Shown here: positions 1 to 64,000 of the stretch, one piece after another | Numbering within the stretch: position 1 is the stretch's first letter | Layout of the letters: each line of letters opens with the position of its first letter | NCBI GenBank assembly: GCA_026415695.1 | Contig: JAOAGP010000039.1 | Coordinates: 1-64,000, forward strand | Direction of reading: 5' to 3' | DNA from: Thermodesulfovibrionales bacterium | Lineage (GTDB): Bacteria > Nitrospirota > Thermodesulfovibrionia > Thermodesulfovibrionales > Dissulfurispiraceae | Length of the DNA: 64,000 bases | Translations under genes and position numbers: made by a program | Notes under the pieces: generated by a model | Databases searched by the model: none | What the model saw: the letters and a program-made list of their open reading frames with translations, nothing else | What the model was told of the DNA's origin: nothing

Positions 1-1134
1 CATGGCAATGTATCTGACCTAAACTTCACGGTTTTAAAACCACCGCAGGTTGAGTCAGCTGGGAAATTAACTCCTGTGGAGTTTGACAAACTGAAGATAC
101 CTCAACTCACCCCATTTCAGACAGAGATATTCGCACTAAACCTAATCAACTCTGACAGGCGTCTTACAGAAAATCTTATAAGTGCAGGTTCTTGTGATTC
201 ATCCTATCATCTACCTGATAAGGCAAGGTTTAGGGTAAATATCTTTCAACAAAGGGGTTCATACTCAATTGTAATGAGGAAACTCTCAACAGTAATACCA
301 ACCCTTGAGGATCTTAGGCTTCCTCCTGTTTTATCCCAGATTGCAGAGGAGATAAATGGATTGGTTCTTGTAACTGGTGCTACTGGTAGTGGTAAATCAT
401 CCACACTTGCAGCAATCTTGAGGCTCATAAATGAAAACAAGTCAGTGCATGTCCTTACACTTGAAGATCCTGTTGAATTCAATCATCCACACATAAAGGC
501 AACCTTTAACCAGAGGGAGATGGGTGTTGATTTTGACACATTTGCAAATGGTTTAAGGGCAGCCTTAAGACAGGCACCCAAGGTCATACTCGTTGGTGAA
601 ATGAGAGACAGAGAGACTGTTGAGATAGGTTTATCAGCAGCAGAGACAGGACATCTTGTTTTATCCACTCTGCACACTATTGATGCAGGACAGACTATCA
701 ACAGGATACTCGGTATGTTTGAATTAGAAGAAGAAAAGCAGATCAGGATTAGGCTTGCCGATACGATTAGATGGATAGTTAGCCAAAGGTTGTTACCTAA
801 AGTGGGTGGTGGTAGAATCGCGGTAGTTGAGATATTGAAGACTAATATAAGAGTAAAGGATGCAATACTAAACGGTGAAGCTGAAGGCAAGACCTTCTAC
901 GACATCATAGAACAAGGAGATGCCTATGGCATGCAGACATTTGATAGGGCAATAATCAATCTTTACAAAGAAGGCTTGATAACAGAGGAGACTGCCCTTG
1001 CATATGCCTCAAAGAAGCCTATTGTCGGAAGGGGTATTGACATGATAAAGGCTGAAAAGGGTGAAAAGACAACGGATATAGACGGTTTGAAGTTAGACAA
1101 GAGTTATGACCTCAAATTAAAGATGAAGAAGTAG
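1..1134 (+). CDS. pilT: Type IV pilus retraction ATPase, PilT family (5' end outside window)
   Basis: Hexameric secretion-type ATPase that powers pilus retraction (twitching motility) from the cytoplasmic face of the pilus machine. The reading frame is open to base 1, and the residues before the GTG at 76 (SDLNFTVLKPPQVESAGKL) match the usual PilT N-terminal region, so the gene starts upstream of the window and 76 is not its start. Visible motifs, numbered from the GTG: Walker A GATGSGKSS near residue 102, the Asp box around LTLEDPVEF, Walker B ILVGEMRD and the His box STLHT. The C-terminus carries a Lys-rich extension. A receiver-like gene follows after 12 bases, presumably co-transcribed. 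PilU is the main alternative name. Confidence 0.9.
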   Translation, partial: HGNVSDLNFTVLKPPQVESAGKLTPVEFDKLKIPQLTPFQTEIFALNLINSDRRLTENLISAGSCDSSYHLPDKARFRVNIFQQRGSYSIVMRKLSTVIPTLEDLRLPPVLSQIAEEINGLVLVTGATGSGKSSTLAAILRLINENKSVHVLTLEDPVEFNHPHIKATFNQREMGVDFDTFANGLRAALRQAPKVILVGEMRDRETVEIGLSAAETGHLVLSTLHTIDAGQTINRILGMFELEEEKQIRIRLADTIRWIVSQRLLPKVGGGRIAVVEILKTNIRVKDAILNGEAEGKTFYDIIEQGDAYGMQTFDRAIINLYKEGLITEETALAYASKKPIVGRGIDMIKAEKGEKTTDIDGLKLDKSYDLKLKMKK

Positions 1135-1146
1135 GAGGTGACAAGT

Positions 1147-1623
1147 ATGGCACATGAAAAAATAGATGATATTCTCAAGGAATACGAAGAGGGCTTAAGA
1201 AAGGCAATGGTTTGCTGTGTCTCTGAAGAGGTGACTAAGAGTATTTGCGATTCTATCAAAGAACTAAAGTATTCACCTGACATACCAGTAGATGTTCAAG
1301 ATGCCTTTGATAAGATTAGGTTTAACCAATATGACCTCATTATTATTGATGAAAACTTTGGTAATAAAGGGCTTGAAGGAAACGAGTTTTTAAGACATCT
1401 TCAATTTATGCCCATGTCAACGAGGAGGAGGATTTTTGTTGCCCTTATTGGTAGCAGGTTTAAGACCTTTGACAACATGGCAGCCTTTGAGCAGAGCGTA
1501 AATCTTGTTGTCAATACAAATGATGTTACAAACATAAGGATAATCTTAAGAAAGGCAATATCGGATAACGACCAGTTTTACAAGGTTTACAGAGAAAGCC
1601 TTACAAAATTTGGCAAGTATTAA
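1147..1623 (+). CDS. Receiver-like protein downstream of pilT
   Basis: Small cytoplasmic protein of 158 residues resembling a degenerate response-regulator receiver domain: a central strand ending in LIIIDENF places an Asp where the phosphoacceptor would be, followed by an amphipathic C-terminal half. The acidic pocket at the N-terminus of a true receiver (paired Asp after the first strand) is not seen, so phosphorylation is doubtful. The ATG at 1147 is preferred to the in-frame GTG at 1138 because AGGAGGTG at 1133-1140 is a well-placed ribosome binding site for it. Its position directly behind pilT suggests a role in pilus or surface-motility control; that is inference only. Confidence 0.6.
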   Translation: MAHEKIDDILKEYEEGLRKAMVCCVSEEVTKSICDSIKELKYSPDIPVDVQDAFDKIRFNQYDLIIIDENFGNKGLEGNEFLRHLQFMPMSTRRRIFVALIGSRFKTFDNMAAFEQSVNLVVNTNDVTNIRIILRKAISDNDQFYKVYRESLTKFGKY

Positions 1624-1635
1624 TTGATGTCTCTT

Positions 1636-1667
1636 CCTCTCTACCCTTTTTTAAGGGGGTAGAGAGG
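1636..1667. terminator. Stem-loop between convergent genes, possible terminator
   Basis: A perfect 11-bp inverted repeat (arms 1636-1646 and 1657-1667, 10-base loop) lies between the convergent receiver-like gene and midA. No T-tract follows on either strand, so it is either a weak or factor-dependent terminator or an RNA 3'-end stabiliser. Confidence 0.45.
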
Positions 1668-1739
1668 ATGCCATCGCTGTAAATAAATTAGTTTGATGTT
1701 AATTAGTTTTGTTGTATTTTAATTGATTATCGGGCTTTG

Positions 1740-2870
1740 CTAAAGATAAGCCAATCTGTTGGATATCTGAAATCCCTTTAATTTGAAATCCCTGTTGCCT
1801 TTATACTGTATCAACACTTTATGAGATTGTCCTAATCCTTGAGGGAGTATAAGCCCTTTTATCTTTGCAATCTGAAACGGGTCAGGTGTTTGTCCATACA
1901 TCTCAATAATTGCCTCATCAATGCCAAGTGAAACAAGATACATACCTTGAGAGCAAAAGCCACAGTTTCTTAAACCAAATTCCTCTGCCCACCTTTTAAG
2001 TGCTGAAAAGTTTACATGGGCGGTGATGTCTTGTTTGCCGATGTTGATGTATGGGTTTTCATTGATTTGATGTTTGTGGTAGCAAAGAAGTGTGCCTCTT
2101 GTTCTTTCAGATGAATAGTAGTCATCAGAGTTATAACCATAATCAATGGTTATGATAAAACCATCTTTTAAAACTGCACTTGCCTGCTTTAGCCAGTCTT
2201 TTGCTACAAGGTTTATCTCTGTTGTATAACCATCAGGAAAGTCAGAGTTGTATAAGTTAGGGCAGAATTCGTTTATATAGTAAATAGAGTCTTGTCTTAA
2301 GGGATGCAGTTGTTCAAGAAGGCTGTTTTCTTTTAGTGCAAGCCATATCTCAAAGATGAGGTTTCCTTTTTTTTGGATAAGTCTGACAGGGAAGGCATCA
2401 AAGAGTTCATTGCAGAATAATACACCAGTTATGTTATCCAACTCAGAGATATCCTCTATCCACATTGTTTTATTGTTATGTTCAGCCAACAATACTGATT
2501 GTCTTTTCTTTAGATGAGGATTTTTCTCAACAATGATGTATTGTAAGGCATCAGAGATAGGCTTGTTTTTAATATATTCAAGGAAATCCTTTGCAAAAAA
2601 ACCCATTCCTCCACCACATTCTATAAATGAAAGGATTTTTGGTTTATCAAGGATGTGCCACATCTCCTCAATCTGCTTTGCAATCATTGTGGCAAAGAGT
2701 TGGTGTATTGAAGGGCTTGTATAAAAATCCCCTTTTATGCCAATTGTAGTCTCATCGGTCATGTAGTAGCCCAATTCTTTAGTGTATAGGGCTAATTCCA
2801 TGAAGTAATCAAAAGGGATACAACCTCGTATCTTTATCTCGTTATGTATAAGGGTTTCTAATGGCGTCAC
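1740..2870 (-). CDS. SAM-dependent methyltransferase, MidA/NDUFAF7 family (DUF185)
   Basis: Class I methyltransferase of 376 residues. The mitochondrial homologue NDUFAF7 methylates an arginine of a complex I subunit during assembly; bacterial targets are mostly unknown. The family N-terminus (ETLIHNEIKIRGCIPFDYFM, then LGYYM) is followed by the SAM-binding loop ECGGGMGFFAKDF near residue 84, and by LFCNELFDAFPV, typical of this family. The GTG start shares one base with the nadA stop codon (TAGTG), so the two genes are translationally coupled. The link to NAD synthesis is positional only. Confidence 0.85.
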   Translation of the reverse strand: MTPLETLIHNEIKIRGCIPFDYFMELALYTKELGYYMTDETTIGIKGDFYTSPSIHQLFATMIAKQIEEMWHILDKPKILSFIECGGGMGFFAKDFLEYIKNKPISDALQYIIVEKNPHLKKRQSVLLAEHNNKTMWIEDISELDNITGVLFCNELFDAFPVRLIQKKGNLIFEIWLALKENSLLEQLHPLRQDSIYYINEFCPNLYNSDFPDGYTTEINLVAKDWLKQASAVLKDGFIITIDYGYNSDDYYSSERTRGTLLCYHKHQINENPYINIGKQDITAHVNFSALKRWAEEFGLRNCGFCSQGMYLVSLGIDEAIIEMYGQTPDPFQIAKIKGLILPQGLGQSHKVLIQYKGNRDFKLKGFQISNRLAYL

Positions 2871-3847
2871 TACTTGATTGTAAGCATTCTATCAAGAGAT
2901 ATCTTTGCCTTTTGTCTGATATCTTCAGGCACCTTTACAATGTATTTCATATGATTTAGTGCCTCATAGATGTTTTGCAGATTTGTCTTTTTCATATTTG
3001 GACATATCATGTCTTTTCTCAATGGATAGAATCTTTTTTCTGGTGACTCCTTTTGTAATCTATGTATGATGCCAATCTCTGTGCCAATGATAAATTCTTT
3101 GTGGCTTGACTCTTTGGTATATCTAATCATCCCTGATGTGCTTGCAACCTTGTCCGCCATCTCAAGCACCTCAATCCTGCATTCAGGATGAGCAACAAAA
3201 ACGGCATCTTTATGTATCTTTTTTGCCTCTATCACATCCTCTTTCCTAACCCTATCATGAACATGACAAAATCCATCCCAAGTAATAATCCTTTTTGAAC
3301 TGTGTTTTTGTGCCCACATGGAGAGATTTCTATCTGGGATTGAGATGATGGTGTCTTCATTAAGGGAATTTACAACATTAATAACATTTGCAGAGGTGCA
3401 ACAAATATCACTTTCAGCCTTGACTTCGGCACTGGTATTAACATAAGCAACCACTGGTGCATTTGGATACATATTTTTGATGTCCATTAATGTGAAATCC
3501 TTTGGAAATGTATAACTACCCTCATCATAGCCATGAAAGGATGTGGGCATCTTCCTTTGACCTTTAGTAGTTATCATATCTGCCATTGGACATCCAGCTG
3601 AGATCTCAGGTAGTAACACGGTTTTCTGTGGTGAAAGTATAGATGCGCTTTCAGCCATGAAGTGAACACCACAGAAGACTATAACATCACAGTCTATCCC
3701 GGCTGCAATCCTTGATAATTCAAGGGAGTCTCCAACATGGTCTGCAATATCCTGCACCTCGGGTCTTTGATAGTTATGTGCAAGGATAATCGCCCTTTTT
3801 TCATCCTTTAGCCTTAAGATGTTTGCTACTAATTCTTTGTGTTTCAT
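2870..3847 (-). CDS. nadA: Quinolinate synthase
   Basis: Condenses iminoaspartate with dihydroxyacetone phosphate to quinolinate in de novo NAD synthesis, using an oxygen-sensitive [4Fe-4S] cluster. The 325-residue length is typical. The family signature AIILAHNYQRPEVQDIADHV is near the N-terminus. The three expected cluster cysteines sit in VFCGVHFMAE, DICCTSANV and MICPNMKKTN. nadC lies about 22 kb away, and no nadB is seen. The gene is first in a two-gene unit with the MidA-family gene. A palindrome overlapping the likely -10 element just upstream suggests transcriptional control. Confidence 0.96.
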   Translation of the reverse strand: MKHKELVANILRLKDEKRAIILAHNYQRPEVQDIADHVGDSLELSRIAAGIDCDVIVFCGVHFMAESASILSPQKTVLLPEISAGCPMADMITTKGQRKMPTSFHGYDEGSYTFPKDFTLMDIKNMYPNAPVVAYVNTSAEVKAESDICCTSANVINVVNSLNEDTIISIPDRNLSMWAQKHSSKRIITWDGFCHVHDRVRKEDVIEAKKIHKDAVFVAHPECRIEVLEMADKVASTSGMIRYTKESSHKEFIIGTEIGIIHRLQKESPEKRFYPLRKDMICPNMKKTNLQNIYEALNHMKYIVKVPEDIRQKAKISLDRMLTIK

Positions 3848-3858
3848 TGTTCAATTAT

Positions 3859-3883
3859 ATGTTTAAATCATAAGATTAAACAT
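3859..3883 (-). promoter_or_regulatory. Palindrome overlapping the putative nadA promoter
   Basis: An 8-bp inverted repeat (arms 3859-3866 and 3876-3883, 9-base spacer) lies 12-36 bases before the nadA ATG. A TATAAT read on the minus strand covers 3859-3854, so a protein bound to the palindrome would block or position RNA polymerase. Operator function is inferred from position and symmetry; the regulator is unknown. Confidence 0.4.
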
Positions 3884-3917
3884 GATAATTCCAAAGATTG
3901 CGTATTGAGAGGTTTAT

Positions 3918-4646
3918 CTAATATATCTGTGCATTGGTGAATAAGATTGTTCCATCCTCAAGGACAACCCTCTTTATCCGTGTTATCTCTCTCTTGATCT
4001 CCTTTTGAATGCTCGCATACATCTTATAAGGGGTTTCACCCTTGTAATAAGACATTACCCTTGAGACATACTCAACGGTTTCTGGTATGGAAGGGACTGA
4101 ATTTTTCTTCTCTACAAGGGAAGGACCAGCATTGTATGCAGCAAGAGCAAGGGTTAGGTTACCATCAAATCTCTCAAGTAGATATTTGAGATATCTCACA
4201 CCACCATCAATATTTTCAAGAGGGTCGTATGGATTTTTTACACCCATTAATACAGCAGTTGATGGTATCAATTGCATCAATCCCATTGCCCCTTTTGGTG
4301 AAAGGGCATTTGGATTCCAATTGGATTCTGCTCGTATCACTGCCTTGATTAGTTTTGGGTCAAGATTGTACTGTATAGCCTTTTGCTCAGCGATGTTTTG
4401 ATATGCTTCAACATCAATACTGTTTTGTCTCTGGAGATTGAAACTTGTCTTGATTGCCTTGGGTTTTTTGAATGAAGTATAGGATTTGCCTTGGGGTTTT
4501 AATGGCATATTTGTATAAACAATTGTTCCATCTTCGCTTATGTATTTTTTAATTACTGCATAAGCATCTGTGCTGGTGATTAGGATTATAATGACCAGTA
4601 TTATAAACATCCAAAAATAATAACATGCAACACATCCTGACTTCAA
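3918..4646 (-). CDS. Membrane-anchored lytic transglycosylase (SLT domain)
   Basis: Cleaves the MurNAc-GlcNAc bond of peptidoglycan with formation of the 1,6-anhydro product. One hydrophobic segment near residues 12-28 (signal peptide or anchor) is followed by the SLT domain at about residues 85-200, with catalytic Glu in RAESNWNPNA and family motifs GAMGLMQLIP and ALAAYNAGP. Copies of a short motif, YISEDGTIVYTN and VVLEDGTILFTN, flank the SLT domain at both ends; they resemble the DUF4124 motif. The start used is TTG at 4646 without a strong ribosome binding site; an in-frame ATG lies 12 codons on. Confidence 0.85.
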   Translation of the reverse strand: MKSGCVACYYFWMFIILVIIILITSTDAYAVIKKYISEDGTIVYTNMPLKPQGKSYTSFKKPKAIKTSFNLQRQNSIDVEAYQNIAEQKAIQYNLDPKLIKAVIRAESNWNPNALSPKGAMGLMQLIPSTAVLMGVKNPYDPLENIDGGVRYLKYLLERFDGNLTLALAAYNAGPSLVEKKNSVPSIPETVEYVSRVMSYYKGETPYKMYASIQKEIKREITRIKRVVLEDGTILFTNAQIY

Positions 4647-4686
4647 GAAATATAATCCATCTTTGTTAGGTCATAGCCCTAAAATG

Positions 4687-4716
4687 ATGACACAATTTTT
4701 AATTTTATGCTAATAT
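4687..4716 (+). promoter_or_regulatory. Putative sigma-70 promoter for rpsP-khpA
   Basis: ATGACA (4687-4692) and TAATAT (4711-4716), 18 bases apart, lie 45 bases before the rpsP start in the divergent gap with the transglycosylase gene. Confidence 0.5.
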
Positions 4717-4760
4717 ATCTGCTACGCAATTTTAACAGGTTATAGTCAGGAGGTGAATGT

Positions 4761-4997
4761 TTGGTTAAACTAAGGCTTACGAGGATGGGTTCACACAAAA
4801 GACCATTTTACAGAATCATTGCGGCAGATTCAAGGGCAAGAAGGGATGGTCCCTTTATAGAGATAATTGGCACATATGATCCATTAAAAGAACCTAAAGA
4901 GGTAAAGGTAAAGGAAGATAGGGTCAAATACTGGATTGAAAAAGGGGCTCAGCCTACTGATACGGTTAAAAAACTGCTAAAAGGTGTCATAGGTTAA
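4761..4997 (+). CDS. rpsP: 30S ribosomal protein S16
   Basis: Small-subunit ribosomal protein needed for 30S assembly. The 78-residue length and the N-terminal signature [19 protein letters not shown] are diagnostic, followed by the family's IEIIGTYDP and Lys-rich segment. The start is TTG at 4761, preceded by a good ribosome binding site (AGGAGGTG). khpA follows after 74 bases. The genes that usually continue this operon in bacteria (rimM, trmD, rplS) are absent here, replaced by a terminator after khpA. Confidence 0.97.
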
Positions 4998-5071
4998 TTA
5001 AATCCTAAAAGATAGAATCATTACAAAACCCTGACGCTTCACAAACAACAATCCACATACTATGGAGGTGC

Positions 5072-5305
5072 ATGATGAAGAATTTGATTGAAACGATTGC
5101 TAAATCACTTGTTGACAATCCAGAGTCAGTAAGGGTGACTGAGGTTGAGGGAGAAAAGACAACTGTTTATGAATTAAGGGTGTCATCTTCTGACCTCGGT
5201 AAGGTCATTGGCAAACAGGGAAAGACTGCCCGTGCCATTAGAACAATCTTAAGTGCTGCTGGCACTAAGGTTGGCAAGAGATGTGTGTTAGAAATCTTGG
5301 AATAA
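5072..5305 (+). CDS. khpA: KH-domain RNA-binding protein KhpA
   Basis: Small RNA-binding protein, classically encoded after rpsP; in Gram-positive bacteria it partners KhpB/EloR and affects small-RNA function and cell elongation. The 77 residues hold one KH domain with the nucleic-acid-binding loop [14 protein letters not shown] near residue 50. The N-terminus [20 protein letters not shown] matches the family closely. ATGs at 5072 and 5075 are both possible behind GGAGGTG. A rho-independent terminator follows 22 bases after the stop. Confidence 0.94.
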
Positions 5306-5326
5306 TCTAAAAAGAAGATCATTTAG

Positions 5327-5354
5327 AGGGCTTTGTGATCAAAGCCCTTTTTTT
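5327..5354 (+). terminator. Rho-independent terminator of rpsP-khpA
   Basis: A 9-bp perfect stem (5327-5335 with 5340-5348), a 4-base loop and a run of seven T (5348-5354) follow khpA immediately. It also separates the unit from the convergent ruvA gene. Confidence 0.9.
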
Positions 5355-5377
5355 ATTGCCTTTTTTAAGTAGTTGCT

Positions 5378-5947
5378 TTAGTGTTTTGTTAGATGTTTTA
5401 GTGATTCCTTGATAAGTGCCTCAAGTGTTGTAAATCCTAACCTTTGTGCCTCTTTGATTGCTAATATTGCATCAGGTTTTTTATAACCAAGATTAATCAA
5501 TGCTGAAAGCGTGTCTTCAAACACGGCATCCTTTTGTTCAGCCTGTTTAGGTAGTCTTTCCCTTAACTCAAGGATGAGTCTCTGTGCTGTCTTTTTGCCA
5601 AGCCCGGGGATCCTGCACAACATCGCTATATCTTCTCTGTCTAATGCACTTTGCAGTTCATCAGGTGATAGTGTTGATAGAATGTTTAGGGCAGTTTTAG
5701 GTCCAATTCCAGATACAGATATGAGGGTAATAAATATCTTTTTTTCCCTCTCTGTTGCAAAACCAAAGAGTTCAATATTGTCTTCTTTTACATGGGTAAA
5801 TATGTGTAAGAAGACCTCGTTGTTTATATCAGGTAGATTGGATAGAGTATTTAGTGGTAGGGTTATTTGATAGCCAACCCCATTGCATTCAACGATTATA
5901 TATTCAGGTGTCTTAAAGGTGACAGTCCCTCTTATCGTTCCTATCAT
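5378..5947 (-). CDS. ruvA: Holliday junction branch-migration protein RuvA
   Basis: Binds Holliday junctions as a tetramer and loads the RuvB motor during recombination repair. 189 residues: an OB-fold domain begins MIGTIRGTVTFKT; the tandem helix-hairpin-helix region contains LISVSGIGPKTALNIL and LCRIPGLGKKTAQRLILEL; the C-terminal RuvB-contacting domain is at about 142-189. It starts 3 bases after ruvC. ruvB is not in the window. It is the last gene of the tol-aroF-ruvC-ruvA unit. Confidence 0.96.
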   Translation of the reverse strand: MIGTIRGTVTFKTPEYIIVECNGVGYQITLPLNTLSNLPDINNEVFLHIFTHVKEDNIELFGFATEREKKIFITLISVSGIGPKTALNILSTLSPDELQSALDREDIAMLCRIPGLGKKTAQRLILELRERLPKQAEQKDAVFEDTLSALINLGYKKPDAILAIKEAQRLGFTTLEALIKESLKHLTKH

Positions 5948-5950
5948 GTT

Positions 5951-6442
5951 TTATAACCTCATCGTATTTGCATGACATATTGCAGTTGCTAATGCATCAG
6001 CACTATCGTGTGATATGTCATGGCTTATCATCAATATATCCTTTACCATTTTTTTTACCTGCCTCTTATCTGCCTTACCATAACCAACAACAGCCTTTTT
6101 AATCTCTAAAGGTGAATACTCAAAGATCGGTCTATCACTCAAAGATGCAACTGCTAATATTACGCCTCTTGTATGTCCAAGGCTCATGGCAGATTTTATT
6201 CCCTTTGCAAAGAATATCTTTTCAACCACAATATTGTCAGGCTTGTATTCGTGAATTATGTCTTGTATAGAGGTAAAAACCTCCTTAAGCCTTTCTGACA
6301 GAGCCTTTTTCTTTTGGATTATTATCCTTCCTGATGATACATACTGATAGTTGTTTATAGAGTTTATCTTGATTATTCCGTAACCACATCTGAAACTGCC
6401 CGGATCAATACCAAGTATCAGCACTTTACATGTATCTGCCAA
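5951..6442 (-). CDS. ruvC: Holliday junction resolvase RuvC
   Basis: Dimeric endonuclease that resolves Holliday junctions. The acidic catalytic residues are visible: Asp in LILGIDPGS, Glu in IVVEKIFF, and the C-terminal pair in HDSADALATAICH. Length is 163 residues, normal for the family. Position 6442 is a TTG that overlaps aroF by 17 bases; a GTG six codons later would give the shorter N-terminus VLILGIDPG, so the exact start is uncertain. The overlap indicates coupling with aroF. Confidence 0.95.
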   Translation of the reverse strand: MADTCKVLILGIDPGSFRCGYGIIKINSINNYQYVSSGRIIIQKKKALSERLKEVFTSIQDIIHEYKPDNIVVEKIFFAKGIKSAMSLGHTRGVILAVASLSDRPIFEYSPLEIKKAVVGYGKADKRQVKKMVKDILMISHDISHDSADALATAICHANTMRL

Positions 6443-7442
6443 TAGCGAGTGCTATTGCCTTTAACTCTCCCATAAGGGTTATAAACTGTTTTGGATTTAA
6501 AGACTGTGCTCCATCACTCATCGCCTTTTCTGGATCTGGATGGACCTCTACGATTAGGCCATCAGCACCTACTGCAATTGCTGCCTTACTTAACGGTGCA
6601 ACATATGTCCAATGCCCTGCCGCATGACTTGGGTCTATTATGATTGGGAGGTGTGATTTTGTCTTCACAACTGGGACGGCGCTTATATCAAGGGTGTTTC
6701 TTGTGGATGTCTCAAATGTCCGAATCCCCCTTTCGCATAAAACCACATCCCTGTTGCCTTCTGAAAGTATGTATTCTGTTGCCATTAGAAATTCATCAAT
6801 GGTCGTGGACATCCCTCTTTTGAGCAAGACGGGTTTTTTAGTTTGACCTAATTGTGTTAGTAATGCGAAGTTTTGTATGTTTCTTGCCCCTACCTGAAAC
6901 ATGTCGGTATATTTATAGACCAGTTCTACATCAAAAGGGTTTACTACCTCTGTAACGACTGGTAGTCCTGTAATCTCACCCGCCTTTGCAAGATATTTAA
7001 GCCCTTCTTCTCCTAACCCCTGAAATGAATAAGGGCTTGTGCGTGGCTTAAATGCACCACCTCTTAACATCCTTGCACCTGCAGCCTTTACCTGCTCAGC
7101 CACCATAATTATCTGTTTTTCTCCTTCTATTGAACAAGGACCTGCAATCACTGGTATATCTCTACCACCAAACTTAACCCCCTTTACATCCACTATTGAG
7201 GGTTCTGCCTTTACCTCTTTACTTGCCAATTTGTATGGTTTGGAGATGGGAACAACCTTGTCAACGCCGGGATAGTTTTCAAGCATGAAAGCCTCTTCTC
7301 TATTGCCCATAATCCCGATTAGACCTATGACATTCCTCTCCTTACCGTATATTATGTGGGGTGTAAATCCTAACTCTTCTGCCCTCTTACACACTGCGTC
7401 CATCTCTTCTTTAGTGGCAGACATCTTCATGACAACAATCAT
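6426..7442 (-). CDS. aroF: 3-deoxy-7-phosphoheptulonate synthase, with N-terminal ferredoxin-like regulatory domain
   Basis: First enzyme of the shikimate pathway: condenses phosphoenolpyruvate and erythrose 4-phosphate to DAHP. The N-terminal ~70 residues (MIVVMKMSATKEEMDAV) form the ferredoxin-like domain that in Thermotoga-type enzymes mediates feedback inhibition. The barrel carries VIAGPCSIEGEKQI, RGGAFKPRTSPYSFQG, KRGMSTTIDEF and PIIIDPSHAAGH. The ATG at 7442 is chosen because AGGAGG lies 10 bases before it and it gives the family N-terminus; a GTG at 7451 is too close to that site. It is placed between tolB and ruvC, an unusual neighbourhood for an aromatic amino acid gene. Confidence 0.95.
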   Translation of the reverse strand: MIVVMKMSATKEEMDAVCKRAEELGFTPHIIYGKERNVIGLIGIMGNREEAFMLENYPGVDKVVPISKPYKLASKEVKAEPSIVDVKGVKFGGRDIPVIAGPCSIEGEKQIIMVAEQVKAAGARMLRGGAFKPRTSPYSFQGLGEEGLKYLAKAGEITGLPVVTEVVNPFDVELVYKYTDMFQVGARNIQNFALLTQLGQTKKPVLLKRGMSTTIDEFLMATEYILSEGNRDVVLCERGIRTFETSTRNTLDISAVPVVKTKSHLPIIIDPSHAAGHWTYVAPLSKAAIAVGADGLIVEVHPDPEKAMSDGAQSLNPKQFITLMGELKAIALAIGRYM

Positions 7443-7464
7443 CTGAGACACACCTCCTAATTAT

Positions 7465-8736
7465 TTATGGTGACCAAGATGGTGAATATGCCTTGAAACC
7501 TCTCGGTGATACCCTTGTTTGACCATCCCCATTTTCTCTCATTATAAAGATTGATGAAACCCCTTCTCTATCAGAACTAAAGACTATGAATCGGCCGTCA
7601 GGTGAAAATGATGGGTCTTCATTGTTTCCCTTATCGGTAAGTATCTGCTGGGATGAACCATCCACCTTCATTACTACGATTTGTTGCTTGCCATTTATCA
7701 TCCTCGTAAATACAATCTTGTCTCCTTGTGGTGACCACGATGGGGAGGTATTGTATGAACCTTCAAATGTCAGTCTTCTAATGTTGCTTCCGTCAGCATT
7801 GGCAAGATAAATCTGGGGTGAGCCAGAACGATTTGATACGAAGGCTATGGTTTTGCCATCTGGAGATATACTTGGGGATACATCAATCCAAGGGGATACA
7901 ATGAGACTGTGATACCTTGATGATGAGATCTCGCCCTTGTAGATATTTGACTTGCCATCCTTTGATGAGGAGAACAAGAAGGAGTTGTTATCATGAAAGA
8001 AATTGCCTGTTATGTTTAGCCCTTTTGGTGATGAAAATCTCTTTTCAGTCATGTCATCAAGGTTTAGTAAGTATATATCCCAATTTAGATTCTTTACCGC
8101 AGAATAGATTAGTAACTTACCGTTTGAAGACCATCTTGGCTTAAGTATTATACTTGCTTGAATGCCAGTAGAATTGGCTCTATATCCATCGTAATCAGAT
8201 ATGAATATCTCTCTTGAGTTTGTCCTTTCAACCACATATGCAAGTCTTGTTCTGAAGATGCCATTTTGACCAGTGAGTATCCTATAAATATCATTTGATA
8301 CTGAATGGGCAAGGGGTCTGATGAGGTTTTTTGAGGCACTGTATTCCTTTAAGAATATTGCTCTTTTTTCAAGGACATCAAATGCCTGTATGGTTAGTGT
8401 AATGGTATCCCCTGTGGTCTTTAAATGCCCTTTTACCACAAGCACAACTCCTAATGGTATCCAACTGTTTGGATTAAATGGTTGCTCATTTCTCTCTACC
8501 TGTGCATCCTCATTTATACACTTAAAGATCCCTGTGAAATTGAGGTCATTTATCACAATAGATGTTATCTCGTTGGCATTTGTAAAGGGCTGTATAGCTA
8601 TTGGTAAAGGCACAAGATTTGGTGCGTTAACATCAATATATACCTTTGAGGCATTTAGTGTAGATATGATACAAAAAGTAGTTGCTATAAGGATTGAGAC
8701 TATCAACATCTTTAATTTTAAAGATAACATCTTCAT
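7465..8736 (-). CDS. tolB: Tol-Pal system periplasmic beta-propeller protein TolB
   Basis: Periplasmic partner of Pal and TolA that helps couple the outer membrane to the dividing cell wall. A signal sequence of about 28 residues precedes the N-terminal domain (YIDVNAPNLVPLPIAIQPF). The C-terminal propeller is built from WD40-like repeats such as SPSISPDGKTIAFVSNRSG, SPSWSPQGDKIVFTR and DPSFSPDGRFIVFSSDREG. Length (423) is normal. Two ATGs, 8736 and 8730, compete; the second has the better spacing from GGAGG. No pal gene follows; aroF does. Confidence 0.95.
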   Translation of the reverse strand: MKMLSLKLKMLIVSILIATTFCIISTLNASKVYIDVNAPNLVPLPIAIQPFTNANEITSIVINDLNFTGIFKCINEDAQVERNEQPFNPNSWIPLGVVLVVKGHLKTTGDTITLTIQAFDVLEKRAIFLKEYSASKNLIRPLAHSVSNDIYRILTGQNGIFRTRLAYVVERTNSREIFISDYDGYRANSTGIQASIILKPRWSSNGKLLIYSAVKNLNWDIYLLNLDDMTEKRFSSPKGLNITGNFFHDNNSFLFSSSKDGKSNIYKGEISSSRYHSLIVSPWIDVSPSISPDGKTIAFVSNRSGSPQIYLANADGSNIRRLTFEGSYNTSPSWSPQGDKIVFTRMINGKQQIVVMKVDGSSQQILTDKGNNEDPSFSPDGRFIVFSSDREGVSSIFIMRENGDGQTRVSPRGFKAYSPSWSP

Positions 8737-8748
8737 ATGCCTCCAAGA

Positions 8749-9432
8749 TTATGGCTTAAACCTAATGCCTATTTCTTCAACCCCTTCAGGTGGTTTGGGT
8801 AATACTGAAAGACTGTTTATTGCTGAAAGCGCTGACCTATCAAAAAGCCGATTGCCAGAAGACTTCTCTATGCCCACTATTGACACGCGACCATCCTTCT
8901 GTATCCTTATAGCGATGATCGCCTCAAGGTCTTTTTCAATCCTGTCAGGATAGACCCATTTTTGCATAATCATCGTCCTTACTAAAGACAAGTAATCATC
9001 CACGCCTTTTTGCCCAACTTGAGATGACATCGTGCCTTTAGAATTGGTTAGCCGTTTTGAGTCGCTTATATCAATGTTTTTTCTTAGAGATGCGAGGGTC
9101 TCAAGTCTTTTTTTTGCCCTTATTTCACTAATCCTATCCTCAACACTTGTTTCAGTGGATGTCTTTTTTTGTGTTTTCTTTGATTCTGATGTTTCAGTTA
9201 TTTTTTTTTGGGGCTGAATGTTTGATGGTGGTTGATTTGTCTCTTTTGGGGTTGAAGCAGGCTGTTCATTCATCGGTGATGGGGTTGACAATACTGAGAC
9301 TATTGAAACCATGTAGGTTTTGTGGGTTTTTACAGATGTTGTCTTGTTGAAAATCAATACCACAACTACTACTAATACAAGGTGTAAGAAGAATGAATAG
9401 CTAAAGGATAGATAAAGTCTTGGTTCCCTCAT
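8749..9432 (-). CDS. tolA: TolA/TonB-like periplasm-spanning protein
   Basis: Inner-membrane protein that transmits TolQR energy to the outer membrane. 227 residues: one membrane helix near 10-29; a Pro/Ser/Thr/Lys-rich linker (about 50-95, PASTPKETNQPPSNIQPQKK); and a C-terminal TonB/TolA domain (about 135-227) with WVYPDRIEKDLEAIIAIRIQ and GRVSIVGIEKSSGNRLFD. The C-terminal fold looks TonB-like, so the name TolA rests on its place between tolR and tolB. It starts directly after the tolR stop. Confidence 0.82.
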   Translation of the reverse strand: MREPRLYLSFSYSFFLHLVLVVVVVLIFNKTTSVKTHKTYMVSIVSVLSTPSPMNEQPASTPKETNQPPSNIQPQKKITETSESKKTQKKTSTETSVEDRISEIRAKKRLETLASLRKNIDISDSKRLTNSKGTMSSQVGQKGVDDYLSLVRTMIMQKWVYPDRIEKDLEAIIAIRIQKDGRVSIVGIEKSSGNRLFDRSALSAINSLSVLPKPPEGVEEIGIRFKP

Positions 9433-9831
9433 CTATCGTTCTATTTTGGGTTCAGTGACCATCCCTATCTTGTCTATCCCTGCATCCTTTATCTCACCCA
9501 TGAGCTCTACCACAAAACCGTAAGGGACATCCTTGTCAGCCTTCAAAAACACATCAGGGTTTAGTTTTGACATCGCAACAAGCCTTGAGTGGAGTTCCTT
9601 CATGCTGACCTGATTGTCGTTTAGATAGATTATCCCACCTTTTTTCACCGTGATGTTTATACGATTTTCCTGTGGCATGTCCTTTCCCTTTGCTTTAGGT
9701 AGGTTTACATCAATACCTTGTTGGAGTAAGGGGGCTGTAACCATGAATATAACAAGCAGCACTAACATTACATCAACAAATGGGGTTACATTTATATCTG
9801 ACAGGACCTTTCGTTTGTAAAGAGTTCTCAT
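9433..9831 (-). CDS. tolR: ExbD/TolR-type proton channel subunit
   Basis: Inner-membrane protein of 132 residues that works with TolQ to harvest the proton gradient. The single membrane helix (INVTPFVDVMLVLLVIFMVT, about 14-33) carries the essential Asp, and the periplasmic domain ends in VPYGFVVELMGEIKDAGIDK, typical of ExbD/TolR. The start overlaps the tolQ stop by 4 bases (ATGA). ExbD is the alternative name; tolB and the gene order favour TolR. Confidence 0.93.
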   Translation of the reverse strand: MRTLYKRKVLSDINVTPFVDVMLVLLVIFMVTAPLLQQGIDVNLPKAKGKDMPQENRINITVKKGGIIYLNDNQVSMKELHSRLVAMSKLNPDVFLKADKDVPYGFVVELMGEIKDAGIDKIGMVTEPKIER

Positions 9832-10448
9832 TTTAGGATATAGTCAACTAATTCTTCAGAAAAGTCCTCTAATTCAATTATGAGCCTGTTAGCCTTGCTA
9901 AGATAGTAGTTGTAAAAAATAACAGCAGGTATTGCTGCTGCAAGACCCACAGCGGTTGCAATCAGTGCCTCAGCGATGCCCGGTGCAACTACCGCAAGTG
10001 AAGCAGACCCAGATGCACCAATACCTGTAAAGGAATTCATGATACCCCAAACAGTCCCAAAAAGCCCTATAAATGGTGTTGTTGAACCAGTTGTTGCAAG
10101 GAAGTTTAGATACCTTTCAAGCCTTGCAGCCTCAAGAGCGGTGTATCTCTTTAACATCCTTTTCAATTCATCCCTTTCGGTGTATGTCTTTTCAGCAAAG
10201 ACTGACCTAAAGAGATTACTCATTGGGCTTGTTGAAAACCTCTTTGTTGAGTTGTAAAGGTCTTTAGGGTTTGATGTGGTATCAAAGATGCGGCTAAAAC
10301 TGTAGTTTTCTTTATCAGCCTTTGAAAAGTGTAACCACTTGTGGATGATGATTGTCCATGATACTATTGAAAACAGCAATAGTATTATCAAAACGCCCTT
10401 TACAACATATCCTGCATGAAGGATGATCTGAATTACATTGTGATCCAT
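9828..10448 (-). CDS. tolQ: ExbB/TolQ-type proton channel subunit
   Basis: Multi-pass inner-membrane protein forming the proton channel with TolR. 206 residues with a first membrane helix near 12-32 and two more near 115-140 and 160-185. The conserved block TTGSTTPFIGLFGTVWGIMN and the EALIATAVGLAAAIPAVIFYN helix are diagnostic. First gene of the tolQ-tolR-tolA-tolB-aroF-ruvC-ruvA series, whose spacings are all at most 22 bases. A TTGACA-type promoter lies just upstream. Confidence 0.94.
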   Translation of the reverse strand: MDHNVIQIILHAGYVVKGVLIILLLFSIVSWTIIIHKWLHFSKADKENYSFSRIFDTTSNPKDLYNSTKRFSTSPMSNLFRSVFAEKTYTERDELKRMLKRYTALEAARLERYLNFLATTGSTTPFIGLFGTVWGIMNSFTGIGASGSASLAVVAPGIAEALIATAVGLAAAIPAVIFYNYYLSKANRLIIELEDFSEELVDYILK

Positions 10449-10456
10449 AAAGTATT

Positions 10457-10486
10457 ATTAAAATATCTAAAACAACAAAATGTCAA
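10457..10486 (-). promoter_or_regulatory. Putative sigma-70 promoter of the tol unit
   Basis: Read on the minus strand: a perfect TTGACA (10486-10481), 18 bases, then TTTAAT (10462-10457), ending 8 bases before the tolQ ATG. The leader would be very short if this is the real promoter. Confidence 0.5.
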
Positions 10487-10533
10487 ATTTTTGAGACATA
10501 AAACGATTTTAGAATTGGTTTTTCGGTTTGGTT

Positions 10534-10539
10534 TATAAT
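10534..10539 (+). promoter_or_regulatory. Putative -10 element for hemY
   Basis: A perfect TATAAT lies 37 bases before the hemY ATG in the divergent gap with tolQ. No convincing -35 hexamer is seen at the usual distance. Confidence 0.35.
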
Positions 10540-10576
10540 ATTGCATCATACTTATCCGCAAAAACGAGGGGGAATA

Positions 10577-11950
10577 ATGACCATTTGTATAATTGGTGGC
10601 GGGATATCTGGACTTTCACTGGCTTTTTTCTTATCACAAGCAGATAGAACTATTGAAATTAATGTCTATGAGTCGCAAGATAGGATTGGTGGAAAGATTT
10701 GGACAGACAGAAGAGACGGATTTGTATGTGAGGCAGGTGTTAATGGTTTTTTAGACAACAAGCCTGCCACCCTTGAGTTATCTAAACAGATAGGTATCAA
10801 TCCTGTGAGGAGTAATGACAACTCAAGGAGGAGGTTTATTTATCTTAATGGTAAACTAAGAGAGATTCCTGACAAACCATTGACTTTTCTCTTCTCTGAT
10901 TTTTTGAGTCTTTCTGGAAGATTAAACATGGTTATGGAATTCATGAGACCACCACGCTCAAAGGATGACGAGTCAATGCAAGACTTTGCATTAAGGAGGG
11001 TAGGCCGTGAATTTTTTGAAAAACTCCTTGACCCTTTAGCATCAGGGATATACGCAGGGGATCCAAGCAAACTGAGTATCAGGAGCTGTTTTACAAAGGT
11101 TTATGACCTTGAGAGAAATTATGGTGGACTTATAAAGGGGTTCATTGCCCTTGCTAAAGAAAAAAAGAAGGCTGGTAAAAAGGTAGAAGCAGGTCCTGGG
11201 GGCATTTTGCACTCATTTGAAAATGGCATGTATAGTATGATTGAGTCATTAAGGGATGTATTAGGAGATAGGATAAAGGTATCCACAAAGGTAGTAGCCA
11301 TTCATAGAAAATCAGACAGATACATCGTCTATTTTGAGGATGGCAGACAAACAGAGTCTGATGTAGTAGTCCTTACAACCCCAGCGTATGAGACCTCAAA
11401 GATACTATCAGACCTTGATAAAGAACTTTCATCGCTTGTTTCAAGGATACCCTATCCACCGCTTACCGTTGTAGCACTTGGATATAAAAATTCAGACATC
11501 AAAAATGTAGATCTAAATGGATTTGGTTTTCTTGTGCCTGCAATGCAAAAGAGGAGGATATTGGGGACGCTATTTGATACATCCATATTTTCAAAAAGGG
11601 CGCCAGAAGGCTATAGTCTCTTAAGGACTATGATAGGGGGTGCAAGATATCCTCACTTAGCAATGCTTGATGACGACAAGATAGTAAACATGACTATAGA
11701 GGAATTGTCAGACATTTTAGGTATTGAGGCAGATCCTCATTTAGTAAGGATTTACAGGTGGGAGCAAGCAATTCCCCAGTATAATGTAGGTCATTACAAA
11801 ATACTTGAAGACATTGAAATGGCATTGTCAAGACACAAGGGATTGTATCTATCTGGTAATGCATTTAAGGGAGTAGCTGTAAACGATTGTATTGCAAACA
11901 GCCTTTTGCTATCACAAACCATTATCAAGGGCTATAAAGATGGCATTTAA
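10577..11950 (+). CDS. hemY: Protoporphyrinogen/coproporphyrinogen oxidase, HemY family
   Basis: FAD-dependent oxidase of late haem synthesis. The N-terminal dinucleotide-binding motif is IIGGGISGLSLAFFLSQ. Other family blocks are RIGGKIWTDRRDGFVCEAG, FEKLLDPLASGIYAGDPSKL and the C-terminal LYLSGNAFKGVAVNDCIANS, the FAD-contacting end. The ATG at 10577 is chosen because GAGGGGG lies just before it and the GxGxxG motif should follow closely; a longer frame from 10541 would add 12 unlikely residues. Length is 457. Whether the substrate is proto- or coproporphyrinogen cannot be read from sequence. It overlaps holB by 11 bases. Confidence 0.9.
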   Translation: MTICIIGGGISGLSLAFFLSQADRTIEINVYESQDRIGGKIWTDRRDGFVCEAGVNGFLDNKPATLELSKQIGINPVRSNDNSRRRFIYLNGKLREIPDKPLTFLFSDFLSLSGRLNMVMEFMRPPRSKDDESMQDFALRRVGREFFEKLLDPLASGIYAGDPSKLSIRSCFTKVYDLERNYGGLIKGFIALAKEKKKAGKKVEAGPGGILHSFENGMYSMIESLRDVLGDRIKVSTKVVAIHRKSDRYIVYFEDGRQTESDVVVLTTPAYETSKILSDLDKELSSLVSRIPYPPLTVVALGYKNSDIKNVDLNGFGFLVPAMQKRRILGTLFDTSIFSKRAPEGYSLLRTMIGGARYPHLAMLDDDKIVNMTIEELSDILGIEADPHLVRIYRWEQAIPQYNVGHYKILEDIEMALSRHKGLYLSGNAFKGVAVNDCIANSLLLSQTIIKGYKDGI

Positions 11951-12863
11951 AGACATCATTGGACATGAGATACAGATTGATATCCTCAAGGGATTTATAA
12001 AAAAAGGCAGGATACCCTCATGTCTAATATTCAGTGGAGACAGTGGCATAGGGAAGTCTGCTGTAGCATTAAATTACGCAAAGTTATTGACCTGTGGCGA
12101 TGTAACAGATAATGACTGCTGTAATGTATGTGTGTCATGTAAAAAGATGGATACCTTTGTTCACCCAGATCTGCTTTATATAGATGATTCAGAGACCGAG
12201 ATAAAGGTGGATAACATAAGGAAACTTGAGGATTTTGTATTTGTTAGACCGTATGAGGCAACCAAAAAGGTTGTAATCATAGATGAGGCACATAGGATGA
12301 ATCAATCAGCACAGAATGCCTTTTTAAAGACCCTTGAAGAACCGCCTGATTATTGTTATTTCATACTCGTGTCATCAGCACCAGATTTACTGTTTGAGAC
12401 AGTAAGGTCAAGATGTGTTCATATTCGTTTTAAGCCTTTACCAATTTTTTTATATGAGACAGTGATAAAAGCAAAGAAGTCATCTATTGAGAGGTCAATC
12501 TTTTCAATATGCATGGGGCGTCCGGGATACTATCTAAGTGGGAAGGTCAAAGACGACCTTGAGGGGTTCTTTTCCTGCTTGGCGGACATGAAAGGTGGTG
12601 AGATTAAGGAGAAATGGGGTAGTAATGACGAAATGGCAGAATGGCTTGAGATATTTATGATACATCTTAGGGATATGCTGGTTTCAGAAATTACAAGGTC
12701 TCAAGCACATTGTATAATTAGTAATGAAAAGAAGGGTTTGGAGGCAAAAAGGATTTTAGAACTATACAACGAGACATTAAACCTCTATCAAAAGGTTGAT
12801 ATGAACCTCAACAAAAAGATAGTATGGAATTATGTCAGAGAGATGATAAGGGAAAAGGTTTAG
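11940..12863 (+). CDS. holB: DNA polymerase III delta-prime subunit
   Basis: Clamp-loader AAA+ subunit. The ATG at 11940 gives MAFKDIIGHEIQIDILKGFI, the usual family start; it overlaps hemY by 11 bases. Motifs: Walker A-like GDSGIGKSA near residue 35, a four-Cys zinc module (CGDVTDNDCCNVCVSCKK, about 57-74), VVIIDEAHRMNQSAQNAFLK and the SRC-type motif VRSRCVHIRF. The C-terminal third is divergent. dnaX is a weaker alternative, because the protein is short (307) and lacks its tail. Confidence 0.88.
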   Translation: MAFKDIIGHEIQIDILKGFIKKGRIPSCLIFSGDSGIGKSAVALNYAKLLTCGDVTDNDCCNVCVSCKKMDTFVHPDLLYIDDSETEIKVDNIRKLEDFVFVRPYEATKKVVIIDEAHRMNQSAQNAFLKTLEEPPDYCYFILVSSAPDLLFETVRSRCVHIRFKPLPIFLYETVIKAKKSSIERSIFSICMGRPGYYLSGKVKDDLEGFFSCLADMKGGEIKEKWGSNDEMAEWLEIFMIHLRDMLVSEITRSQAHCIISNEKKGLEAKRILELYNETLNLYQKVDMNLNKKIVWNYVREMIREKV

Positions 12864-12887
12864 GGTGTAGTTTAGTTACAATTTTGC

Positions 12888-14195
12888 TTAATTGATTTGG
12901 CGATTGTATTCGTTTACTTGTTCTTTAATGGTCCTAATCTCTTCAACATCGTAACTACAAAGCATTTCTGAAAACACAGTATTGTTTGTAAGTAATGGGT
13001 CAAGTGTGCCGTCTATGATACCTTCATCTTCAAGCATCTGCCAAGCCTTTGTTCCCTTTATTGGAGAAAACTCGGTTAGTCTTATCTGGACATTTAGGCT
13101 TTTTAAGAATCCTATACCGTCTTTTACCTCCTTTAAATCTTGATTTGGTAACCCATACATGAGATACACACCGATATTTGTCTTACTAAAACCATGTCTT
13201 TTTAGATTTTTTACAGCCGTTATTAAGTCGTTGTCTGTCGTCTTTGCACCTGTGTCAGACTGCCTTTGCTTGTTGAAGGTTTCATAACCTAATCTGATGG
13301 TTTTAAAACCAGACACCTTAAAGAGATATGCTACTTCTTCATCAATGTATCTGCAATGAAGCCCATTAGGTGAATGTAGGTTGATACCGTAATCCTTTTT
13401 ACTGATATACCTCAAGATTGGTTTTATGTGATTATCAGCATCATAAAGTAGTGCATCGTCATAAAAGGCAATGTCTGTAACCCCCTTTCTGTGTAATTCA
13501 GAAATATCTTTTAATACATCATCTATCTGTCTTTGGGAATAGACATCATTTAAAAGGTATGATGCACAGTAGATGCATCTAAATGGACAACCATTGGAAG
13601 TCAATACTGCGGAGTATTGACTGTCTGTATACATGCCTAATTCGTAATACGGTATTTGGTATTGCCTAACCCTCTTTAGTTTGTATCCAATAGACTCAAG
13701 TATTCCCAATAAGGAATCTTCAGACTTTCCTATACACAATGCAGTCGGACTACAATGTCTCATCGCATGTTCATTATACAGGGTTGGATATATACCACCA
13801 AGTATAATCGGTATATCTCTACAAACAGACCTCACAATCTCAATCACCCTTTTAGCCCCTAAATACCAGTAGGACATTATGGTTGTAATTAGCACAACAT
13901 CTACCGGCAGATTTTCTTTGAGTTTGGTTATGAATTCTTCCTCTGTGATACCGTAAGCCTTGAAGTGTCTCTTAATACCCTTTAGTATTGATGGGGTTGG
14001 TATGATGCGATAAGGGTATTTACCAGTGTTATAATGCCTTGTTTTTTGTGTTTTAAGGCAGTCTATGAAGCTGATGTCAGCATCGTATTGAGACAGATAC
14101 TCTGCAGTTTTTAGCAAGCCTAAAGGCATTGCCCACATGTTGTATGCAGAAAAATCGTATATCCAAGGATTTATGAGCAATACCTTTAGGGTCAT
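12888..14195 (-). CDS. Radical SAM protein with N-terminal cobalamin-binding-type domain
   Basis: 435-residue protein. The N-terminal ~170 residues resemble a B12-binding domain (VLLINPWIYDFSAYN, LGLLKTAEYLSQY, VDVVLITTIMSYWYLGA, IPIILGGIYPTLY), although the cobalamin His motif DxHxxG is not obvious. The radical SAM core follows with the [4Fe-4S] motif CPFRCIYCASY near residue 200 and a downstream half (GFKTIRLGYETFN, GVYLMYGLPNQDL). The substrate is unknown. It lies 7 bases behind a phosphohexomutase gene, so a role in envelope or metabolite modification is possible but unproven. Confidence 0.8.
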   Translation of the reverse strand: MTLKVLLINPWIYDFSAYNMWAMPLGLLKTAEYLSQYDADISFIDCLKTQKTRHYNTGKYPYRIIPTPSILKGIKRHFKAYGITEEEFITKLKENLPVDVVLITTIMSYWYLGAKRVIEIVRSVCRDIPIILGGIYPTLYNEHAMRHCSPTALCIGKSEDSLLGILESIGYKLKRVRQYQIPYYELGMYTDSQYSAVLTSNGCPFRCIYCASYLLNDVYSQRQIDDVLKDISELHRKGVTDIAFYDDALLYDADNHIKPILRYISKKDYGINLHSPNGLHCRYIDEEVAYLFKVSGFKTIRLGYETFNKQRQSDTGAKTTDNDLITAVKNLKRHGFSKTNIGVYLMYGLPNQDLKEVKDGIGFLKSLNVQIRLTEFSPIKGTKAWQMLEDEGIIDGTLDPLLTNNTVFSEMLCSYDVEEIRTIKEQVNEYNRQIN

Positions 14196-14202
14196 GCAAA
14201 GA

Positions 14203-15831
14203 CTACGACTCTATCGCCTCTTTTGTAATCCTTTCAGCCAAACTGAAGAGGGCATCCTTGCCTTCAGGCGTCCTTGATTCAATGTAGAATCTCACCTTAG
14301 GTTCGGTGCCAGATGGTCTAATCATAAACCATGAGTCATCGCTAAGGATTATCTTTGTGCCATCCACAGTGATTAAATCCTTCACATAGATATCGTTTTT
14401 GTTTAAAACAATCCTTGTTCCTACCTTATACTGCTCAGCAATCTTTGAGAGTTTATCAAGAAGGGGTTTACCTGTTAGAGCCCTATCCACACTTATTCCA
14501 GAACGGTCAGGATAGAATGCACCGTAGGTGTTCATGAGTTCATTTAGATATTGTGATAGGTTCTTTTTTGTGGTAGCAATCATCTCAATTGCAAGCAACA
14601 ATCCTATGATGGCGTCCTTTTCAAGGGTATGGTTGTAGATTGATATACCGTCTGATTCCTCAAATGCCACGATAGCCCTTTCAGATGAGTTTTGTAGCAT
14701 GTAGGGTCTAAAGTTTTTGAACCCAACCTTTGTTTCTTTTATAGGTATCTTGAGTGCATTTGCAATAGCATTTACAAAGTTGCTCGTTCCAACTGATTTT
14801 GCCACGCATCCCTTAATCCCCTTGTAATGATAAAGAAAGTGTAGTGCCATTGCACCAAAGTAGTTCATTGGTATCTGCATCGTGCCGTCACTGTAACGGA
14901 TTCTGTCTCCATCAGGGTCAATGATGACGCCTAATTTAAACTCATGGTTATCTTGACGGAGCAATCTGTCTACCTGTTCCATGTTTTTTTCTGACGGTTC
15001 AGGTGCGATGCCACCAAAAAGGTAGTCATCTTCTGTGCGGAGATAAACAATGTCTTTACTCTCACCAAGTATCCTTTGAGCCTTGCCCCTTGAGGCACCA
15101 TGGACATTATCTATGACCAGAAATAACTTGCCACTACCGATAAAATCCCTGATTGTCTTTAGATTAATCGTCCCCCTTTCAGAAACATACTTGCCATATA
15201 GTTCTGTGAGGTCTATGGTATCAACATCCTTGACATCAGGTGCCTTGATTATGGGTTTTGTATCCATAATCTTATTGACTTCTTCTTCAATGACGGAGGT
15301 AATCTCAACCCCAGCAGGACCACCATCAGAAGGATTGAATTTAAAGCCTGCAAAGTTTGCAGGATTGTGCGATGGAGTAAGGTTTATTGAGCAAGCAGCG
15401 TTTAGCATCTCTACCCCTACAGAGAACTCTGGGGTGATGGACTCACCACTATACCAAGTCTTGATACCCTCATTCTGCAGGAGTCCTATGACATCTTTTG
15501 CGAAGTCCTTGCCTAAAAATCTATTGTCATGTCCGACAATAACACCCCTTTTCTTAATATCCTCAAAGTCCTTTACACCCATAGATGACATAAACGATGC
15601 ATTGCCTTTCTTAAACGCATTGATGATACCAAGTGTTACGATCCTCACATTGTTAAAAGTATAGTCAGAGCCAATCTCTCCTCGCCAACCTGAAGTCCCA
15701 AAAACGACATTTGTGGGTTCGGTGTTATTCCTTGCAAATTCCTCTATTTGGCTTAAAAGATGGCTGTTGGATTTAACATCAGATAGGATCTCCTTCCAGC
15801 ATTGAGAGGCATTTTTAAATGATTTAGACAT
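14203..15831 (-). CDS. Phosphoglucomutase/phosphomannomutase (alpha-D-phosphohexomutase)
   Basis: Interconverts hexose 1- and 6-phosphates, feeding glycogen or nucleotide-sugar synthesis. Four family signatures are present: N-terminal GTSGWRGEIG, catalytic phosphoserine loop INLTPSHNPANFAGFKFNPS, Mg-binding IDPDGDRIRY and phosphate-binding MIRPSGTEPKVRF. The ATG at 15831 is chosen because AAAGGAGG lies 6 bases before it; the frame is open for 20 more codons upstream. Length 542. Glucose versus mannose specificity cannot be told from sequence. The surface-sugar cluster at 58-64 kb is a likely consumer of its product. Confidence 0.92.
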   Translation of the reverse strand: MSKSFKNASQCWKEILSDVKSNSHLLSQIEEFARNNTEPTNVVFGTSGWRGEIGSDYTFNNVRIVTLGIINAFKKGNASFMSSMGVKDFEDIKKRGVIVGHDNRFLGKDFAKDVIGLLQNEGIKTWYSGESITPEFSVGVEMLNAACSINLTPSHNPANFAGFKFNPSDGGPAGVEITSVIEEEVNKIMDTKPIIKAPDVKDVDTIDLTELYGKYVSERGTINLKTIRDFIGSGKLFLVIDNVHGASRGKAQRILGESKDIVYLRTEDDYLFGGIAPEPSEKNMEQVDRLLRQDNHEFKLGVIIDPDGDRIRYSDGTMQIPMNYFGAMALHFLYHYKGIKGCVAKSVGTSNFVNAIANALKIPIKETKVGFKNFRPYMLQNSSERAIVAFEESDGISIYNHTLEKDAIIGLLLAIEMIATTKKNLSQYLNELMNTYGAFYPDRSGISVDRALTGKPLLDKLSKIAEQYKVGTRIVLNKNDIYVKDLITVDGTKIILSDDSWFMIRPSGTEPKVRFYIESRTPEGKDALFSLAERITKEAIES

Positions 15832-15886
15832 AGGGTATCCTCCTTTGAGTATAGATGAATGGTTGTATTTATTTGCTATGAATTCT

Positions 15887-15916
15887 ATCATATTAAGGCA
15901 ATTGGGTAAATATCAA
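15887..15916 (-). promoter_or_regulatory. Putative promoter of the phosphohexomutase-radical SAM unit
   Basis: Minus-strand TTGATA (15916-15911), 18 bases, TATGAT (15892-15887), about 55 bases before the ATG at 15831. It overlaps the start region of the divergent isochorismatase gene. Confidence 0.4.
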
Positions 15917-15930
15917 TATGGAGGTGCAAG

Positions 15931-16482
15931 ATGCAAAGGTTTTTTATTAATAAGGACAACTGTGCATTGATGATCATTGACATTCAGGAAAGGCTTGCAG
16001 ATGTGATGAAGATGAAGGAGTCTGTAGTCACCAATACCCTTCATTTAGTAGAAATATCAAAGATGTTTGGTATTCCAATAATCCTCACTGAACAGTATCC
16101 AAAAGGATTGGGAAAAACTGTGAAGGAGATAACCGATGCATTGGCGAATTATAACCCACTTGAGAAGATAACCTTTGATTGTTGTCTAAACGATGTTATT
16201 AAAAACGCCATTTTATCCGTTAATAAATCACACATCATCATCACAGGGATGGAAACCCATATCTGTGTTTTACAAACTACCTTGAGCCTTTTACAGATGG
16301 GATATCACTGCCACCTTGTAAATGATGCTGTCTGTTCAAGGACAAAGCAGAATTGGAAGACTGGGATATCGTTGATGAGCGATGCTGGTGCTGTAATCAC
16401 ATCTACCGAGACGGTATTGTTTCAGATATTGAAGCAGGCTGGAACGGAGGAGTTTAAGACCATATCACGAAGGATTAAGTAG
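15931..16482 (+). CDS. Isochorismatase-family cysteine hydrolase
   Basis: 183-residue hydrolase with the family catalytic triad: Asp in LMIIDIQERL, Lys in TEQYPKGLGKTV, and nucleophilic Cys in ITGMETHICVLQT. The cis-peptide glycine region precedes the Cys as usual. Family members include nicotinamidases and YcaC-like hydrolases of unknown substrate. The HxH metal site of nicotinamidases is not evident, so the YcaC-like group is the better fit. GGAGGTG lies 5 bases before the ATG. It precedes, on the same strand, the Rrf2-led unit but is separated from it by a promoter-containing gap. Confidence 0.88.
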   Translation: MQRFFINKDNCALMIIDIQERLADVMKMKESVVTNTLHLVEISKMFGIPIILTEQYPKGLGKTVKEITDALANYNPLEKITFDCCLNDVIKNAILSVNKSHIIITGMETHICVLQTTLSLLQMGYHCHLVNDAVCSRTKQNWKTGISLMSDAGAVITSTETVLFQILKQAGTEEFKTISRRIK

Positions 16483-16513
16483 AAATTTAATTTTGACTGT
16501 TATTATAAACATA

Positions 16514-16538
16514 ATACTTGACATAATTAGTAGGTTTT
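16514..16538 (+). promoter_or_regulatory. IscR type-1-like operator
   Basis: A 25-base stretch agrees at about 20 of 25 positions, by hand comparison, with the E. coli IscR type-1 consensus ATASYYGAC-N6-AGTCRRSTAT, including the core GAC-6-AGT dyad. It overlaps the -35 hexamer of the Rrf2-family gene, the place where [2Fe-2S]-IscR represses its own promoter in E. coli. Confidence 0.55.
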
Positions 16539-16546
16539 TATAGCAT
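16518..16546 (+). promoter_or_regulatory. Promoter of the IscR-like/TusA/NifS/IscU unit
   Basis: Perfect TTGACA (16518-16523), 17 bases, then TAGCAT (16541-16546). The -10 ends 5 bases before the ATG at 16552, so the transcript would be leaderless or nearly so. A 15-base palindrome (arms 16542-16548 and 16550-16556) spans the -10 and the start codon. Confidence 0.6.
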
Positions 16547-16551
16547 ATTAT

Positions 16552-16983
16552 ATGCTTCGTCTTTCTACAAAAGGGCAATATGGTGTAAGGGCGATGTTTG
16601 AGATTGCCCTCGGTTACCCTGACAGACCTGTAACCATAAAGGAGATCTCGGATAATCAGGATGTCTCGGAGTCTTATTTAGAGCAGATACTCAATAAACT
16701 CAGAAAGGCGGGTCTAATCACGAGCAAAAAGGGTCCTGGTGGTGGATACACCCTTACAATGCCACCAGATGAGATAAGCATTGCAGATATCTTGATACAA
16801 TTAGAGGGTCCCCTTGCCATAACATCATGTCTTGACCCATCAGAGGGGTGTTTGAGGGTAGATAAGTGTGTTAGCCATCTTTTATGGAAGGGATTAGGGC
16901 AACAGATTGAGAGATTTTTAAAGACGATTAAATTAAGCCATCTTATAAAGGGAGATATTGGGAAGGAAGATGAAATTTGTTGA
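16552..16983 (+). CDS. Rrf2-family transcriptional regulator, IscR-like
   Basis: 143-residue winged-helix regulator. The N-terminus MLRLSTKGQYGVRAMFEIA and the recognition region ISDNQDVSESYLEQILNKLR, then KKGPGGGYTL, are typical of IscR. Three cysteines, spaced C-x6-C-x5-C in CLDPSEGCLRVDKC, are placed to hold a [2Fe-2S] cluster, as in IscR. It heads a unit with tusA, a nifS-like gene and iscU, and an IscR type-1-like site lies over its promoter. Together these suggest it senses Fe-S status and represses the unit. Other Rrf2 types such as NsrR are less likely. Confidence 0.85.
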   Translation: MLRLSTKGQYGVRAMFEIALGYPDRPVTIKEISDNQDVSESYLEQILNKLRKAGLITSKKGPGGGYTLTMPPDEISIADILIQLEGPLAITSCLDPSEGCLRVDKCVSHLLWKGLGQQIERFLKTIKLSHLIKGDIGKEDEIC

Positions 16984-17218
16984 CAATGTAAAGGCAGATG
17001 TGACTGCAGATATAGTCTATATGATGTGTCCGATGCACCTATTGAAACTGGATGAGATGATGAAAAAGATTGAAAAAGGTCAGATACTTGAGATAATGAC
17101 TGATTATGATGGTGCACTTGAAGACATCCCTCAATGGTGTGAAAAGACAGGGAATGAATTTATTGGGATTCATGAGGATGAGGATTATTTTAAGTTTTAT
17201 GTAAGAAAACTTGTTTAA
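16970..17218 (+). CDS. TusA-family sulfur carrier protein
   Basis: 82-residue protein. TusA proteins carry persulfide sulfur on a conserved Cys in the first helix; here it is Cys20 in MMCPMHLLKLDEM, replacing the usual CPxP with CPMH. The remainder (IEKGQILEIMTDYDGALEDI and the C-terminal strand) fits the two-layer fold. The ATG at 16970 overlaps the regulator stop by 14 bases; an in-frame TTG four codons earlier is the alternative. Placement between regulator and NifS-like gene suggests it passes sulfur within this unit, which is interesting because the NifS-like protein looks impaired as a desulfurase. Confidence 0.82.
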   Translation: MKFVDNVKADVTADIVYMMCPMHLLKLDEMMKKIEKGQILEIMTDYDGALEDIPQWCEKTGNEFIGIHEDEDYFKFYVRKLV

Positions 17219-17233
17219 AGGAGATATTTTGAT

Positions 17234-18403
17234 ATGAGATGCTATCTTGACCATGTTGCAACTAATCCATTAGACCCTCAGGTGTTTGATGCAATGTTAC
17301 CCTATTTTAAGGAGGAGTTTGGTAACCCATTAAGCATATATGATTTAGGTATAAAGGCGAGAACTGCTATTGAAAACGCAAGGGAGCAGGTGGGCAAACT
17401 CATAAACTCAAAACCATCAAACATCATATTTACATCAAGTGGTGCTGAGGCAAACAACCTTGCCTTAAGAGGACTTGCGATGGCAAAACAATCAACTGGT
17501 AAGCATGTATTGGTCTCAAAGGTGGAGCATCACTCCATACTTAATTCTGCAAGGGTTTTAGAAAAGAGTGGTTTTGCAGTCACATATCTGCCAGTTGATA
17601 AATATGGGGTTGTTGACCCAGATGTTGTAAAATCATCTATTACTAAAGAGACCATCCTTGTATCAATCACACATGCAAGCAGTGAGATTGGAAGCATTGA
17701 ACCAATCAAGGAGATATCAAAGATTACTAAGCAGAAAAAGATACTCCTACATACCGATGCTGTGGCAACTTGTGGGAATATCCCAGTAGATGTAAATGAT
17801 TTGGATGTGGATGCATTGAGTATTGCTGCACATCAGTTTTACGGTCCGAAGGGGGCAGGTGCCCTTTATGTAAGAGAAGGGGTAAGGATTGTCCCCCTCA
17901 TTTATGGAGGCATACAAGAAGGTGGAAGAAGGGCGGGCACTGAAAATGTTCCTGCTATTGTAGGCATGGGTAAGGCTGCAGAGATAGCAATGCAAAGGAT
18001 GTCTGATAGAATAGCACACTGCCAAAGACTACGAGACAGGATAATAGAATCAATTCTTAAGATACCAAATGTATATCTCACGGGTCATCCTGAAAATAGG
18101 TTGCCTCATCATGCAAGTTTTGTAGTGGAGTTTATTGAGGGTGAAGCCATGTTGCTGATGCTTGCAATGAAGGGTATCTATGCAGCCAGTGGTTCGGCTT
18201 GCTCATCAAGGGCACTTAAATCTTCACCAGTTTTGCTTTCGTTAGGTGTGCAAACTGCCCTTGCACAGGGCTCAATAGTATTTACACTTGGACAGGGAAA
18301 CACCGATGCAGAGATTGATTATCTATTGGATGAGTTCCCAAAGGTTATTAGTCGCTTAAGAGAGATGTCACCTTTTGCAAAGGGGTGGCAACAAGGCTCT
18401 TAG
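17234..18403 (+). CDS. NifS/IscS-like protein lacking the PLP-binding lysine
   Basis: 389-residue member of the fold-type I cysteine desulfurase family. Most landmarks are present: the N-terminal CYLDHVATNPLDPQV, EHHSIL (PLP-stacking His), HTDAV (Asp175), the RRAGTENV block and the flexible-loop Cys323 in SGSACSSRA. However, the position of the Schiff-base Lys (Lys206 of E. coli IscS, in GHK-GPKG) is Gln201 (AAHQFYGPKG, codon CAG at 17834-17836). The equivalents of IscS Asn155 and Gln183 are Ser150 and Ala178. Desulfurase chemistry by the usual route is therefore unlikely. It may be a scaffold partner or work with sulfur from another donor. Archaeoglobus IscS likewise lacks the Lys. Confidence 0.88.
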   Translation: MRCYLDHVATNPLDPQVFDAMLPYFKEEFGNPLSIYDLGIKARTAIENAREQVGKLINSKPSNIIFTSSGAEANNLALRGLAMAKQSTGKHVLVSKVEHHSILNSARVLEKSGFAVTYLPVDKYGVVDPDVVKSSITKETILVSITHASSEIGSIEPIKEISKITKQKKILLHTDAVATCGNIPVDVNDLDVDALSIAAHQFYGPKGAGALYVREGVRIVPLIYGGIQEGGRRAGTENVPAIVGMGKAAEIAMQRMSDRIAHCQRLRDRIIESILKIPNVYLTGHPENRLPHHASFVVEFIEGEAMLLMLAMKGIYAASGSACSSRALKSSPVLLSLGVQTALAQGSIVFTLGQGNTDAEIDYLLDEFPKVISRLREMSPFAKGWQQGS

Positions 18404-18437
18404 AGTTGTTTATTTTTGAGAGTTAGAGGTGTATATC

Positions 18438-19490
18438 TTGGCACTCCAAAGCACAGACTATAAAGAAAGAAACTATCTTTCAGCTATTGAGGCAGCCAAA
18501 TATCTTAAAATATCAGTTTCGGCCCTTCATTCTCTTGTTGGTAATAAAATAATCAAGGTTAAACAGTCAGCAAGTGGACAAATGAGATTTAGTCTATCAG
18601 AATTAAAAAAGGTTACTCATGACATATCCCATCACATAGAAGAGAAAAAAGATTATAATCATGTAAATGTTTTTGAGATTAATGGGACAAATCACTGCCT
18701 GTATGTCAAGAATTCAATGTGTATGAATGACCTCCCTGACAATAGCATCCATCTGATGATAACCTCTCCTCCTTACTTCAATGCAAAGATGTACTGCAGT
18801 CAGCAAATAGATGGTGATCTTGGAAACATTCACGATATAGACGAATGGTTTGAAAAGATTGGTTATGTATGGAGAGAGGTTTATAGGGTTTTGCAACCTG
18901 GCAGAAAGGCTTTTATAAACATAATGAATCTCCCAATAAGGCTTAATGGCGGATTTAGGACATTAAATCTAACAGGCAAAACAATTGATTTATGTGAAAA
19001 GATAGGCTTTATATTTAAGCGTGATATAGTATGGCACAAAACAAATGCTGTGAGGGCACATTTTGGCACTTATCCTTATCCTGGTGGAATACTCATAAAC
19101 AATATGCATGAGTTTATCTTAGAGTTTGATAAACCAGAACAAAAGGGATTTAAGAAATACGGACATCTAACAAGGCAACAGAAGGAGCAATCTAAATTGG
19201 ATAAAGAGTTTTGGTTGTCTATCAAAAAAAGCGATGTCTGGATTATGAAACCTCAAGGTAGTGGAGACAGACGAGACCATGTTGCACCTTTCCCTTATGA
19301 ATTGCCGTATAGACTTATTAAGGCATTTAGTTATGTTGGTGAGAGAGTTTTAGACCCGTTTGTAGGGGCAGGGACTACCTTATTTGCAGCAATTGACCTC
19401 AAGCGAAACGGTGTTGGTTATGAGATAAATCCAGAGATTGCTTTAGAGACAGCTAAGAAGATTAAGTCATATCAATATAAGCTGTGGTAG
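18438..19490 (+). CDS. DNA methyltransferase (probable m4C, beta class) with N-terminal HTH domain
   Basis: Type II modification methylase of 350 residues. An N-terminal excisionase/MerR-like helix-turn-helix (about 10-60: YLSAIEAAKYLKISVSAL, then a QMRFSLSELKK wing) precedes the catalytic part. Motif IV TSPPYFNAKMY comes before the SAM motif LDPFVGAGTTLFAA near the C-terminus, which is the beta-class order; SPPY rather than DPPY favours N4-cytosine. TTG at 18438, 6 bases after AGAGGTG, is the likely start; GTG at 18429 lies inside that site. It overlaps the next gene by 7 bases. The HTH might set sequence specificity or autoregulate. Confidence 0.85.
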   Translation: MALQSTDYKERNYLSAIEAAKYLKISVSALHSLVGNKIIKVKQSASGQMRFSLSELKKVTHDISHHIEEKKDYNHVNVFEINGTNHCLYVKNSMCMNDLPDNSIHLMITSPPYFNAKMYCSQQIDGDLGNIHDIDEWFEKIGYVWREVYRVLQPGRKAFINIMNLPIRLNGGFRTLNLTGKTIDLCEKIGFIFKRDIVWHKTNAVRAHFGTYPYPGGILINNMHEFILEFDKPEQKGFKKYGHLTRQQKEQSKLDKEFWLSIKKSDVWIMKPQGSGDRRDHVAPFPYELPYRLIKAFSYVGERVLDPFVGAGTTLFAAIDLKRNGVGYEINPEIALETAKKIKSYQYKLW

Positions 19491-20650
19491 AAAATCTGAT
19501 GAAACCAGATGGCAAAACGATATATGCACAATCAAGTGATATTAAATCAAGGACATATCTTGAATACCGTAAAGATATGAAGAAAAAAGCTATTTCGGAA
19601 CTGGAAGTCCTGCCATGGCTTAGAAATAAACTAAAATCTAAATATGCGAGTGTTGTAGTTGAGAAATCTGGGGGTGATAGTTTTTTATGGTTCTTAAGAA
19701 AAGGTGGAATCTCAAGGGATGCTGATTTTAGGGCACGGATTGATGATAAGGAAATGGAGATTGAGTTTCAATATGCAGATACTGATATTAAAGATAATTA
19801 TGTATTTGACTTTAAAATCTCTAAGGTTGCAACAAAGATAAAAGGTAAGAATAGTCTTGAACCTAAAGATACAATTTTTCTATATCTATTTAAATCATCT
19901 CCCACAAAATACGCCTTTATTCCTGCAAAATGGATACTTGATAATGGCACAAAAGGAGTGGCTCCTGCTTGGGGTAATAGAGAGGTTTATAAAATCATAT
20001 GGAGTCAGCTTTCAAAAGCATCCATGATAGAAGAAGACAAATCATTGTCAGCTGTTTGGGAATTAATTGATATGAAACTATTCATCTTAGATTTTCAACA
20101 TGAGTTGATTGATATATTTAAAGAACAACTTTCTCATAAACTTCAAAAAGTTATAGATAAAAAACAGATTATTGAGATTATTCCACAGGATTTAAACAGT
20201 TTTTTTGAGGTGTGTTTTGTATTAGACAGTATAAATAAAATCCCTCAAAATGCTAATCGTTGGTTAATTTATCTTTTAAAGTATGTTAATGATGAAAACA
20301 CCCTTGAGGATATTTCTAAAATCATATATTGTATTGATTTTATCTATGCGAAAATTCCTCAACTAAAGAATAATGAAATTGAACAACTTATAAAAAACTT
20401 AAAGCTTTTGCTCAACAAAATAAGTAAGTTTTATCAACCTGATGGTTCTTATGTGTCGTCATCAAAAAAAAGCCCTTTAGAAAACACGAGATTTGCTCTG
20501 TTTTCAATAAATCTTTTGGAGGATTTGACACAAGATGCTATATACTACTATCAGGTCTCAGATTTAAAAAGTATAACTAAAATTTATGAAAATATCCCTG
20601 ATATAGGTAAAACCTATGATTTCATAAAAAGGGCAATAGAAAGTAAATAA
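19484..20650 (+). CDS. Putative restriction endonuclease paired with the upstream methylase
   Basis: 388-residue protein that I do not recognise by family. Its place, overlapping the methylase by 7 bases, is that of the cognate nuclease. A possible PD-(D/E)xK-like core lies at about residues 75-95: RDADFRARIDDKEMEIEFQY, with Asp, a short turn, then ExEFQ in place of the usual ExK. The C-terminal ~200 residues are helical and Lys/Ile/Asn-rich. It is markedly more A+T-rich than its neighbours: by hand count, 13 G/C in 20101-20160 against 25 in 17461-17520 within the nifS-like gene. That supports recent transfer. The start could instead be the ATG at 19499. Confidence 0.55.
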   Translation: MVENLMKPDGKTIYAQSSDIKSRTYLEYRKDMKKKAISELEVLPWLRNKLKSKYASVVVEKSGGDSFLWFLRKGGISRDADFRARIDDKEMEIEFQYADTDIKDNYVFDFKISKVATKIKGKNSLEPKDTIFLYLFKSSPTKYAFIPAKWILDNGTKGVAPAWGNREVYKIIWSQLSKASMIEEDKSLSAVWELIDMKLFILDFQHELIDIFKEQLSHKLQKVIDKKQIIEIIPQDLNSFFEVCFVLDSINKIPQNANRWLIYLLKYVNDENTLEDISKIIYCIDFIYAKIPQLKNNEIEQLIKNLKLLLNKISKFYQPDGSYVSSSKKSPLENTRFALFSINLLEDLTQDAIYYYQVSDLKSITKIYENIPDIGKTYDFIKRAIESK

Positions 20651-20667
20651 TTTCAATGGAGGAAGTC

Positions 20668-21045
20668 ATGTATTCAGCCAAAGTAATGGATCATTTCTCA
20701 AACCCAAGAAATGTTGGAGAGATACCTGATGCAGATGGTGTAGGGATGGAAGGCAATCCCACTTGTGGGGATGCAATGCAGATATTTATAAAAGTCAAAG
20801 ACGACATCATTACTGACATCAAGTTTAAGACATTTGGCTGTGGCGCTGCTATAGCTGTAAGCAGTATGGTCACAGAAATGGCAAAAGGCAAACACATTGA
20901 CGAGGCTTTAAAGATTACTAAAGAGGCAGTGGCAGCTGAGCTTGATGGGCTACCACCACAAAAGATGCATTGTTCAAATTTAGGTGCTGATGCACTAAGA
21001 AAGGCTATTGAGGATTATAGGAGTAAAAAGGCGGCAGGTGGTTAA
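20668..21045 (+). CDS. iscU: Fe-S cluster assembly scaffold IscU
   Basis: 125-residue scaffold on which [2Fe-2S] and [4Fe-4S] clusters are built before transfer. The three ligand cysteines are present in GNPTCGDAM (with the regulatory Asp), FGCGAAIAVSSM and KMHCSNLGADAL. The ATG at 20668 is chosen because the earlier ATG at 20656 overlaps the GGAGG ribosome binding site. It normally follows the desulfurase gene directly; here a restriction-modification pair lies between. No hscA, hscB or fdx follows. Confidence 0.95.
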   Translation: MYSAKVMDHFSNPRNVGEIPDADGVGMEGNPTCGDAMQIFIKVKDDIITDIKFKTFGCGAAIAVSSMVTEMAKGKHIDEALKITKEAVAAELDGLPPQKMHCSNLGADALRKAIEDYRSKKAAGG

Positions 21046-21084
21046 AACAGGATTAGTCAACCTAAACTGAAAAAGAGGTTAAAA

Positions 21085-22002
21085 ATGGGATACAAAATAC
21101 TTCTTGCAGATGACAGTATCACTATACAAAAGGTTGTAGAATTGGTGCTTTCACCTGAAGGGTTTCAAATTAGTGCTTTTAACAATGGTGAGCAAGCATT
21201 AGCAGAAATAGATACTATAAGACCAAATCTGATACTTGCAGATGTGGAGATGCCAAAGATTAATGGGTATGAGTTGTGCAAAAAGATCAAATCAAATCCT
21301 AATACTTCAGAGATACCAGTTATCTTACTTGTAGGGGCTTTTGAACCATTTGATGAAAATGAGGCAAAGGCAGTAGGAGCGGATGATTTCATCATAAAAC
21401 CATTTGAATCTCAAGAACTAATCAGTAAGGTAAAGGCACTTGTCAAAGACTTCCCAGAAACTACAGATGTTGTTGAGGAAGAAGCAATCCAAGATATAGG
21501 TCATATTGAGGAGACCGAAACATCACAAGATAAGGAGTCAGAGATAACCTTTACAGAAGATGACTTTGCTCTATTACAAGGTCAATTCCACGAAGAAGAG
21601 CAGATTCAGGAGCCAACTACACAAGAGCAACAGCCAGAGACATTTAAGGAGGTGTTTGAAGAGGCGGTCAAGTCTCAACAGGCAACTGATGTAAATATCG
21701 CTATGCCTGCACTGAGCAAGGAAGAGATAATAGAGATTTACAAAGGGGTGATAACTGAACAGGTAACCAAACTATTAGACGATTCCTTTAAGGAAGTGAT
21801 AACGATGGCTGTAAAGGATAAGATTTCAGAAATCGTATCAAATATAACACCTTCAATAGTAGAAAACACAACAAGCCAGATACTAAGTGGGATTTCAGTT
21901 GAGATAAGAGACAAGACCATATCCATACTGAATCACTTTATACCAGAGGTTGCTCAGGAGATGGTGCAAAGGGAGATAAATAGGATAACTGCCGATATCT
22001 GA
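21085..22002 (+). CDS. Response regulator with long helical C-terminal tail
   Basis: 305 residues. A canonical receiver at 1-120 has the acidic pair in LLADDSITIQ, phosphoacceptor Asp53 in LILADVEMPKINGYEL, and Lys in FIIKPFES. A Glu/Gln-rich linker follows (about 125-200). The last ~100 residues are amphipathic helices repeating a pattern like DKISEIVSNITPSIVENTT, resembling an oligomerising or membrane-surface tail rather than a DNA-binding or enzymatic output. No kinase is adjacent. Spacing from iscU is 39 bases. Function is unknown; localisation or motility control is plausible. Confidence 0.75.
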   Translation: MGYKILLADDSITIQKVVELVLSPEGFQISAFNNGEQALAEIDTIRPNLILADVEMPKINGYELCKKIKSNPNTSEIPVILLVGAFEPFDENEAKAVGADDFIIKPFESQELISKVKALVKDFPETTDVVEEEAIQDIGHIEETETSQDKESEITFTEDDFALLQGQFHEEEQIQEPTTQEQQPETFKEVFEEAVKSQQATDVNIAMPALSKEEIIEIYKGVITEQVTKLLDDSFKEVITMAVKDKISEIVSNITPSIVENTTSQILSGISVEIRDKTISILNHFIPEVAQEMVQREINRITADI

Positions 22003-22087
22003 CCTTAAAGGTCAAATAAGACAAAGATTAGCATCTGAAAACAAGAAATCATATTTTCATATACACAAGGAGCATGCAAGAAACAAT

Positions 22088-24901
22088 ATGAAAGAGATTG
22101 GCAAGGCGTATATTCCATCGGAGATTGAAGAGAAATGGTATAAATACTGGGAAGAAGGCGGCTTTTTTATACCGAGCGACAATAAAGAAAAGGAATGCTA
22201 TTGTATCGTGATACCCCCTCCTAATGTAACAGGTTCGTTACATATGGGACATGCCCTCAATGCAACGCTTCAAGACATACTCTGTAGATGGAAGAGGATG
22301 CAGGGATTTAGGACATTGTGGGTTCCGGGAACTGACCATGCAGGTATTGCCACGCAGAATGTTGTTGAGCGGTCTTTGGCAAAAGAAGGAATAAATAGAT
22401 ATGAACTTGGACGAGATGAATTCATCAAGAGGGTTTGGCAGTGGAAGGCTGAATATGGCAACAGGATTATATTTCAGCTCAAGAAGTTAGGGGCGTCGTG
22501 TGATTGGACAAAGGTAAGATTTACAATGGATGAGGGACTCTCTCATGCTGTCAAAGTGGTGTTTGTAAGATTGTTTGAAGAGGGGCTAATTTATAGGGAC
22601 AATAGGCTAATCAATTGGTGTCCTCGTTGCCACACGGCACTTTCTGACCTTGAGGCAGAACATGAAGAATTAGAGGGTAAACTCTACTATCTCAAATATC
22701 CTTTTGAGGATGGAAGTGGATTTGTTATTGTTGCCACGACGAGACCTGAAACAATGCTTGGTGATACTGCAGTGGCTGTAAATCCGCAAGATGATAGATA
22801 CAACCAATACATAGGCAGGTTTGTTTTACTACCACTTACTGACAGGAAGATACCGATAATCTCCGACAAGGAAGTAGATATGGAATTTGGAACTGGTGCA
22901 GTAAAAGTAACACCTGCACATGACTTTAATGATGAGCAGATTGCAAAAAGACATGGGCTAAACTCCGTAAAGGTCATTGATGAAGATGGCAAGATGACTC
23001 AACTTGCTGGCAAGAGATATCAGGGCTTGGATAGATACGAATGCAGAAAACTTGTTTTAAAGGATTTAAAGGAAAAAGGGCTTTTAGATGGAGAGAAAAA
23101 ACACAAACACAATGTGGCACATTGTTATCGCTGCAAGACTATCATTGAACCTATGCAGACGGTTCAGTGGTATGTAAATGTTGGACCTCTTGCAGAGGAG
23201 GCAGTGCGGGTTGTAAAGACTGGCGAAATCAAGTTCATACCAGAACAATGGGAAAACAACTACTTTGCTTGGATGAGAGACATAAAAGACTGGTGCATCT
23301 CAAGACAGATATGGTGGGGGCACCAAATACCAGTCTGGTATTGTCCAGATTGTAAGGATACAGATAACTCTTCTCAAGGAGACAAGATCATACATACACT
23401 CTACAACCCTATAAAGATAAAGAATCAGGAAAGATGGCACGCCACTTACAATGAACTAAGGAAACACGGTCTGTCACACGACGACATTATAAAACAATCC
23501 CGTTCTATAAAAATACCCAAGGATATTAAAGCGATTTGTTCTATGAATGAGGTAAAATCATGTCCAAACTGCTCATCAAACAACCTAATTAGAGACCCAG
23601 ATGTCCTTGATACATGGTTTTCCTCTGCATTATGGCCATTTTCCACATTAGGATGGCCAGAGCAAACAGATTTGCTTAAGGATTATTATCCAACAACCGT
23701 GCTTGTTACTGCCTTTGATATCATCTTCTTTTGGGTTGCAAGGATGATAATGATGGGTTGCAAGTTTATGAAGCAACCACCCTTTAGAGATGTTTATATT
23801 CATGCAATAATCCGTGATGCAAAAGGGCAAAAGATGAGCAAGTCTATGGGCAATGTCATAGACCCACTTATCATGATAGAAAAATACGGGGCAGATGCCT
23901 TCAGATTCTGTCTTGCAGTCTTTGCTGCACAGGGAAGGGATATCAGGTTTTCAGAGGAGAGGCTTGAGGGTTACAGACATTTTATAAACAAGATTTGGAA
24001 TGCTGCAAAGTTTATAACCACATACAAAAAATACTGTAAATCATGCAAGGTTGAGGATATACAGTCGCTTGCAAATAAATGGATTATCACAAGGTTATCT
24101 GCCACAAGTGAGGATGTTGACAAGGCACTGAGGTCATACAGGTTTAACGATGCTGCAAATGCGATATATCAGTTTGTATGGCATGAGTTTTGTGATTGGT
24201 ATATTGAATTGATAAAGCCTGATCTATACAGTGGAAGTGATGCAATAAAGACAGAAACGGTTAACTGTTTTGGATATGTATTTGAAAAGATACTTTTGTT
24301 GTTACATCCGTTTATGCCTTTTGTTACAGAAGAATTGTGGCAAAACTTCTTTGGACATCAAAATACAATAATGTTGACAGCCTTCCCAACATCAGCAATG
24401 AGGTTTGTAAATTCTGAAAAGGAAATGGGCTACATCATAGATGCCATATCTGGTATCAGAAGTATAAGAGGTGAGTTAAACATTCCCCTTTCACATGAGA
24501 TAAAGGTATTTATAAAGACACTCAATCAACAGTCAAAAGAGGTGCTAAAAAACCATATTGAATCAGTCAAAAAGGTTGCACGATGTAGTGATGTAATAGT
24601 TGGTGAGGATATAAAACGGGAAAAAGGTTCTGCTGTGACCGTTAAAGAATCTATGGAGATATACATCCCTTTAGAGGGGCTTATTGATGTAAAGGCAGAA
24701 TTACAGAGACTCAACAAGGAGATTGACAAGATTCATAAGGAGATAGAGGTCATCAATAAAAAACTCTCAAACGAGGATTTCCTCAAAAAAGCAGCATCAG
24801 ATGTAGTGGACAAGGAAAAGAAGAGGTTTGAAGATTATAGTCACAGGAAAAATAAGATACATGAGCAGATAGACCTTTTGAGGTCTATTGACAAAAAGTA
24901 A
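22088..24901 (+). CDS. valS: Valyl-tRNA synthetase
   Basis: Class I synthetase of 937 residues that charges tRNA-Val and edits threonine. Motifs: HIGH-type PPPNVTGSLHMGHALNATL, editing-domain TTRPETMLGDTAVAVNP, DVLDTWFSSALWPFSTLGWP, KMSKS in GQKMSKSMGNVIDP, and a C-terminal coiled coil (AELQRLNKEIDKIHKEIEVI) typical of ValRS. Between WWGHQIPVWYCPDC and CPNC the zinc-knuckle loop is about 70 residues (Cys422 to Cys492), longer than I expect. The likely ribosome binding site AAGGAG is about 15 bases upstream, which is far; the start is otherwise clear from homology. Confidence 0.96.
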   Translation: MKEIGKAYIPSEIEEKWYKYWEEGGFFIPSDNKEKECYCIVIPPPNVTGSLHMGHALNATLQDILCRWKRMQGFRTLWVPGTDHAGIATQNVVERSLAKEGINRYELGRDEFIKRVWQWKAEYGNRIIFQLKKLGASCDWTKVRFTMDEGLSHAVKVVFVRLFEEGLIYRDNRLINWCPRCHTALSDLEAEHEELEGKLYYLKYPFEDGSGFVIVATTRPETMLGDTAVAVNPQDDRYNQYIGRFVLLPLTDRKIPIISDKEVDMEFGTGAVKVTPAHDFNDEQIAKRHGLNSVKVIDEDGKMTQLAGKRYQGLDRYECRKLVLKDLKEKGLLDGEKKHKHNVAHCYRCKTIIEPMQTVQWYVNVGPLAEEAVRVVKTGEIKFIPEQWENNYFAWMRDIKDWCISRQIWWGHQIPVWYCPDCKDTDNSSQGDKIIHTLYNPIKIKNQERWHATYNELRKHGLSHDDIIKQSRSIKIPKDIKAICSMNEVKSCPNCSSNNLIRDPDVLDTWFSSALWPFSTLGWPEQTDLLKDYYPTTVLVTAFDIIFFWVARMIMMGCKFMKQPPFRDVYIHAIIRDAKGQKMSKSMGNVIDPLIMIEKYGADAFRFCLAVFAAQGRDIRFSEERLEGYRHFINKIWNAAKFITTYKKYCKSCKVEDIQSLANKWIITRLSATSEDVDKALRSYRFNDAANAIYQFVWHEFCDWYIELIKPDLYSGSDAIKTETVNCFGYVFEKILLLLHPFMPFVTEELWQNFFGHQNTIMLTAFPTSAMRFVNSEKEMGYIIDAISGIRSIRGELNIPLSHEIKVFIKTLNQQSKEVLKNHIESVKKVARCSDVIVGEDIKREKGSAVTVKESMEIYIPLEGLIDVKAELQRLNKEIDKIHKEIEVINKKLSNEDFLKKAASDVVDKEKKRFEDYSHRKNKIHEQIDLLRSIDKK

Positions 24902-24913
24902 AAAGGAGGGTTC

Positions 24914-25396
24914 ATGGAAAAGGATGTCAAAAACATTGAAGGTAAACACCTAAACATCATAGAGGCTGAGTTTATGAATGTTAGTCAAAGCACTATTCGG
25001 TCTGTTGAGGGAGGTAATATTGATTTACAACAGGTTGCCGCAGTCAGTATTGATGGTGAAAAGATTGATGTTACTCAAGGTGCGTCAATAATCTTAAAAG
25101 GTGAGACGGTCAATATGAATCAGAGTATGGCAGTGATGGCTGCTGGCAATACAAACAACCACAACTTCTCTTTTACGCCACTTACTATCTCTGAAGAGAC
25201 GACAATCAATAAAAGTGCTGCTGGTGTGGTTGTGTCTAATAATCTAAATGCAAGCAATACGACCTCAATCCTTACTATCGCAAAAAATATAAATGGTGAC
25301 ATCACTACCCTGATTGATTGGCGTTCTGCATTGGCTTTAAGTGCAATTATGGGTGGAGTTTTGGCTTTTATTAAGATATTTCAGAAAGGCAAGTAG
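24914..25396 (+). CDS. Repetitive beta-rich protein with C-terminal membrane anchor
   Basis: 160 residues of unknown function. From about 10 to 125 the chain is a string of short strand-like repeats, Asn/Gln/Ser-rich and almost free of aromatics (IDLQQVAAVSIDGEKIDVTQ, VNMNQSMAVMAAGNT, NNLNASNTTSIL), suggesting a beta-helix or solenoid. One hydrophobic helix (about 138-155, ALALSAIMGGVLAFIKIF) ends in a short basic tail, so it looks tail-anchored. I recall similar repeat proteins in other anaerobes without known role. It starts 12 bases after valS with a good AAAGGAGG. A distant relation to bactofilins, one of which is at 28.1 kb, cannot be excluded. Confidence 0.6.
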   Translation: MEKDVKNIEGKHLNIIEAEFMNVSQSTIRSVEGGNIDLQQVAAVSIDGEKIDVTQGASIILKGETVNMNQSMAVMAAGNTNNHNFSFTPLTISEETTINKSAAGVVVSNNLNASNTTSILTIAKNINGDITTLIDWRSALALSAIMGGVLAFIKIFQKGK

Positions 25397-25417
25397 TATT
25401 GTTTTGGATGTGATGCC

Positions 25418-26242
25418 TTGGAATTTTTAGTCAAAAATATACTTGATATCGCATTTTTAGAGGATTCTTTTTGTGGTGATATATCATCTTCATTAACTAT
25501 TGCATCTGATGCTAAATCAACTGGTTTGTTTAAGGCAAAGGAGGACTTTATCCTTGCAGGTATGCCATTTGTCAGGGATGTTTTTGAATACTTGTCTAAT
25601 GATGTAGTCTTGCAGGTTTTTAAATCTGAAGGAGAAAAGATAATATCTGGTGATATAATTGCCAAGATTACGGGTAGGACACGAGATTTGTTACGAGGTG
25701 AAAGGATTGCCCTAAATATACTTCAGCATGTCTGTGGTGTTGCAACATTGACGAGGGCATTTGTTGATTTAGTCAAAGACCTACCTGTAAGGATTGTAGA
25801 TACTCGTAAAACGATGCCCGGCATGAGGATGATGCAGAAATATGGGGTGATGGTTGGTGGTGGATACAATCACCGTTTTTGTCTGTCAGATGGAATACTG
25901 CTTAAAGACAATCACATCAAGGCAGTTGGCTCAATCACAGAGGCAATAAATAGGGTTAGAAAGGCTCATCACCTTCTGAAGATTGAGGTAGAGGTTGGCA
26001 ATATTGAACAGGTAAGAGAGGCTATAAATGCAGGTGCTGATGTCATCATGCTTGACAACATGTCTATTGAAGAGATGAAAGAGGCTGTAGGGATAATTTC
26101 AAAGAGGGCAATTGTTGAGGCTTCAGGCGGGGTTAATAAGGATAACATCAGGGCAATTGCTCAAACTGGTGTGGATATAATCTCTATTGGTGCACTAACA
26201 CATTCAGTAAAGGCGGTTGACATCAGTATGGATATAGATTAA
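25418..26242 (+). CDS. nadC: Nicotinate-nucleotide pyrophosphorylase (carboxylating)
   Basis: Converts quinolinate and PRPP to nicotinate mononucleotide, the step after NadA. 274 residues with family blocks FLEDSFCGDISSSLTI, LNILQHVCGVATLTRAFVD, VDTRKTMPGMRMMQKYGVMV (substrate-binding Arg/Lys), LLKDNHI and VEASGGVNKDNI. Start is TTG at 25418; no strong ribosome binding site is seen and no better start is in frame. purM follows after 12 bases. Confidence 0.95.
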   Translation: MEFLVKNILDIAFLEDSFCGDISSSLTIASDAKSTGLFKAKEDFILAGMPFVRDVFEYLSNDVVLQVFKSEGEKIISGDIIAKITGRTRDLLRGERIALNILQHVCGVATLTRAFVDLVKDLPVRIVDTRKTMPGMRMMQKYGVMVGGGYNHRFCLSDGILLKDNHIKAVGSITEAINRVRKAHHLLKIEVEVGNIEQVREAINAGADVIMLDNMSIEEMKEAVGIISKRAIVEASGGVNKDNIRAIAQTGVDIISIGALTHSVKAVDISMDID

Positions 26243-26254
26243 GGGGTTGATATT

Positions 26255-27286
26255 GTGAAAGGTCTAACATACAAGGATGCCGGGGTTGATATACAACAAG
26301 GCGATAGATTTGTGAGTGCTATATCTCCTCTTGTTAAGACGACATTTAGACAAGAGGTCATGATGGACATTGGCTCTTTTGGTGCTTTATTTAGCATTGA
26401 TGTAAATAAATACAAGGAGCCAGTGTTGGTAAGCGGAACAGACGGTGTTGGCACTAAACTAAAGATTGCTTTTATGACAGACAAGCATGACACTATTGGC
26501 ATAGACCTTGTTGCAATGTGCGTAAATGATATACTAACACTCGGTGCTGAACCTTTGTTTTTCCTTGATTATCTTGCAGTGGGAAGACTTGATGTCAACA
26601 AATCAACCCAGATAATAAAGGGCATTGTTGATGGTTGTAAGATGGCTGGTTGTTCCTTAATTGGTGGTGAAACTGCTGAGATGGCTGGATTTTACAAGGA
26701 AAACGAATACGACATAGCAGGCTTTGCAGTAGGTATTGTTGAAAAGGCAAAGATAATAACAGGTGAGAATGTATCAGACGGTGATATCGTAGTGGGGATA
26801 CAATCCTCTGGTTTACACAGCAACGGATACTCACTTGTTAGAAGGCTTTTCTTTGATGAACTTCACTGGGATTTAGGTAGGTATGTTTCGGAATTAGGGA
26901 CTTCTTTAGGGGATGAGATACTTAAACCCACTATCATATATGTTAAACCTGTGCTTGAGATACTAAAACTTGGTGTGGTCAAGGCAATGGCACATATCAC
27001 TGGAGGGGGTTTAACTGGCAATATCCCCCGTGTAGTTCCCAAAAATATGACTATACTGATTGAAAAAGGCACTTGGCAGATACCACCAGTGTTTACCCTC
27101 ATTCAACGGTTAGGAAGGGTAGATGAAGATGAGATGTATAACACCTTTAATATGGGGATAGGATTTGTTATAATCTGTAGCAGACAAGACTATCCATCTG
27201 TTTCTGAAGGACTAAAAAAATCAGGCCTAAAATACTATCTTATTGGGCAGATTAAAAAGGCAGAAGGAGGTGTAAGGTATGTTTAG
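26255..27286 (+). CDS. purM: Phosphoribosylformylglycinamidine cyclo-ligase
   Basis: AIR synthetase of purine synthesis: ATP-dependent ring closure of FGAM to AIR. 343 residues, typical. Visible family segments: LTYKDAGVDIQQGDRFV, VSGTDGVGTKLKIAF, GIDLVAMCVNDILTLGAEPL, LIGGETAEMAGFY, GIQSSGLHSNGYSLVR and MAHITGGGLTGNIPRVVP. GTG start behind AAGGGG. It overlaps the peptidase gene by 8 bases, so the two are coupled. No other pur genes are near. Confidence 0.96.
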   Translation: MKGLTYKDAGVDIQQGDRFVSAISPLVKTTFRQEVMMDIGSFGALFSIDVNKYKEPVLVSGTDGVGTKLKIAFMTDKHDTIGIDLVAMCVNDILTLGAEPLFFLDYLAVGRLDVNKSTQIIKGIVDGCKMAGCSLIGGETAEMAGFYKENEYDIAGFAVGIVEKAKIITGENVSDGDIVVGIQSSGLHSNGYSLVRRLFFDELHWDLGRYVSELGTSLGDEILKPTIIYVKPVLEILKLGVVKAMAHITGGGLTGNIPRVVPKNMTILIEKGTWQIPPVFTLIQRLGRVDEDEMYNTFNMGIGFVIICSRQDYPSVSEGLKKSGLKYYLIGQIKKAEGGVRYV

Positions 27287-28139
27287 GATGAAGTTTAAAA
27301 GACTTCTAAAAAGGCTCTTTTCACCTATTACCATCATGTTAGTCCCGCACGATAGTAAAAAACCACTAAATCTTAAGATACCATCGGTTGGTATCATCTC
27401 GGTATTTTTATTGTGGATTGGTGTATCGTCTTATGCAATATCTTCTGGAGTTACGAGGTTGCAATACGAACAGATGGAGACAAGGCTTGCATACTATACT
27501 CAACAATTTAATGATATCAAGGGTTCAATAAATGTCATCAAAGAGGCAGAAAGTGAATTGACAAGGGTGCTTTCAGGCAACAACAAAAAGGACATACTTC
27601 AAAGGATATCAGACAGTGATTCGGGGTCGTTAAATCTTGAGGAAATCAAACAACAGATGCAACTGACTATCAACAAGGTAAGCGAGATTAAGGAGTATAT
27701 CAGGCTTCAGAGAAACATCTATCTTTCTACACCTATTGGTTGGCCTGTAGAAGGCAGGATTACATCCTATTTTGGAAACAGAGAAGCCCCTCGTAAAGGC
27801 GATAATGAGCACCATTCAGGTATTGATATATCTGCACCATCAGGCACACAAATCCTTGCAACCGCTGATGGCATTGTCAGTTTTTCGGGATGGAGTTCAG
27901 GCAATGGCAATGTGGTTATCATTGAGCATGGAATGGGCTATACCACACTCTATGCCCACAATTCCAAAAACCTTGTAAATGAGGGAGAAAGGGTAAAGAG
28001 GGGTGATACAATAGCCCTTGTTGGTTCAACTGGAAACTCCACAGGTCCGCACCTGCACTATGAGGTGTGGTATAAGGGGAAGGCAGTCAATCCAATGAAA
28101 TATCTAAAGGAAGGTGACTATGTTTCTGAGAAGAAGTGA
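27279..28139 (+). CDS. M23 family peptidoglycan endopeptidase, membrane-anchored
   Basis: LytM-type zinc endopeptidase acting on peptide cross-links in the periplasm. 286 residues: N-terminal membrane helix near 32-52, a coiled-coil segment (about 58-145), and a C-terminal M23 domain (about 150-280) with HHSGIDISAPSGTQILA (first zinc His and Asp), GYTTLYAHNSKN and GPHLHYEVWYKGKAVNP (catalytic and zinc His). All catalytic residues are kept, unlike the degenerate LytM activators. It overlaps a bactofilin gene by 20 bases, a pairing known from cell-shape systems such as Helicobacter CcmA-Csd1. Confidence 0.92.
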   Translation: MFRMKFKRLLKRLFSPITIMLVPHDSKKPLNLKIPSVGIISVFLLWIGVSSYAISSGVTRLQYEQMETRLAYYTQQFNDIKGSINVIKEAESELTRVLSGNNKKDILQRISDSDSGSLNLEEIKQQMQLTINKVSEIKEYIRLQRNIYLSTPIGWPVEGRITSYFGNREAPRKGDNEHHSGIDISAPSGTQILATADGIVSFSGWSSGNGNVVIIEHGMGYTTLYAHNSKNLVNEGERVKRGDTIALVGSTGNSTGPHLHYEVWYKGKAVNPMKYLKEGDYVSEKK

Positions 28140-28503
28140 TAAGATTGAAACACTGATAGGGCAAAGGTCAGAGTTTAAGGGGGATGTAACTACAGAAGGC
28201 ACTATCAGGATTGATGGTAGGTTTATTGGCAATATTACTGCAGAATGGGTCATCATTGGGGATTCAGGCTATATAAAAGGGAATATTACATCAAAAGGGA
28301 TAATCATTGGTGGAATAGTTGAGGGCAATCTCAAATCTGACGATATCGTGGAGATAAAATCAACAGGGAGATTAACAGGCGATATACACACAAAAAAATT
28401 GTCCGTTTCAGAAGGGGGGATGTTTGAAGGCAGGTCCTTCATAAAAAGGGAAGATGATGGCAAGGTCATAGATTTTCCTATCAAGGAATCTGCATCTATG
28501 TAA
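28120..28503 (+). CDS. Bactofilin
   Basis: Self-assembling beta-helical cytoskeletal protein that positions cell-wall enzymes. 127 residues: an N-terminal segment with MFLRRSDKIETLIGQ, then the right-handed beta-helix of about 6-residue turns with regular Gly/Ile (FKGDVTTEGTIRIDGRFIGN, GYIKGNITSKGIIIGGIVEG, GRLTGDIHTKKLSVSEGG). ATG at 28120 is preferred to the GTG at 28114 because AAGGAAGG fits it. The 20-base overlap with the M23 peptidase gene strongly suggests they work together on cell shape. Confidence 0.93.
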   Translation: MFLRRSDKIETLIGQRSEFKGDVTTEGTIRIDGRFIGNITAEWVIIGDSGYIKGNITSKGIIIGGIVEGNLKSDDIVEIKSTGRLTGDIHTKKLSVSEGGMFEGRSFIKREDDGKVIDFPIKESASM

Positions 28504-28508
28504 GTTTT

Positions 28509-28922
28509 ATGTCGGAACACATTTATCAAAAGGTTGTATATTACCACGATACCGATTGTGCAGGGGTTGTATATTATGCAAACTACCTGAAGTATCTTGA
28601 GGAGGCAAGGACAGAAATACTGGTTTGTAAAGGGATCAACCCAAAAAGATTAGCAGAAGACGGGGTTGGATTTGCTGTTGCCAAGGTTGAGATACAATAC
28701 AAAAGTCCTGCAAGATATCAAGACAGGATTACTGTAAAGACAAGCATCCTAAAGACAAAACTCTCCACCATCCAGTTTAAACAAGATGTCTACAGGGAGG
28801 ATGATTTACTTGCAAGTGCCATTGTAACAGTTGTGCTTGTAGGTAAAGACTTTAGACCTATACCAATACCCAAAGAAATAAAGCAGGCAATTGAGGATGT
28901 CAACGACATTTCAAGAAGATAG
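28509..28922 (+). CDS. Acyl-CoA thioesterase, YbgC/4-hydroxybenzoyl-CoA family
   Basis: 137-residue hotdog-fold thioesterase. The catalytic motif YYHDTDCAGVVYYANYLKYLEEAR near residue 12, split here as YYHDTDCAGVVYYANY and KYLEEAR, contains the Asp and the Tyr/Asn of the family. YbgC commonly sits in tol-pal operons, but in this genome it lies about 18 kb from tolQRAB. No clear ribosome binding site precedes the ATG, which is 5 bases after bactofilin. The C-terminus overlaps the next gene by 26 bases. Confidence 0.88.
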   Translation: MSEHIYQKVVYYHDTDCAGVVYYANYLKYLEEARTEILVCKGINPKRLAEDGVGFAVAKVEIQYKSPARYQDRITVKTSILKTKLSTIQFKQDVYREDDLLASAIVTVVLVGKDFRPIPIPKEIKQAIEDVNDISRR

Positions 28923-29721
28923 CATATTAGAGTTTCTCAAGACACTCCAAGATAAACTTTCAGCAAATAAAAAACCACATATTGACCTTTCAAACACCGT
29001 TGCAATGCTTTACATTGGGGATACGAAAACCCTTTTCCCGATTAAAAATCCTGTGAAGATAGACATAGATAACCTCCTCAATATTGAATATCAAAAAAAG
29101 AGGGTGCTTAACAATACCACCAACTTTATCAAATTAAAACCAGCCAATAATGTATTGTTATGGGGGGAAAGAGGAACTGGCAAGTCATCGTTAATCAAGG
29201 GACTCATCAGAAAATTTTCAAGTGTGGGCTTAAGGATGATACAGGTCTTTACAAAGGATATACTCTCAATCCACTATCTTTATGATTTCATATCATCCAA
29301 TAACTATTACCGTTTTATCATCTTCATTGACGACCTTTCTTTTTCAGAAGACAGTGATGACTTTAAGGCACTTAAAACTATAATGGACGGTGGATTACAA
29401 GAGATACCAGAGAATCTTTTGTTTTATGCCACATCTAACAGAAGACATCTCATACCTACGAGGTTTAGTGATAGGGATACAGACTTTGTCATGCCTTCTG
29501 ATAACCTTGAGGAAAAACTCTCACTTTCAGACAGGTTTGGTTTGAGATTGGGTTTTTACAGATTTGATGAGGATGCATATCTAAAGATTGTTGATATGTA
29601 TGCAAGACAGCGAAATGTGAGTTTAGAAAAGGAAACACTTCATAGATTGGCAATTCAGTGGTCTGTAGAGGCAGGTTGCAGAAATGGACGGGTTGCAGAG
29701 CAATTTGTCAGAAGCCTTTGA
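28897..29721 (+). CDS. AAA ATPase of the DUF815 family
   Basis: 274-residue P-loop ATPase. Walker A is LLWGERGTGKSSLIKGLIR near residue 87; Walker B is FIIFIDDLSFSEDSDDF; sensor-like LLFYATSNRRHLIPTRFSDR follows. The order and wording match DUF815, a poorly characterised group fused or linked to DNA- or stress-related functions in some genomes. ATG at 28897 is used, inside the thioesterase gene (26-base overlap); an in-frame TTG is 6 bases earlier. Its function in this operon is unknown. Confidence 0.85.
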   Translation: MSTTFQEDSILEFLKTLQDKLSANKKPHIDLSNTVAMLYIGDTKTLFPIKNPVKIDIDNLLNIEYQKKRVLNNTTNFIKLKPANNVLLWGERGTGKSSLIKGLIRKFSSVGLRMIQVFTKDILSIHYLYDFISSNNYYRFIIFIDDLSFSEDSDDFKALKTIMDGGLQEIPENLLFYATSNRRHLIPTRFSDRDTDFVMPSDNLEEKLSLSDRFGLRLGFYRFDEDAYLKIVDMYARQRNVSLEKETLHRLAIQWSVEAGCRNGRVAEQFVRSL

Positions 29722-29730
29722 TTTAGACAC

Positions 29731-30948
29731 ATGATATTTCGTAAGGTCATCCCAGAAAAAACCCTCGTTTCTTTTCCGATTCAGGATTTAAAAGTAGGTG
29801 TTAGGCTGCCGTTTGATGTGTATATAAAAGAAGGTGGATTGATAGTCCACTTCCTTACAAAAGGCAGTTTATTCACTGTATTAGCAAGGGATGAGATCAG
29901 CAAACGGTCAATAACTGAAGGTTACATCCTTGAGCAATACAAAGACAAGTTGTGGGATTATTTACAGAAAAAGGAATTGCCTTATGAGTTGCAACTTGAA
30001 AGACCAGAAATCTTTAGAGAATACTTAAATAAGAAGGTCAAATTATTACCGATAGACAAGACACTTTTATCAAACGATACCCCACCTACTTTTACCATCT
30101 TTAAAGCCAAGAAGATGGACTTCATACCCATTTATCAACCAGAAAAAGACAGTTTACTTCCCCCGTTAGATGATAAAGAAGGTGACTTACTGATTAGTTG
30201 TGATGATTCTGATGGCTACATAGATTATGTTGAGGGGCTTAACATCAAAAAAGCGATACAGGATAAGGATATTAGATTGCTACTTTTTAGAGAACAGATT
30301 AAATCATCACTAAAGGCACTCTTTGATAATCCAAAACAGCCGCATCTAATCCCAAGGATTATACAGCAGACCAACGACATTGTCTCACTGCTTGTAGAAA
30401 ATAAAGATATCTTTTATGAAGGGCTTTTTAAAAGGATATCAGATTACTATTCATATGTTCATTCTATCAATGTAGCAATACTTTCCATAAGGTTGGCAAT
30501 TGAGATAGGACTTAAGATTAGCCAGATAGAAAATCTGGCAATAGGTGCGATACTGCATGACATTGGGAAGTCAGCAATATCCCAAGAGATTGTAAACAAA
30601 CAAGGGCGTTTAAGTAGTGGTGAGTATAAGATATTTAGGATGCATGTTACAGAAGGGGAAAAGTTACTGAGAGAATATGAAAACATCCATGAGGACTCAA
30701 TAACAGCAGTGCTACAACACCACGAAAAACTCTCTGGTAGGGGATATCCCTTCAGACTTACTGGTTCTGAGATAAAACTCTTTAGTAGGATTATCTCAAT
30801 TGTTGACAGTTATGACGCAATGACAACAAACAGACCGTATAGACCTGCAAATACGACATTTATGGCACTTTCTATAATCTCCCGTGAAAAAGGCGATTTT
30901 GATCCAGATATATTAAGGCTGTTTGTAAGGATATTAGGTAGGGCATAA
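29731..30948 (+). CDS. HD-GYP domain protein (c-di-GMP phosphodiesterase candidate)
   Basis: 405 residues. An N-terminal ~75-residue module (FPIQDLKVGVRLPFDVYI, then LFTVLARDEISKRS) is shared with the gene at 46.3 kb. The C-terminal HD-GYP domain (about 235-400) has HSINVAILSIRLA, ILHDIGKSAISQE, a single His-rich HHEKLSGRGYPFRLTG and DSYDAMTTNRPYRPA, so the metal ligands and the GYP motif are intact. It probably hydrolyses cyclic di-GMP. It begins 9 bases after the DUF815 gene and is followed by a chemoreceptor gene. Confidence 0.9.
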   Translation: MIFRKVIPEKTLVSFPIQDLKVGVRLPFDVYIKEGGLIVHFLTKGSLFTVLARDEISKRSITEGYILEQYKDKLWDYLQKKELPYELQLERPEIFREYLNKKVKLLPIDKTLLSNDTPPTFTIFKAKKMDFIPIYQPEKDSLLPPLDDKEGDLLISCDDSDGYIDYVEGLNIKKAIQDKDIRLLLFREQIKSSLKALFDNPKQPHLIPRIIQQTNDIVSLLVENKDIFYEGLFKRISDYYSYVHSINVAILSIRLAIEIGLKISQIENLAIGAILHDIGKSAISQEIVNKQGRLSSGEYKIFRMHVTEGEKLLREYENIHEDSITAVLQHHEKLSGRGYPFRLTGSEIKLFSRIISIVDSYDAMTTNRPYRPANTTFMALSIISREKGDFDPDILRLFVRILGRA

Positions 30949-31077
30949 GTAACAAAAAAATTATTAGAGGGGAGGTGAGAAAAAGGAAAATACTATCTTT
31001 AAAGAGGGTTACAAAGGATAAAAAAAAATAAAAGGTAGCTCTATATAAAAATAGCACAAGAAAAGAGGAGGAGGGGT

Positions 31078-32715
31078 ATGAGGGAGTTTTTATTGAGGCT
31101 TGACAAAAGCACTCGTCTTAGATGGAAGACAATCATTCCATTAGCAATTGCTATCACCTTTGGTATTATCGCTACAATTATTGTGACAGGGTATTTCTCT
31201 TATAAGTTGGCCTACGATGCAACCGTATTATTTGGTGCAAAGGAAATACCCCCTGAATTGCTTGATAAGGTCAAGTTTGTTGTCTTAGTGTTTTCAACAC
31301 TCGGGTTTTGCGGGATAATCTCAGCATGTCTAATTGTATATGTTACCTATATAATAACCCACAAACCCCTTGAAAAATTAGATGAGATATTAAGGAGGAT
31401 TGCAGAAGGTGACCTGACATCAAATATAGGATATACCGATAGAAAGGACATAATAGGCAGGCTTGCAAAGAGCACAGCCAGTGTTGTGTCATCATTTACG
31501 AACCTATTAGATAAATCATCGGAATATTCCTTAAAATTAGCCCAAACGGTTGATAAGTGCACTACTGTGATTGGTCAGGCAATTGATGGTACGCACAAAC
31601 AGACCCAACAGGCAAATCAGATAGCAAGTGCATCTGAGGAGATGACACAGACTATCTCAGACATCGCATCAAATGCAGCCAAGGCATCACAATCTGCAAC
31701 TAAATCAAAGGAGGTTGCACAAGAAGGTTATACAAAGGCACAAGATGCCATTACAAAGGTAGAGATGGTGTATCAAAGCACAAATGAACTTAATAAGGTC
31801 ATTGAAAGTCTCAACATGGGTGCAGCTGAGATTGGAGATATAATAACAGTTATCAAAGACATCGCAGACCAGACAAATCTTTTGGCATTAAATGCTGCTA
31901 TAGAGGCAGCAAGGGCTGGAGAGCAGGGTCGTGGTTTTGCAGTGGTTGCAGATGAGGTAAGAAAACTCGCAGAAAAGACAATAAAAGCAACTGAAGAGAT
32001 AGCAAGAAAGATAAATAAAATACAAGATGATGTCTCCCATGCCGCAAAGGCAATGCACAAGGAATTAGAAGAAGTATCAGGTGTTACAGAATATGTAAGA
32101 ACCATTGGAAGCACACTTGACTCAATTGTGCAATCAGCCCAAAACACAAATCAACAGATTACGCAGATTGCCGTTACAGTAGAGCAACAATCCGCAACAA
32201 GTGAAGAGATTACAAAAAATATCGCTGAAAGTGCAAAAATTGCAGCAGAATTGGAGGCGATATCACAGACAATAGTAAGGGATTCCTACGAGATACTAAA
32301 GGTATCTTCTGAATTGAGACATACTGTATCAAAGGTCAAAACAAGACTATCTCAACAAATGCTTTTTGATATCTTTAAGGGTGACCACGAAAGACTTAGA
32401 ATAAGGGTTAATGCACATTTAAGAGGAGTGGAAAGGCTTGACCCCTCAATATTAGGTGATGAAAAGGCTTGTGGTATTGGTAAGTGGTATTACAGTGAAG
32501 AGGGAGCAAAACATAGGGATTTAAGGAGATTTGTGGAATTAGAAGGATTGCATTCAAGATACCATAAGGCAGCAAGGGATGTTGTAGAGGCACACAACAG
32601 GGGAGATATAAACAAGGTTCCACAACTAATCAAAGAGATGGAGTTGCTCGGTAAGGATCTAAACAACATACTTGATGACATGAAGTCAGACTACATACAA
32701 AGAAAGGTTGTCTAA
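31078..32715 (+). CDS. Methyl-accepting chemotaxis protein with C-terminal CZB domain
   Basis: 545 residues. Two membrane helices (about 18-40 and 66-94) enclose only about 25 periplasmic residues, too few for a ligand domain. HAMP follows, then the signalling hairpin [20 protein letters not shown]. The C-terminus (about 425-545) is a chemoreceptor zinc-binding domain: [35 protein letters not shown], giving the 3 His/1 Cys zinc site of this family. In Helicobacter TlpD and related receptors this domain senses zinc or oxidants such as HOCl. It is convergent with znuC, 5 bases away. A strong GAGGAGGGG precedes the ATG. Confidence 0.92.
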
Positions 32716-32720
32716 TATCG

Positions 32721-33449
32721 TCAGTGTTTGTGGCATATTATGTGTTGGGAGGCATTGCCAAAGAATTCTGTCATCCTTGTAGACTGGCAAAACTCATCAA
32801 ATGTGCCAAAAAAGATGACCTCCTTATCAAGATACAAGAGTTTGCTTGCGTATTTCCCGATACTGCCTGTATCGTGGGTTATAAGCACGATGGTGGTGTT
32901 GTGATTCTTGTTTAGGGCTCTTATGATATTGTAAAAGTGCTCCCTACTTTCTGGGTCAACTGCAGAGGTTGGTTCATCAAGTATGAGCAATGAAGGGTCA
33001 TTTACAAGTGCCCTTGCAATAAAGACCTTTTGTTGTTGACCACCAGAAAGATGTCCGATAAGGTTGTTGCTGATATCGGTTATATCAAGCATCTTTAAGA
33101 CAAAATCTATCCTTTCTTTATGTCCATTTTTTGATGTAAGTCCTAATGAGATTACTTCTCTAACAGTGCATGGGAAATATGGCACCGCCATAGTCATCCT
33201 TTGAGGTAGATAGCCTATTTTATGCCAATCTTGGAAGTCTTGAAGTTCAACACCAAATAACCTCACTGTGCCACTACTTTTTGGTATCAACCCAAGTATG
33301 ACCTTTATAAGAGTTGTTTTCCCTGCACCGTTAGGACCAACAAGCCCTATAAAATCCCCTTCTGTTATGGATACAGTTATATCCTTGATTACATCAATGT
33401 GATTGTATGTAGCAGTAAGATTGTAGGTCTCAATTACATTTAGGGGCAT
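32721..33449 (-). CDS. znuC: Metal ABC transporter ATP-binding protein, ZnuC-like
   Basis: 242-residue ABC ATPase with Walker A GLVGPNGAGKTTLIKV, signature HLSGGQQQKVFIARAL, Walker B SLLILDEPTSAVD and the His switch VLITHD. Sequence type fits the zinc/manganese (cluster A-I) uptake family. It overlaps the binding-protein gene by 10 bases. No ZnuB-type membrane permease is found beside it: the gene ends 5 bases from the convergent chemoreceptor gene. Manganese or iron is an alternative substrate. Confidence 0.88.
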   Translation of the reverse strand: MPLNVIETYNLTATYNHIDVIKDITVSITEGDFIGLVGPNGAGKTTLIKVILGLIPKSSGTVRLFGVELQDFQDWHKIGYLPQRMTMAVPYFPCTVREVISLGLTSKNGHKERIDFVLKMLDITDISNNLIGHLSGGQQQKVFIARALVNDPSLLILDEPTSAVDPESREHFYNIIRALNKNHNTTIVLITHDTGSIGKYASKLLYLDKEVIFFGTFDEFCQSTRMTEFFGNASQHIICHKH

Positions 33450-34396
33450 TGTAACACCTTTTTTAAGACATCAAGATTGTCATTAAGAACGGATACAAAG
33501 GTCTTGCCCTTTTTAAACTCATCTACCTCTAAATTGTGTCCTGCTCTTAAAAGAACAACTTGAGCACCTGTCTCTCTTGCTATTGTGTTTGCAACACGAG
33601 GCATGATCATCTCTTCAAAAACAACATATCGTAAGCCTTCTTTTTTTACAATAGATGAAAGCGTAGCAAGGGTTTTGGGTGAGGGTTCACTATCTGGTGA
33701 TATGCCATATGCAGAGTAGAAATGAAGATTATAGCGTTTTGCAAGGTAACCAAAGGAGTGATGTCCACCACTGATAATCGTTTTTTTAGGACATGAAGAG
33801 AGGGTCTTTTCGTAGTTTGAGTCTATATCTGAAAGTATTGCCTTGTATCTGTCTGCATTTTTTTTATAGAAATCCTGATTGAGGGGTTCCTTTTGCACAA
33901 TCCCTTCATAGATGTTATCAACCATCTTCATCGCATTTCTGATATCTAACCAGATGTGTGGATCAACATCAGAATGATGCGGGTTATTATCGTGCTTATG
34001 GCTGTGTTGTTTTATCGTTAACAGGGTAGTCCCTCTACTTGCATCAATGACAATTAAATTCTTGTTGTCGATAGCCTTTAATAACCTATCTACCCACGGT
34101 TCTAAAAACCGTCCTGTATAAACAAAGATATCGGAATTATTGAGCCTTGCAATATCCATCGGTTTTGGCTCAAAACTGTGTGGTTCTGAACCAGCTGGAA
34201 GCAGAAGTTCAACTATGGCATTTTGACCTGCAATCTCTTTAGAAAACTCATAAAGAGGAAAGAGTGTTGTGATAATCCTCATCTTTTTGGTGTCATTAGC
34301 CTCCTGTTTTTTACATCCAAAACAGGCTGTCAACAAAACAATAATAAGTATGAAGATAACAAACAAAGATGGTTTAAGTGAGGTTATCCTATGCAT
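33440..34396 (-). CDS. znuA: Zinc-type metal-binding lipoprotein, ZnuA-like
   Basis: 318-residue cluster A-I solute-binding protein. N-terminal signal ends in a lipobox, LTACFGC. Metal-binding landmarks: PAGSEPHSFEPKP (first His), a His-rich loop KQHSHKHDNNPHHSDVDPHI at about 128-147, typical of zinc-specific ZnuA, SGGHHSFGY, and FEEMIMPR with the acidic ligand region. It is first in the znuA-znuC unit and divergent from the DUF457 gene. I see no clear Zur operator in the 203-base gap. Confidence 0.9.
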   Translation of the reverse strand: MHRITSLKPSLFVIFILIIVLLTACFGCKKQEANDTKKMRIITTLFPLYEFSKEIAGQNAIVELLLPAGSEPHSFEPKPMDIARLNNSDIFVYTGRFLEPWVDRLLKAIDNKNLIVIDASRGTTLLTIKQHSHKHDNNPHHSDVDPHIWLDIRNAMKMVDNIYEGIVQKEPLNQDFYKKNADRYKAILSDIDSNYEKTLSSCPKKTIISGGHHSFGYLAKRYNLHFYSAYGISPDSEPSPKTLATLSSIVKKEGLRYVVFEEMIMPRVANTIARETGAQVVLLRAGHNLEVDEFKKGKTFVSVLNDNLDVLKKVLQCP

Positions 34397-34558
34397 TTAT
34401 AAAAAGTCCTTTTTAAATTGATAATGAAGATTAATATTCCCACTAACTTATTGTTGGTTTGTGAAAATTCAATTGTAATAATTTTTATTTTCGTGTAAAA
34501 GAATAAAAAATGGCAAGTATGCCCTTAACTTTTCATCCTTATCGCTGTTATCAAATCT

Positions 34559-34588
34559 TTGACCACTTTGTAATTTTAATGATAGATT
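34559..34588 (+). promoter_or_regulatory. Putative promoter of the DUF457-queE unit
   Basis: TTGACC (34559-34564), 18 bases, TAGATT (34583-34588). The -10 ends 11 bases before the ATG at 34600, and no ribosome binding site is present, so the message may be leaderless or nearly so. The rest of the 34397-34599 gap is A+T-rich with no other structure that I can support. Confidence 0.4.
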
Positions 34589-34599
34589 AGATAATCACA

Positions 34600-35493
34600 A
34601 TGGATCCCATAACCCATACATTTACAGGATTAGCAGTAAAGCAGATAGGATTTAACAGGAAGGCAAGCATTGCAATAGTCATCATTGCCTCCTTACTGCC
34701 CGATATTGATTACATCACTCGCATATGGGGTGCAGATGTATTACTGAGATATCACAGGGGCATCACTCATGGAATAGGGGCACTATTTGTATTCCCTTTA
34801 CTGCTTGCCTTTTTGTTTAAGAACAGATGTGGTTTTTGGTATTCATATATCCTGTCTTTCTTGGCATTTGGGTTACATCTGCTTTTTGACCTGACAAACT
34901 CGTATGGCACGAGGATACTCTCCCCTTTGGATTTTAATGCCTATAGTTTGGACATCATGTTTATCATTGAGCCTTGGTTGACAATCCCTCTGTTGATATC
35001 TTTTGTTGCAGGGCTAATAAACAAAAAGAGGGCGTCAATTATCGCAATCAGTGCAATAATCCTTGTGTCAATGGTATTTGCCTCAAGGTATTACTTACAA
35101 ACGGAGGCAAAGAGGTTTCTAAAAAGCAATATTGATGCAAATATCTACATGGTCTTGCCCATACCGAATGATTTTCTTACTTGGGGATATCTAACACAGA
35201 CAAAAGAGTATTCTGAATTGGGCATAGTTGACCTTTTTACAAGGCGTGTGTTGGTGGCACAACGGTATGAAAACAAAAAAGACCCCTTAATTGATGCCTC
35301 TAAAGAAAACAAGATTGTTAAAAACTTTCTCTACTTTGCAAAGACACCACATGCAGAGGTGGTAAAAACAGATGATGGGTCTATGGTTATATGGAGAGAA
35401 TTAAGATATGCGCTAATAACTGGAGAACGCTTTTCAGTGAAGGTCAAGTTTGATAAAAATGGCAACATCAAACAGGCTGGTTTTAGGATATAA
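34600..35493 (+). CDS. Membrane-bound metal-dependent hydrolase, DUF457/YdjM-like
   Basis: 297 residues. The family motif MDPITHTFTGLAV, LLPDIDYITRIWG and YHRGITHGI supplies the His/Asp residues proposed to bind metal. Several hydrophobic segments lie at about 22-36, 62-80, 85-105, 125-142 and 148-165. A soluble C-terminal ~120 residues follow. E. coli YdjM belongs to the SOS response; the biochemical role of the family is not settled. queE follows after 15 bases. Confidence 0.82.
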   Translation: MDPITHTFTGLAVKQIGFNRKASIAIVIIASLLPDIDYITRIWGADVLLRYHRGITHGIGALFVFPLLLAFLFKNRCGFWYSYILSFLAFGLHLLFDLTNSYGTRILSPLDFNAYSLDIMFIIEPWLTIPLLISFVAGLINKKRASIIAISAIILVSMVFASRYYLQTEAKRFLKSNIDANIYMVLPIPNDFLTWGYLTQTKEYSELGIVDLFTRRVLVAQRYENKKDPLIDASKENKIVKNFLYFAKTPHAEVVKTDDGSMVIWRELRYALITGERFSVKVKFDKNGNIKQAGFRI

Positions 35494-35508
35494 GGGGTAA
35501 GTAGTTAG

Positions 35509-36147
35509 ATGAAGGTTTGTGAAATATTTACAAGTATTCAAGGGGAGTCTTCTTATGCTGGCAAGCCCTGTCATTTCATAAGACTAACTGGTTGTAACCT
35601 CCGTTGTAGATACTGTGATACGACTTATTCATACACTGAAGGCTTTGATATTGACCTCAAGACCTTGGTATCAGAGATACAAAGATTGGCACGGTATAGA
35701 CTGTTTATGATTACAGGGGGTGAGCCCCTCCTTCAAGAAGAGACCTTTGAACTGTCAGCATGGCTCATGAAACAGGGGTTTAAGGTCTTGATAGAGACCA
35801 ACGGTAGCCAGCCAATCAAGACGATACAAAAACATGCTACTATAATTATGGATATAAAGACACCCGGTAGCGGAATGGCTGAGTTTAACGATTTAACAAA
35901 CATACCATACATTAAGGCTGGTGATGAGGTGAAGTTTGTCTTAACAGATGGGGATGATTACATTTGGGCGAGGGATTTTATCAGACAACATAAATTTAAA
36001 GAGGGGGTTGAGGTGTTGTTTTCGCCAGCACATAAGATGCTTGACCCACAAAAACTATCACAATGGATATTGAGGGATGGTCTTGATGTAAGACTTAATC
36101 TCCAACTACACAAGATCATCTTTGGAGAGACAATGAGGGGGGTATGA
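35509..36147 (+). CDS. queE: 7-carboxy-7-deazaguanine synthase
   Basis: Radical SAM enzyme of queuosine synthesis, making CDG from CPH4. 212 residues. The cluster motif CNLRCRYCDTTYSYTEG is near residue 30, preceded by SIQGESSYAGKPCHFIRLTG, the QueE signature. MITGGEPLLQ follows. The cluster motif is the short CxxxCxxC form. The stop overlaps the next start (ATGA). Other queuosine genes (queC, queD, queF) are not in the window. Confidence 0.94.
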   Translation: MKVCEIFTSIQGESSYAGKPCHFIRLTGCNLRCRYCDTTYSYTEGFDIDLKTLVSEIQRLARYRLFMITGGEPLLQEETFELSAWLMKQGFKVLIETNGSQPIKTIQKHATIIMDIKTPGSGMAEFNDLTNIPYIKAGDEVKFVLTDGDDYIWARDFIRQHKFKEGVEVLFSPAHKMLDPQKLSQWILRDGLDVRLNLQLHKIIFGETMRGV

Positions 36148-36584
36148 TTTTAGTTGTTTTGATAGGATTTCTCGTAACATTAAGCATTTTTTCATCGCCT
36201 ATGGCTCAAGAGACCGAAAAATGGCAACTTATTGTAAGAAGTGAAAGTAATAACGATTACTACATAGATATTAATTCATTGAGTTACACGGATTACCACA
36301 CTGCACTTGCGTGGTATAAGGTAATACCTGCAGATAAATCCACTGTTTTTGATAGGTTTAAACATCTGAGGTTGTTTGGTTTTAAGAGTGCCAATGCCCA
36401 ATACTTTAAGGTATACTGTGAGATTGATTGTAGGAGGAGGGTCTTAAGGTTCTTGATAACCACTGTGTATGATGCAGATGGCAATATTGTAAGGAGGGAT
36501 GAGACATTAAATGCCAGATGGACATCAATACCAAGACAGAGCACATTTGACATGATACGGGATGTTATATGCAAATCAGACTGA
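36144..36584 (+). CDS. Secreted small protein, surface-adhesin E-like
   Basis: 146 residues with a signal peptide (about 1-22, cleavable after SPMAQ). The mature part, WQLIVRSESNNDYYIDINSL, then ALAWYKVIPA, VYCEIDCRRRVLRFLITTVY and NARWTSIPRQST, resembles the family named after Haemophilus surface-adhesin protein E, common in Gram-negatives and mostly uncharacterised. Two Cys in the core may form a disulfide. It is translationally coupled to queE on one side and to the binding-protein gene on the other (16-base overlap). Confidence 0.7.
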   Translation: MILVVLIGFLVTLSIFSSPMAQETEKWQLIVRSESNNDYYIDINSLSYTDYHTALAWYKVIPADKSTVFDRFKHLRLFGFKSANAQYFKVYCEIDCRRRVLRFLITTVYDADGNIVRRDETLNARWTSIPRQSTFDMIRDVICKSD

Positions 36585-37495
36585 TTAAAAGGACTCTACT
36601 AATTGTTGTAGTCTTACTCATCCTCTTTTCATGTTCAGAGGAAAGGCCAATCCTTGTTGATTTTTCAAAGAGGTCTGACATCCCTTTAAGACAACATAAG
36701 ACGGTTACTATCAAATATGCCTATTTGCCTCAATACTCCCATATAGTTTCATACCAAAGGCATAACCCCCTCATAGAGTATTTAAAGTCAGAGACTAACC
36801 TTCAGATAGAGCAGGTCTTCCCAGAGACCTTTAATGAGCATATAAAGATGTTAGGGGAGGGTAAGATTGATATCTCTTACTCAAACCCAGTTGCCTATGT
36901 GGAGATGGCAAACCGGTATGGTGCGAGGGCATTTGCAATGATAGTTGAGCCGGATGGCAAGGCAGATTTTAGAGGGCAGATCATAGCAAGGAGCGACAAT
37001 CAAGACATCAAATCTATTAAGGATTGTAAGGGTAAGAGGTGGATTGCAGTTGATCCATATTCGGCAGGCGGATATATATTCCCGCTTGGGCACTTCATTA
37101 AAAACGGTATTAATAAAAAAGACTTTGCAGAGATTGCATTTGCACAGGGGCATGGGAAATCAGAGAAGGTCGTTTTAGCAGTGCATGCGGGCAAGTATGA
37201 CTGTGGTTCAGTAAGAGAAGGCACGCTTGAGATTGTAAAGGACAAGATAAATCTTGCTGATATAAAGATACTTGCAAATACTGATGCCTATCCCGGATGG
37301 GTTTTTGCTGCAAGAAAAGGGCTTGATTCATCGGTAGTTGATGCAATCAGGGATGCGATGATAAAACTTGATGAGAACAACCCTAAACATCAGCAAATTC
37401 TAAAGGCAGCAAATATAAAGGCAATTATATCGGCAGATGATAAGGACTTTGACTCAATAAGACAGTTGATGAAAAGAGTAGGTTCTGAACTTTAG
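36569..37495 (+). CDS. PhnD-type periplasmic binding lipoprotein
   Basis: 308-residue phosphate/phosphite/phosphonate-type substrate-binding protein. Lipobox LILFSC near residue 22. Family segments: YAYLPQYSHIVSYQRHNPLI, GKIDISYSNPVAYVEM, IAVDPYSAGGYIFPL, AVHAGKYDCGSVREG and YPGWVFAARKG. No ABC permease or ATPase lies beside it. Instead a sensor kinase starts 6 bases later, so it probably serves as the ligand-binding input of that kinase rather than a transporter subunit. Ligand unknown. Confidence 0.85.
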   Translation: MQIRLIKRTLLIVVVLLILFSCSEERPILVDFSKRSDIPLRQHKTVTIKYAYLPQYSHIVSYQRHNPLIEYLKSETNLQIEQVFPETFNEHIKMLGEGKIDISYSNPVAYVEMANRYGARAFAMIVEPDGKADFRGQIIARSDNQDIKSIKDCKGKRWIAVDPYSAGGYIFPLGHFIKNGINKKDFAEIAFAQGHGKSEKVVLAVHAGKYDCGSVREGTLEIVKDKINLADIKILANTDAYPGWVFAARKGLDSSVVDAIRDAMIKLDENNPKHQQILKAANIKAIISADDKDFDSIRQLMKRVGSEL

Positions 37496-37501
37496 TCTTC
37501 T

Positions 37502-39574
37502 ATGAACAAAAAAGACCATCTTCTTGATGATATCTCAATTTGGTTAAAAAGTGTAAGGTTTAGGATCAAGATTACCATTGCGATGATCATTACGCTTGTG
37601 ATGTTTGGTTTTTTATTGTCTTACATCATTGGCAGATTCACATCTAAGTCAATGCTTGATGAAAAAAAGTCAAAGGGAGTAAGTCTATCAGTCACCCTTG
37701 CCTCAAGGACTATTGAGCCGTTACTGTCGTATGATTTTTTAAATCTGAAAAACCTCGTTGATGAGACGGTTAGATTAAATAAGGATGTCTCTTATGCAAT
37801 GATTATTGACAAAGAGGAGCAAGTGGTTGCCCATACCTTCATAGACGGCTTTCCTGTAGATTTGGTTAGGGTCAATAGTGTAATGCCCAAGGATACCTAT
37901 AGCATAAAACTAATCACTGATGGTAAGGATTTGATGTATGACATTGCAGCACCTATTAAGATAAGTGGTGATAACATCGGCACGGTAAGAATTGGCATAT
38001 CTCATAGTGAGGCAGAGAGTGTGGCAAGTCGTATCAGATGGACTATTTATTTGATAACATCTGGTGGAATACTCTTTGGAGCAGTTATTGTTGCTTGGAT
38101 TTCAACTACTGTTACTCAAAGGATAAAAACACTACATATGGCGGCAAAGGAGGTTATTAATGGTAATTTGGATGTCCATGCAAACCCAGAAACCGTTTTG
38201 AATTGTTGGGAGTTGATGAACTGTAACAACCACTCATGTCCTGCCTTTGGAAACAAGATTATGAAATGTTGGTACATTGCAGAGACAAGATGTAATGAGT
38301 GCAATGATATCTCGTTTAAGAACAAGTTTGATAGATGTCAAAGATGCAGCATCTACAAAAAGACATCAGGTGATGAGATACAGGAACTTACAGATTTTTT
38401 TGATATAATGGTTTACACCCTTAAGGATAGAATACAGACGCTTAAGGCAACTGAGGAGAGATTACAAAATCAGCAGCAGTTACTTAAGATGATACTTGAT
38501 GCAACACCTGATTATGTAACACTTCAGGACACCGAGATGAGATATCAGGTTGTAAATCAGGCGTTTTGTGAGCTTGTAGGTAAAACTGAATCCGAAATAA
38601 TTGGGAAAACGGACAGGGACATACTGCCTATGAGGGAGTTTGAAAATAATATGGATGATAACATCAAGGTTTTGAATAATAAAACAAGGATGACAAGCGA
38701 GTTTGAGATAACCATTAACAATCAGTCAAGGTGGTTTCATATTGTTAGACTACCGATTATCAGAGCTGATGGTGAGGTGGCAGGAATCTTATGTAGCAGT
38801 AGAGATATTACAGATATAAAGCAGTTACATGACCGATTAGCAAAGGCTCAGCAGATGGAATCTATTGGGCAACTTGCTGCAGGCGTGGCGCATGAGATTA
38901 ATACTCCATTGGGTATCATACTCGGCAATGTCCAACTCATGCTTGAAGACACAGAAGAAGGCACAGAATTACACGAAAATCTACTTATAATTGAGAAATA
39001 CACGAGGATATGTAAAAAGATCGTATCAGACTTGTTACACTTTTCAAGAAGGACTGAGAGCGTTAAGAGGGACATTTCAGTCAATGAAATCATCAAACAG
39101 GTTGTCTCAGTGGTTGAGCATACATATAGTTTAGACAGGGTCTATTTTAGGATGCTTCTTTCAGAGGGAATACCCCTGATTTATGGAGACCCAGAGAAGT
39201 TAGAACAGGTGTTTATGAATCTCTTTAGGAATGCATTTGATGCTATAGGTAGTGATGGAGAGATTCTTGTTACTACTGGTTTTCAGAAGGAGTCTAACAA
39301 TGTGGTGGTTACCGTTGCTGATACAGGCAGTGGAATAAGCCCAGAAAACAAGGACAAGATATTTAATCCTTTTTTTAGCACAAAGTCTGTTGGCAAAGGC
39401 ACAGGGCTTGGGTTATCAGTATCATTGGGGATAATACATGACCACAGTGGCAGTATTGAATTTGAAAGCCCTCCTGTGACGAGATTTCCATGGTTTGATG
39501 AAACATATATACCAAAGAGCGGGACTATGTTTATAATTAAACTACCCATAACTAAAAAGAATACAGGGGGTTAA
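37502..39574 (+). CDS. Membrane sensor histidine kinase with HAMP, two-CW and PAS domains
   Basis: 690 residues. Membrane helices at about 22-44 and 180-202 flank a ~135-residue periplasmic sensor (Cache-like). HAMP follows, then a Cys-rich segment at 235-282: CWELMNCNNHSCPAF, MKCWYIAETRCNEC and RCQRC. It matches the 'two-CW' domain found in anaerobe signalling proteins, here eight Cys. PAS is about 325-440; the HisKA His464 lies in GVAHEINTPLG; the ATPase boxes are NLFRNAFDAIG, DTGSGI and GKGTGLGLSVS. The upstream PhnD-like lipoprotein and downstream receiver make a sensing unit. The Cys cluster could report redox or bind a metal. Confidence 0.9.
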   Translation: MNKKDHLLDDISIWLKSVRFRIKITIAMIITLVMFGFLLSYIIGRFTSKSMLDEKKSKGVSLSVTLASRTIEPLLSYDFLNLKNLVDETVRLNKDVSYAMIIDKEEQVVAHTFIDGFPVDLVRVNSVMPKDTYSIKLITDGKDLMYDIAAPIKISGDNIGTVRIGISHSEAESVASRIRWTIYLITSGGILFGAVIVAWISTTVTQRIKTLHMAAKEVINGNLDVHANPETVLNCWELMNCNNHSCPAFGNKIMKCWYIAETRCNECNDISFKNKFDRCQRCSIYKKTSGDEIQELTDFFDIMVYTLKDRIQTLKATEERLQNQQQLLKMILDATPDYVTLQDTEMRYQVVNQAFCELVGKTESEIIGKTDRDILPMREFENNMDDNIKVLNNKTRMTSEFEITINNQSRWFHIVRLPIIRADGEVAGILCSSRDITDIKQLHDRLAKAQQMESIGQLAAGVAHEINTPLGIILGNVQLMLEDTEEGTELHENLLIIEKYTRICKKIVSDLLHFSRRTESVKRDISVNEIIKQVVSVVEHTYSLDRVYFRMLLSEGIPLIYGDPEKLEQVFMNLFRNAFDAIGSDGEILVTTGFQKESNNVVVTVADTGSGISPENKDKIFNPFFSTKSVGKGTGLGLSVSLGIIHDHSGSIEFESPPVTRFPWFDETYIPKSGTMFIIKLPITKKNTGG

Positions 39575-39578
39575 CAAA

Positions 39579-39938
39579 ATGGCTCGCATAGTTGTCCTTG
39601 ATGATGTGGTGGATTCTGTAAATGTAGTAAAGAGGATACTTGAAAGAAAAGGGCATACAGTATTTGGTTTCACAGAAGAGGAGGATGCGATTGACTTTTG
39701 TAAGAAAAATGATGTTGACCTTGCCATACTTGATATAAAGCTAAAGAGGATAAGTGGTATTGAAGTTCTTGAGGAGATTAGAAAAAACAAGCCAACTATA
39801 AAGGCTATTATGCTGACAGGATATCCAACACTGCAGACTGCAAAAGAGGCATTGGTGTTAGGGGCAAGGGAGTATTGCATCAAACCAATTGAAAAGCAGG
39901 AATTGGAACAGAAGGTTCAAGGTGTTTTAGAATCATAG
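39579..39938 (+). CDS. Single-domain response regulator
   Basis: 119-residue CheY-like receiver: acidic pair in VVLDDVVDSV, phosphoacceptor Asp in LAILDIKLKRISGIEVL, Thr in AIMLTGYPTL and Lys in YCIKPIEK. No output domain, so it must act through a partner. It starts 4 bases after the histidine kinase and ends 2 bases before the phosphatase-YkgJ gene, making it the kinase's likely target. Confidence 0.93.
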   Translation: MARIVVLDDVVDSVNVVKRILERKGHTVFGFTEEEDAIDFCKKNDVDLAILDIKLKRISGIEVLEEIRKNKPTIKAIMLTGYPTLQTAKEALVLGAREYCIKPIEKQELEQKVQGVLES

Positions 39939-39940
39939 AA

Positions 39941-41005
39941 ATGTCAAAGTATCAAATAAGATGGATTACTGACAATCTTGCTGTAGGTCCTGCCCCTTTA
40001 AGTGAGGATGATATTGATGTGCTTAAAAAGCAGGGGATATCTGCTATTGTAAATCTTTGCGGTGAGTTTTGTGACCTTGCAGATATTGAGCGTCTTTGTG
40101 GTTTTGAGGTCTATTACTTAGCAGTAGATGATGACAGTGTGCCTTCTTTGGAAGAGATGGAAAAGGCACTTGAATGGTTAGATGAGGCTATATTTCTTGG
40201 CAAAAAGGTACTTGTTCACTGCAGATTAGGATTGGGTAGAACTGGAACTTTTATAAACAGTTATTTATTGAGAAAGGGCTTTGGTCTGAAGATGGCACAA
40301 AAGCGTCTAAAGGATGTAAAATCTACACCTTCAAGTTATTATCAATGGAGCCTATTAAGGAAATATGACAAACAGAATAAAAGGCTGACTATTAGAGAGC
40401 CATCATTAGAAGGCAAGCACCTTGTTAATCTGACACCTTTTTTTAATGAATATGAGGTCTATGTAAATGAGATACAAAGAACCATTAAGGATAATATATC
40501 TGGTGAGACGAAGGAATGCGGTATATCATGCACTGACTGCTGTCGTGAGCAGTTTACAATCACACTCATAGAGTCAGCATACATAAACCACATCATAAAC
40601 AAGATGCTAACAAGAGAGCAAAGGATGAGGGTTATCCAAAAGGCATGTCATTTGAGAACACAGATGTTACAGCAGCCAGATGTTGACTATGAGTGTCCGT
40701 TGCTTGAGGATAAAAGGTGTGTGATATCTGATTACAGACCAGTAAGATGTAGGGTGTATTTTGTGAAGATGGCATTTGGTTCTATGTTATCGGATACAAA
40801 CAAAAGGTTGGCAGATATAGTTTATTCAAGGATAAGTGATTCTGCTATTGAAGACAGTCTTCATGAGATATCAAGACAACTTTTTTTGGCACTCAATTCT
40901 TCGTTTTTAAGGGACAGGGAATTGAGATTTAGCATGATAAATGTGGTTTCTGGAAGGTTTGTCCAAGACTACTTTAACTATGCAATGTCAAGAAATTCAG
41001 TGTGA
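39941..41005 (+). CDS. Dual-specificity phosphatase fused to YkgJ-type cysteine cluster domain
   Basis: 354 residues. Residues 1-145 are a dual-specificity/tyrosine phosphatase domain with the P-loop HCRLGLGRTGT (Cys94, Arg100) and a plausible acid in VDDDSVPS. Residues ~190-275 are a YkgJ (UPF0153) metal-chelating domain: CGISCTDCCREQF and CPLLEDKRC-x9-C, seven Cys visible at 193, 197, 200, 201, 252, 260 and 270. The last ~80 residues are helical. It immediately follows the kinase-receiver pair, so it may reverse or modulate a phosphorylation signal under metal or redox control. The activity and target are inference. Confidence 0.8.
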   Translation: MSKYQIRWITDNLAVGPAPLSEDDIDVLKKQGISAIVNLCGEFCDLADIERLCGFEVYYLAVDDDSVPSLEEMEKALEWLDEAIFLGKKVLVHCRLGLGRTGTFINSYLLRKGFGLKMAQKRLKDVKSTPSSYYQWSLLRKYDKQNKRLTIREPSLEGKHLVNLTPFFNEYEVYVNEIQRTIKDNISGETKECGISCTDCCREQFTITLIESAYINHIINKMLTREQRMRVIQKACHLRTQMLQQPDVDYECPLLEDKRCVISDYRPVRCRVYFVKMAFGSMLSDTNKRLADIVYSRISDSAIEDSLHEISRQLFLALNSSFLRDRELRFSMINVVSGRFVQDYFNYAMSRNSV

Positions 41006-41038
41006 CTCATAAAAATAAATCGTAAGGGGTAAGAGACA

Positions 41039-42727
41039 ATGCAGTCAGAGTATCCAAAGGTTTCAAACTTTATAAGATCCATAGTTGAGCAAGATATCAA
41101 AGAGGGTAGGGTCAAGAAGGTGATTACGAGATTCCCACCTGAACCCAATGGTTACCTCCACATAGGGCATGCAAAGTCAATATGTCTTAACTTCGGTCTT
41201 GCTGAAGAATTCGGAGGACATTGCAATCTTAGATTTGACGACACAAACCCAAGTAAAGAGGAACAAGAATATGTTGACTCCATAATTGAGGATGTGAGGT
41301 GGCTTGGGTTTGATTGGGAAGATAGGCTTTATTATGCATCCGATTATTTTGAGCAGTTGTATCAGTGGGCAGAGGAGTTGATAAAGAAGGGTAAGGCATA
41401 TGTATGTGACCTAACACCTGAAGAGATAAAGGAATACAGAGGCACACTTACAGAACCCGGTAAGGAAAGCCCATATAGAAACAGAACAGTTGAGGAGAAT
41501 CTTGATCTGTTTAGGAGGATGCGTGCAGGTGAATTTCCCGATGGCTCAAAGACCTTGAGGGCAAAGATTGATATGTCATCAGGTAACATCAACATGAGAG
41601 ACCCTGTAATGTATCGTATCAAACACGAATCCCATCACAGGACAGGCGATAAGTGGTGTATTTATCCAATGTATGACTATGCCCATGGTCAAAGTGATTC
41701 CATTGAGGGAGTAACGCACTCAATATGCACTATGGAATACGAAGACCATAGACCCCTGTATGATTGGTATTTGGATAACCTTGAGATATACCATCCGAGG
41801 CAATACGAGTTTGCAAGACTAAATCTGAGCCATACAGTTTTAAGCAAAAGGAAGTTATTGACATTAGTCCAGCAGGGTTTTGTCAATGGCTGGGATGACC
41901 CCAGAATGCCAACCATAGCAGGTATTAGAAGAAGGGGTTATACCCCACAGTCAATCAGAAACTTTTGTGAGCGTATTGGTGTAGGTAAAAAGGAAAGCCT
42001 CGTTGATATAGCACTTCTTGAATACTGTATAAGGGAGGATTTAAATAAGACTGCCCAAAGGGTCATGGCAGTGTTAGAACCGCTAAAGGTTGTAATCATC
42101 AACTATCCTGAAGATAAGGTTGAATACCTTGATGCAATCAACAATCCTGAAGACCCGGCAGCAGGGACAAGGCAGATACCGTTTAGTAAAGAGATATACA
42201 TTGAGAAGGATGATTTTATGGAGCATCCTGTAAAAGACTTCTATCGTCTTGCACCGGGTAGAGAGGTGCGTTTGAGGTATGCCTACTTTATCAAGTGTGT
42301 GGATGTAAAAAAAGATGCTGATGGTAACATAACAGAGATTATCTGCACATACGACCCAGCAACAAGAGGCGGAGATGCACCTGATAAGAGGAAGGTCAAG
42401 GCAACTCTTCATTGGGTGTCGGCATCACACTGTTTTGAAGCAGAGGTCAGACTTTATGACAAGCTGTTTACCAAAGAAGACCCAAACGATGTTGAAGAGG
42501 GCAAGGATTTTACTGATTACATTAATCCCAACTCCCTTAAGATAATAAAGAATGCAAGATTAGAGCCATCATTGCAGACAGCAAAGAAGGGTGAGAGATT
42601 CCAATTTGAAAGACTTGGATATTTCTGTGTTGACAGTGTTGATTCAAAGGAGGGATGTCCAGTCTTTAATCGCACCGTTACCCTAAAAGATGAATGGGCT
42701 AAGATAAAGAAGACTTTGAATGTTTAA
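41039..42727 (+). CDS. glnS: Glutaminyl-tRNA synthetase
   Basis: 562-residue class I synthetase. [20 protein letters not shown] carries [23 protein letters not shown] is the GlnRS signature, distinguishing it from GluRS; the KMSKS-equivalent is [10 protein letters not shown]. The C-terminal anticodon-binding beta-barrels (about 340-560) are present. A GlnRS means the cell need not rely on the tRNA-dependent amidotransferase route for Gln-tRNA. nagZ follows with no gap. Confidence 0.96.
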
Positions 42728-44218
42728 ATGTCAGATACAAAGTTCAGATTAGCCCAATTAATTATCCAGAGATTAGATGGTGATAGATTAGGTGATTCTA
42801 ATTACGAAAAAACGATAAAAGACTATGTCTCAAGGGGATGTGGTGGTTTTATAATCTTTGGGGGGCGTAGAGAGGTTGTAAGACGCTTCATCAAAGAACT
42901 TGAGGGCATAGCAAAACATCCACTATTTATCGCATCTGACATAGAATGTGGATTAGCAAGACAGATTAAAGAGACGACCCAATTCCCCTGCCAGATGGCT
43001 TTAGCCTCTGCACTGTATCCTTCTAAACAAGATACCCTCATCAAGATGCTAAATGCCATTGCAGATGAATGTCTGTATGTGGGTATCAACATGCCTTTGA
43101 TACCTGTTTTAGATGTAAATCAAAACCCCAACAATCCTATCATAGCCACACGGGCATTCTCCGATGATGTAGAGGTGGTATCTTGGTTTGTGCCATTTTA
43201 CGCGGATGTATTTAAGATGAAAGGATTGATAGGTGTATGCAAGCACTTTCCGGGTCATGGTGATACATCCCTTGATTCACACATCCTACTACCGACTATC
43301 AACAAGACAAAGGATGCGTTAGAAAGTGTTGATTTAAAACCCTTTAAGACCGCCATTGATGAGGGGTTTCAAGGTGTGATGGTGGGACATCTAAAGATAC
43401 CTTGTCTTGATGATACCTATCCTGCAAGTTTATCAAAAAGTATAGTCACCAACCTTTTAAGGCAAGGGATGGGTTTTGATGGTCTTGTTTTAAGTGATGC
43501 AATGAATATGGAGGCACTCAAAGGATTTAAAAACATCTACGCAATGGCATTAAATGCTGGAATTGATGTAATACTTCATCCACATGATTTTGATGGATGT
43601 CTTCAATCCCTTTGTGATGCAATAGACGAAGGGGTTTTAGGATATGATGTGATTGATACGGCATTTGAAAGGGTAATGAAGGCGAGGTATCAAAAAAGAG
43701 AGCACAATGATTTGATCAATTTAGAGTATCATGAACAGTTATCAAGTATTATTTACGGCATGTCAACATCATTGCTTAAGCCCAATGATAGACTCTTGCC
43801 ATTACACCGTAATGACTTTAAGCATGTCTTCATCTGTGATGAAAGTGGAAGAAATGATAGCACTCCTACAAGGCGATTCTTTAAGGATGTGGTTACAAGT
43901 CAACAGATACCGTCTATCAAAGGTAGAAATGTTGTAGTTGCAATCTTTACTATTGTCTCTGCTTGGCATGGTAGTTCAGGTATTAGTGATGAGGGAATTA
44001 ATGTAATACAAAAAATCATATCCCTTTCAGATAAAACGGTTATCATATCTTTTGGAAGTCCTTATGTATTGAGGTTTTTTGGTGATGCTGACATTTTAAT
44101 CGCAGCCTATGAACCCACACCAAAGGCACAAGAAAATGCAATGAAGTGCCTTTTTGAAGGAAAAAGATTTAATACAAACCTGCCTGTAAGGATTGATTTT
44201 ATGAAACCTGATGATTAA
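42728..44218 (+). CDS. nagZ: Glycoside hydrolase family 3, beta-N-acetylhexosaminidase-like
   Basis: Removes GlcNAc from muropeptides during cell-wall recycling. 496 residues. The GH3 barrel has GVCKHFPGHGDTSLDSHILL, the His-Asp catalytic dyad of NagZ enzymes, and the nucleophile motif GLVLSDAMNMEALKG. A C-terminal domain of about 150 residues (from about 345) resembles the GH3 C-terminal module of Gram-positive-type NagZ; E. coli NagZ lacks it. No signal peptide is seen, so the enzyme is cytoplasmic. Starts directly after the glnS stop. Confidence 0.88.
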   Translation: MSDTKFRLAQLIIQRLDGDRLGDSNYEKTIKDYVSRGCGGFIIFGGRREVVRRFIKELEGIAKHPLFIASDIECGLARQIKETTQFPCQMALASALYPSKQDTLIKMLNAIADECLYVGINMPLIPVLDVNQNPNNPIIATRAFSDDVEVVSWFVPFYADVFKMKGLIGVCKHFPGHGDTSLDSHILLPTINKTKDALESVDLKPFKTAIDEGFQGVMVGHLKIPCLDDTYPASLSKSIVTNLLRQGMGFDGLVLSDAMNMEALKGFKNIYAMALNAGIDVILHPHDFDGCLQSLCDAIDEGVLGYDVIDTAFERVMKARYQKREHNDLINLEYHEQLSSIIYGMSTSLLKPNDRLLPLHRNDFKHVFICDESGRNDSTPTRRFFKDVVTSQQIPSIKGRNVVVAIFTIVSAWHGSSGISDEGINVIQKIISLSDKTVIISFGSPYVLRFFGDADILIAAYEPTPKAQENAMKCLFEGKRFNTNLPVRIDFMKPDD

Positions 44219-44321
44219 TAGCCCTAAAACCTGCCTGACTTTTACATCACAATGAAATTTGAATAATGTCTGTTTAATATGATACTTTTAGAACCTATCT
44301 AATATCGTTTTTGGAGGTCTA

Positions 44322-46256
44322 ATGGAAAAGTATTTGAGTGTGTATCGCAGAAGTCTTGAAAATCCTCAAGAATTTTGGGCAGAGGCAGCTGACAAGATCA
44401 CATGGTTTAAAAGATGGGATAAGGTTTTAGACGATACAAACAAGCCTTTTTACAGGTGGTTCACAGGAGGGGAACTCAATACCTGCTATAATACCCTTGA
44501 TAGACATGTATTGGCAGGCAGGGAAAACCAGATTGCCCTTATCTATGACAGTCCTGTAACTAAACAAATCAAGACCTTTACATACAAGGAGTTGTTAGAA
44601 AAGGTATCAGTCTTTGCTGGTGCTTTGAAGAGGGAAGGGATACAAAAGGGTGATAGGATTGTCTTATACATGCCCATGATACCAGAGGCAGTAGTTGCAA
44701 TCCTTGCCTGTGCAAGACTTGGTGCGATTCATTCAGTGGTATTTGGGGGTTTTGCCCCAAATGAATTGGCTGTAAGGATTGATGATGCTACACCTAAACT
44801 TGTAATCTCTGCCTCTGGTGCAATTGAGGTTACAAGATTGATTCACTACAAACCCATGCTTGAAAAGGCTCTATCTATTGCAAGACATAAACCTCAAAGA
44901 TGTGTAATCTTTCAGAGACCTGAGGTAAAGGCAGACCTAAATCCAGAGATGGACATTGACTGGAATGACTTTATTAGTGGTGCCAATCCTGTTGATTGTA
45001 TCCCTGTTAGTGCTACAGACCCTCTTTACATCCTCTATACATCAGGCACTACTGGATTGCCAAAAGGTGTAATGAGAGACAACGGTGGTCACGCAGTAGC
45101 ACTTCGATGGAGTCTTGATAATATCTATGATACCCATGAAGGTGAGGTGTATTGGGCTGCCTCTGATATTGGGTGGGTTGTTGGACATTCATACATAATC
45201 TATGGTCCTTTATTGACAGGATGCACTACTATTTTATACGAAGGTAAGTCTGTTGGCACTCCAGATCCGGGTGCATTTTGGCGAGTAATCTCTCAACACA
45301 ATGTCAAGACACTATTTACTGCACCAACTGCCTTTAGGGCAATAAAGAGAGAAGACCCTACAGGTAGTTATCTCTCAAAGTATGACATGTCTAACTTCAG
45401 ATACCTCTTTCTTGCAGGTGAAAGAACTGATCCTGATACATACCATTGGGCTTCTAACCTTTTAAAAGTGCCAGTTATTGATCACTGGTGGCAGACCGAG
45501 ACAGGATGGCCAATAACTGCTAATTGTTTAGGTATAGAAAGACTTGAGGTAAAGCCCGGCTCATCAACAGTGCCTGTGCCGGGATATGATGTTAGGGTAG
45601 TTGATAGGGATGGGACGGAATTAGAGGGTAAAAAAGAGGGCTACATAGTTATCAAATTGCCTTTACCACCGGGCACACTTCCGACACTCTGGAATAACGA
45701 CCAGAGGTTTAAAACCTCGTATTTGGATAAATTTAGGGGTTACTACTTTACAAGCGATGGTGGGTATAAAGACCAAGATGGTTATGTGTTTATAATGGGT
45801 AGGGTTGATGATGTGATAAATGTTGCAGGACATCGGTTATCTACAGGAGAGATGGAGGAGATCATCTCTAAACATCCCGATGTTGCCGAATGTGCTGTCA
45901 TAGGTGTCCATGACTCTCTAAAAGGACAATTGCCTGTTGGGTTAGTGGTTTTGAAATCAAATGTTGTGCGAAATGAGGAGGAAATAGTTCAGGAACTGGT
46001 TAAGATGATAAGAGAGGAACTCGGACCGATTGCGTGTTTTAAAAAGGCCTGTGTTGTATCAAGGCTTCCTAAAACCCGCTCTGGAAAGATATTGAGGGGG
46101 ACTATGCGTCGCATAGCTGATGGTGCTGAGATTATCATACCTCCCACCATTGATGACCCAGCAACACTTAAGGAGATTGAGGAGGCATTAAGAAAGATTG
46201 GTTATGCGAGACAGGATTCTGAATTTTTTGTCGGGTGCATGAGGATAGATGAATAG
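44322..46256 (+). CDS. prpE: Propionyl-CoA synthetase-like acyl-CoA ligase (PrpE/ACSS3 type)
   Basis: AMP-forming short-chain acyl-CoA synthetase, 644 residues. P-loop-like YTSGTTGLPKGVMRDNGGHA: the RDNGGH wording is typical of the propionyl-CoA synthetase branch rather than acetyl-CoA synthetase. Others: DHWWQTETGWPITAN, YYFTSDGGYKDQDGY, GRVDDVINVAGHRLSTGEME and the catalytic Lys in RSGKILRGTMR, whose acetylation inactivates such enzymes. It starts 7 bases after GGAGG and has its own upstream gap (103 bases). Acetate as substrate cannot be excluded. Confidence 0.9.
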   Translation: MEKYLSVYRRSLENPQEFWAEAADKITWFKRWDKVLDDTNKPFYRWFTGGELNTCYNTLDRHVLAGRENQIALIYDSPVTKQIKTFTYKELLEKVSVFAGALKREGIQKGDRIVLYMPMIPEAVVAILACARLGAIHSVVFGGFAPNELAVRIDDATPKLVISASGAIEVTRLIHYKPMLEKALSIARHKPQRCVIFQRPEVKADLNPEMDIDWNDFISGANPVDCIPVSATDPLYILYTSGTTGLPKGVMRDNGGHAVALRWSLDNIYDTHEGEVYWAASDIGWVVGHSYIIYGPLLTGCTTILYEGKSVGTPDPGAFWRVISQHNVKTLFTAPTAFRAIKREDPTGSYLSKYDMSNFRYLFLAGERTDPDTYHWASNLLKVPVIDHWWQTETGWPITANCLGIERLEVKPGSSTVPVPGYDVRVVDRDGTELEGKKEGYIVIKLPLPPGTLPTLWNNDQRFKTSYLDKFRGYYFTSDGGYKDQDGYVFIMGRVDDVINVAGHRLSTGEMEEIISKHPDVAECAVIGVHDSLKGQLPVGLVVLKSNVVRNEEEIVQELVKMIREELGPIACFKKACVVSRLPKTRSGKILRGTMRRIADGAEIIIPPTIDDPATLKEIEEALRKIGYARQDSEFFVGCMRIDE

Positions 46257-46267
46257 GGGTTAAACCT

Positions 46268-47506
46268 TTATAGTGATAAACCAGCAACAAACTTCAGGAA
46301 ATCCTTTAGCAATTTAGCATCGTAAATCTGGGGGTTTTTTGACATCTCCTGAAGTATTTGAGTTCGTTTTATAACAGGATACTTGTATCCCCTGACCCTC
46401 ATTCTTTCAAATGTATCAGACAGGGCTATTATCTTTGAAAAATGATGAATCTTATCCCCCTTTAATCCATACAGATATCCGCTGCCGTCTTCCCTTTCAT
46501 GATGGGTAAGTGCTACTATCTTTGCAACAGAGGGTATATCCATGTATGGCTCAAGGGATTCTTTACCTTTTAATACATGAGACCTATAAATCTGTCTTTG
46601 CAACTCATCATGTGAATCCTCTTTAGCATCGTCGTCGATGTAGATTCGGCCTATATCATGAAGTATTGCTGAAATACCAAGATTAAATAGGGAGTTGTCA
46701 TCCATGTTCATCACATGACCATGCATCATAGACATAAGGCATACATTTGTAGAATGTATGTATAAATAGATGTCTGATACATCAAAGAACAACATCTTGC
46801 CAGCAACTGTAAAATCATTCTTAATCAAACCAATGAGTAGGGTTATGTGTTTGTATAGTTTTAAAAGGGTATCTTTTGAAAGGCAGTTGTTTCTAATCTC
46901 TTCAAATACCCTAAAACACCAAACCTTGAGTTTTTCCCTCCTAATCCTCACCTTAATCAAGACATCTTGAATCTCGGGATTATCAAGCAGATTGTCTAAA
47001 TATGTATAATAAGTGTCAATATCTGTTTTACGGATTGCAATGTCTGCGTTTAGGTCAAGTAGTTGTTTGTATGAAGATTCGTTTTCAATAGAAAAAGGCA
47101 ATTCTCCATAGACAGGAAACCTCAAACCTCCAATACAAACCTTCAAAGGTAAGCCTGACCCCAAGACCATTTTGTCTATGATAAACCATTTATCACGGAA
47201 CTCCTTGTATCTTGATTCAAAAAATGTCGGGTCTAATATCATGTTTCTTAACTTTGCTGCACTTTGTAGATATTCGTTAAAACTCAACGCATTAGCCTGC
47301 CTAATAAAGAATCTACTCAATGCCTGTTTCTTTATCATCTCTTGTGCAAAGTAACTATAGGTTGACCCCTTATCAAGAAGTGATTTATACATTGTGCCAT
47401 CGTAAGTGTATATCTCAAAAGGTATCTTACTGCCCGGCACAAGGGAGTCAAGACTGATAGGGATATACCTTTCTTCATCGGAATCTATGGTATATGTCTT
47501 TTTCAT
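46268..47506 (-). CDS. HD-domain protein, degenerate HD-GYP relative
   Basis: 412 residues. N-terminal segment ISLDSLVPGSKIPFEIYTYD, then YSYFAQEMIKKQALS, is paralogous to that of the gene at 29.7 kb. The C-terminal domain (about 245-400) keeps HSTNVCL, ISAILHDIGRIYI and a LTHHEREDGSGYLYGLKGD segment. The HD motif is intact, but GYP is GSGY-L and the usual DxYDAM is DTFERM. It may bind or hydrolyse cyclic di-GMP poorly or act as a receptor. Convergent with the acyl-CoA ligase gene and divergent from the receiver-NuoE gene. Confidence 0.78.
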   Translation of the reverse strand: MKKTYTIDSDEERYIPISLDSLVPGSKIPFEIYTYDGTMYKSLLDKGSTYSYFAQEMIKKQALSRFFIRQANALSFNEYLQSAAKLRNMILDPTFFESRYKEFRDKWFIIDKMVLGSGLPLKVCIGGLRFPVYGELPFSIENESSYKQLLDLNADIAIRKTDIDTYYTYLDNLLDNPEIQDVLIKVRIRREKLKVWCFRVFEEIRNNCLSKDTLLKLYKHITLLIGLIKNDFTVAGKMLFFDVSDIYLYIHSTNVCLMSMMHGHVMNMDDNSLFNLGISAILHDIGRIYIDDDAKEDSHDELQRQIYRSHVLKGKESLEPYMDIPSVAKIVALTHHEREDGSGYLYGLKGDKIHHFSKIIALSDTFERMRVRGYKYPVIKRTQILQEMSKNPQIYDAKLLKDFLKFVAGLSL

Positions 47507-47631
47507 ATTTTCATCTTGTAAATTGTTTGATGTATCATAATAGTCTTTTCGTAAAATGTGCCTGCTTCTTCACTTTTACCCTCATATTTTGGTAGTATTT
47601 ACATCACACTTTTTAGAGGGAGCGATGACTT

Positions 47632-48492
47632 ATGAGTTCAAATATACTCATCCTTGACGATGATATTACAATATTAACTGGTTGTAAGAAGGTTCTCCGT
47701 GCTGAGGGGTATGATGTTATCACAACAAATACAGCAAAGGAAGCACTTGATATACTCAATCAGCACAGCATTGATGTTATCCTTACAGACATTGTAATGC
47801 CTGAAATGGACGGTATGGAATTTATCCGAAATCTTCGTGCATCAAGACCAGACTTACAGGTAATTATAATAACAGGCTATCCTTCACAGGACACACTAAG
47901 AGAGGCATTGAGCCTCAAGGTTATTGATTACATACCAAAACCATTCTCACCAGCGTTGTTAGTTGAGGTGGTAAAAAAGGCTGTGGAAGTCAAGGAAGAT
48001 GGGGTTAAGAAAACAATTCCTCACTCTTTAGAAGAGGAATTTCCAAAAGAAAGTATAGATGAGATTATCAAGAAGTATAAGAATAAGACAGGAGGTATTA
48101 TCCCCGCACTGCTTGAGGCTCAAGAGGTAGTTGGTTACCTGCCAAAGAACCTTCTAAAATACATCTCAAAGAAGATGAGGCTCTCAACAAGTGAGGTTTA
48201 TGGCATAGTGTCTTTTTATTCTTTTTTTAGTCTAAAACCACGAGGCAAACACAAGATTAAGGTGTGTTTAGGGACAGCCTGCTATGTAAAAGGGGCAGAA
48301 GAGATAATCAACAGATTTCAGAAGGGCTTGGATTTACAGGTGGGTGGTATTACCTCTGATAGAAAGTATTCATTGGAGACAGCCAGATGTCTGGGTGCAT
48401 GTGGGTTAGCACCTGTTGTGATAGTAAATACGGACACCTATGGGAGTGTCAACCCAGTAAATGCCCTTGAACTTCTAAAACAATACGACTAA
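47632..48492 (+). CDS. Response-regulator receiver fused to NuoE-like [2Fe-2S] subunit
   Basis: 286 residues. Residues 1-122 are a complete receiver (acidic residues in LILDDDITI, Asp53 in ILTDIVMPEMDG, Thr in IITGYPS, Lys in IPKPFSP). Residues ~138-286 are a NuoE/HoxE thioredoxin-like ferredoxin: LLEAQEVVGYLPKNLLKYIS and VYGIVSFYSFFSL, with ligands Cys212, Cys217 (VCLGTACYVKGAEE), Cys253 and Cys257 (RCLGACGLAP). No nuoF or hydrogenase gene is adjacent. It could connect phosphorylation to electron flow, or be an electron-bifurcating complex subunit with a regulatory domain; both are inference. Confidence 0.87.
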   Translation: MSSNILILDDDITILTGCKKVLRAEGYDVITTNTAKEALDILNQHSIDVILTDIVMPEMDGMEFIRNLRASRPDLQVIIITGYPSQDTLREALSLKVIDYIPKPFSPALLVEVVKKAVEVKEDGVKKTIPHSLEEEFPKESIDEIIKKYKNKTGGIIPALLEAQEVVGYLPKNLLKYISKKMRLSTSEVYGIVSFYSFFSLKPRGKHKIKVCLGTACYVKGAEEIINRFQKGLDLQVGGITSDRKYSLETARCLGACGLAPVVIVNTDTYGSVNPVNALELLKQYD

Positions 48493-48506
48493 TCCCTTTT
48501 TAAGAC

Positions 48507-49187
48507 TTGCAACAGCAACCTACAGTATCACGACTACCCAATTTTGATGATATACATTCAAGATACGATATCCTAAACCGTATCCTTTCTTTAGGATTTG
48601 ATAAGACTTGGAGACAGGAGATGTCTAATATCGTAATACAAAAAGGATGCAAGACAATACTTGACCTTGCATCTGGCACTGGAGACAGTGCCAAAGACTT
48701 GATAAAAAATGGCTGTAAGGTTGTTGCATTAGACTTAAGCCAAAAGATGCTATATAATGCAGTCACAAAGATTAACTCACATCAATTTATGCCTGTTATT
48801 GGTTCTGGTTATGAGATACCTTTTAAGGACTGCACCTTTGATGCTGTAACATGTGCCTTTGGTATCAGAAACATGCACTACACCACAAAGGCAATAGCAG
48901 AGATATTTAGGGTTTTAAAACATGGTGGATGGATATTTATACTTGAGTTTTCTATGCCTCAAAGAAAGACATTCCGTGAGGCATATAAAATCTACCTCAA
49001 ATATTGGGTGCCTCTTATTGCTGGTATCTTATCTAATAGACCTGCATATGAATACCTCGGGGATTCCATCGAGGCATTTCATAGCAGGGAAGAGTTTTGT
49101 AAAATTATCACAGAAAACGGTTTTCATAACTGCCAAGTGAAAGACCTTACACTTGGCACCGTTACTCTATATTTGGCAGTCAAATGA
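48507..49187 (+). CDS. ubiE: Demethylmenaquinone/ubiquinone methyltransferase
   Basis: C-methylates demethylmenaquinone in quinone synthesis, using SAM. 226 residues. FDDIHSRYDILNRILSLGFD is the UbiE N-terminal signature; TILDLASGTGDSAKDLI is the SAM loop; FDAVTCAFGIRNMH and EIFRVLKHGGWIFILEF follow. Start is TTG at 48507 without a recognisable ribosome binding site and 14 bases after the receiver-NuoE gene, so translation may be coupled. Other menaquinone genes are not in the window. Confidence 0.92.
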   Translation: MQQQPTVSRLPNFDDIHSRYDILNRILSLGFDKTWRQEMSNIVIQKGCKTILDLASGTGDSAKDLIKNGCKVVALDLSQKMLYNAVTKINSHQFMPVIGSGYEIPFKDCTFDAVTCAFGIRNMHYTTKAIAEIFRVLKHGGWIFILEFSMPQRKTFREAYKIYLKYWVPLIAGILSNRPAYEYLGDSIEAFHSREEFCKIITENGFHNCQVKDLTLGTVTLYLAVK

Positions 49188-49204
49188 GTAAATATCACCC
49201 AAAA

Positions 49205-49627
49205 TCATTTTTCCCAAAGATACAAACCTGTCTCGTCGTCTAATTGTCTCTTAAAATATCCACCATAAAACGGGACTATCTGATATTCAAGTGCATACAC
49301 AATCGTTCCATTGTATAGATGTCCTCCAATGACACTGTAATCTCTCTTTGAAAGCACAATGTGCAGATGGGCAAATGGTAAGCCATCCTTTAGAGAGATG
49401 TTACCAGTAAGCGAAAGCACCTCCATTGGTTCTTCAAATTCCTTCTCCTCATATGTCTTTTTTTCTTGGTCAAAATAGCCGATCCTTGCCTTTGATACCG
49501 CACCTATTGCACTTATTACACCTGCCACGATGTGATTTTGTGTAATAATCCTTGTCAGTCCTTCAATGATATCATCCCCCTTATTGAGACGCCCTTGCAA
49601 GACCTCATTAAAAACCATCTTCTTCAT
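49205..49627 (-). CDS. PPC/DUF296 domain protein (AT-hook-associated domain)
   Basis: 140-residue single-domain protein of the PPC/DUF296 fold, which occurs in plant AT-hook proteins and stand-alone in prokaryotes, where it forms trimers of unknown function. Visible: EGLTRIITQNHIVAGVISAI, RIGYFDQEKKTY, and the conserved His cluster FAHLHIVLS and VIGGHLYNGT, probable metal or ligand site. It lies 12 bases downstream of the lactate-utilisation gene and so seems to belong to that unit. No AT-hook is present, so DNA binding should not be assumed. Confidence 0.82.
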   Translation of the reverse strand: MKKMVFNEVLQGRLNKGDDIIEGLTRIITQNHIVAGVISAIGAVSKARIGYFDQEKKTYEEKEFEEPMEVLSLTGNISLKDGLPFAHLHIVLSKRDYSVIGGHLYNGTIVYALEYQIVPFYGGYFKRQLDDETGLYLWEK

Positions 49628-49639
49628 CCTAATCCTCCT

Positions 49640-51748
49640 TTATAACAACTCAACTGTGTGATATACCTTGATATCAGAATTTAGCTTATCCAGACCTCCC
49701 TTTATCTGCATCACACAACCGGGACAGTCCATAACAACTGCCTTTGCACCTGTGTCAGTGATATTTTTGAGTTTCTTTGTCAATATTGGTTTTGATATTT
49801 CAGGGAACTTTATGGAATAAGACCCTCCCATACCGCAGCACATATCACTCTCAAACATCTCTTTAATCTCATAACCTTTTTCCCTTAAAAGTTGCCTTGG
49901 CTCATCAAAAACATTTAGTGTCCTCTTTAGATGACAAGAATCATGGTAGGTAATAGTCTGTGGAGTGTTTGTCTTGTCTAATACCAATTCACCGTTGGAT
50001 TTCAGTCTTGTGATAAAAGAAGACAAATCCCAACTTTTATGAGACAGTATAAGTGCCTTCTGCTCATACATTGAGCCTTTTAGCAATTCTAAAAACTCCT
50101 TTTTGAGTGCTGCAGTGCAGGTAGGACATGCTGATATAATGTAATCAGAGTTTTCTGATAGCAATGCATCTATGTTATCAATTGCGTTTTGTCTTGCAGT
50201 ATCATAGTCACCGCTATATCTTGCAGGTGCTCCACAACAGGTCTGTCCTTCAGGGAATAAGACCTTATAACCTGCCTTGTTTAAGACCTTTACAACCGAT
50301 TCCCCGATATGTGGGTAGGCAAAATCAATGAGACAACCTCCGTAAAATACCACTGTCTTTGTTGATTGTGGTTGGGAGATTGATTTTATCTTATCCCTAA
50401 ACGGTGTATCAGAGATAGCAGGAAGGGATCTAAAATCAGCAAGCCCACTTAAAAACATCGGAAGATGTCTTATGTAGCCATCCTTCTCAAATGGCTTTTG
50501 TGCAAGGGATGCCATCCTCAACATCCTGTGGAAGAGTTTTCTATTGTTGACTATCTTAAATATCGCCTTTTGTGTAAAAGACAGCCCTTCTTGTTCTATT
50601 AGCCTTTTTCTAATCTCAAGGATGAGTTCAGGGATGTCTATCTTTGCAGGGCATACCTCTTTACAATTACCACATTGGATGCACAGCGACTGTATGTCCT
50701 TTGACCTTTTTAACTCACCAAACCATGCAGTAAGTATCGTCCCAATGCCACCTGTGTAAACATCGCCAAATACATGCCCACCTACAAGCCTAAAGACAGG
50801 GCAGACATTAAGACACGATGCACAACGGATACACTGTAGTGCCTGTTTAAATACACCATCTTGAGCCATTTCTGACCTGCGATTGTCCATAAGAATGAAG
50901 TGGATTTCCTTTTTGTCTCCGTCAATATTTGGTGTATCCCCTGATATCACTGATACATAACTCGTGATGAGTTGTCCTGTTGCACTTCGTGGAAGTGCCT
51001 TTATTATTGGCACTATGTCGGATACCTTTGGCACTAATTTCTCAATGCCAATTATCGCAATATGTATTTTGGGTAGTGTTGTGACAAGTCTTGCATTGCC
51101 TTCGTTTGTAAGAAGGACAATACTACCAGTCTCTGCAATTGCAATGTTTGCCCCACTAATACCCATGTCTGCATTTAAGAACTTTTCTCTCAATTGTTTC
51201 CTTGCAGTCTTTACCAAACGGGGTATGTCAGATGTTAGCCTTTCATTGACCTCTTTGCTAAACAGATCAGCAACCTCTTCCTTTGTCATGTGTATTGCTG
51301 GTAATACCATGTGTGATGGTCTCTGCCCTGCAAGTTGGATTATCCACTCACCTAAATCCGTCTCTTGAACATCCATCCCCTTTGACTTTAGTGCCTCATT
51401 TAGGTGTATCTCTTCGGACGCCATTGATTTTGATTTGACTATGGATCTCACATTGTTTTTGGTGGCTACATCAAGTATGTATTCCTTAACAGCCTGTGGG
51501 TTGTTTGTCACAAATACCTTTGCACCCCTTGCCTCTGCCTTTATCTTAAACTCGCTGACTAACTCCTTCTGCCTTGATGCAGCATCTCCCTTGATCCTTG
51601 CTATTGTTTGCCTTAATTCCTCAAAGTTTATCCCCTCGTAAGCCTTTTGACGACTAATCCTATATGCCTCTGAAAACCTGCCTAAAGCCCCAGTCAGATT
51701 TTGGTTGCTTAACGCCTCAATTATTGATGACTTAAATCTATCGGTCAC
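49640..51748 (-). CDS. Fused lactate-utilisation protein LldEF/LutAB (LUD-FeS-CCG)
   Basis: 702-residue cytoplasmic Fe-S oxidoreductase. LUD domain about 60-290; ferredoxin-like motifs CIRCASCLNVCPVFR and CIQCGNCKEVCPAKID (about 305-375), two [4Fe-4S] clusters; two C-terminal CCG domains with GGCLIDFAYPHIGE, QTCCGAPARYSG and DSCHLKRTLNVFDE, MCCGMGGSYS. This equals LutB joined to LutA; the same fusion is known in Desulfovibrio lactate-oxidation clusters. With LldG it is predicted to oxidise L-lactate. GTG start one base after the lldG stop, behind GGGGAGGTG. No permease or D-lactate dehydrogenase is near. Confidence 0.9.
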   Translation of the reverse strand: MTDRFKSSIIEALSNQNLTGALGRFSEAYRISRQKAYEGINFEELRQTIARIKGDAASRQKELVSEFKIKAEARGAKVFVTNNPQAVKEYILDVATKNNVRSIVKSKSMASEEIHLNEALKSKGMDVQETDLGEWIIQLAGQRPSHMVLPAIHMTKEEVADLFSKEVNERLTSDIPRLVKTARKQLREKFLNADMGISGANIAIAETGSIVLLTNEGNARLVTTLPKIHIAIIGIEKLVPKVSDIVPIIKALPRSATGQLITSYVSVISGDTPNIDGDKKEIHFILMDNRRSEMAQDGVFKQALQCIRCASCLNVCPVFRLVGGHVFGDVYTGGIGTILTAWFGELKRSKDIQSLCIQCGNCKEVCPAKIDIPELILEIRKRLIEQEGLSFTQKAIFKIVNNRKLFHRMLRMASLAQKPFEKDGYIRHLPMFLSGLADFRSLPAISDTPFRDKIKSISQPQSTKTVVFYGGCLIDFAYPHIGESVVKVLNKAGYKVLFPEGQTCCGAPARYSGDYDTARQNAIDNIDALLSENSDYIISACPTCTAALKKEFLELLKGSMYEQKALILSHKSWDLSSFITRLKSNGELVLDKTNTPQTITYHDSCHLKRTLNVFDEPRQLLREKGYEIKEMFESDMCCGMGGSYSIKFPEISKPILTKKLKNITDTGAKAVVMDCPGCVMQIKGGLDKLNSDIKVYHTVELL

Positions 51749-51749
51749 A

Positions 51750-52274
51750 TTACACCTCCCCTTTTAAAACTAAGATTATCAAGCGTTCAGGACCATGCAC
51801 CCCAATGGTCAAGACCCTTTCAATGTCAGCAGTCCTACTCGGTCCTGTTATAAATGCAAGATACCCAATGTCCTTTGGATTTAGGATATCTAAAACAGTT
51901 TGCATGTCTTTCAGTATGTTGTTTTCTTTGATTATTGCAATGTGTATCAATGGCAGGGAGGATGCTAATCGTTGTGCAACATCAGTGCTATTTTGAACAA
52001 GCGTGCCTGTTTCAGCAATGCCATAATCCATCTCTGTAATGCCTATGTGAGCGGTGCTTGCTATGTCTTTATTCACATCTGTGACTACAGACGGCATTAC
52101 ACTTAAAATCTCATCCTTTGTAAATATCTTACCTAATGCCCAGACTACAGGGGCATTATTGACATTCTCTTTTTTCACAAAGTCCTTTACAAACTCAAGT
52201 GCCTGTTGCTTTGTATCAAATTCCCATACCTCTGCACTTACAGCCTGAGCCTTTGCCTTAAATTGTTCAATCAT
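51750..52274 (-). CDS. Lactate-utilisation protein LldG/LutC (LUD domain)
   Basis: 174-residue LUD-domain protein, partner of the downstream LldEF. Motifs: MDYGIAETGTLVQNSTDVAQ, LPLIHIAIIKENNIL, YLAFITGPSRTADIE and VHGPERLIILVL. The ATG at 52274 is chosen because TTGGAGG lies 7 bases before it and the N-terminus then matches the family; the open frame upstream reaches 52379 but adds an unlikely hydrophobic stretch. First gene of lldG-lldEF-DUF296. Confidence 0.9.
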   Translation of the reverse strand: MIEQFKAKAQAVSAEVWEFDTKQQALEFVKDFVKKENVNNAPVVWALGKIFTKDEILSVMPSVVTDVNKDIASTAHIGITEMDYGIAETGTLVQNSTDVAQRLASSLPLIHIAIIKENNILKDMQTVLDILNPKDIGYLAFITGPSRTADIERVLTIGVHGPERLIILVLKGEV

Positions 52275-52397
52275 ATTATTACCTCCAAGTAAGACATAAG
52301 TAATTAAACAAAAAAGATGGGTAGAAAATATATAGGTTTTTATCTGATTTTTATTAAGCCCTGCCACTATTAAAGGCATATTTTTGCTGTAATAGTT

Positions 52398-52403
52398 TAT
52401 AAT
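52398..52403 (+). promoter_or_regulatory. Putative -10 element for moxR
   Basis: TATAAT 30 bases before the moxR start, in the divergent gap with lldG. No good -35 hexamer is seen. Confidence 0.3.
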
Positions 52404-52433
52404 TAATGATTACAACCTTTTTTGAGGAAAATA

Positions 52434-53372
52434 TTGGCTATTGAGATAAAAAACCAGACGGTCTCAAGGATTATCACATCCCTTGCACCATATCTTCAGG
52501 GAAAAGAAAATGCCTTAAAATTATCCCTTCTTGCCTACTTTTCAAAGGGGCATTTACTCATTGAAGACCTCCCTGGACTTGGCAAGACAAGGCTTGCTGT
52601 GGCACTTGCAAGGGCATTGGGTTTGAGTTTTGGTAGGGTGCAATGCACAAATGACCTCTTACCTTCAGACATCACAGGACTATCGGTATTTAACAAGTCA
52701 ACAAACTCGTTTGATTTTCATAAAGGACCAATATTTAACAACATCATCCTCGTAGATGAGATAAACAGGGCTACACCAAAGACCCAGAGTGCTCTTCTTG
52801 AGGCAATGGCAGAAGAACAGGTTACTATTGAAGGCAAAACCTACAGGCTTCCTGAACCATTTTTTCTCATAGCAACACAAAATCCCCTTGAACACTTTGG
52901 CACTTTCCCATTACCTGACAATCAATTAGACAGATTCTTGATGCGTATAAGTATTGGCTATCCACCTCGTGATTTTGAGAAAGACATCATAAGAGGTGGT
53001 AGTAAGAGGGATACGATAAACTTAATTAGTCCTGTAATTGAGGTTGATGACAGTCTAAAGATGCAAAAAGAGATTAGGCAGACTGTCATAATCTCTGAAA
53101 AGATGCTTGACTACATAATTGAAATCTTACAGGCTACACGGAACAACAAATACATCAAGGTTGGTTTATCTACAAGAGGTGCATTGGCACTTTCTTATGT
53201 TGCAAAGACGAGTGCGTATTTTCAAGACAGGGATTACATAATCCCAGAGGACATCATTGAGTATCTTCCTTACACAGCGCCTCACAGATTGATTTTACAC
53301 GAGCAATACAAGGGTATTGACCAAAGGGAGTTGATACAATCAATACTTCAAGAAGTAAAAATCCCCCTGTAA
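52434..53372 (+). CDS. MoxR-family AAA+ ATPase
   Basis: 312-residue chaperone-like ATPase. Walker A region LLIEDLPGLGKTRLAVALAR; LVDEINRATPKTQSALLEAM is Walker B with the MoxR wording; FFLIATQNPLEHFGTFPLPD is sensor I; the C-terminal lid follows to residue 312. MoxR ATPases are typically encoded with DUF58 and transglutaminase-type genes and are thought to help assemble or activate partners. TTG at 52434, 7 bases after GAGG, is preferred; an in-frame TTG at 52422 is the alternative. Confidence 0.92.
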   Translation: MAIEIKNQTVSRIITSLAPYLQGKENALKLSLLAYFSKGHLLIEDLPGLGKTRLAVALARALGLSFGRVQCTNDLLPSDITGLSVFNKSTNSFDFHKGPIFNNIILVDEINRATPKTQSALLEAMAEEQVTIEGKTYRLPEPFFLIATQNPLEHFGTFPLPDNQLDRFLMRISIGYPPRDFEKDIIRGGSKRDTINLISPVIEVDDSLKMQKEIRQTVIISEKMLDYIIEILQATRNNKYIKVGLSTRGALALSYVAKTSAYFQDRDYIIPEDIIEYLPYTAPHRLILHEQYKGIDQRELIQSILQEVKIPL

Positions 53373-54241
53373 TAACTATTACAAAGGCTGGCTGGCTTTA
53401 TATCGCCACCACAATCTTTTTGGGTTTTGCTGCTATCAATACTGCAAATAATCTGATATACCTTATCGTATCAGCACTTCTTAGTTTTATGGCAATATCA
53501 GGTTTCATTGGAAGGAGAAACATCCAGAGGTTAGATGTAGAGATACTAACACCTGATGAAATATATGTAAACACAAAGACACCAATAAGGATAAAGGTCA
53601 TCAACAACAAATCCTTCTTGCCGTCTTTTCTCATCAGGGTGTTGGTCTTTGACCAAAAAACACTACTGCCATTTATTGATAAAAAATCGTCATCTTATAG
53701 ATATACTGAGGGGATTTTTCACAAAAGGGGGAACAACAAGATAGATAATATCTCTGTCTGTTCGGTCTTTCCTTTTAATTTTTTTATAAGATGTAGAGGC
53801 ATTAAAAAAGGTCAAACAATTTTAGTATTTCCTCAACCATTGATATGTCCATCGTTATCTGCTAATACAATAGATGCTAACAAACACAAGGGAGAGACAA
53901 GTGTAGATAACATTGGTTTTGAGGCTGATTTGTTATCTATCAGAAACTACATCATTGGAGATCCGCTAAAATACATTCATTGGAAGGCATCAGCAAAGAC
54001 CGATAAACTCAAGACCAAAGAACTCTCATCTTTAGAGACCGAACCAGTCATCATAGACTTGGATTCATTACCTTTTGATATTGAGACAAGACTTTCCTGT
54101 GCTACATACCTTATAAATCAATTCTATAGAGCAAAGATACCTTTTGGACTAAAGATTGGTGAAGAGGTGTTTGAACCAGATTTCACATTAGAACATAAGT
54201 TAAAACTCCTCAAGATACTTGCACTGTATGAAGGCAAATAA
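53372..54241 (+). CDS. DUF58 family protein, apparent AUA start
   Basis: Partner of MoxR ATPases, about 289 residues. The family N-terminus ITKAGWLYIATTIFLGFAAI is encoded from 53372, yet no ATG, GTG or TTG exists in frame between the stop at 53318-53320 and 53420. The best candidate is ATA at 53372, which shares its first base with the moxR TAA stop (TAATA, like the common TAATG overlap). Two membrane segments lie near the N-terminus. The DUF58 signature GDPLKYIHWKASAKTDKLKTK is near residue 205. A sequencing error or ATT at 53378 are alternatives; TTG at 53420 would remove conserved residues. Confidence 0.8.
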   Translation: MTITKAGWLYIATTIFLGFAAINTANNLIYLIVSALLSFMAISGFIGRRNIQRLDVEILTPDEIYVNTKTPIRIKVINNKSFLPSFLIRVLVFDQKTLLPFIDKKSSSYRYTEGIFHKRGNNKIDNISVCSVFPFNFFIRCRGIKKGQTILVFPQPLICPSLSANTIDANKHKGETSVDNIGFEADLLSIRNYIIGDPLKYIHWKASAKTDKLKTKELSSLETEPVIIDLDSLPFDIETRLSCATYLINQFYRAKIPFGLKIGEEVFEPDFTLEHKLKLLKILALYEGK

Positions 54242-56144
54242 AGAGATCAGCATAGAGTTAATACTCAAGGGGATTTCATACATCATTGCGGTTACCGCTT
54301 TTATGTCTGTATTTATGCACATAGGCATTGTGTATAAGTTAATAGGTGTGTTTTTGCTTGGATTGTCATTAAGCATTGATTTTAAGACAAGGATATATGT
54401 CCAAAGGACTATTATCAATCTGACCACCGTTTTTATCCTATTTGCCACATTTTATAGGATAGACCTAAACGACCCTGCAACACCAGTGATTGAGGGATTG
54501 ACAGTGTTGTTGTTTGTAAAATTTCTTGAAGAGAAGGCATTTAGGGATTATATGCAGATATACACCATCTCATTATTTATACTTTCAGGGTCTGCACTTT
54601 ATAACATTGATATGAGTTTTTTGGCGTTTTTCCTTACACAGTTTTTCCTGACAGGCATAGCAATAGTAATACTTACCTTTTATTCAGAAAACAAAGAAAC
54701 ACGACTTACCATCAATGCAATTACTAAAACCATAACAACCGCCTTGCTAATCCCCTTAATCTCAATACCTATGCTGATTGGGCTTTTTTTCATACTGCCA
54801 AGGACAACCTTACCCCTCTTTACCTTTTTAAACAGACCTGAAAAGGGTATTACTGGTTTTACAGACAACATAAGATTAGGAGATGTGTCGGGGATTCAGG
54901 AGGATGCATCTGTCATCTTTAGGGCAAACATGCCAAGGGTGGATGACAATAGCCTTTACTGGCGTGGCGTTGTGCTTGATTATTTTGACGGCATCTCATG
55001 GACAAGGTCTAATAGGGATGTTACTGATGTCTTGAGTCAAAGAGGATTAAAGGGGGAGGTTATTCAGCAGGGTATCTTTTTAGAACCTTATGACAATCGT
55101 TATCTCTTTGGTTTGGACAGACCTGTTGGTATTAACATGCGAGGAGCAAGATTTCAATACGATCTGACCGTAATGGCTGATGATGTTATCAAAAAGAGGA
55201 CATACTATGTAGTAAACTCAATTAAACAACAGGCTGTAGAGACAATAAGAATAGACACAGAAGTTTATACTCAACTGCCAGAGATATCTGATAAGGTGAA
55301 GAATCTTTCAAGGTCTTTAACAGAAGGGAAAGATGCACTATCTGCAGTAAACTCAATAGTGAGTTTCTTTTCAGAAAAAAACTTTAAGTATTCATTACAA
55401 AACCTACCCATCACACAAAACCCCCTTGAGGATTTCCTTTTTGAATACAGATTTGGCAATTGTGAATACTTTGCATCGGCAACGGCTGTGCTTTTAAGGG
55501 CAAGTGGTATCCCTGCAAGGCTTGTTGTTGGTTACAGAGGCGGGTATTACAATCCCATTGCAGGATACTATGTAGTCACACAACAAAGTGCTCATGTGTG
55601 GACAGAGGTATATATAAATCGTCATTGGGTGAGGATTGATACTACTCCCGGTTCATTTATAGTAGGTCAGAGGGATGCTTCATTTCAACAAAAAATAAGG
55701 ATTTACCTTGATACAATAAACTACTACTGGAATCAGATGATCATTGGTTATGACTTTGAAAAACAGATGAGGGGATTTAGGACATTTCAATCTACGATTA
55801 GGGGGTTGAAGTTCCCTTCGTTTCAGGATTTAAAATCTTTCATCCCATACATACTTTTTTTTATAGGTATCTTGATAACAATTAAGGTGATAATAAATGT
55901 AGTAATGCAAAGGAAGACCTTTGAACAAAGGCTGATACAGGATTTTGAAAAAAGGCTCAAAAAGAAGGGCTATATTAGAAAAAAACATCAGGGGTTAAGG
56001 GATTTTGTTGAAACGATTAGAGATGATGAATACAAGCAAAAGGTATTCTTGTTTGTTAAAGAGGTTGAGGAGGTATTTTATAAAGACATAAAACCTTCAA
56101 GACAACACAAAAAGAGGTTCAAGGAACTATTGCGCGCCTTATGA
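54228..56144 (+). CDS. Transglutaminase-like membrane protein (TgpA/DUF3488 type)
   Basis: 638 residues. About five or six membrane helices occupy residues 10-200. The periplasmic transglutaminase domain (about 400-500) keeps Cys, His and Asp in RFGNCEYFASATAVLLRASG, QQSAHVWTEVYINRHW and RIDTTPGSF. One more membrane helix near 545-565 precedes a cytoplasmic tail of the DUF4129 type. TgpA-like proteins partner MoxR and DUF58, probably in envelope protein processing. The ATG at 54228 overlaps DUF58 by 14 bases; an in-frame TTG is 9 bases earlier. The stop overlaps rsmE by 4 bases. Confidence 0.9.
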   Translation: MKANKEISIELILKGISYIIAVTAFMSVFMHIGIVYKLIGVFLLGLSLSIDFKTRIYVQRTIINLTTVFILFATFYRIDLNDPATPVIEGLTVLLFVKFLEEKAFRDYMQIYTISLFILSGSALYNIDMSFLAFFLTQFFLTGIAIVILTFYSENKETRLTINAITKTITTALLIPLISIPMLIGLFFILPRTTLPLFTFLNRPEKGITGFTDNIRLGDVSGIQEDASVIFRANMPRVDDNSLYWRGVVLDYFDGISWTRSNRDVTDVLSQRGLKGEVIQQGIFLEPYDNRYLFGLDRPVGINMRGARFQYDLTVMADDVIKKRTYYVVNSIKQQAVETIRIDTEVYTQLPEISDKVKNLSRSLTEGKDALSAVNSIVSFFSEKNFKYSLQNLPITQNPLEDFLFEYRFGNCEYFASATAVLLRASGIPARLVVGYRGGYYNPIAGYYVVTQQSAHVWTEVYINRHWVRIDTTPGSFIVGQRDASFQQKIRIYLDTINYYWNQMIIGYDFEKQMRGFRTFQSTIRGLKFPSFQDLKSFIPYILFFIGILITIKVIINVVMQRKTFEQRLIQDFEKRLKKKGYIRKKHQGLRDFVETIRDDEYKQKVFLFVKEVEEVFYKDIKPSRQHKKRFKELLRAL

Positions 56145-56848
56145 CCATCTACATTGAAAATATAGACAATACAGAAATTGTTCTTGACAAGGAAAGGGCT
56201 CATTACCTTCTTAATGTGATGAGATGCAACATCGGAGATAAAATTGAGATAATTGATGGCAAGGGGAAAAGATATCTTGCAGTCATAAAATCAAAAGGCA
56301 ATCTTGTAGCAGTAAGCCTAATGGATACAATATCGGTGGATATACATCCATACCCAACTATTCTATGTCAGTCAATTATCAAAGGTGCTAATATGGATCT
56401 GATAATAAGACAAACCACCGAACTTGGTGTAAAAGAGATATATCCACTTATAACACAAAGGACGATTGTGAGGGAGACATCAAGACTAAAAAGGTGGAAA
56501 AGGATTGCAGAGGAATCTTCAGAGCAATCGGGCAGGTCGTATATACCGATTATACATGAGCCTGTTAAACTCAACGAGATTGTGCGTGGTATTGATACAC
56601 AAAAGGATATCTGCCTTGTATTTCAAAAAAATGGTAGCAGACTCAATCCTTCGGTGTTTAAAAACCCTGTCAGTAAGAGGATTTTTCTATTCATAGGACC
56701 TGAAGGTGATTTTACTGTTGAAGAATTGAGGATGATGTCTGATGTTGGCATAAAAAGTATCTCTTTAGGGAGATTTGTCTTAAGGGCGGACACTGCAGGG
56801 ATTATTGCAGTAGCACTTGTTCATCACTACATTGATGACTATGAGTGA
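56141..56848 (+). CDS. rsmE: 16S rRNA (uracil-1498-N3)-methyltransferase
   Basis: SPOUT-class methyltransferase that methylates U1498 in the 30S subunit. 235 residues. An N-terminal PUA-like domain has LDKERAHYLLNVMRCNIGDK. The SPOUT knot has QSIIKGANMDLIIRQTTELG, ESSEQSGRSYIPII, FLFIGPEGDFTVEEL and SLGRFVLRADTAGIIAV. Start overlaps the transglutaminase stop (ATGA). It leads into a cluster of translation-related genes (rsfS, rlmH, RNase P). Confidence 0.95.
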   Translation: MTIYIENIDNTEIVLDKERAHYLLNVMRCNIGDKIEIIDGKGKRYLAVIKSKGNLVAVSLMDTISVDIHPYPTILCQSIIKGANMDLIIRQTTELGVKEIYPLITQRTIVRETSRLKRWKRIAEESSEQSGRSYIPIIHEPVKLNEIVRGIDTQKDICLVFQKNGSRLNPSVFKNPVSKRIFLFIGPEGDFTVEELRMMSDVGIKSISLGRFVLRADTAGIIAVALVHHYIDDYE

Positions 56849-56880
56849 TTTGATATAAAATTAATGCCAAAAACTTAAAA

Positions 56881-56885
56881 GGAGG
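56881..56885 (+). promoter_or_regulatory. Ribosome binding site that decides the rsfS start
   Basis: GGAGG preceded by AAAA, 9 bases before ATA 56895. An ATG lies only 3 bases after it (56888-56890), but in another frame that stops after 17 codons, so the site serves the ATA-started rsfS frame. Confidence 0.65.
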
Positions 56886-56894
56886 TAATGGAAG

Positions 56895-57242
56895 ATAGAA
56901 AGCAAGGACATAGCATTATTAATAGGAAAGGCTGCATTTGACAAAAAGGCTGATGATGTTTTGATTTTACAATTAGGTAATCTCACCATTATTGCAGACT
57001 ATTTTGTAATCTGCTCAGGAGACTCACCTATACACACAAGGGCAATCAGTGATTGGATAGAGGAATCATTGGCAAGATTGGGGATTAAGCCATTGAGGAT
57101 TGAAGGTCAGAGTTATGCCCATTGGATACTACTTGATTACGGGTCAGTGGTTGTTCATGTTTTTGAAAAGGAGACAAGGGCGTATTATGAACTTGAAAAA
57201 CTCTGGATTGACGCTGATAGGATAGAGATCAACAAGGACTAA
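56895..57242 (+). CDS. rsfS: Ribosomal silencing factor RsfS, apparent AUA start
   Basis: Binds L14 of the 50S subunit and blocks joining of subunits in starvation. The conserved N-terminus IESKDIALLIGKAAFDKKAD and IIADYFVICSGDSPIHTRAI, WIEESLARLG, and DYGSVVVHVFEKETRAYYEL are diagnostic. The frame is bounded by TAA at 56886-56888; between it and a TTG at 56961 there is no ATG, GTG or TTG. Starting at 56961 would discard 22 conserved residues. ATA at 56895 gives the usual MESK-type start and sits 9 bases after GGAGG. Length from there: 115 residues, normal. RNA-level correction or a sequencing error are alternatives. Confidence 0.88.
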   Translation: MESKDIALLIGKAAFDKKADDVLILQLGNLTIIADYFVICSGDSPIHTRAISDWIEESLARLGIKPLRIEGQSYAHWILLDYGSVVVHVFEKETRAYYELEKLWIDADRIEINKD

Positions 57243-57248
57243 AGGATT

Positions 57249-57698
57249 TTGAAGATAAGGCTGATATGCTTTGGAAGGACTAAAGCGGATTTCATAAGAC
57301 TTGCTACAAGTCACTACCTCAAACTCATAAGCCCGTTTGTAAGCCTATCAGTCCAAGAACTCAAGGAGCAAAGGGCTAAATCAATACATCACTCACTCAA
57401 GGTAGAGGCAGAAAGACTTTTTAAGACAACACAGAGATATTACCTTCTTGATGTAGAGGGGATGGAGTTTACATCAATAGGCTTTGCGGATTTTGTAAGG
57501 CAAGGATTAGCAAATGAAAGAACCCTTGATTTTGTGATTGGTGGTGCCTTTGGTGTTTGTCAAGAGGTTAAGCAAAAGGCGATAAAACTCATCTCTCTTT
57601 CAAGAATGACCTTACCACACGAGATTGCAAAGGTGTTACTTTTAGAACAGATTTATAGGGCATTTACTATCATAAATAACAAGGAGTATCACTATTAA
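57249..57698 (+). CDS. rlmH: 23S rRNA (pseudouridine-1915-N3)-methyltransferase
   Basis: Small SPOUT methyltransferase acting on the assembled ribosome. 149 residues. N-terminus MKIRLICFGRTKADFIRLA; C-terminal knot with DFVIGGAFGVCQEVKQKAI, SLSRMTLPHEIAKVLLLEQI and YRAFTIINNKEYHY, the characteristic end. Start is TTG at 57249, 6 bases after rsfS. The HARP-type RNase P gene follows with no gap. Confidence 0.95.
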   Translation: MKIRLICFGRTKADFIRLATSHYLKLISPFVSLSVQELKEQRAKSIHHSLKVEAERLFKTTQRYYLLDVEGMEFTSIGFADFVRQGLANERTLDFVIGGAFGVCQEVKQKAIKLISLSRMTLPHEIAKVLLLEQIYRAFTIINNKEYHY

Positions 57699-58298
57699 AT
57701 GAAGGATATCAAGGTGGCAAAGAAAGTGGTTATAGATACAAGTTTGTTTGTAAACCCTGATGTGAGGTATGGATTTGGAAAGACACCAACCGATGCCTTT
57801 AGGTCATTTCTAAATGATATAAAGGCATTGCCCCATATTGAGTTTTACATGCCGCCATCGGTATTTGAGGAACTCAAAAACTTTCTTGATCTAAACAACA
57901 TTGCATCTGAGGACATAATCTATTTGATACAAAAATCACCCAAAAGACACGAACTAATGTGTCCTGCTTACTTGCTATACGAACTTATTGAGGAGATGAG
58001 AGACAGGGTAAATAAGGGATTGAGGATTGCTGAAAAATCGGTTAGAAGTGTTGAGCATCAAAAGGTTGATGAGATTATACAAGATTTAAGAAGGAAATAC
58101 AGAGATGCCTTAAGGGAAGGCATCATTGACAGTAAAGAGGATGTTGACCTATTGTTGCTTGCGATGGAGTTAGATGCGTTTTTGATAACAGCAGACAAAG
58201 GACTTTCAAAGTGGGCGGATAAATTGGGCATAAAGTGGCTTTTTTGTCAGAGTTTTATTGATTTCATGAAGGCTGAAAAACAAACCTCAAATCAATAA
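57699..58298 (+). CDS. Protein-only RNase P, HARP type (PIN domain; 'RNA ligase partner' family)
   Basis: 199 residues. It matches the Aquifex aeolicus protein-only RNase P (Aq_880, 191 residues) as I remember it: FYMPPSVFEEL, NKGLRIAEKS, RKYRDALREGIIDSKEDVD and ITADKGLSKWADKLGIK. The PIN-fold acidic residues are Asp13 (VIDTSLF), Asp144, Asp148 and Asp166, with the same spacings as Asp7, 138, 142 and 160 of Aq_880. Residues 85-135 form the helical tRNA-binding insertion. It should remove 5' leaders from tRNA precursors without RNA. Databases often call this family 'RNA ligase partner'; no RNA ligase is near. It overlaps the convergent gene by 7 bases. Confidence 0.9.
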   Translation: MKDIKVAKKVVIDTSLFVNPDVRYGFGKTPTDAFRSFLNDIKALPHIEFYMPPSVFEELKNFLDLNNIASEDIIYLIQKSPKRHELMCPAYLLYELIEEMRDRVNKGLRIAEKSVRSVEHQKVDEIIQDLRRKYRDALREGIIDSKEDVDLLLLAMELDAFLITADKGLSKWADKLGIKWLFCQSFIDFMKAEKQTSNQ

Positions 58299-59713
58299 GC
58301 ACCCTCTTTTAAAAACACAACCTTGAAGGTCTTTAAGAGGATAACGATGTCAAGCCACAAAGACCAATTTATTACATAAAATGAATCCAACCTTGCCCTT
58401 TCTTTCATGGTCAACTTATTTCTACCAGATACCTGCCAAAGCCCTGTAATCCCCGGTTTTACCTCTTTATAAAACTCTGCCAAATGACCATAATACTGCT
58501 CCAATTCTTCTTTCAAAAGTGGTCTTGGTCCGATTAAACTCATCTCACCTTTTAATACATTTAAAACTTGTGGTAATTCATCAAGGGAGGTTATTCGTAG
58601 TATTTTGCCTACTTTTGTAATCCGTGGATCATCTTTTAATTTGTAATACTCCTCAAATTCCGTTTTTGCAGAGGGGTTTTTATTTAAAAATTCTTTAAGC
58701 CTTTCCTCTGCATCAACATACATCGTCCTAAACTTATAGACATAAAATTCCTGACCAAAACGTCCCACCCTTTTTTGCCTAAAGAAGACCGGACCTTTTG
58801 AGTCAATCTTGATTAGTAAAGCAACAAAACACACCATAACAATAAATATAGGCATTATAAGTAATGATACGGTGTAATCAAAGGTCATCTTTATAAGTGT
58901 GTTGACAGGGTCTTTAAGATTGTTTTTTATGTGCAACACTGGGGAGTCGTCCTTAAAAAGTGAGGCTATTTCGGTGTTTAGATGTGAGATGAAATCAATA
59001 TCTGGCATGACATACACATTTTTTATTGCCATCTGTATCTGACTAACATTGCCGTTTATGCACTTGTCATTCTTAAGTGATATAAATGCGGTGGTAGCCC
59101 CAATTAATTTTGCTATCCTTTTGAGCCATTTTATAGACTTATATACCTTTATATCCCTGTTCATTATTTTGATACTGCCAACGACATCGCTAAACACACA
59201 TCCTACGGCATATCCAATGTATTTATCATCCTCAATCAACTGACACATCCTTTTGGCATTTTCAATATCTGATACAACTATGACATGCTCAATCCCTATA
59301 CCTTTTTTGTGTAGAAGTTTTTTTGTAAACGCCCTCAATGTTGGTATTAAAAAGAGGCTATACAAGAATATGAGCAATACAAAGAGTCTTGATACCTCAT
59401 CGGTCATCTTTGACAGTGTAATAATGGCTAATACAATCATAAGGCAAAGGAAAGTTGACTTTACAATCTGTTTTGTATCAATCCAAAAGTTTTGTCTCTT
59501 TGTATAAAGTCCTGCATAACCTAAAAGTGCTATGAGTATGATAGGTATCCAGACTTGCTTAAGAATAAAAAGAGCAGATGTTATGTCAAATAGAGGGAAA
59601 TTTAGAAATGAATAGTTTAATGCTGATCTTGTTAGGTATGCCAAACAAAATGAAATATAAAAACCTAATACATCAGCAAAGATAAGTATAAGGGTGTAAA
59701 TCGTCTTATTCAC
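58292..59713 (-). CDS. Polyprenyl-phosphate sugar-1-phosphate transferase (WbaP/EpsE type)
   Basis: Initiates repeat-unit synthesis by moving a sugar 1-phosphate to undecaprenyl phosphate. 473 residues: four N-terminal membrane helices (about 5-130), a CoA-binding-like middle domain (about 140-260), a fifth helix (about 275-300) and the catalytic domain with FRQKRVGRFGQEFYVYKFRT, DELPQVLNVLKGEMSLIGPR and EVKPGITGLWQVSGRN. Overlaps the upstream GT4 gene by 8 bases. Sugar specificity (glucose or galactose type) cannot be told. Confidence 0.93.
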   Translation of the reverse strand: MNKTIYTLILIFADVLGFYISFCLAYLTRSALNYSFLNFPLFDITSALFILKQVWIPIILIALLGYAGLYTKRQNFWIDTKQIVKSTFLCLMIVLAIITLSKMTDEVSRLFVLLIFLYSLFLIPTLRAFTKKLLHKKGIGIEHVIVVSDIENAKRMCQLIEDDKYIGYAVGCVFSDVVGSIKIMNRDIKVYKSIKWLKRIAKLIGATTAFISLKNDKCINGNVSQIQMAIKNVYVMPDIDFISHLNTEIASLFKDDSPVLHIKNNLKDPVNTLIKMTFDYTVSLLIMPIFIVMVCFVALLIKIDSKGPVFFRQKRVGRFGQEFYVYKFRTMYVDAEERLKEFLNKNPSAKTEFEEYYKLKDDPRITKVGKILRITSLDELPQVLNVLKGEMSLIGPRPLLKEELEQYYGHLAEFYKEVKPGITGLWQVSGRNKLTMKERARLDSFYVINWSLWLDIVILLKTFKVVFLKEGAY

Positions 59714-60827
59714 CGAGATGCCTTTTTATCTTGTCTTCAATGAAGTCCCTAAATCTTTCCTTAAAGATCTCTTTACTGAAATTCTCTGAATGTCTTCTAA
59801 TCAACTCTGGGTCAAACCTGTCTTCAATCTCCAAAAAATATCTTACAGTGTTTATAAGTGAATCAACATCCTGTTTATAAAAGTATATCCCAGTTTTACC
59901 ATTTACAACGGTCTCAAGTGTTCCCCCCTTTGCATATGAGATAACAGGACATCCACATGCCTGTGCCTCAACAGGAACTATACCAAAGTCCTCTTCTGCA
60001 GCAAATACAAGGCATCTTGCAGTCTGCATGTATTTTTTTAGTTCATCATGTTTAAGCCACCCCAAAAACTCAACATTCTTTGAGGCAATTGACTTTATCT
60101 TGTTCATATCAGGACCGTCTCCAATAACCATTAATTTCAAGTCTGGGAGACGACTAAATGCAGAAACAATTAGGTCAATTCTTTTGTAGGGAACCATCCG
60201 TGAAACAGTAATGAAATAGTCCTCTTTCTTTTGTCTAAAGTCAAATGATAACACATCCACAGGTGGATATATAACCTCTGCATCTCTTTTGTAAACCTTC
60301 CAAATTCTCTTTTTTATGTAGTTTGAGTTTGCAATTAGATAGTCAACCCTGTTTATTGAACCTACATCCCAAATCCTGATGTAATGTAATATCATCTTGG
60401 CTAAGAGTCCTTTTATCCCCTTTTTGAATCCTGATTGTTTTAGATACAGATGATACATATCCCATGCATATCTAATTGGAGTGTGCATGTAAGATATATG
60501 TAGTTGGTTTGAGTTAGTGATTACACCTTTAGCTACCGCATGACTGCTTGATATGATGATATCATATTCCGAAAGGTCAAAACCCTCAATCGCAAAGGGC
60601 ATAAGTGGTAGATATTTTCTATAGTGCTTTTTTGCAAATGGTAAGGACTGAATAAAGGATGTGTTTATCTTGGCTTGTTGAAATGACATTTTTTTTATGG
60701 CATTGTAATCGCAGATAAGTGTAAATATATCTGCTGGGTATATCTCATATATAGCATCTAATACGCCCTCTGCACCACCCATTGTCATGAGCCAGTCGTG
60801 AACAAGTGCTACCTTATATGCCTTCAT
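59706..60827 (-). CDS. Glycosyltransferase family 4
   Basis: 373-residue GT-B enzyme. N-terminal KVALVHDWLMTMGGAEGVLD (glycine-rich acceptor region), then the nucleotide-sugar site: VSRMVPYKRIDLIVSAFSRL, FAAEEDFGIVPVEAQACGCP with the E-x7-E motif, and GGTLETV. ATG at 60827 is chosen because AAGGG lies 6 bases before it; an ATG at 60842 lies inside the preceding gene. The start overlaps the upstream GT2 gene by 14 bases. Donor probably a GDP- or UDP-sugar. Confidence 0.9.
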   Translation of the reverse strand: MKAYKVALVHDWLMTMGGAEGVLDAIYEIYPADIFTLICDYNAIKKMSFQQAKINTSFIQSLPFAKKHYRKYLPLMPFAIEGFDLSEYDIIISSSHAVAKGVITNSNQLHISYMHTPIRYAWDMYHLYLKQSGFKKGIKGLLAKMILHYIRIWDVGSINRVDYLIANSNYIKKRIWKVYKRDAEVIYPPVDVLSFDFRQKKEDYFITVSRMVPYKRIDLIVSAFSRLPDLKLMVIGDGPDMNKIKSIASKNVEFLGWLKHDELKKYMQTARCLVFAAEEDFGIVPVEAQACGCPVISYAKGGTLETVVNGKTGIYFYKQDVDSLINTVRYFLEIEDRFDPELIRRHSENFSKEIFKERFRDFIEDKIKRHLGE

Positions 60828-61854
60828 ATCGTCCCTTTTCATCTTTTAAGCCATGGTATATAGCCTTTAAAACAAGCCACATTCTTTGAAACCCGTATCT
60901 CCAACATCTTAAAAAAGATGAGACAATTGATGCCATTAAAACGCTTGGTAGGCAATAAAAAAAATACTTTTTGGTGATTAGTATCCTATTTCTGTGAGAA
61001 TAGTAGTCTGTAACAGGTGTTTTTGTCTTTTTCCTCTTGCTTGAGCCAATCGTTGATCCTTCTTTATGGTAGACGATGCTATCGTTACATTGGATGATAT
61101 CCCATTTCTTTCTTTTCCCTCTTAATATCCAATCTAACTCTTCAAAATATAAAAAGTATTCCTCTGACATCAAGCCGACATCAAGTATAAACTCCCTCTT
61201 AACTAACATAGCTGCACCAACGATGTAGTCAATCCTTGCTGGTTTTATCCCGTTGTCTAATTTATTGTTAAGGTTTTGCACAGGCATTCCAATACATCTA
61301 AAATACCTCCCTCCTAATGCATTTATCCTTGTAGGGTCATCAAAATAAAGCAACTTGCTTCCGATAATACCAACCTTTTTTTCTTTACTTATAGCATCTG
61401 CAAGGCTTGTTATTATTGATAGACTATCATCCTTTACAACAGTATCGTTATTTAAAATCCACACATACTTACATTTCACATCTGCTAAAGCAAGTATCAT
61501 TGCTATATTATTTCCCCCTGCAAAACCAACATTTTCATCTAACAAGATAATGTTTAGTTTGTGTAAGACATCTTGCCTTACATCTGATAAGGTCATAATC
61601 TTATAATCAACAGTCTGTCTTTGAATGGGTAATGCCAGATACCTTAAAGGATGATCTTTAGGTATGTAGTGATTTAACCTGCCCTCAAGCCAATTTTTCA
61701 TGTTATTTGCTGAATCATCTGTAGAACCGTTATCAACCACAATAACCTTGTAGTTGTTGTATCTAAGCCTAAAGATACTCTCAAGACAAAGGATAGTATC
61801 CCCCCAACCATTGTAGTTTACGATTACTATGTAAACAAGTGGCTCAACCATCAA
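60814..61854 (-). CDS. Glycosyltransferase family 2 (rhamnosyltransferase-like)
   Basis: 346-residue GT-A enzyme: VYIVIVNYNGWGDTILCLES, VIVVDNGSTDDSANNM, FAGGNNIAM, WILNNDTVV (the DxD-type metal site) and YFLYFEELDWILRGK. A C-terminal hydrophobic stretch near 295-315 may associate with the membrane. It shows a ~35-residue insertion at about 55-90 relative to compact GT2 proteins. Its start overlaps the preceding gene's stop by 4 bases. Confidence 0.9.
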   Translation of the reverse strand: MMVEPLVYIVIVNYNGWGDTILCLESIFRLRYNNYKVIVVDNGSTDDSANNMKNWLEGRLNHYIPKDHPLRYLALPIQRQTVDYKIMTLSDVRQDVLHKLNIILLDENVGFAGGNNIAMILALADVKCKYVWILNNDTVVKDDSLSIITSLADAISKEKKVGIIGSKLLYFDDPTRINALGGRYFRCIGMPVQNLNNKLDNGIKPARIDYIVGAAMLVKREFILDVGLMSEEYFLYFEELDWILRGKRKKWDIIQCNDSIVYHKEGSTIGSSKRKKTKTPVTDYYSHRNRILITKKYFFYCLPSVLMASIVSSFLRCWRYGFQRMWLVLKAIYHGLKDEKGRYEGI

Positions 61855-62870
61855 CCTTGTGTGAGAGGATGTTTTGGATTTATGCCTAAAATGCCTTTAT
61901 TACCGTCTAATAAAGCAGAAAGTAATATCTTAAATCTATGCAATCTCTTTCTTCTGATAGCATTTACAAAGAGAAGAAAAAGATAGGTATACTTGTGAAA
62001 CAAATAAAAAAGTCCTCTTCTCATAAGACAATATCTCTCAAAATATACCTCATTTCTGAAGGCATAATAGACAGTGTTATCATTGCCACCTAATATTAAC
62101 GCATCAAAAGGATTTCCAAAACTACCCCTACACCACCAAGACATCTGTATATCTCTTATGATTGCATTTGTGATAACAAAAATCACTCCCCCTTTACAAG
62201 TGATACGATGTGTATATTCTAAATCATCCACATAGAGACCAAATGCTTGGTTTGGTAAACCATGCTTATCTATGACCTTTTTATTAAAAAAAAGCCCGCT
62301 ATATACTGAATAGGGCACCCTTATCTTATTGTTGGTTGCAGAATCAAGATTTAGTGGTTTATACCTTCTTAATAGCCTTCTTGGGATATCAAATATGTGG
62401 AATCTCCTGAAGGCAGACTTGAATTTAAGGGTATGTTCAAATACCCCCTCTTTTAAGTCAGAGATGTGGTCATATCTCATGGCACTTAAAATAGTGTCTT
62501 CATAACCATATTCTTTTACAACATCCTCGTAGTTTTTTATCAAGACCTCTATACATCCATCCTGTAATTCTGCATCATCATCTAATACCATTACATAGTT
62601 TTGCCTTGCTTCTTGTGCTGACATTAATCCAGTTTTAAATCCATAAGCAGAGCCCATGTTTGTATCCAATAGGATTAATGTTGTGTTGATATCTTCAAAT
62701 CTATCCGCTAAAGACCTGTTTAATTGATATCTAATCCCATTGCCGACTATTATAAAATTTCTTATTCCTTGTGTGATACAGGATGCCAAAGACTTAAATA
62801 GCAATTCTTTTCTATCACCGTATGTGACGGTCACAATCACTATGTCATCTAAAGGTATCATATCTTTCAA
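61851..62870 (-). CDS. Glycosyltransferase family 2
   Basis: 339 residues. GT-A motifs: IVIVTVTYGDRKELLFKSLA, IIVGNGIRYQL, LLDTNMGSAYGFKTGL, NYVMVLDDDAELQD (DxD metal site) and YVDDLEYTHRI. Similar in general plan to GlfT-like and rhamnosyl transferases; acceptor unknown. It overlaps the polymerase/ligase gene by 4 bases, so the cluster is translated as a chain. Confidence 0.88.
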   Translation of the reverse strand: MKDMIPLDDIVIVTVTYGDRKELLFKSLASCITQGIRNFIIVGNGIRYQLNRSLADRFEDINTTLILLDTNMGSAYGFKTGLMSAQEARQNYVMVLDDDAELQDGCIEVLIKNYEDVVKEYGYEDTILSAMRYDHISDLKEGVFEHTLKFKSAFRRFHIFDIPRRLLRRYKPLNLDSATNNKIRVPYSVYSGLFFNKKVIDKHGLPNQAFGLYVDDLEYTHRITCKGGVIFVITNAIIRDIQMSWWCRGSFGNPFDALILGGNDNTVYYAFRNEVYFERYCLMRRGLFYLFHKYTYLFLLFVNAIRRKRLHRFKILLSALLDGNKGILGINPKHPLTQG

Positions 62871-64000
62871 CCCTTGTAAGTCAATAACATACCGGTAAAT
62901 AAGGCAAAGAGATGTGATGTGCCAAAGGATAATATCTGATTATCGGTTGTAGTAGATAAGAGCAATACAATGTTAAAAACAAATATTGCATAGCCAACAA
63001 GAGTATTTCTCTGCATGTAAGCTCTACGAATAACCACAAAGAAAAGCATGAAAAAAGACAAAAATCCTAATATTCCAAAACTGACCATCATATACAATAA
63101 CGAGTTGTGAGGTTGACTAATCCTTAAAAAAATCTCATCAATATTATCGGAACGATGTCTTACTATCTCGTTACTATAACTCCCAGTGCCATGACCAAAT
63201 AGAGGTTTTTCTTTTATAAGAACTAATGCCTTATCCCACATGTATAGTCTTAGCCCAATGGATGTATTTGGATTACCCCCTTTATACTCCTTTATGTCAT
63301 CAAACACAGCCTTTATCCTATGTTCAAGTGTTGGAGAGAGGATTATGGTTATGATAACTACAAGGATGGCAAGAGGTATAACGATTAAAGGTCTTATCCT
63401 CCCTAAAATGTTTGATATGATAAATGGCAAGCCTATAATGAGGATAGCAAAACCAATCCTGCCAATACCTAACATTAGAGCTGTTAAAAATAGTAGAATT
63501 GCTGTTACACACACAAATCTCATGTGATTGTCTGATAACTTATATACAAAAGAGACAACCCAAATCCCAAAGGCAAGCATAACTGACAGAGTTATGTGCT
63601 TAATGAATCCCCTTGGGAAGTCTTCCACAGGGATTATGCCTATGGATTGTGCAATAACTATTAAAGATGTGGTTATAAGCCCCAGTAGAAATGAAAAAAT
63701 GTATCTCTTTTTTTCTTCATCATTTGGGTTTATTGCAAAAATTACCAAAGCATATACCCAAATGAGCGACCTTTTAGCAAAAGAAATCCCAGAATTGAGA
63801 TCCGAAGTCCATAACAACCCTATCCAATGTAACAAAACAAATACCAACACAGCTATCCCAATGTCTGTTTTAAAAAAGGAGGTTATCTTTGAGAGGTTTA
63901 ACCTACGGGATACAATATTGATCACTAAAAGTATAATCCCTGATATCTCAGCTGGACTTGTGGCTACAGGTATTAGAAAAAAGAAAAGCATAGTGCTAAA
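62867..64000 (-). CDS. O-antigen ligase/polymerase family membrane protein (start may lie outside window)
   Basis: Multi-pass inner-membrane protein of the WaaL/Wzy family: ten or so hydrophobic helices across 375 residues, with the periplasmic loop LYMWDKALVLIKEKPLFGHG, then GSYSNEIVRHRS and QPHNSLLYMMVSFGILGFL, the conserved signature in the large loop. An ATG lies at 63991 but the frame stays open to base 64000, so the true start could be upstream. It either ligates the polymer to lipid A or polymerises repeat units; sequence alone does not decide. Confidence 0.85.
   Translation of the reverse strand, partial: FSTMLFFFLIPVATSPAEISGIILLVINIVSRRLNLSKITSFFKTDIGIAVLVFVLLHWIGLLWTSDLNSGISFAKRSLIWVYALVIFAINPNDEEKKRYIFSFLLGLITTSLIVIAQSIGIIPVEDFPRGFIKHITLSVMLAFGIWVVSFVYKLSDNHMRFVCVTAILLFLTALMLGIGRIGFAILIIGLPFIISNILGRIRPLIVIPLAILVVIITIILSPTLEHRIKAVFDDIKEYKGGNPNTSIGLRLYMWDKALVLIKEKPLFGHGTGSYSNEIVRHRSDNIDEIFLRISQPHNSLLYMMVSFGILGFLSFFMLFFVVIRRAYMQRNTLVGYAIFVFNIVLLLSTTTDNQILSFGTSHLFALFTGMLLTYKG

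What the first reader, a model, noticed from the sequence alone, without database searches (positions are those of the whole stretch)
17234..18403. NifS/IscS-like protein in an isc-type operon lacks the PLP Schiff-base lysine
Codon CAG at 17834-17836 gives Gln201 where every working cysteine desulfurase has the Lys of GHK-x-GPKG. Two other PLP contacts are also changed (IscS Asn155 to Ser150, Gln183 to Ala178), while the stacking His, Asp175, and the sulfur-carrying Cys323 stay. The gene is intact and sits between TusA and IscU under an IscR-like regulator, so it is not a decayed copy. The coordinated change of the PLP pocket suggests a different mechanism: a scaffold for IscU, a persulfide relay fed by sulfide or TusA, or another cofactor. 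Archaeoglobus IscS also lacks this Lys, so it may belong to a wider sulfide-based subgroup.
Basis: partly seen in the sequence, partly recalled or inferred. Interest (0 to 1): 0.8.

Follow-up and report, generated by a model that had tools for sequence, protein, structure and literature searches.

The report
Lysine-less IscS beside a TusA gene
This bacterium's iron-sulfur cluster factory is built around an IscS protein that has lost the lysine holding its vitamin-B6 cofactor, and the same loss is shared by a large bacterial family that almost always sits next to a small sulfur-carrier gene, which suggests these bacteria feed ready-made sulfur into IscS instead of cutting it out of cysteine.

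Summary
Gln201 (CAG, 17834-17836) replaces the PLP lysine, and Thr76, Asn155, Gln183 and Ser203 (E. coli numbering) are also lost; His99, Asp175, Thr236 and Cys323 remain. It is not a private mutation. Among 88 distinct orthologues from Nitrospirota, Thermodesulfobacteriaceae, Chloroflexota and Aminicenantes none has Lys there (Q 78, E 8, M 1, I 1), all 88 keep the Cys, and dN/dS is mostly 0.02-0.13. In a pocket-blind tree 77 bacterial lysine-less IscS form one moderately supported clade; Archaeoglobus IscS may or may not belong. A TusA gene lies within 1.3 kb of 98 of 108 lysine-less IscS but of 0 of 49 intact lysine-type IscS; some operons also hold dsrE2. In the window's genome this locus has the only IscU found, SufB/D was not found, dsrAB is present, and a separate canonical desulfurase exists. 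Best reading: a pseudo-desulfurase that docks IscU and receives sulfur on Cys323, probably from TusA. Cofactor loss and sulfur direction are inferred, not shown. The basic idea is known from Archaeoglobus; the breadth and TusA/DsrE2 linkage appear new, though one key paper could not be read.

The parts
16552..16983 (+). Rrf2/IscR-like regulator, first gene of the operon
   Evidence: PF02082 4.9e-39; below NCBIfam's IscR cut-off (134 of 207 bits); precedes tusA in the Nitrospirota loci where the flank was held
16970..17218 (+). TusA-like sulfur carrier with CPMH instead of CPxP; Cys20 is the expected sulfur-bearing residue
   Evidence: PF01206 5.9e-20; CP in 118 of 118 neighbouring TusA, CPMH in 77; D52, W56 and C57 at least 95% conserved
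17234..18403 (+). IscS* : lysine-less IscS/NifS homologue, 389 aa
   Evidence: AF2 model pLDDT 89.7, best PDB fold matches include 4hvk, 4r5f and 4eb5 (A. fulgidus IscS), TM 0.92-0.94
17834..17836 (+). codon CAG = Gln201 in place of the PLP Schiff-base lysine
   Evidence: Q/E/M/I but never K in 88 distinct orthologues
18200..18202 (+). codon TGC = Cys323 on the mobile loop (persulfide carrier or cluster ligand)
   Evidence: Cys in 132 of 132 distinct lysine-less sequences; loop 324-328 has pLDDT below 50
20656..21045 (+). IscU scaffold, 129 aa, with NPTCGD, FGCG and LPPQKMHCS motifs; the only NifU_N gene found in the genome
   Evidence: PF01592 1.3e-50; one match in G000
18429..20650 (+). insertion between iscS* and iscU: N4/N6 DNA methyltransferase (18429-19490) and an ORF without known family (19484-20650); probably a restriction-modification unit, not part of the Fe-S machinery
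   Evidence: PF01555 4.8e-40; PADLOC MTase_II; not between iscS* and iscU in the same-genus loci L011 and L012; GC down to 0.31 against 0.38-0.42 around it

Best explanation
IscS* is a former cysteine desulfurase that no longer makes sulfur from cysteine. It keeps the fold, the IscU-docking surface and the mobile Cys323 loop. It most likely accepts sulfane sulfur on Cys323 from the neighbouring TusA (TusA-Cys20-SSH to IscS*-Cys323-SSH) and presents it, or ligates the nascent cluster, on IscU. The sulfur would originate elsewhere: from DsrE2-type carriers where these are in the operon, from a separate canonical desulfurase, or from sulfide. Shown here: residue loss across a whole family, retention of Cys323 and of IscU-contact residues, purifying selection, TusA/DsrE2 linkage, and no second IscU or SufB/D found in the window's genome. 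Inferred: absence of bound PLP and of desulfurase activity, direction of sulfur flow, identity of the donor to TusA.
For: No Lys in 88 distinct orthologues, Cys323 88/88; 132 lysine-less sequences from at least four phyla with His99, Asp175 and Cys323 invariant and PLP contacts 71, 150 and 178 eroded; dN/dS mostly 0.02-0.13. IscU-contact positions (E309, G310, E311, L380, R381, S384, P385, E. coli numbering) invariant in the 77 lysine-less tree sequences and less so in lysine types. TusA within 1.3 kb: 98/108 lysine-less against 0/49 intact lysine type, upstream or downstream by lineage; TusA Cys 118/118; DsrE2 with one invariant Cys (16/16 aligned copies) beside iscU and tusA in about 18 distinct loci. 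In E. coli the TusA Cys19 sulfur lies within 4.5 A of IscS Cys328' (PMC2854127). In 17 of 60 relatives, the window's genome included (16 at least 90% complete, one in a single contig), IscS*-IscU is the only U-type scaffold found and no SufB/D was found. A. fulgidus IscS with Asp for Lys is reported to lack desulfurase activity and to lend a Cys ligand to the IscU cluster (PMC7585200).
Against: Gene neighbourhood does not give the direction of transfer; TusA could be an acceptor. TusA-site residues defined in E. coli (W45, E49, D52, R237) are not specially conserved in lysine-less IscS (window I, T, E, G), so TusA would have to dock differently. Ten of 108 lysine-less loci show no TusA within 1.3 kb. 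[quoted passage not shown] Invariant His99 and Asp175 suggest that the old cofactor pocket still has a use.
Confidence: 0.5

Rival explanations
1. Archaeoglobus-type scaffold: IscS* binds IscU and lends Cys323 as a ligand while free sulfide supplies the cluster sulfur; TusA is a side partner (for example for tRNA or sulfur trafficking).
For: Best fold matches include A. fulgidus IscS 4hvk, 4r5f and 4eb5; Af IscS reported inactive and a Cys donor to the cluster (PMC7585200; PMC9769115); dsrA in 140 of 154 Nitrospirota genomes with this family against 37 of 242 without (confounded by shared ancestry); H2S can replace the desulfurase in E. coli lacking IscS (PMC13015791).
Against: Does not explain why TusA neighbours nearly every lysine-less IscS and no intact lysine-type IscS in the sample, nor DsrE2 in the same operons.
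Confidence: 0.32
2. Cryptic PLP/PMP enzyme: cofactor is held without a Schiff base and does slow or different chemistry, or IscS* forms a mixed dimer with the canonical paralogue.
For: His99 and Asp175 132/132 and Thr236 130/132 retained; 4EB5 is drawn with PLP (PMC9769115); some members keep Thr76 and Asn155, and one (L223) has lost only the Lys among the contacts examined.
Against: In the window's branch Thr76, Asn155, Gln183 and Ser203 are gone together; no other lysine takes the place of Lys206; the catalytic base is missing.
Confidence: 0.1
3. Regulatory or decoy pseudoenzyme that titrates IscU or TusA away from the canonical desulfurase.
For: A canonical lysine-type paralogue exists in the genome (G000:C6).
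Against: IscS* is encoded with the only IscU found, while the paralogue has none beside it; Cys323 invariance is not needed for a decoy.
Confidence: 0.05
4. Sequencing or assembly artefact at codon 201.
For: None found.
Against: Same replacement in dozens of independently assembled genomes, encoded by CAG and CAA.
Confidence: 0.01

Closest known systems
Archaeoglobus fulgidus IscS (4EB5/4HVK; Asp199 at the Lys position)
   Same: No Schiff-base lysine, Gln183 replaced by Ala, Cys loop kept, IscU partner; among the best fold matches, 47-49% identity in the structural alignment
   Different: Asp instead of Gln, second His replaced by Asn, Thr76, Asn155 and Ser203 kept; linkage to tusA was not checked here; common origin unresolved
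Methanosarcina acetivorans IscS1
   Same: Reported to lack the PLP lysine beside an IscU (PMC7585200)
   Different: Archaeal, unassayed (inclusion bodies); its sequence was not compared here
IscS/NifS cysteine desulfurases (E. coli IscS, H. pylori NifS)
   Same: Fold (TM 0.86-0.93), persulfide Cys, operon with IscU and an Rrf2 regulator
   Different: They keep the Lys and the PLP contacts; 49 sampled intact lysine types have no TusA within 1.3 kb
rhd-tusA-dsrE2 sulfane-sulfur trafficking module of sulfur oxidisers
   Same: TusA with DsrE2, as in many Chloroflexota and some Desulfobacterota lysine-less operons
   Different: Described for Dsr or Hdr-like energy metabolism (PMC4175335), not for IscS/IscU
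MIS minimal system (MisS-MisU)
   Same: An IscS-IscU pair as the whole core machinery
   Different: Defined on desulfurase homologues; the defining paper (Garcia et al. 2022) is not in the library, so overlap with this family could not be checked

Membership tests
PLP-dependent cysteine desulfurase (IscS/NifS) | Schiff-base lysine in GHK | tested here: not met
   Gln201; no Lys in 88 distinct orthologues
PLP-dependent cysteine desulfurase (IscS/NifS) | PLP contacts Thr76, Asn155, Gln183, Ser203 | tested here: not met
   A71, S150, A178, A198; His104, Asp180 and Thr243 equivalents kept
PLP-dependent cysteine desulfurase (IscS/NifS) | active-site Cys on a mobile loop | tested here: met
   Cys323, 132/132
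PLP-dependent cysteine desulfurase (IscS/NifS) | class-V aminotransferase fold | tested here: met
   PF00266 8.1e-77; Foldseek
PLP-dependent cysteine desulfurase (IscS/NifS) | NCBIfam NifS (TIGR03402) score cut-off | tested here: not met
   486.7 bits against 530.75
PLP-dependent cysteine desulfurase (IscS/NifS) | desulfurase activity | not testable with these tools
   needs purified protein
Archaeoglobus-type lysine-less IscS | Lys replaced, Cys loop kept, paired with IscU | tested here: met
Archaeoglobus-type lysine-less IscS | same evolutionary origin of the loss | tested here: inconclusive
   free quick tree puts Af apart; AU test does not reject one clade, p 0.59
Archaeoglobus-type lysine-less IscS | IscS Cys as ligand of the IscU cluster | not testable with these tools
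   needs a structure of the complex
tusA-dsrE2 sulfane-sulfur module | tusA with dsrE2 adjacent | tested here: not met
   no dsrE2 found beside the window's operon; met in about 18 related loci of Chloroflexota and Desulfobacterota
MIS minimal system | definition of MisS/MisU by its authors | not tested
   defining paper not held; only second-hand mentions read

The most novel reading that the evidence does not exclude
A large bacterial branch of Fe-S assembly runs sulfur backwards through IscS: TusA (in some lineages charged by DsrE2) gives sulfane sulfur to the Cys of a PLP-free IscS, which passes it to IscU, so cluster building is uncoupled from cysteine and tied to inorganic sulfur metabolism.
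Probability: 0.42. Interest if true: 0.82.

Novelty: new variant of a known kind. Interest (0 to 1): 0.62.

Why it matters
IscS is the textbook source of cluster sulfur, by PLP chemistry on cysteine. A family from at least four phyla, many members carrying dsrAB, that keeps the IscU partner and the sulfur-carrying Cys but discards the cofactor lysine would mean that these anaerobes assemble clusters from inorganic or carrier-bound sulfur. It turns an isolated archaeal oddity into a testable pathway with a named donor (TusA) and natural intermediates, and warns that automatic annotation as 'cysteine desulfurase' is probably wrong for these genes.

Tried and rejected
Artefact or decay: rejected by orthologues and dN/dS. 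Replacement by another lysine: the only conserved lysine nearby is GPKG Lys206, which lysine-type enzymes also have. Loss of the stacking His in Chloroflexota: first thought so from the HQ/NQ motif, but that residue is the E. coli His205 equivalent; the stacking His (H104 equivalent) is invariant. Independent loss in Archaeoglobus: suggested by the quick tree, not upheld by the AU test. HQ-lacking relatives as true losses: doubtful for G020, whose IscU lies 290 bp from a contig start. Literature searches for a prior description of TusA-linked lysine-less IscS found none in the open-access library, which omits most subscription journals; Garcia et al. 2022, Yamanaka et al. 2013 and Pagnier et al. 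2014 could not be read. DsrE2 elsewhere in the window's genome was not searched (genome search exhausted).

Full report
Observation. The ORF 17234-18403 encodes an intact 389-residue class-V aminotransferase-fold protein. Codon 201 is CAG (17834-17836), giving AAHQFYGPKG where cysteine desulfurases have GHK. The NCBIfam NifS model scores it below its cut-off (486.7 of 530.75 bits).

Generality. Of 60 near relatives, the window's genome included, 51 hold an orthologue at E 1e-160 or better; the 30 fetched all have His-Gln. A scan of named genomes gave 80 more loci. Over 88 distinct orthologues from Nitrospirota, Thermodesulfobacteriaceae, Chloroflexota and Aminicenantes position 201 is Q 78, E 8, M 1, I 1, never K, while the Cys is present in all. 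Gln is encoded by CAG 65 times and CAA 13 times, and pairwise dN/dS among close pairs is mostly 0.02-0.13, at most 0.17, so the protein is maintained by selection. Phylum samples extended the set to Desulfobacterota with S, A, P and T at the lysine position. Taking all fetched sequences, 132 distinct lysine-less and 61 lysine-type proteins compare as follows: His99, Asp175 and Cys323 invariant in the lysine-less set, Thr236 130/132, but Thr76 kept in only 41, Asn155 in 20 and Gln183 in 1; lysine types keep Asn155 61/61 and Gln183 55/61. The lysine-less group here is defined by residue 201, so that column is not evidence in this comparison; the other columns are.

Evolution. A tree of 122 sequences with the pocket columns removed puts 77 bacterial lysine-less proteins in one clade (SH-aLRT 88, moderate), with six lysine-bearing but eroded proteins (Q183 and T243 equivalents lost) beside them (99, starred). 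Archaeoglobus IscS (sequence recalled and verified as identical to 4EB5) stands apart in this quick tree, but the test of a single lysine-less clade including it is not rejected (p 0.59). Whether there was one loss or two is therefore open.

Neighbourhood. Nitrospirota operons mostly read iscR-tusA-iscS*-iscU; Chloroflexota and Aminicenantes read iscS*-iscU-(dsrE2)-tusA. A TusA HMM finds a same-strand tusA within 1.3 kb of 98 of 108 lysine-less genes, 0 of 49 intact lysine-type genes and 4 of 6 eroded lysine-type genes (sequences are related, so the Fisher p of 4e-31 overstates independence). These TusA all have the sulfur Cys (118/118), in CPMH form in 77. A DrsE_2 protein (PF13686, 9.8e-50) sits beside iscU and tusA in about 18 distinct loci of Chloroflexota and Desulfobacterota, with one invariant Cys in 16 of 16 aligned copies. 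TusA with DsrE2 is a described sulfur-trafficking arrangement (PMC4175335), though Metallosphaera DsrE2B itself was inert in vitro.

Genome context. The window's genome (99.7% complete, 123 contigs) has one IscU found, no SufB/D found, dsrAB, this IscS* and one canonical desulfurase with the HK motif and no iscU beside it. In 17 of 60 relatives, the window's genome included, IscS*-IscU is the only U-type scaffold found and no SufB/D was found; 16 of these are at least 90% complete and one is a single contig. One relative, G030 (98% complete, draft), shows no canonical desulfurase: its only other strong Aminotran_5 hit resembles aspartate-glyoxylate aminotransferase. Across 396 Nitrospirota genomes dsrA accompanies the family in 140 of 154 cases against 37 of 242 without it; shared ancestry confounds this, and some of the 154 are eroded-lysine forms.

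Structure. The AF2 model is confident (pLDDT 89.7) apart from 224-232, the Cys loop (324-328) and the C-terminus; best PDB matches are A. fulgidus IscS 4hvk, 4r5f and 4eb5 along with human NFS1 complexes. Several positions in the E. coli IscU-contact segments are invariant in the lysine-less set, whereas the E. coli TusA-site residues are not specially conserved.

Mechanism. The data fit a protein that has given up cysteine desulfuration but still docks IscU and presents Cys323. TusA is the best candidate donor because of the near-exclusive linkage and because in the E. coli complex the two sulfurs already lie within 4.5 A (PMC2854127), so transfer in reverse is geometrically plausible. The main rival is the Archaeoglobus model in which Cys323 is a cluster ligand and sulfide the sulfur source (PMC7585200, PMC9769115); H2S can serve Fe-S assembly in E. 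coli lacking IscS (PMC13015791). The two can coexist. Cofactor absence, lack of activity and sulfur direction remain inferences. Invariant His99 and Asp175 are unexplained by either model.

Novelty. A lysine-less IscS is already known from Archaeoglobus and Methanosarcina IscS1. A family of this breadth, with the TusA/DsrE2 linkage and eroded intermediates, was not found in the open-access library searched, but most subscription papers, including the one defining the MIS system, could not be read.

Noticed in passing
window 18429-20650: A DNA methyltransferase and a 388-aa ORF without any Pfam, NCBIfam or PADLOC match are inserted between iscS* and iscU; low GC (down to 0.31); not there in same-genus loci L011 and L012. 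Probable restriction-modification unit with an unrecognised nuclease.
   Followed up: partly
window 16970-17218 and TusA genes of L001-L098: The operon's TusA has CPMH instead of CPxP, conserved in 77 of 118 TusA collected, with a second near-invariant Cys (C57) in DIPxWC.
   Followed up: partly
L247, L248, L255, L256, L257, L258: IscS with the lysine still present but the Gln183 and Thr243 equivalents lost, beside the lysine-less clade in the tree; possible intermediates of cofactor loss.
   Followed up: partly
P0001 His99, Asp175, Thr236 (window 17234-18403): The PLP-stacking His, the PLP-N1 Asp and the phosphate Thr stay (nearly) invariant in lysine-less proteins although other contacts are lost; use unknown.
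   Followed up: no
genome G030 (L261): 98% complete draft relative with IscS*-IscU in which no canonical cysteine desulfurase was found.
   Followed up: partly
L095 7215-7583 and 7598-7960; L165, L166, L184: Thermodesulfobacteriaceae-type loci carry two tandem iscU genes after iscS*.
   Followed up: no
PDB 9wep-9wfy: The closest solved homologues by sequence are a series of variants of one cysteine desulfurase, with pocket changes such as Thr to Ile and Lys to Leu; purpose not known to me.
   Followed up: no
L103 3451-4608 and 6001-7143: A canonical lysine-type iscS-iscU pair lies directly upstream of the lysine-less iscS-iscU pair in a Chloroflexi genome, a natural side-by-side comparison.
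   Followed up: no
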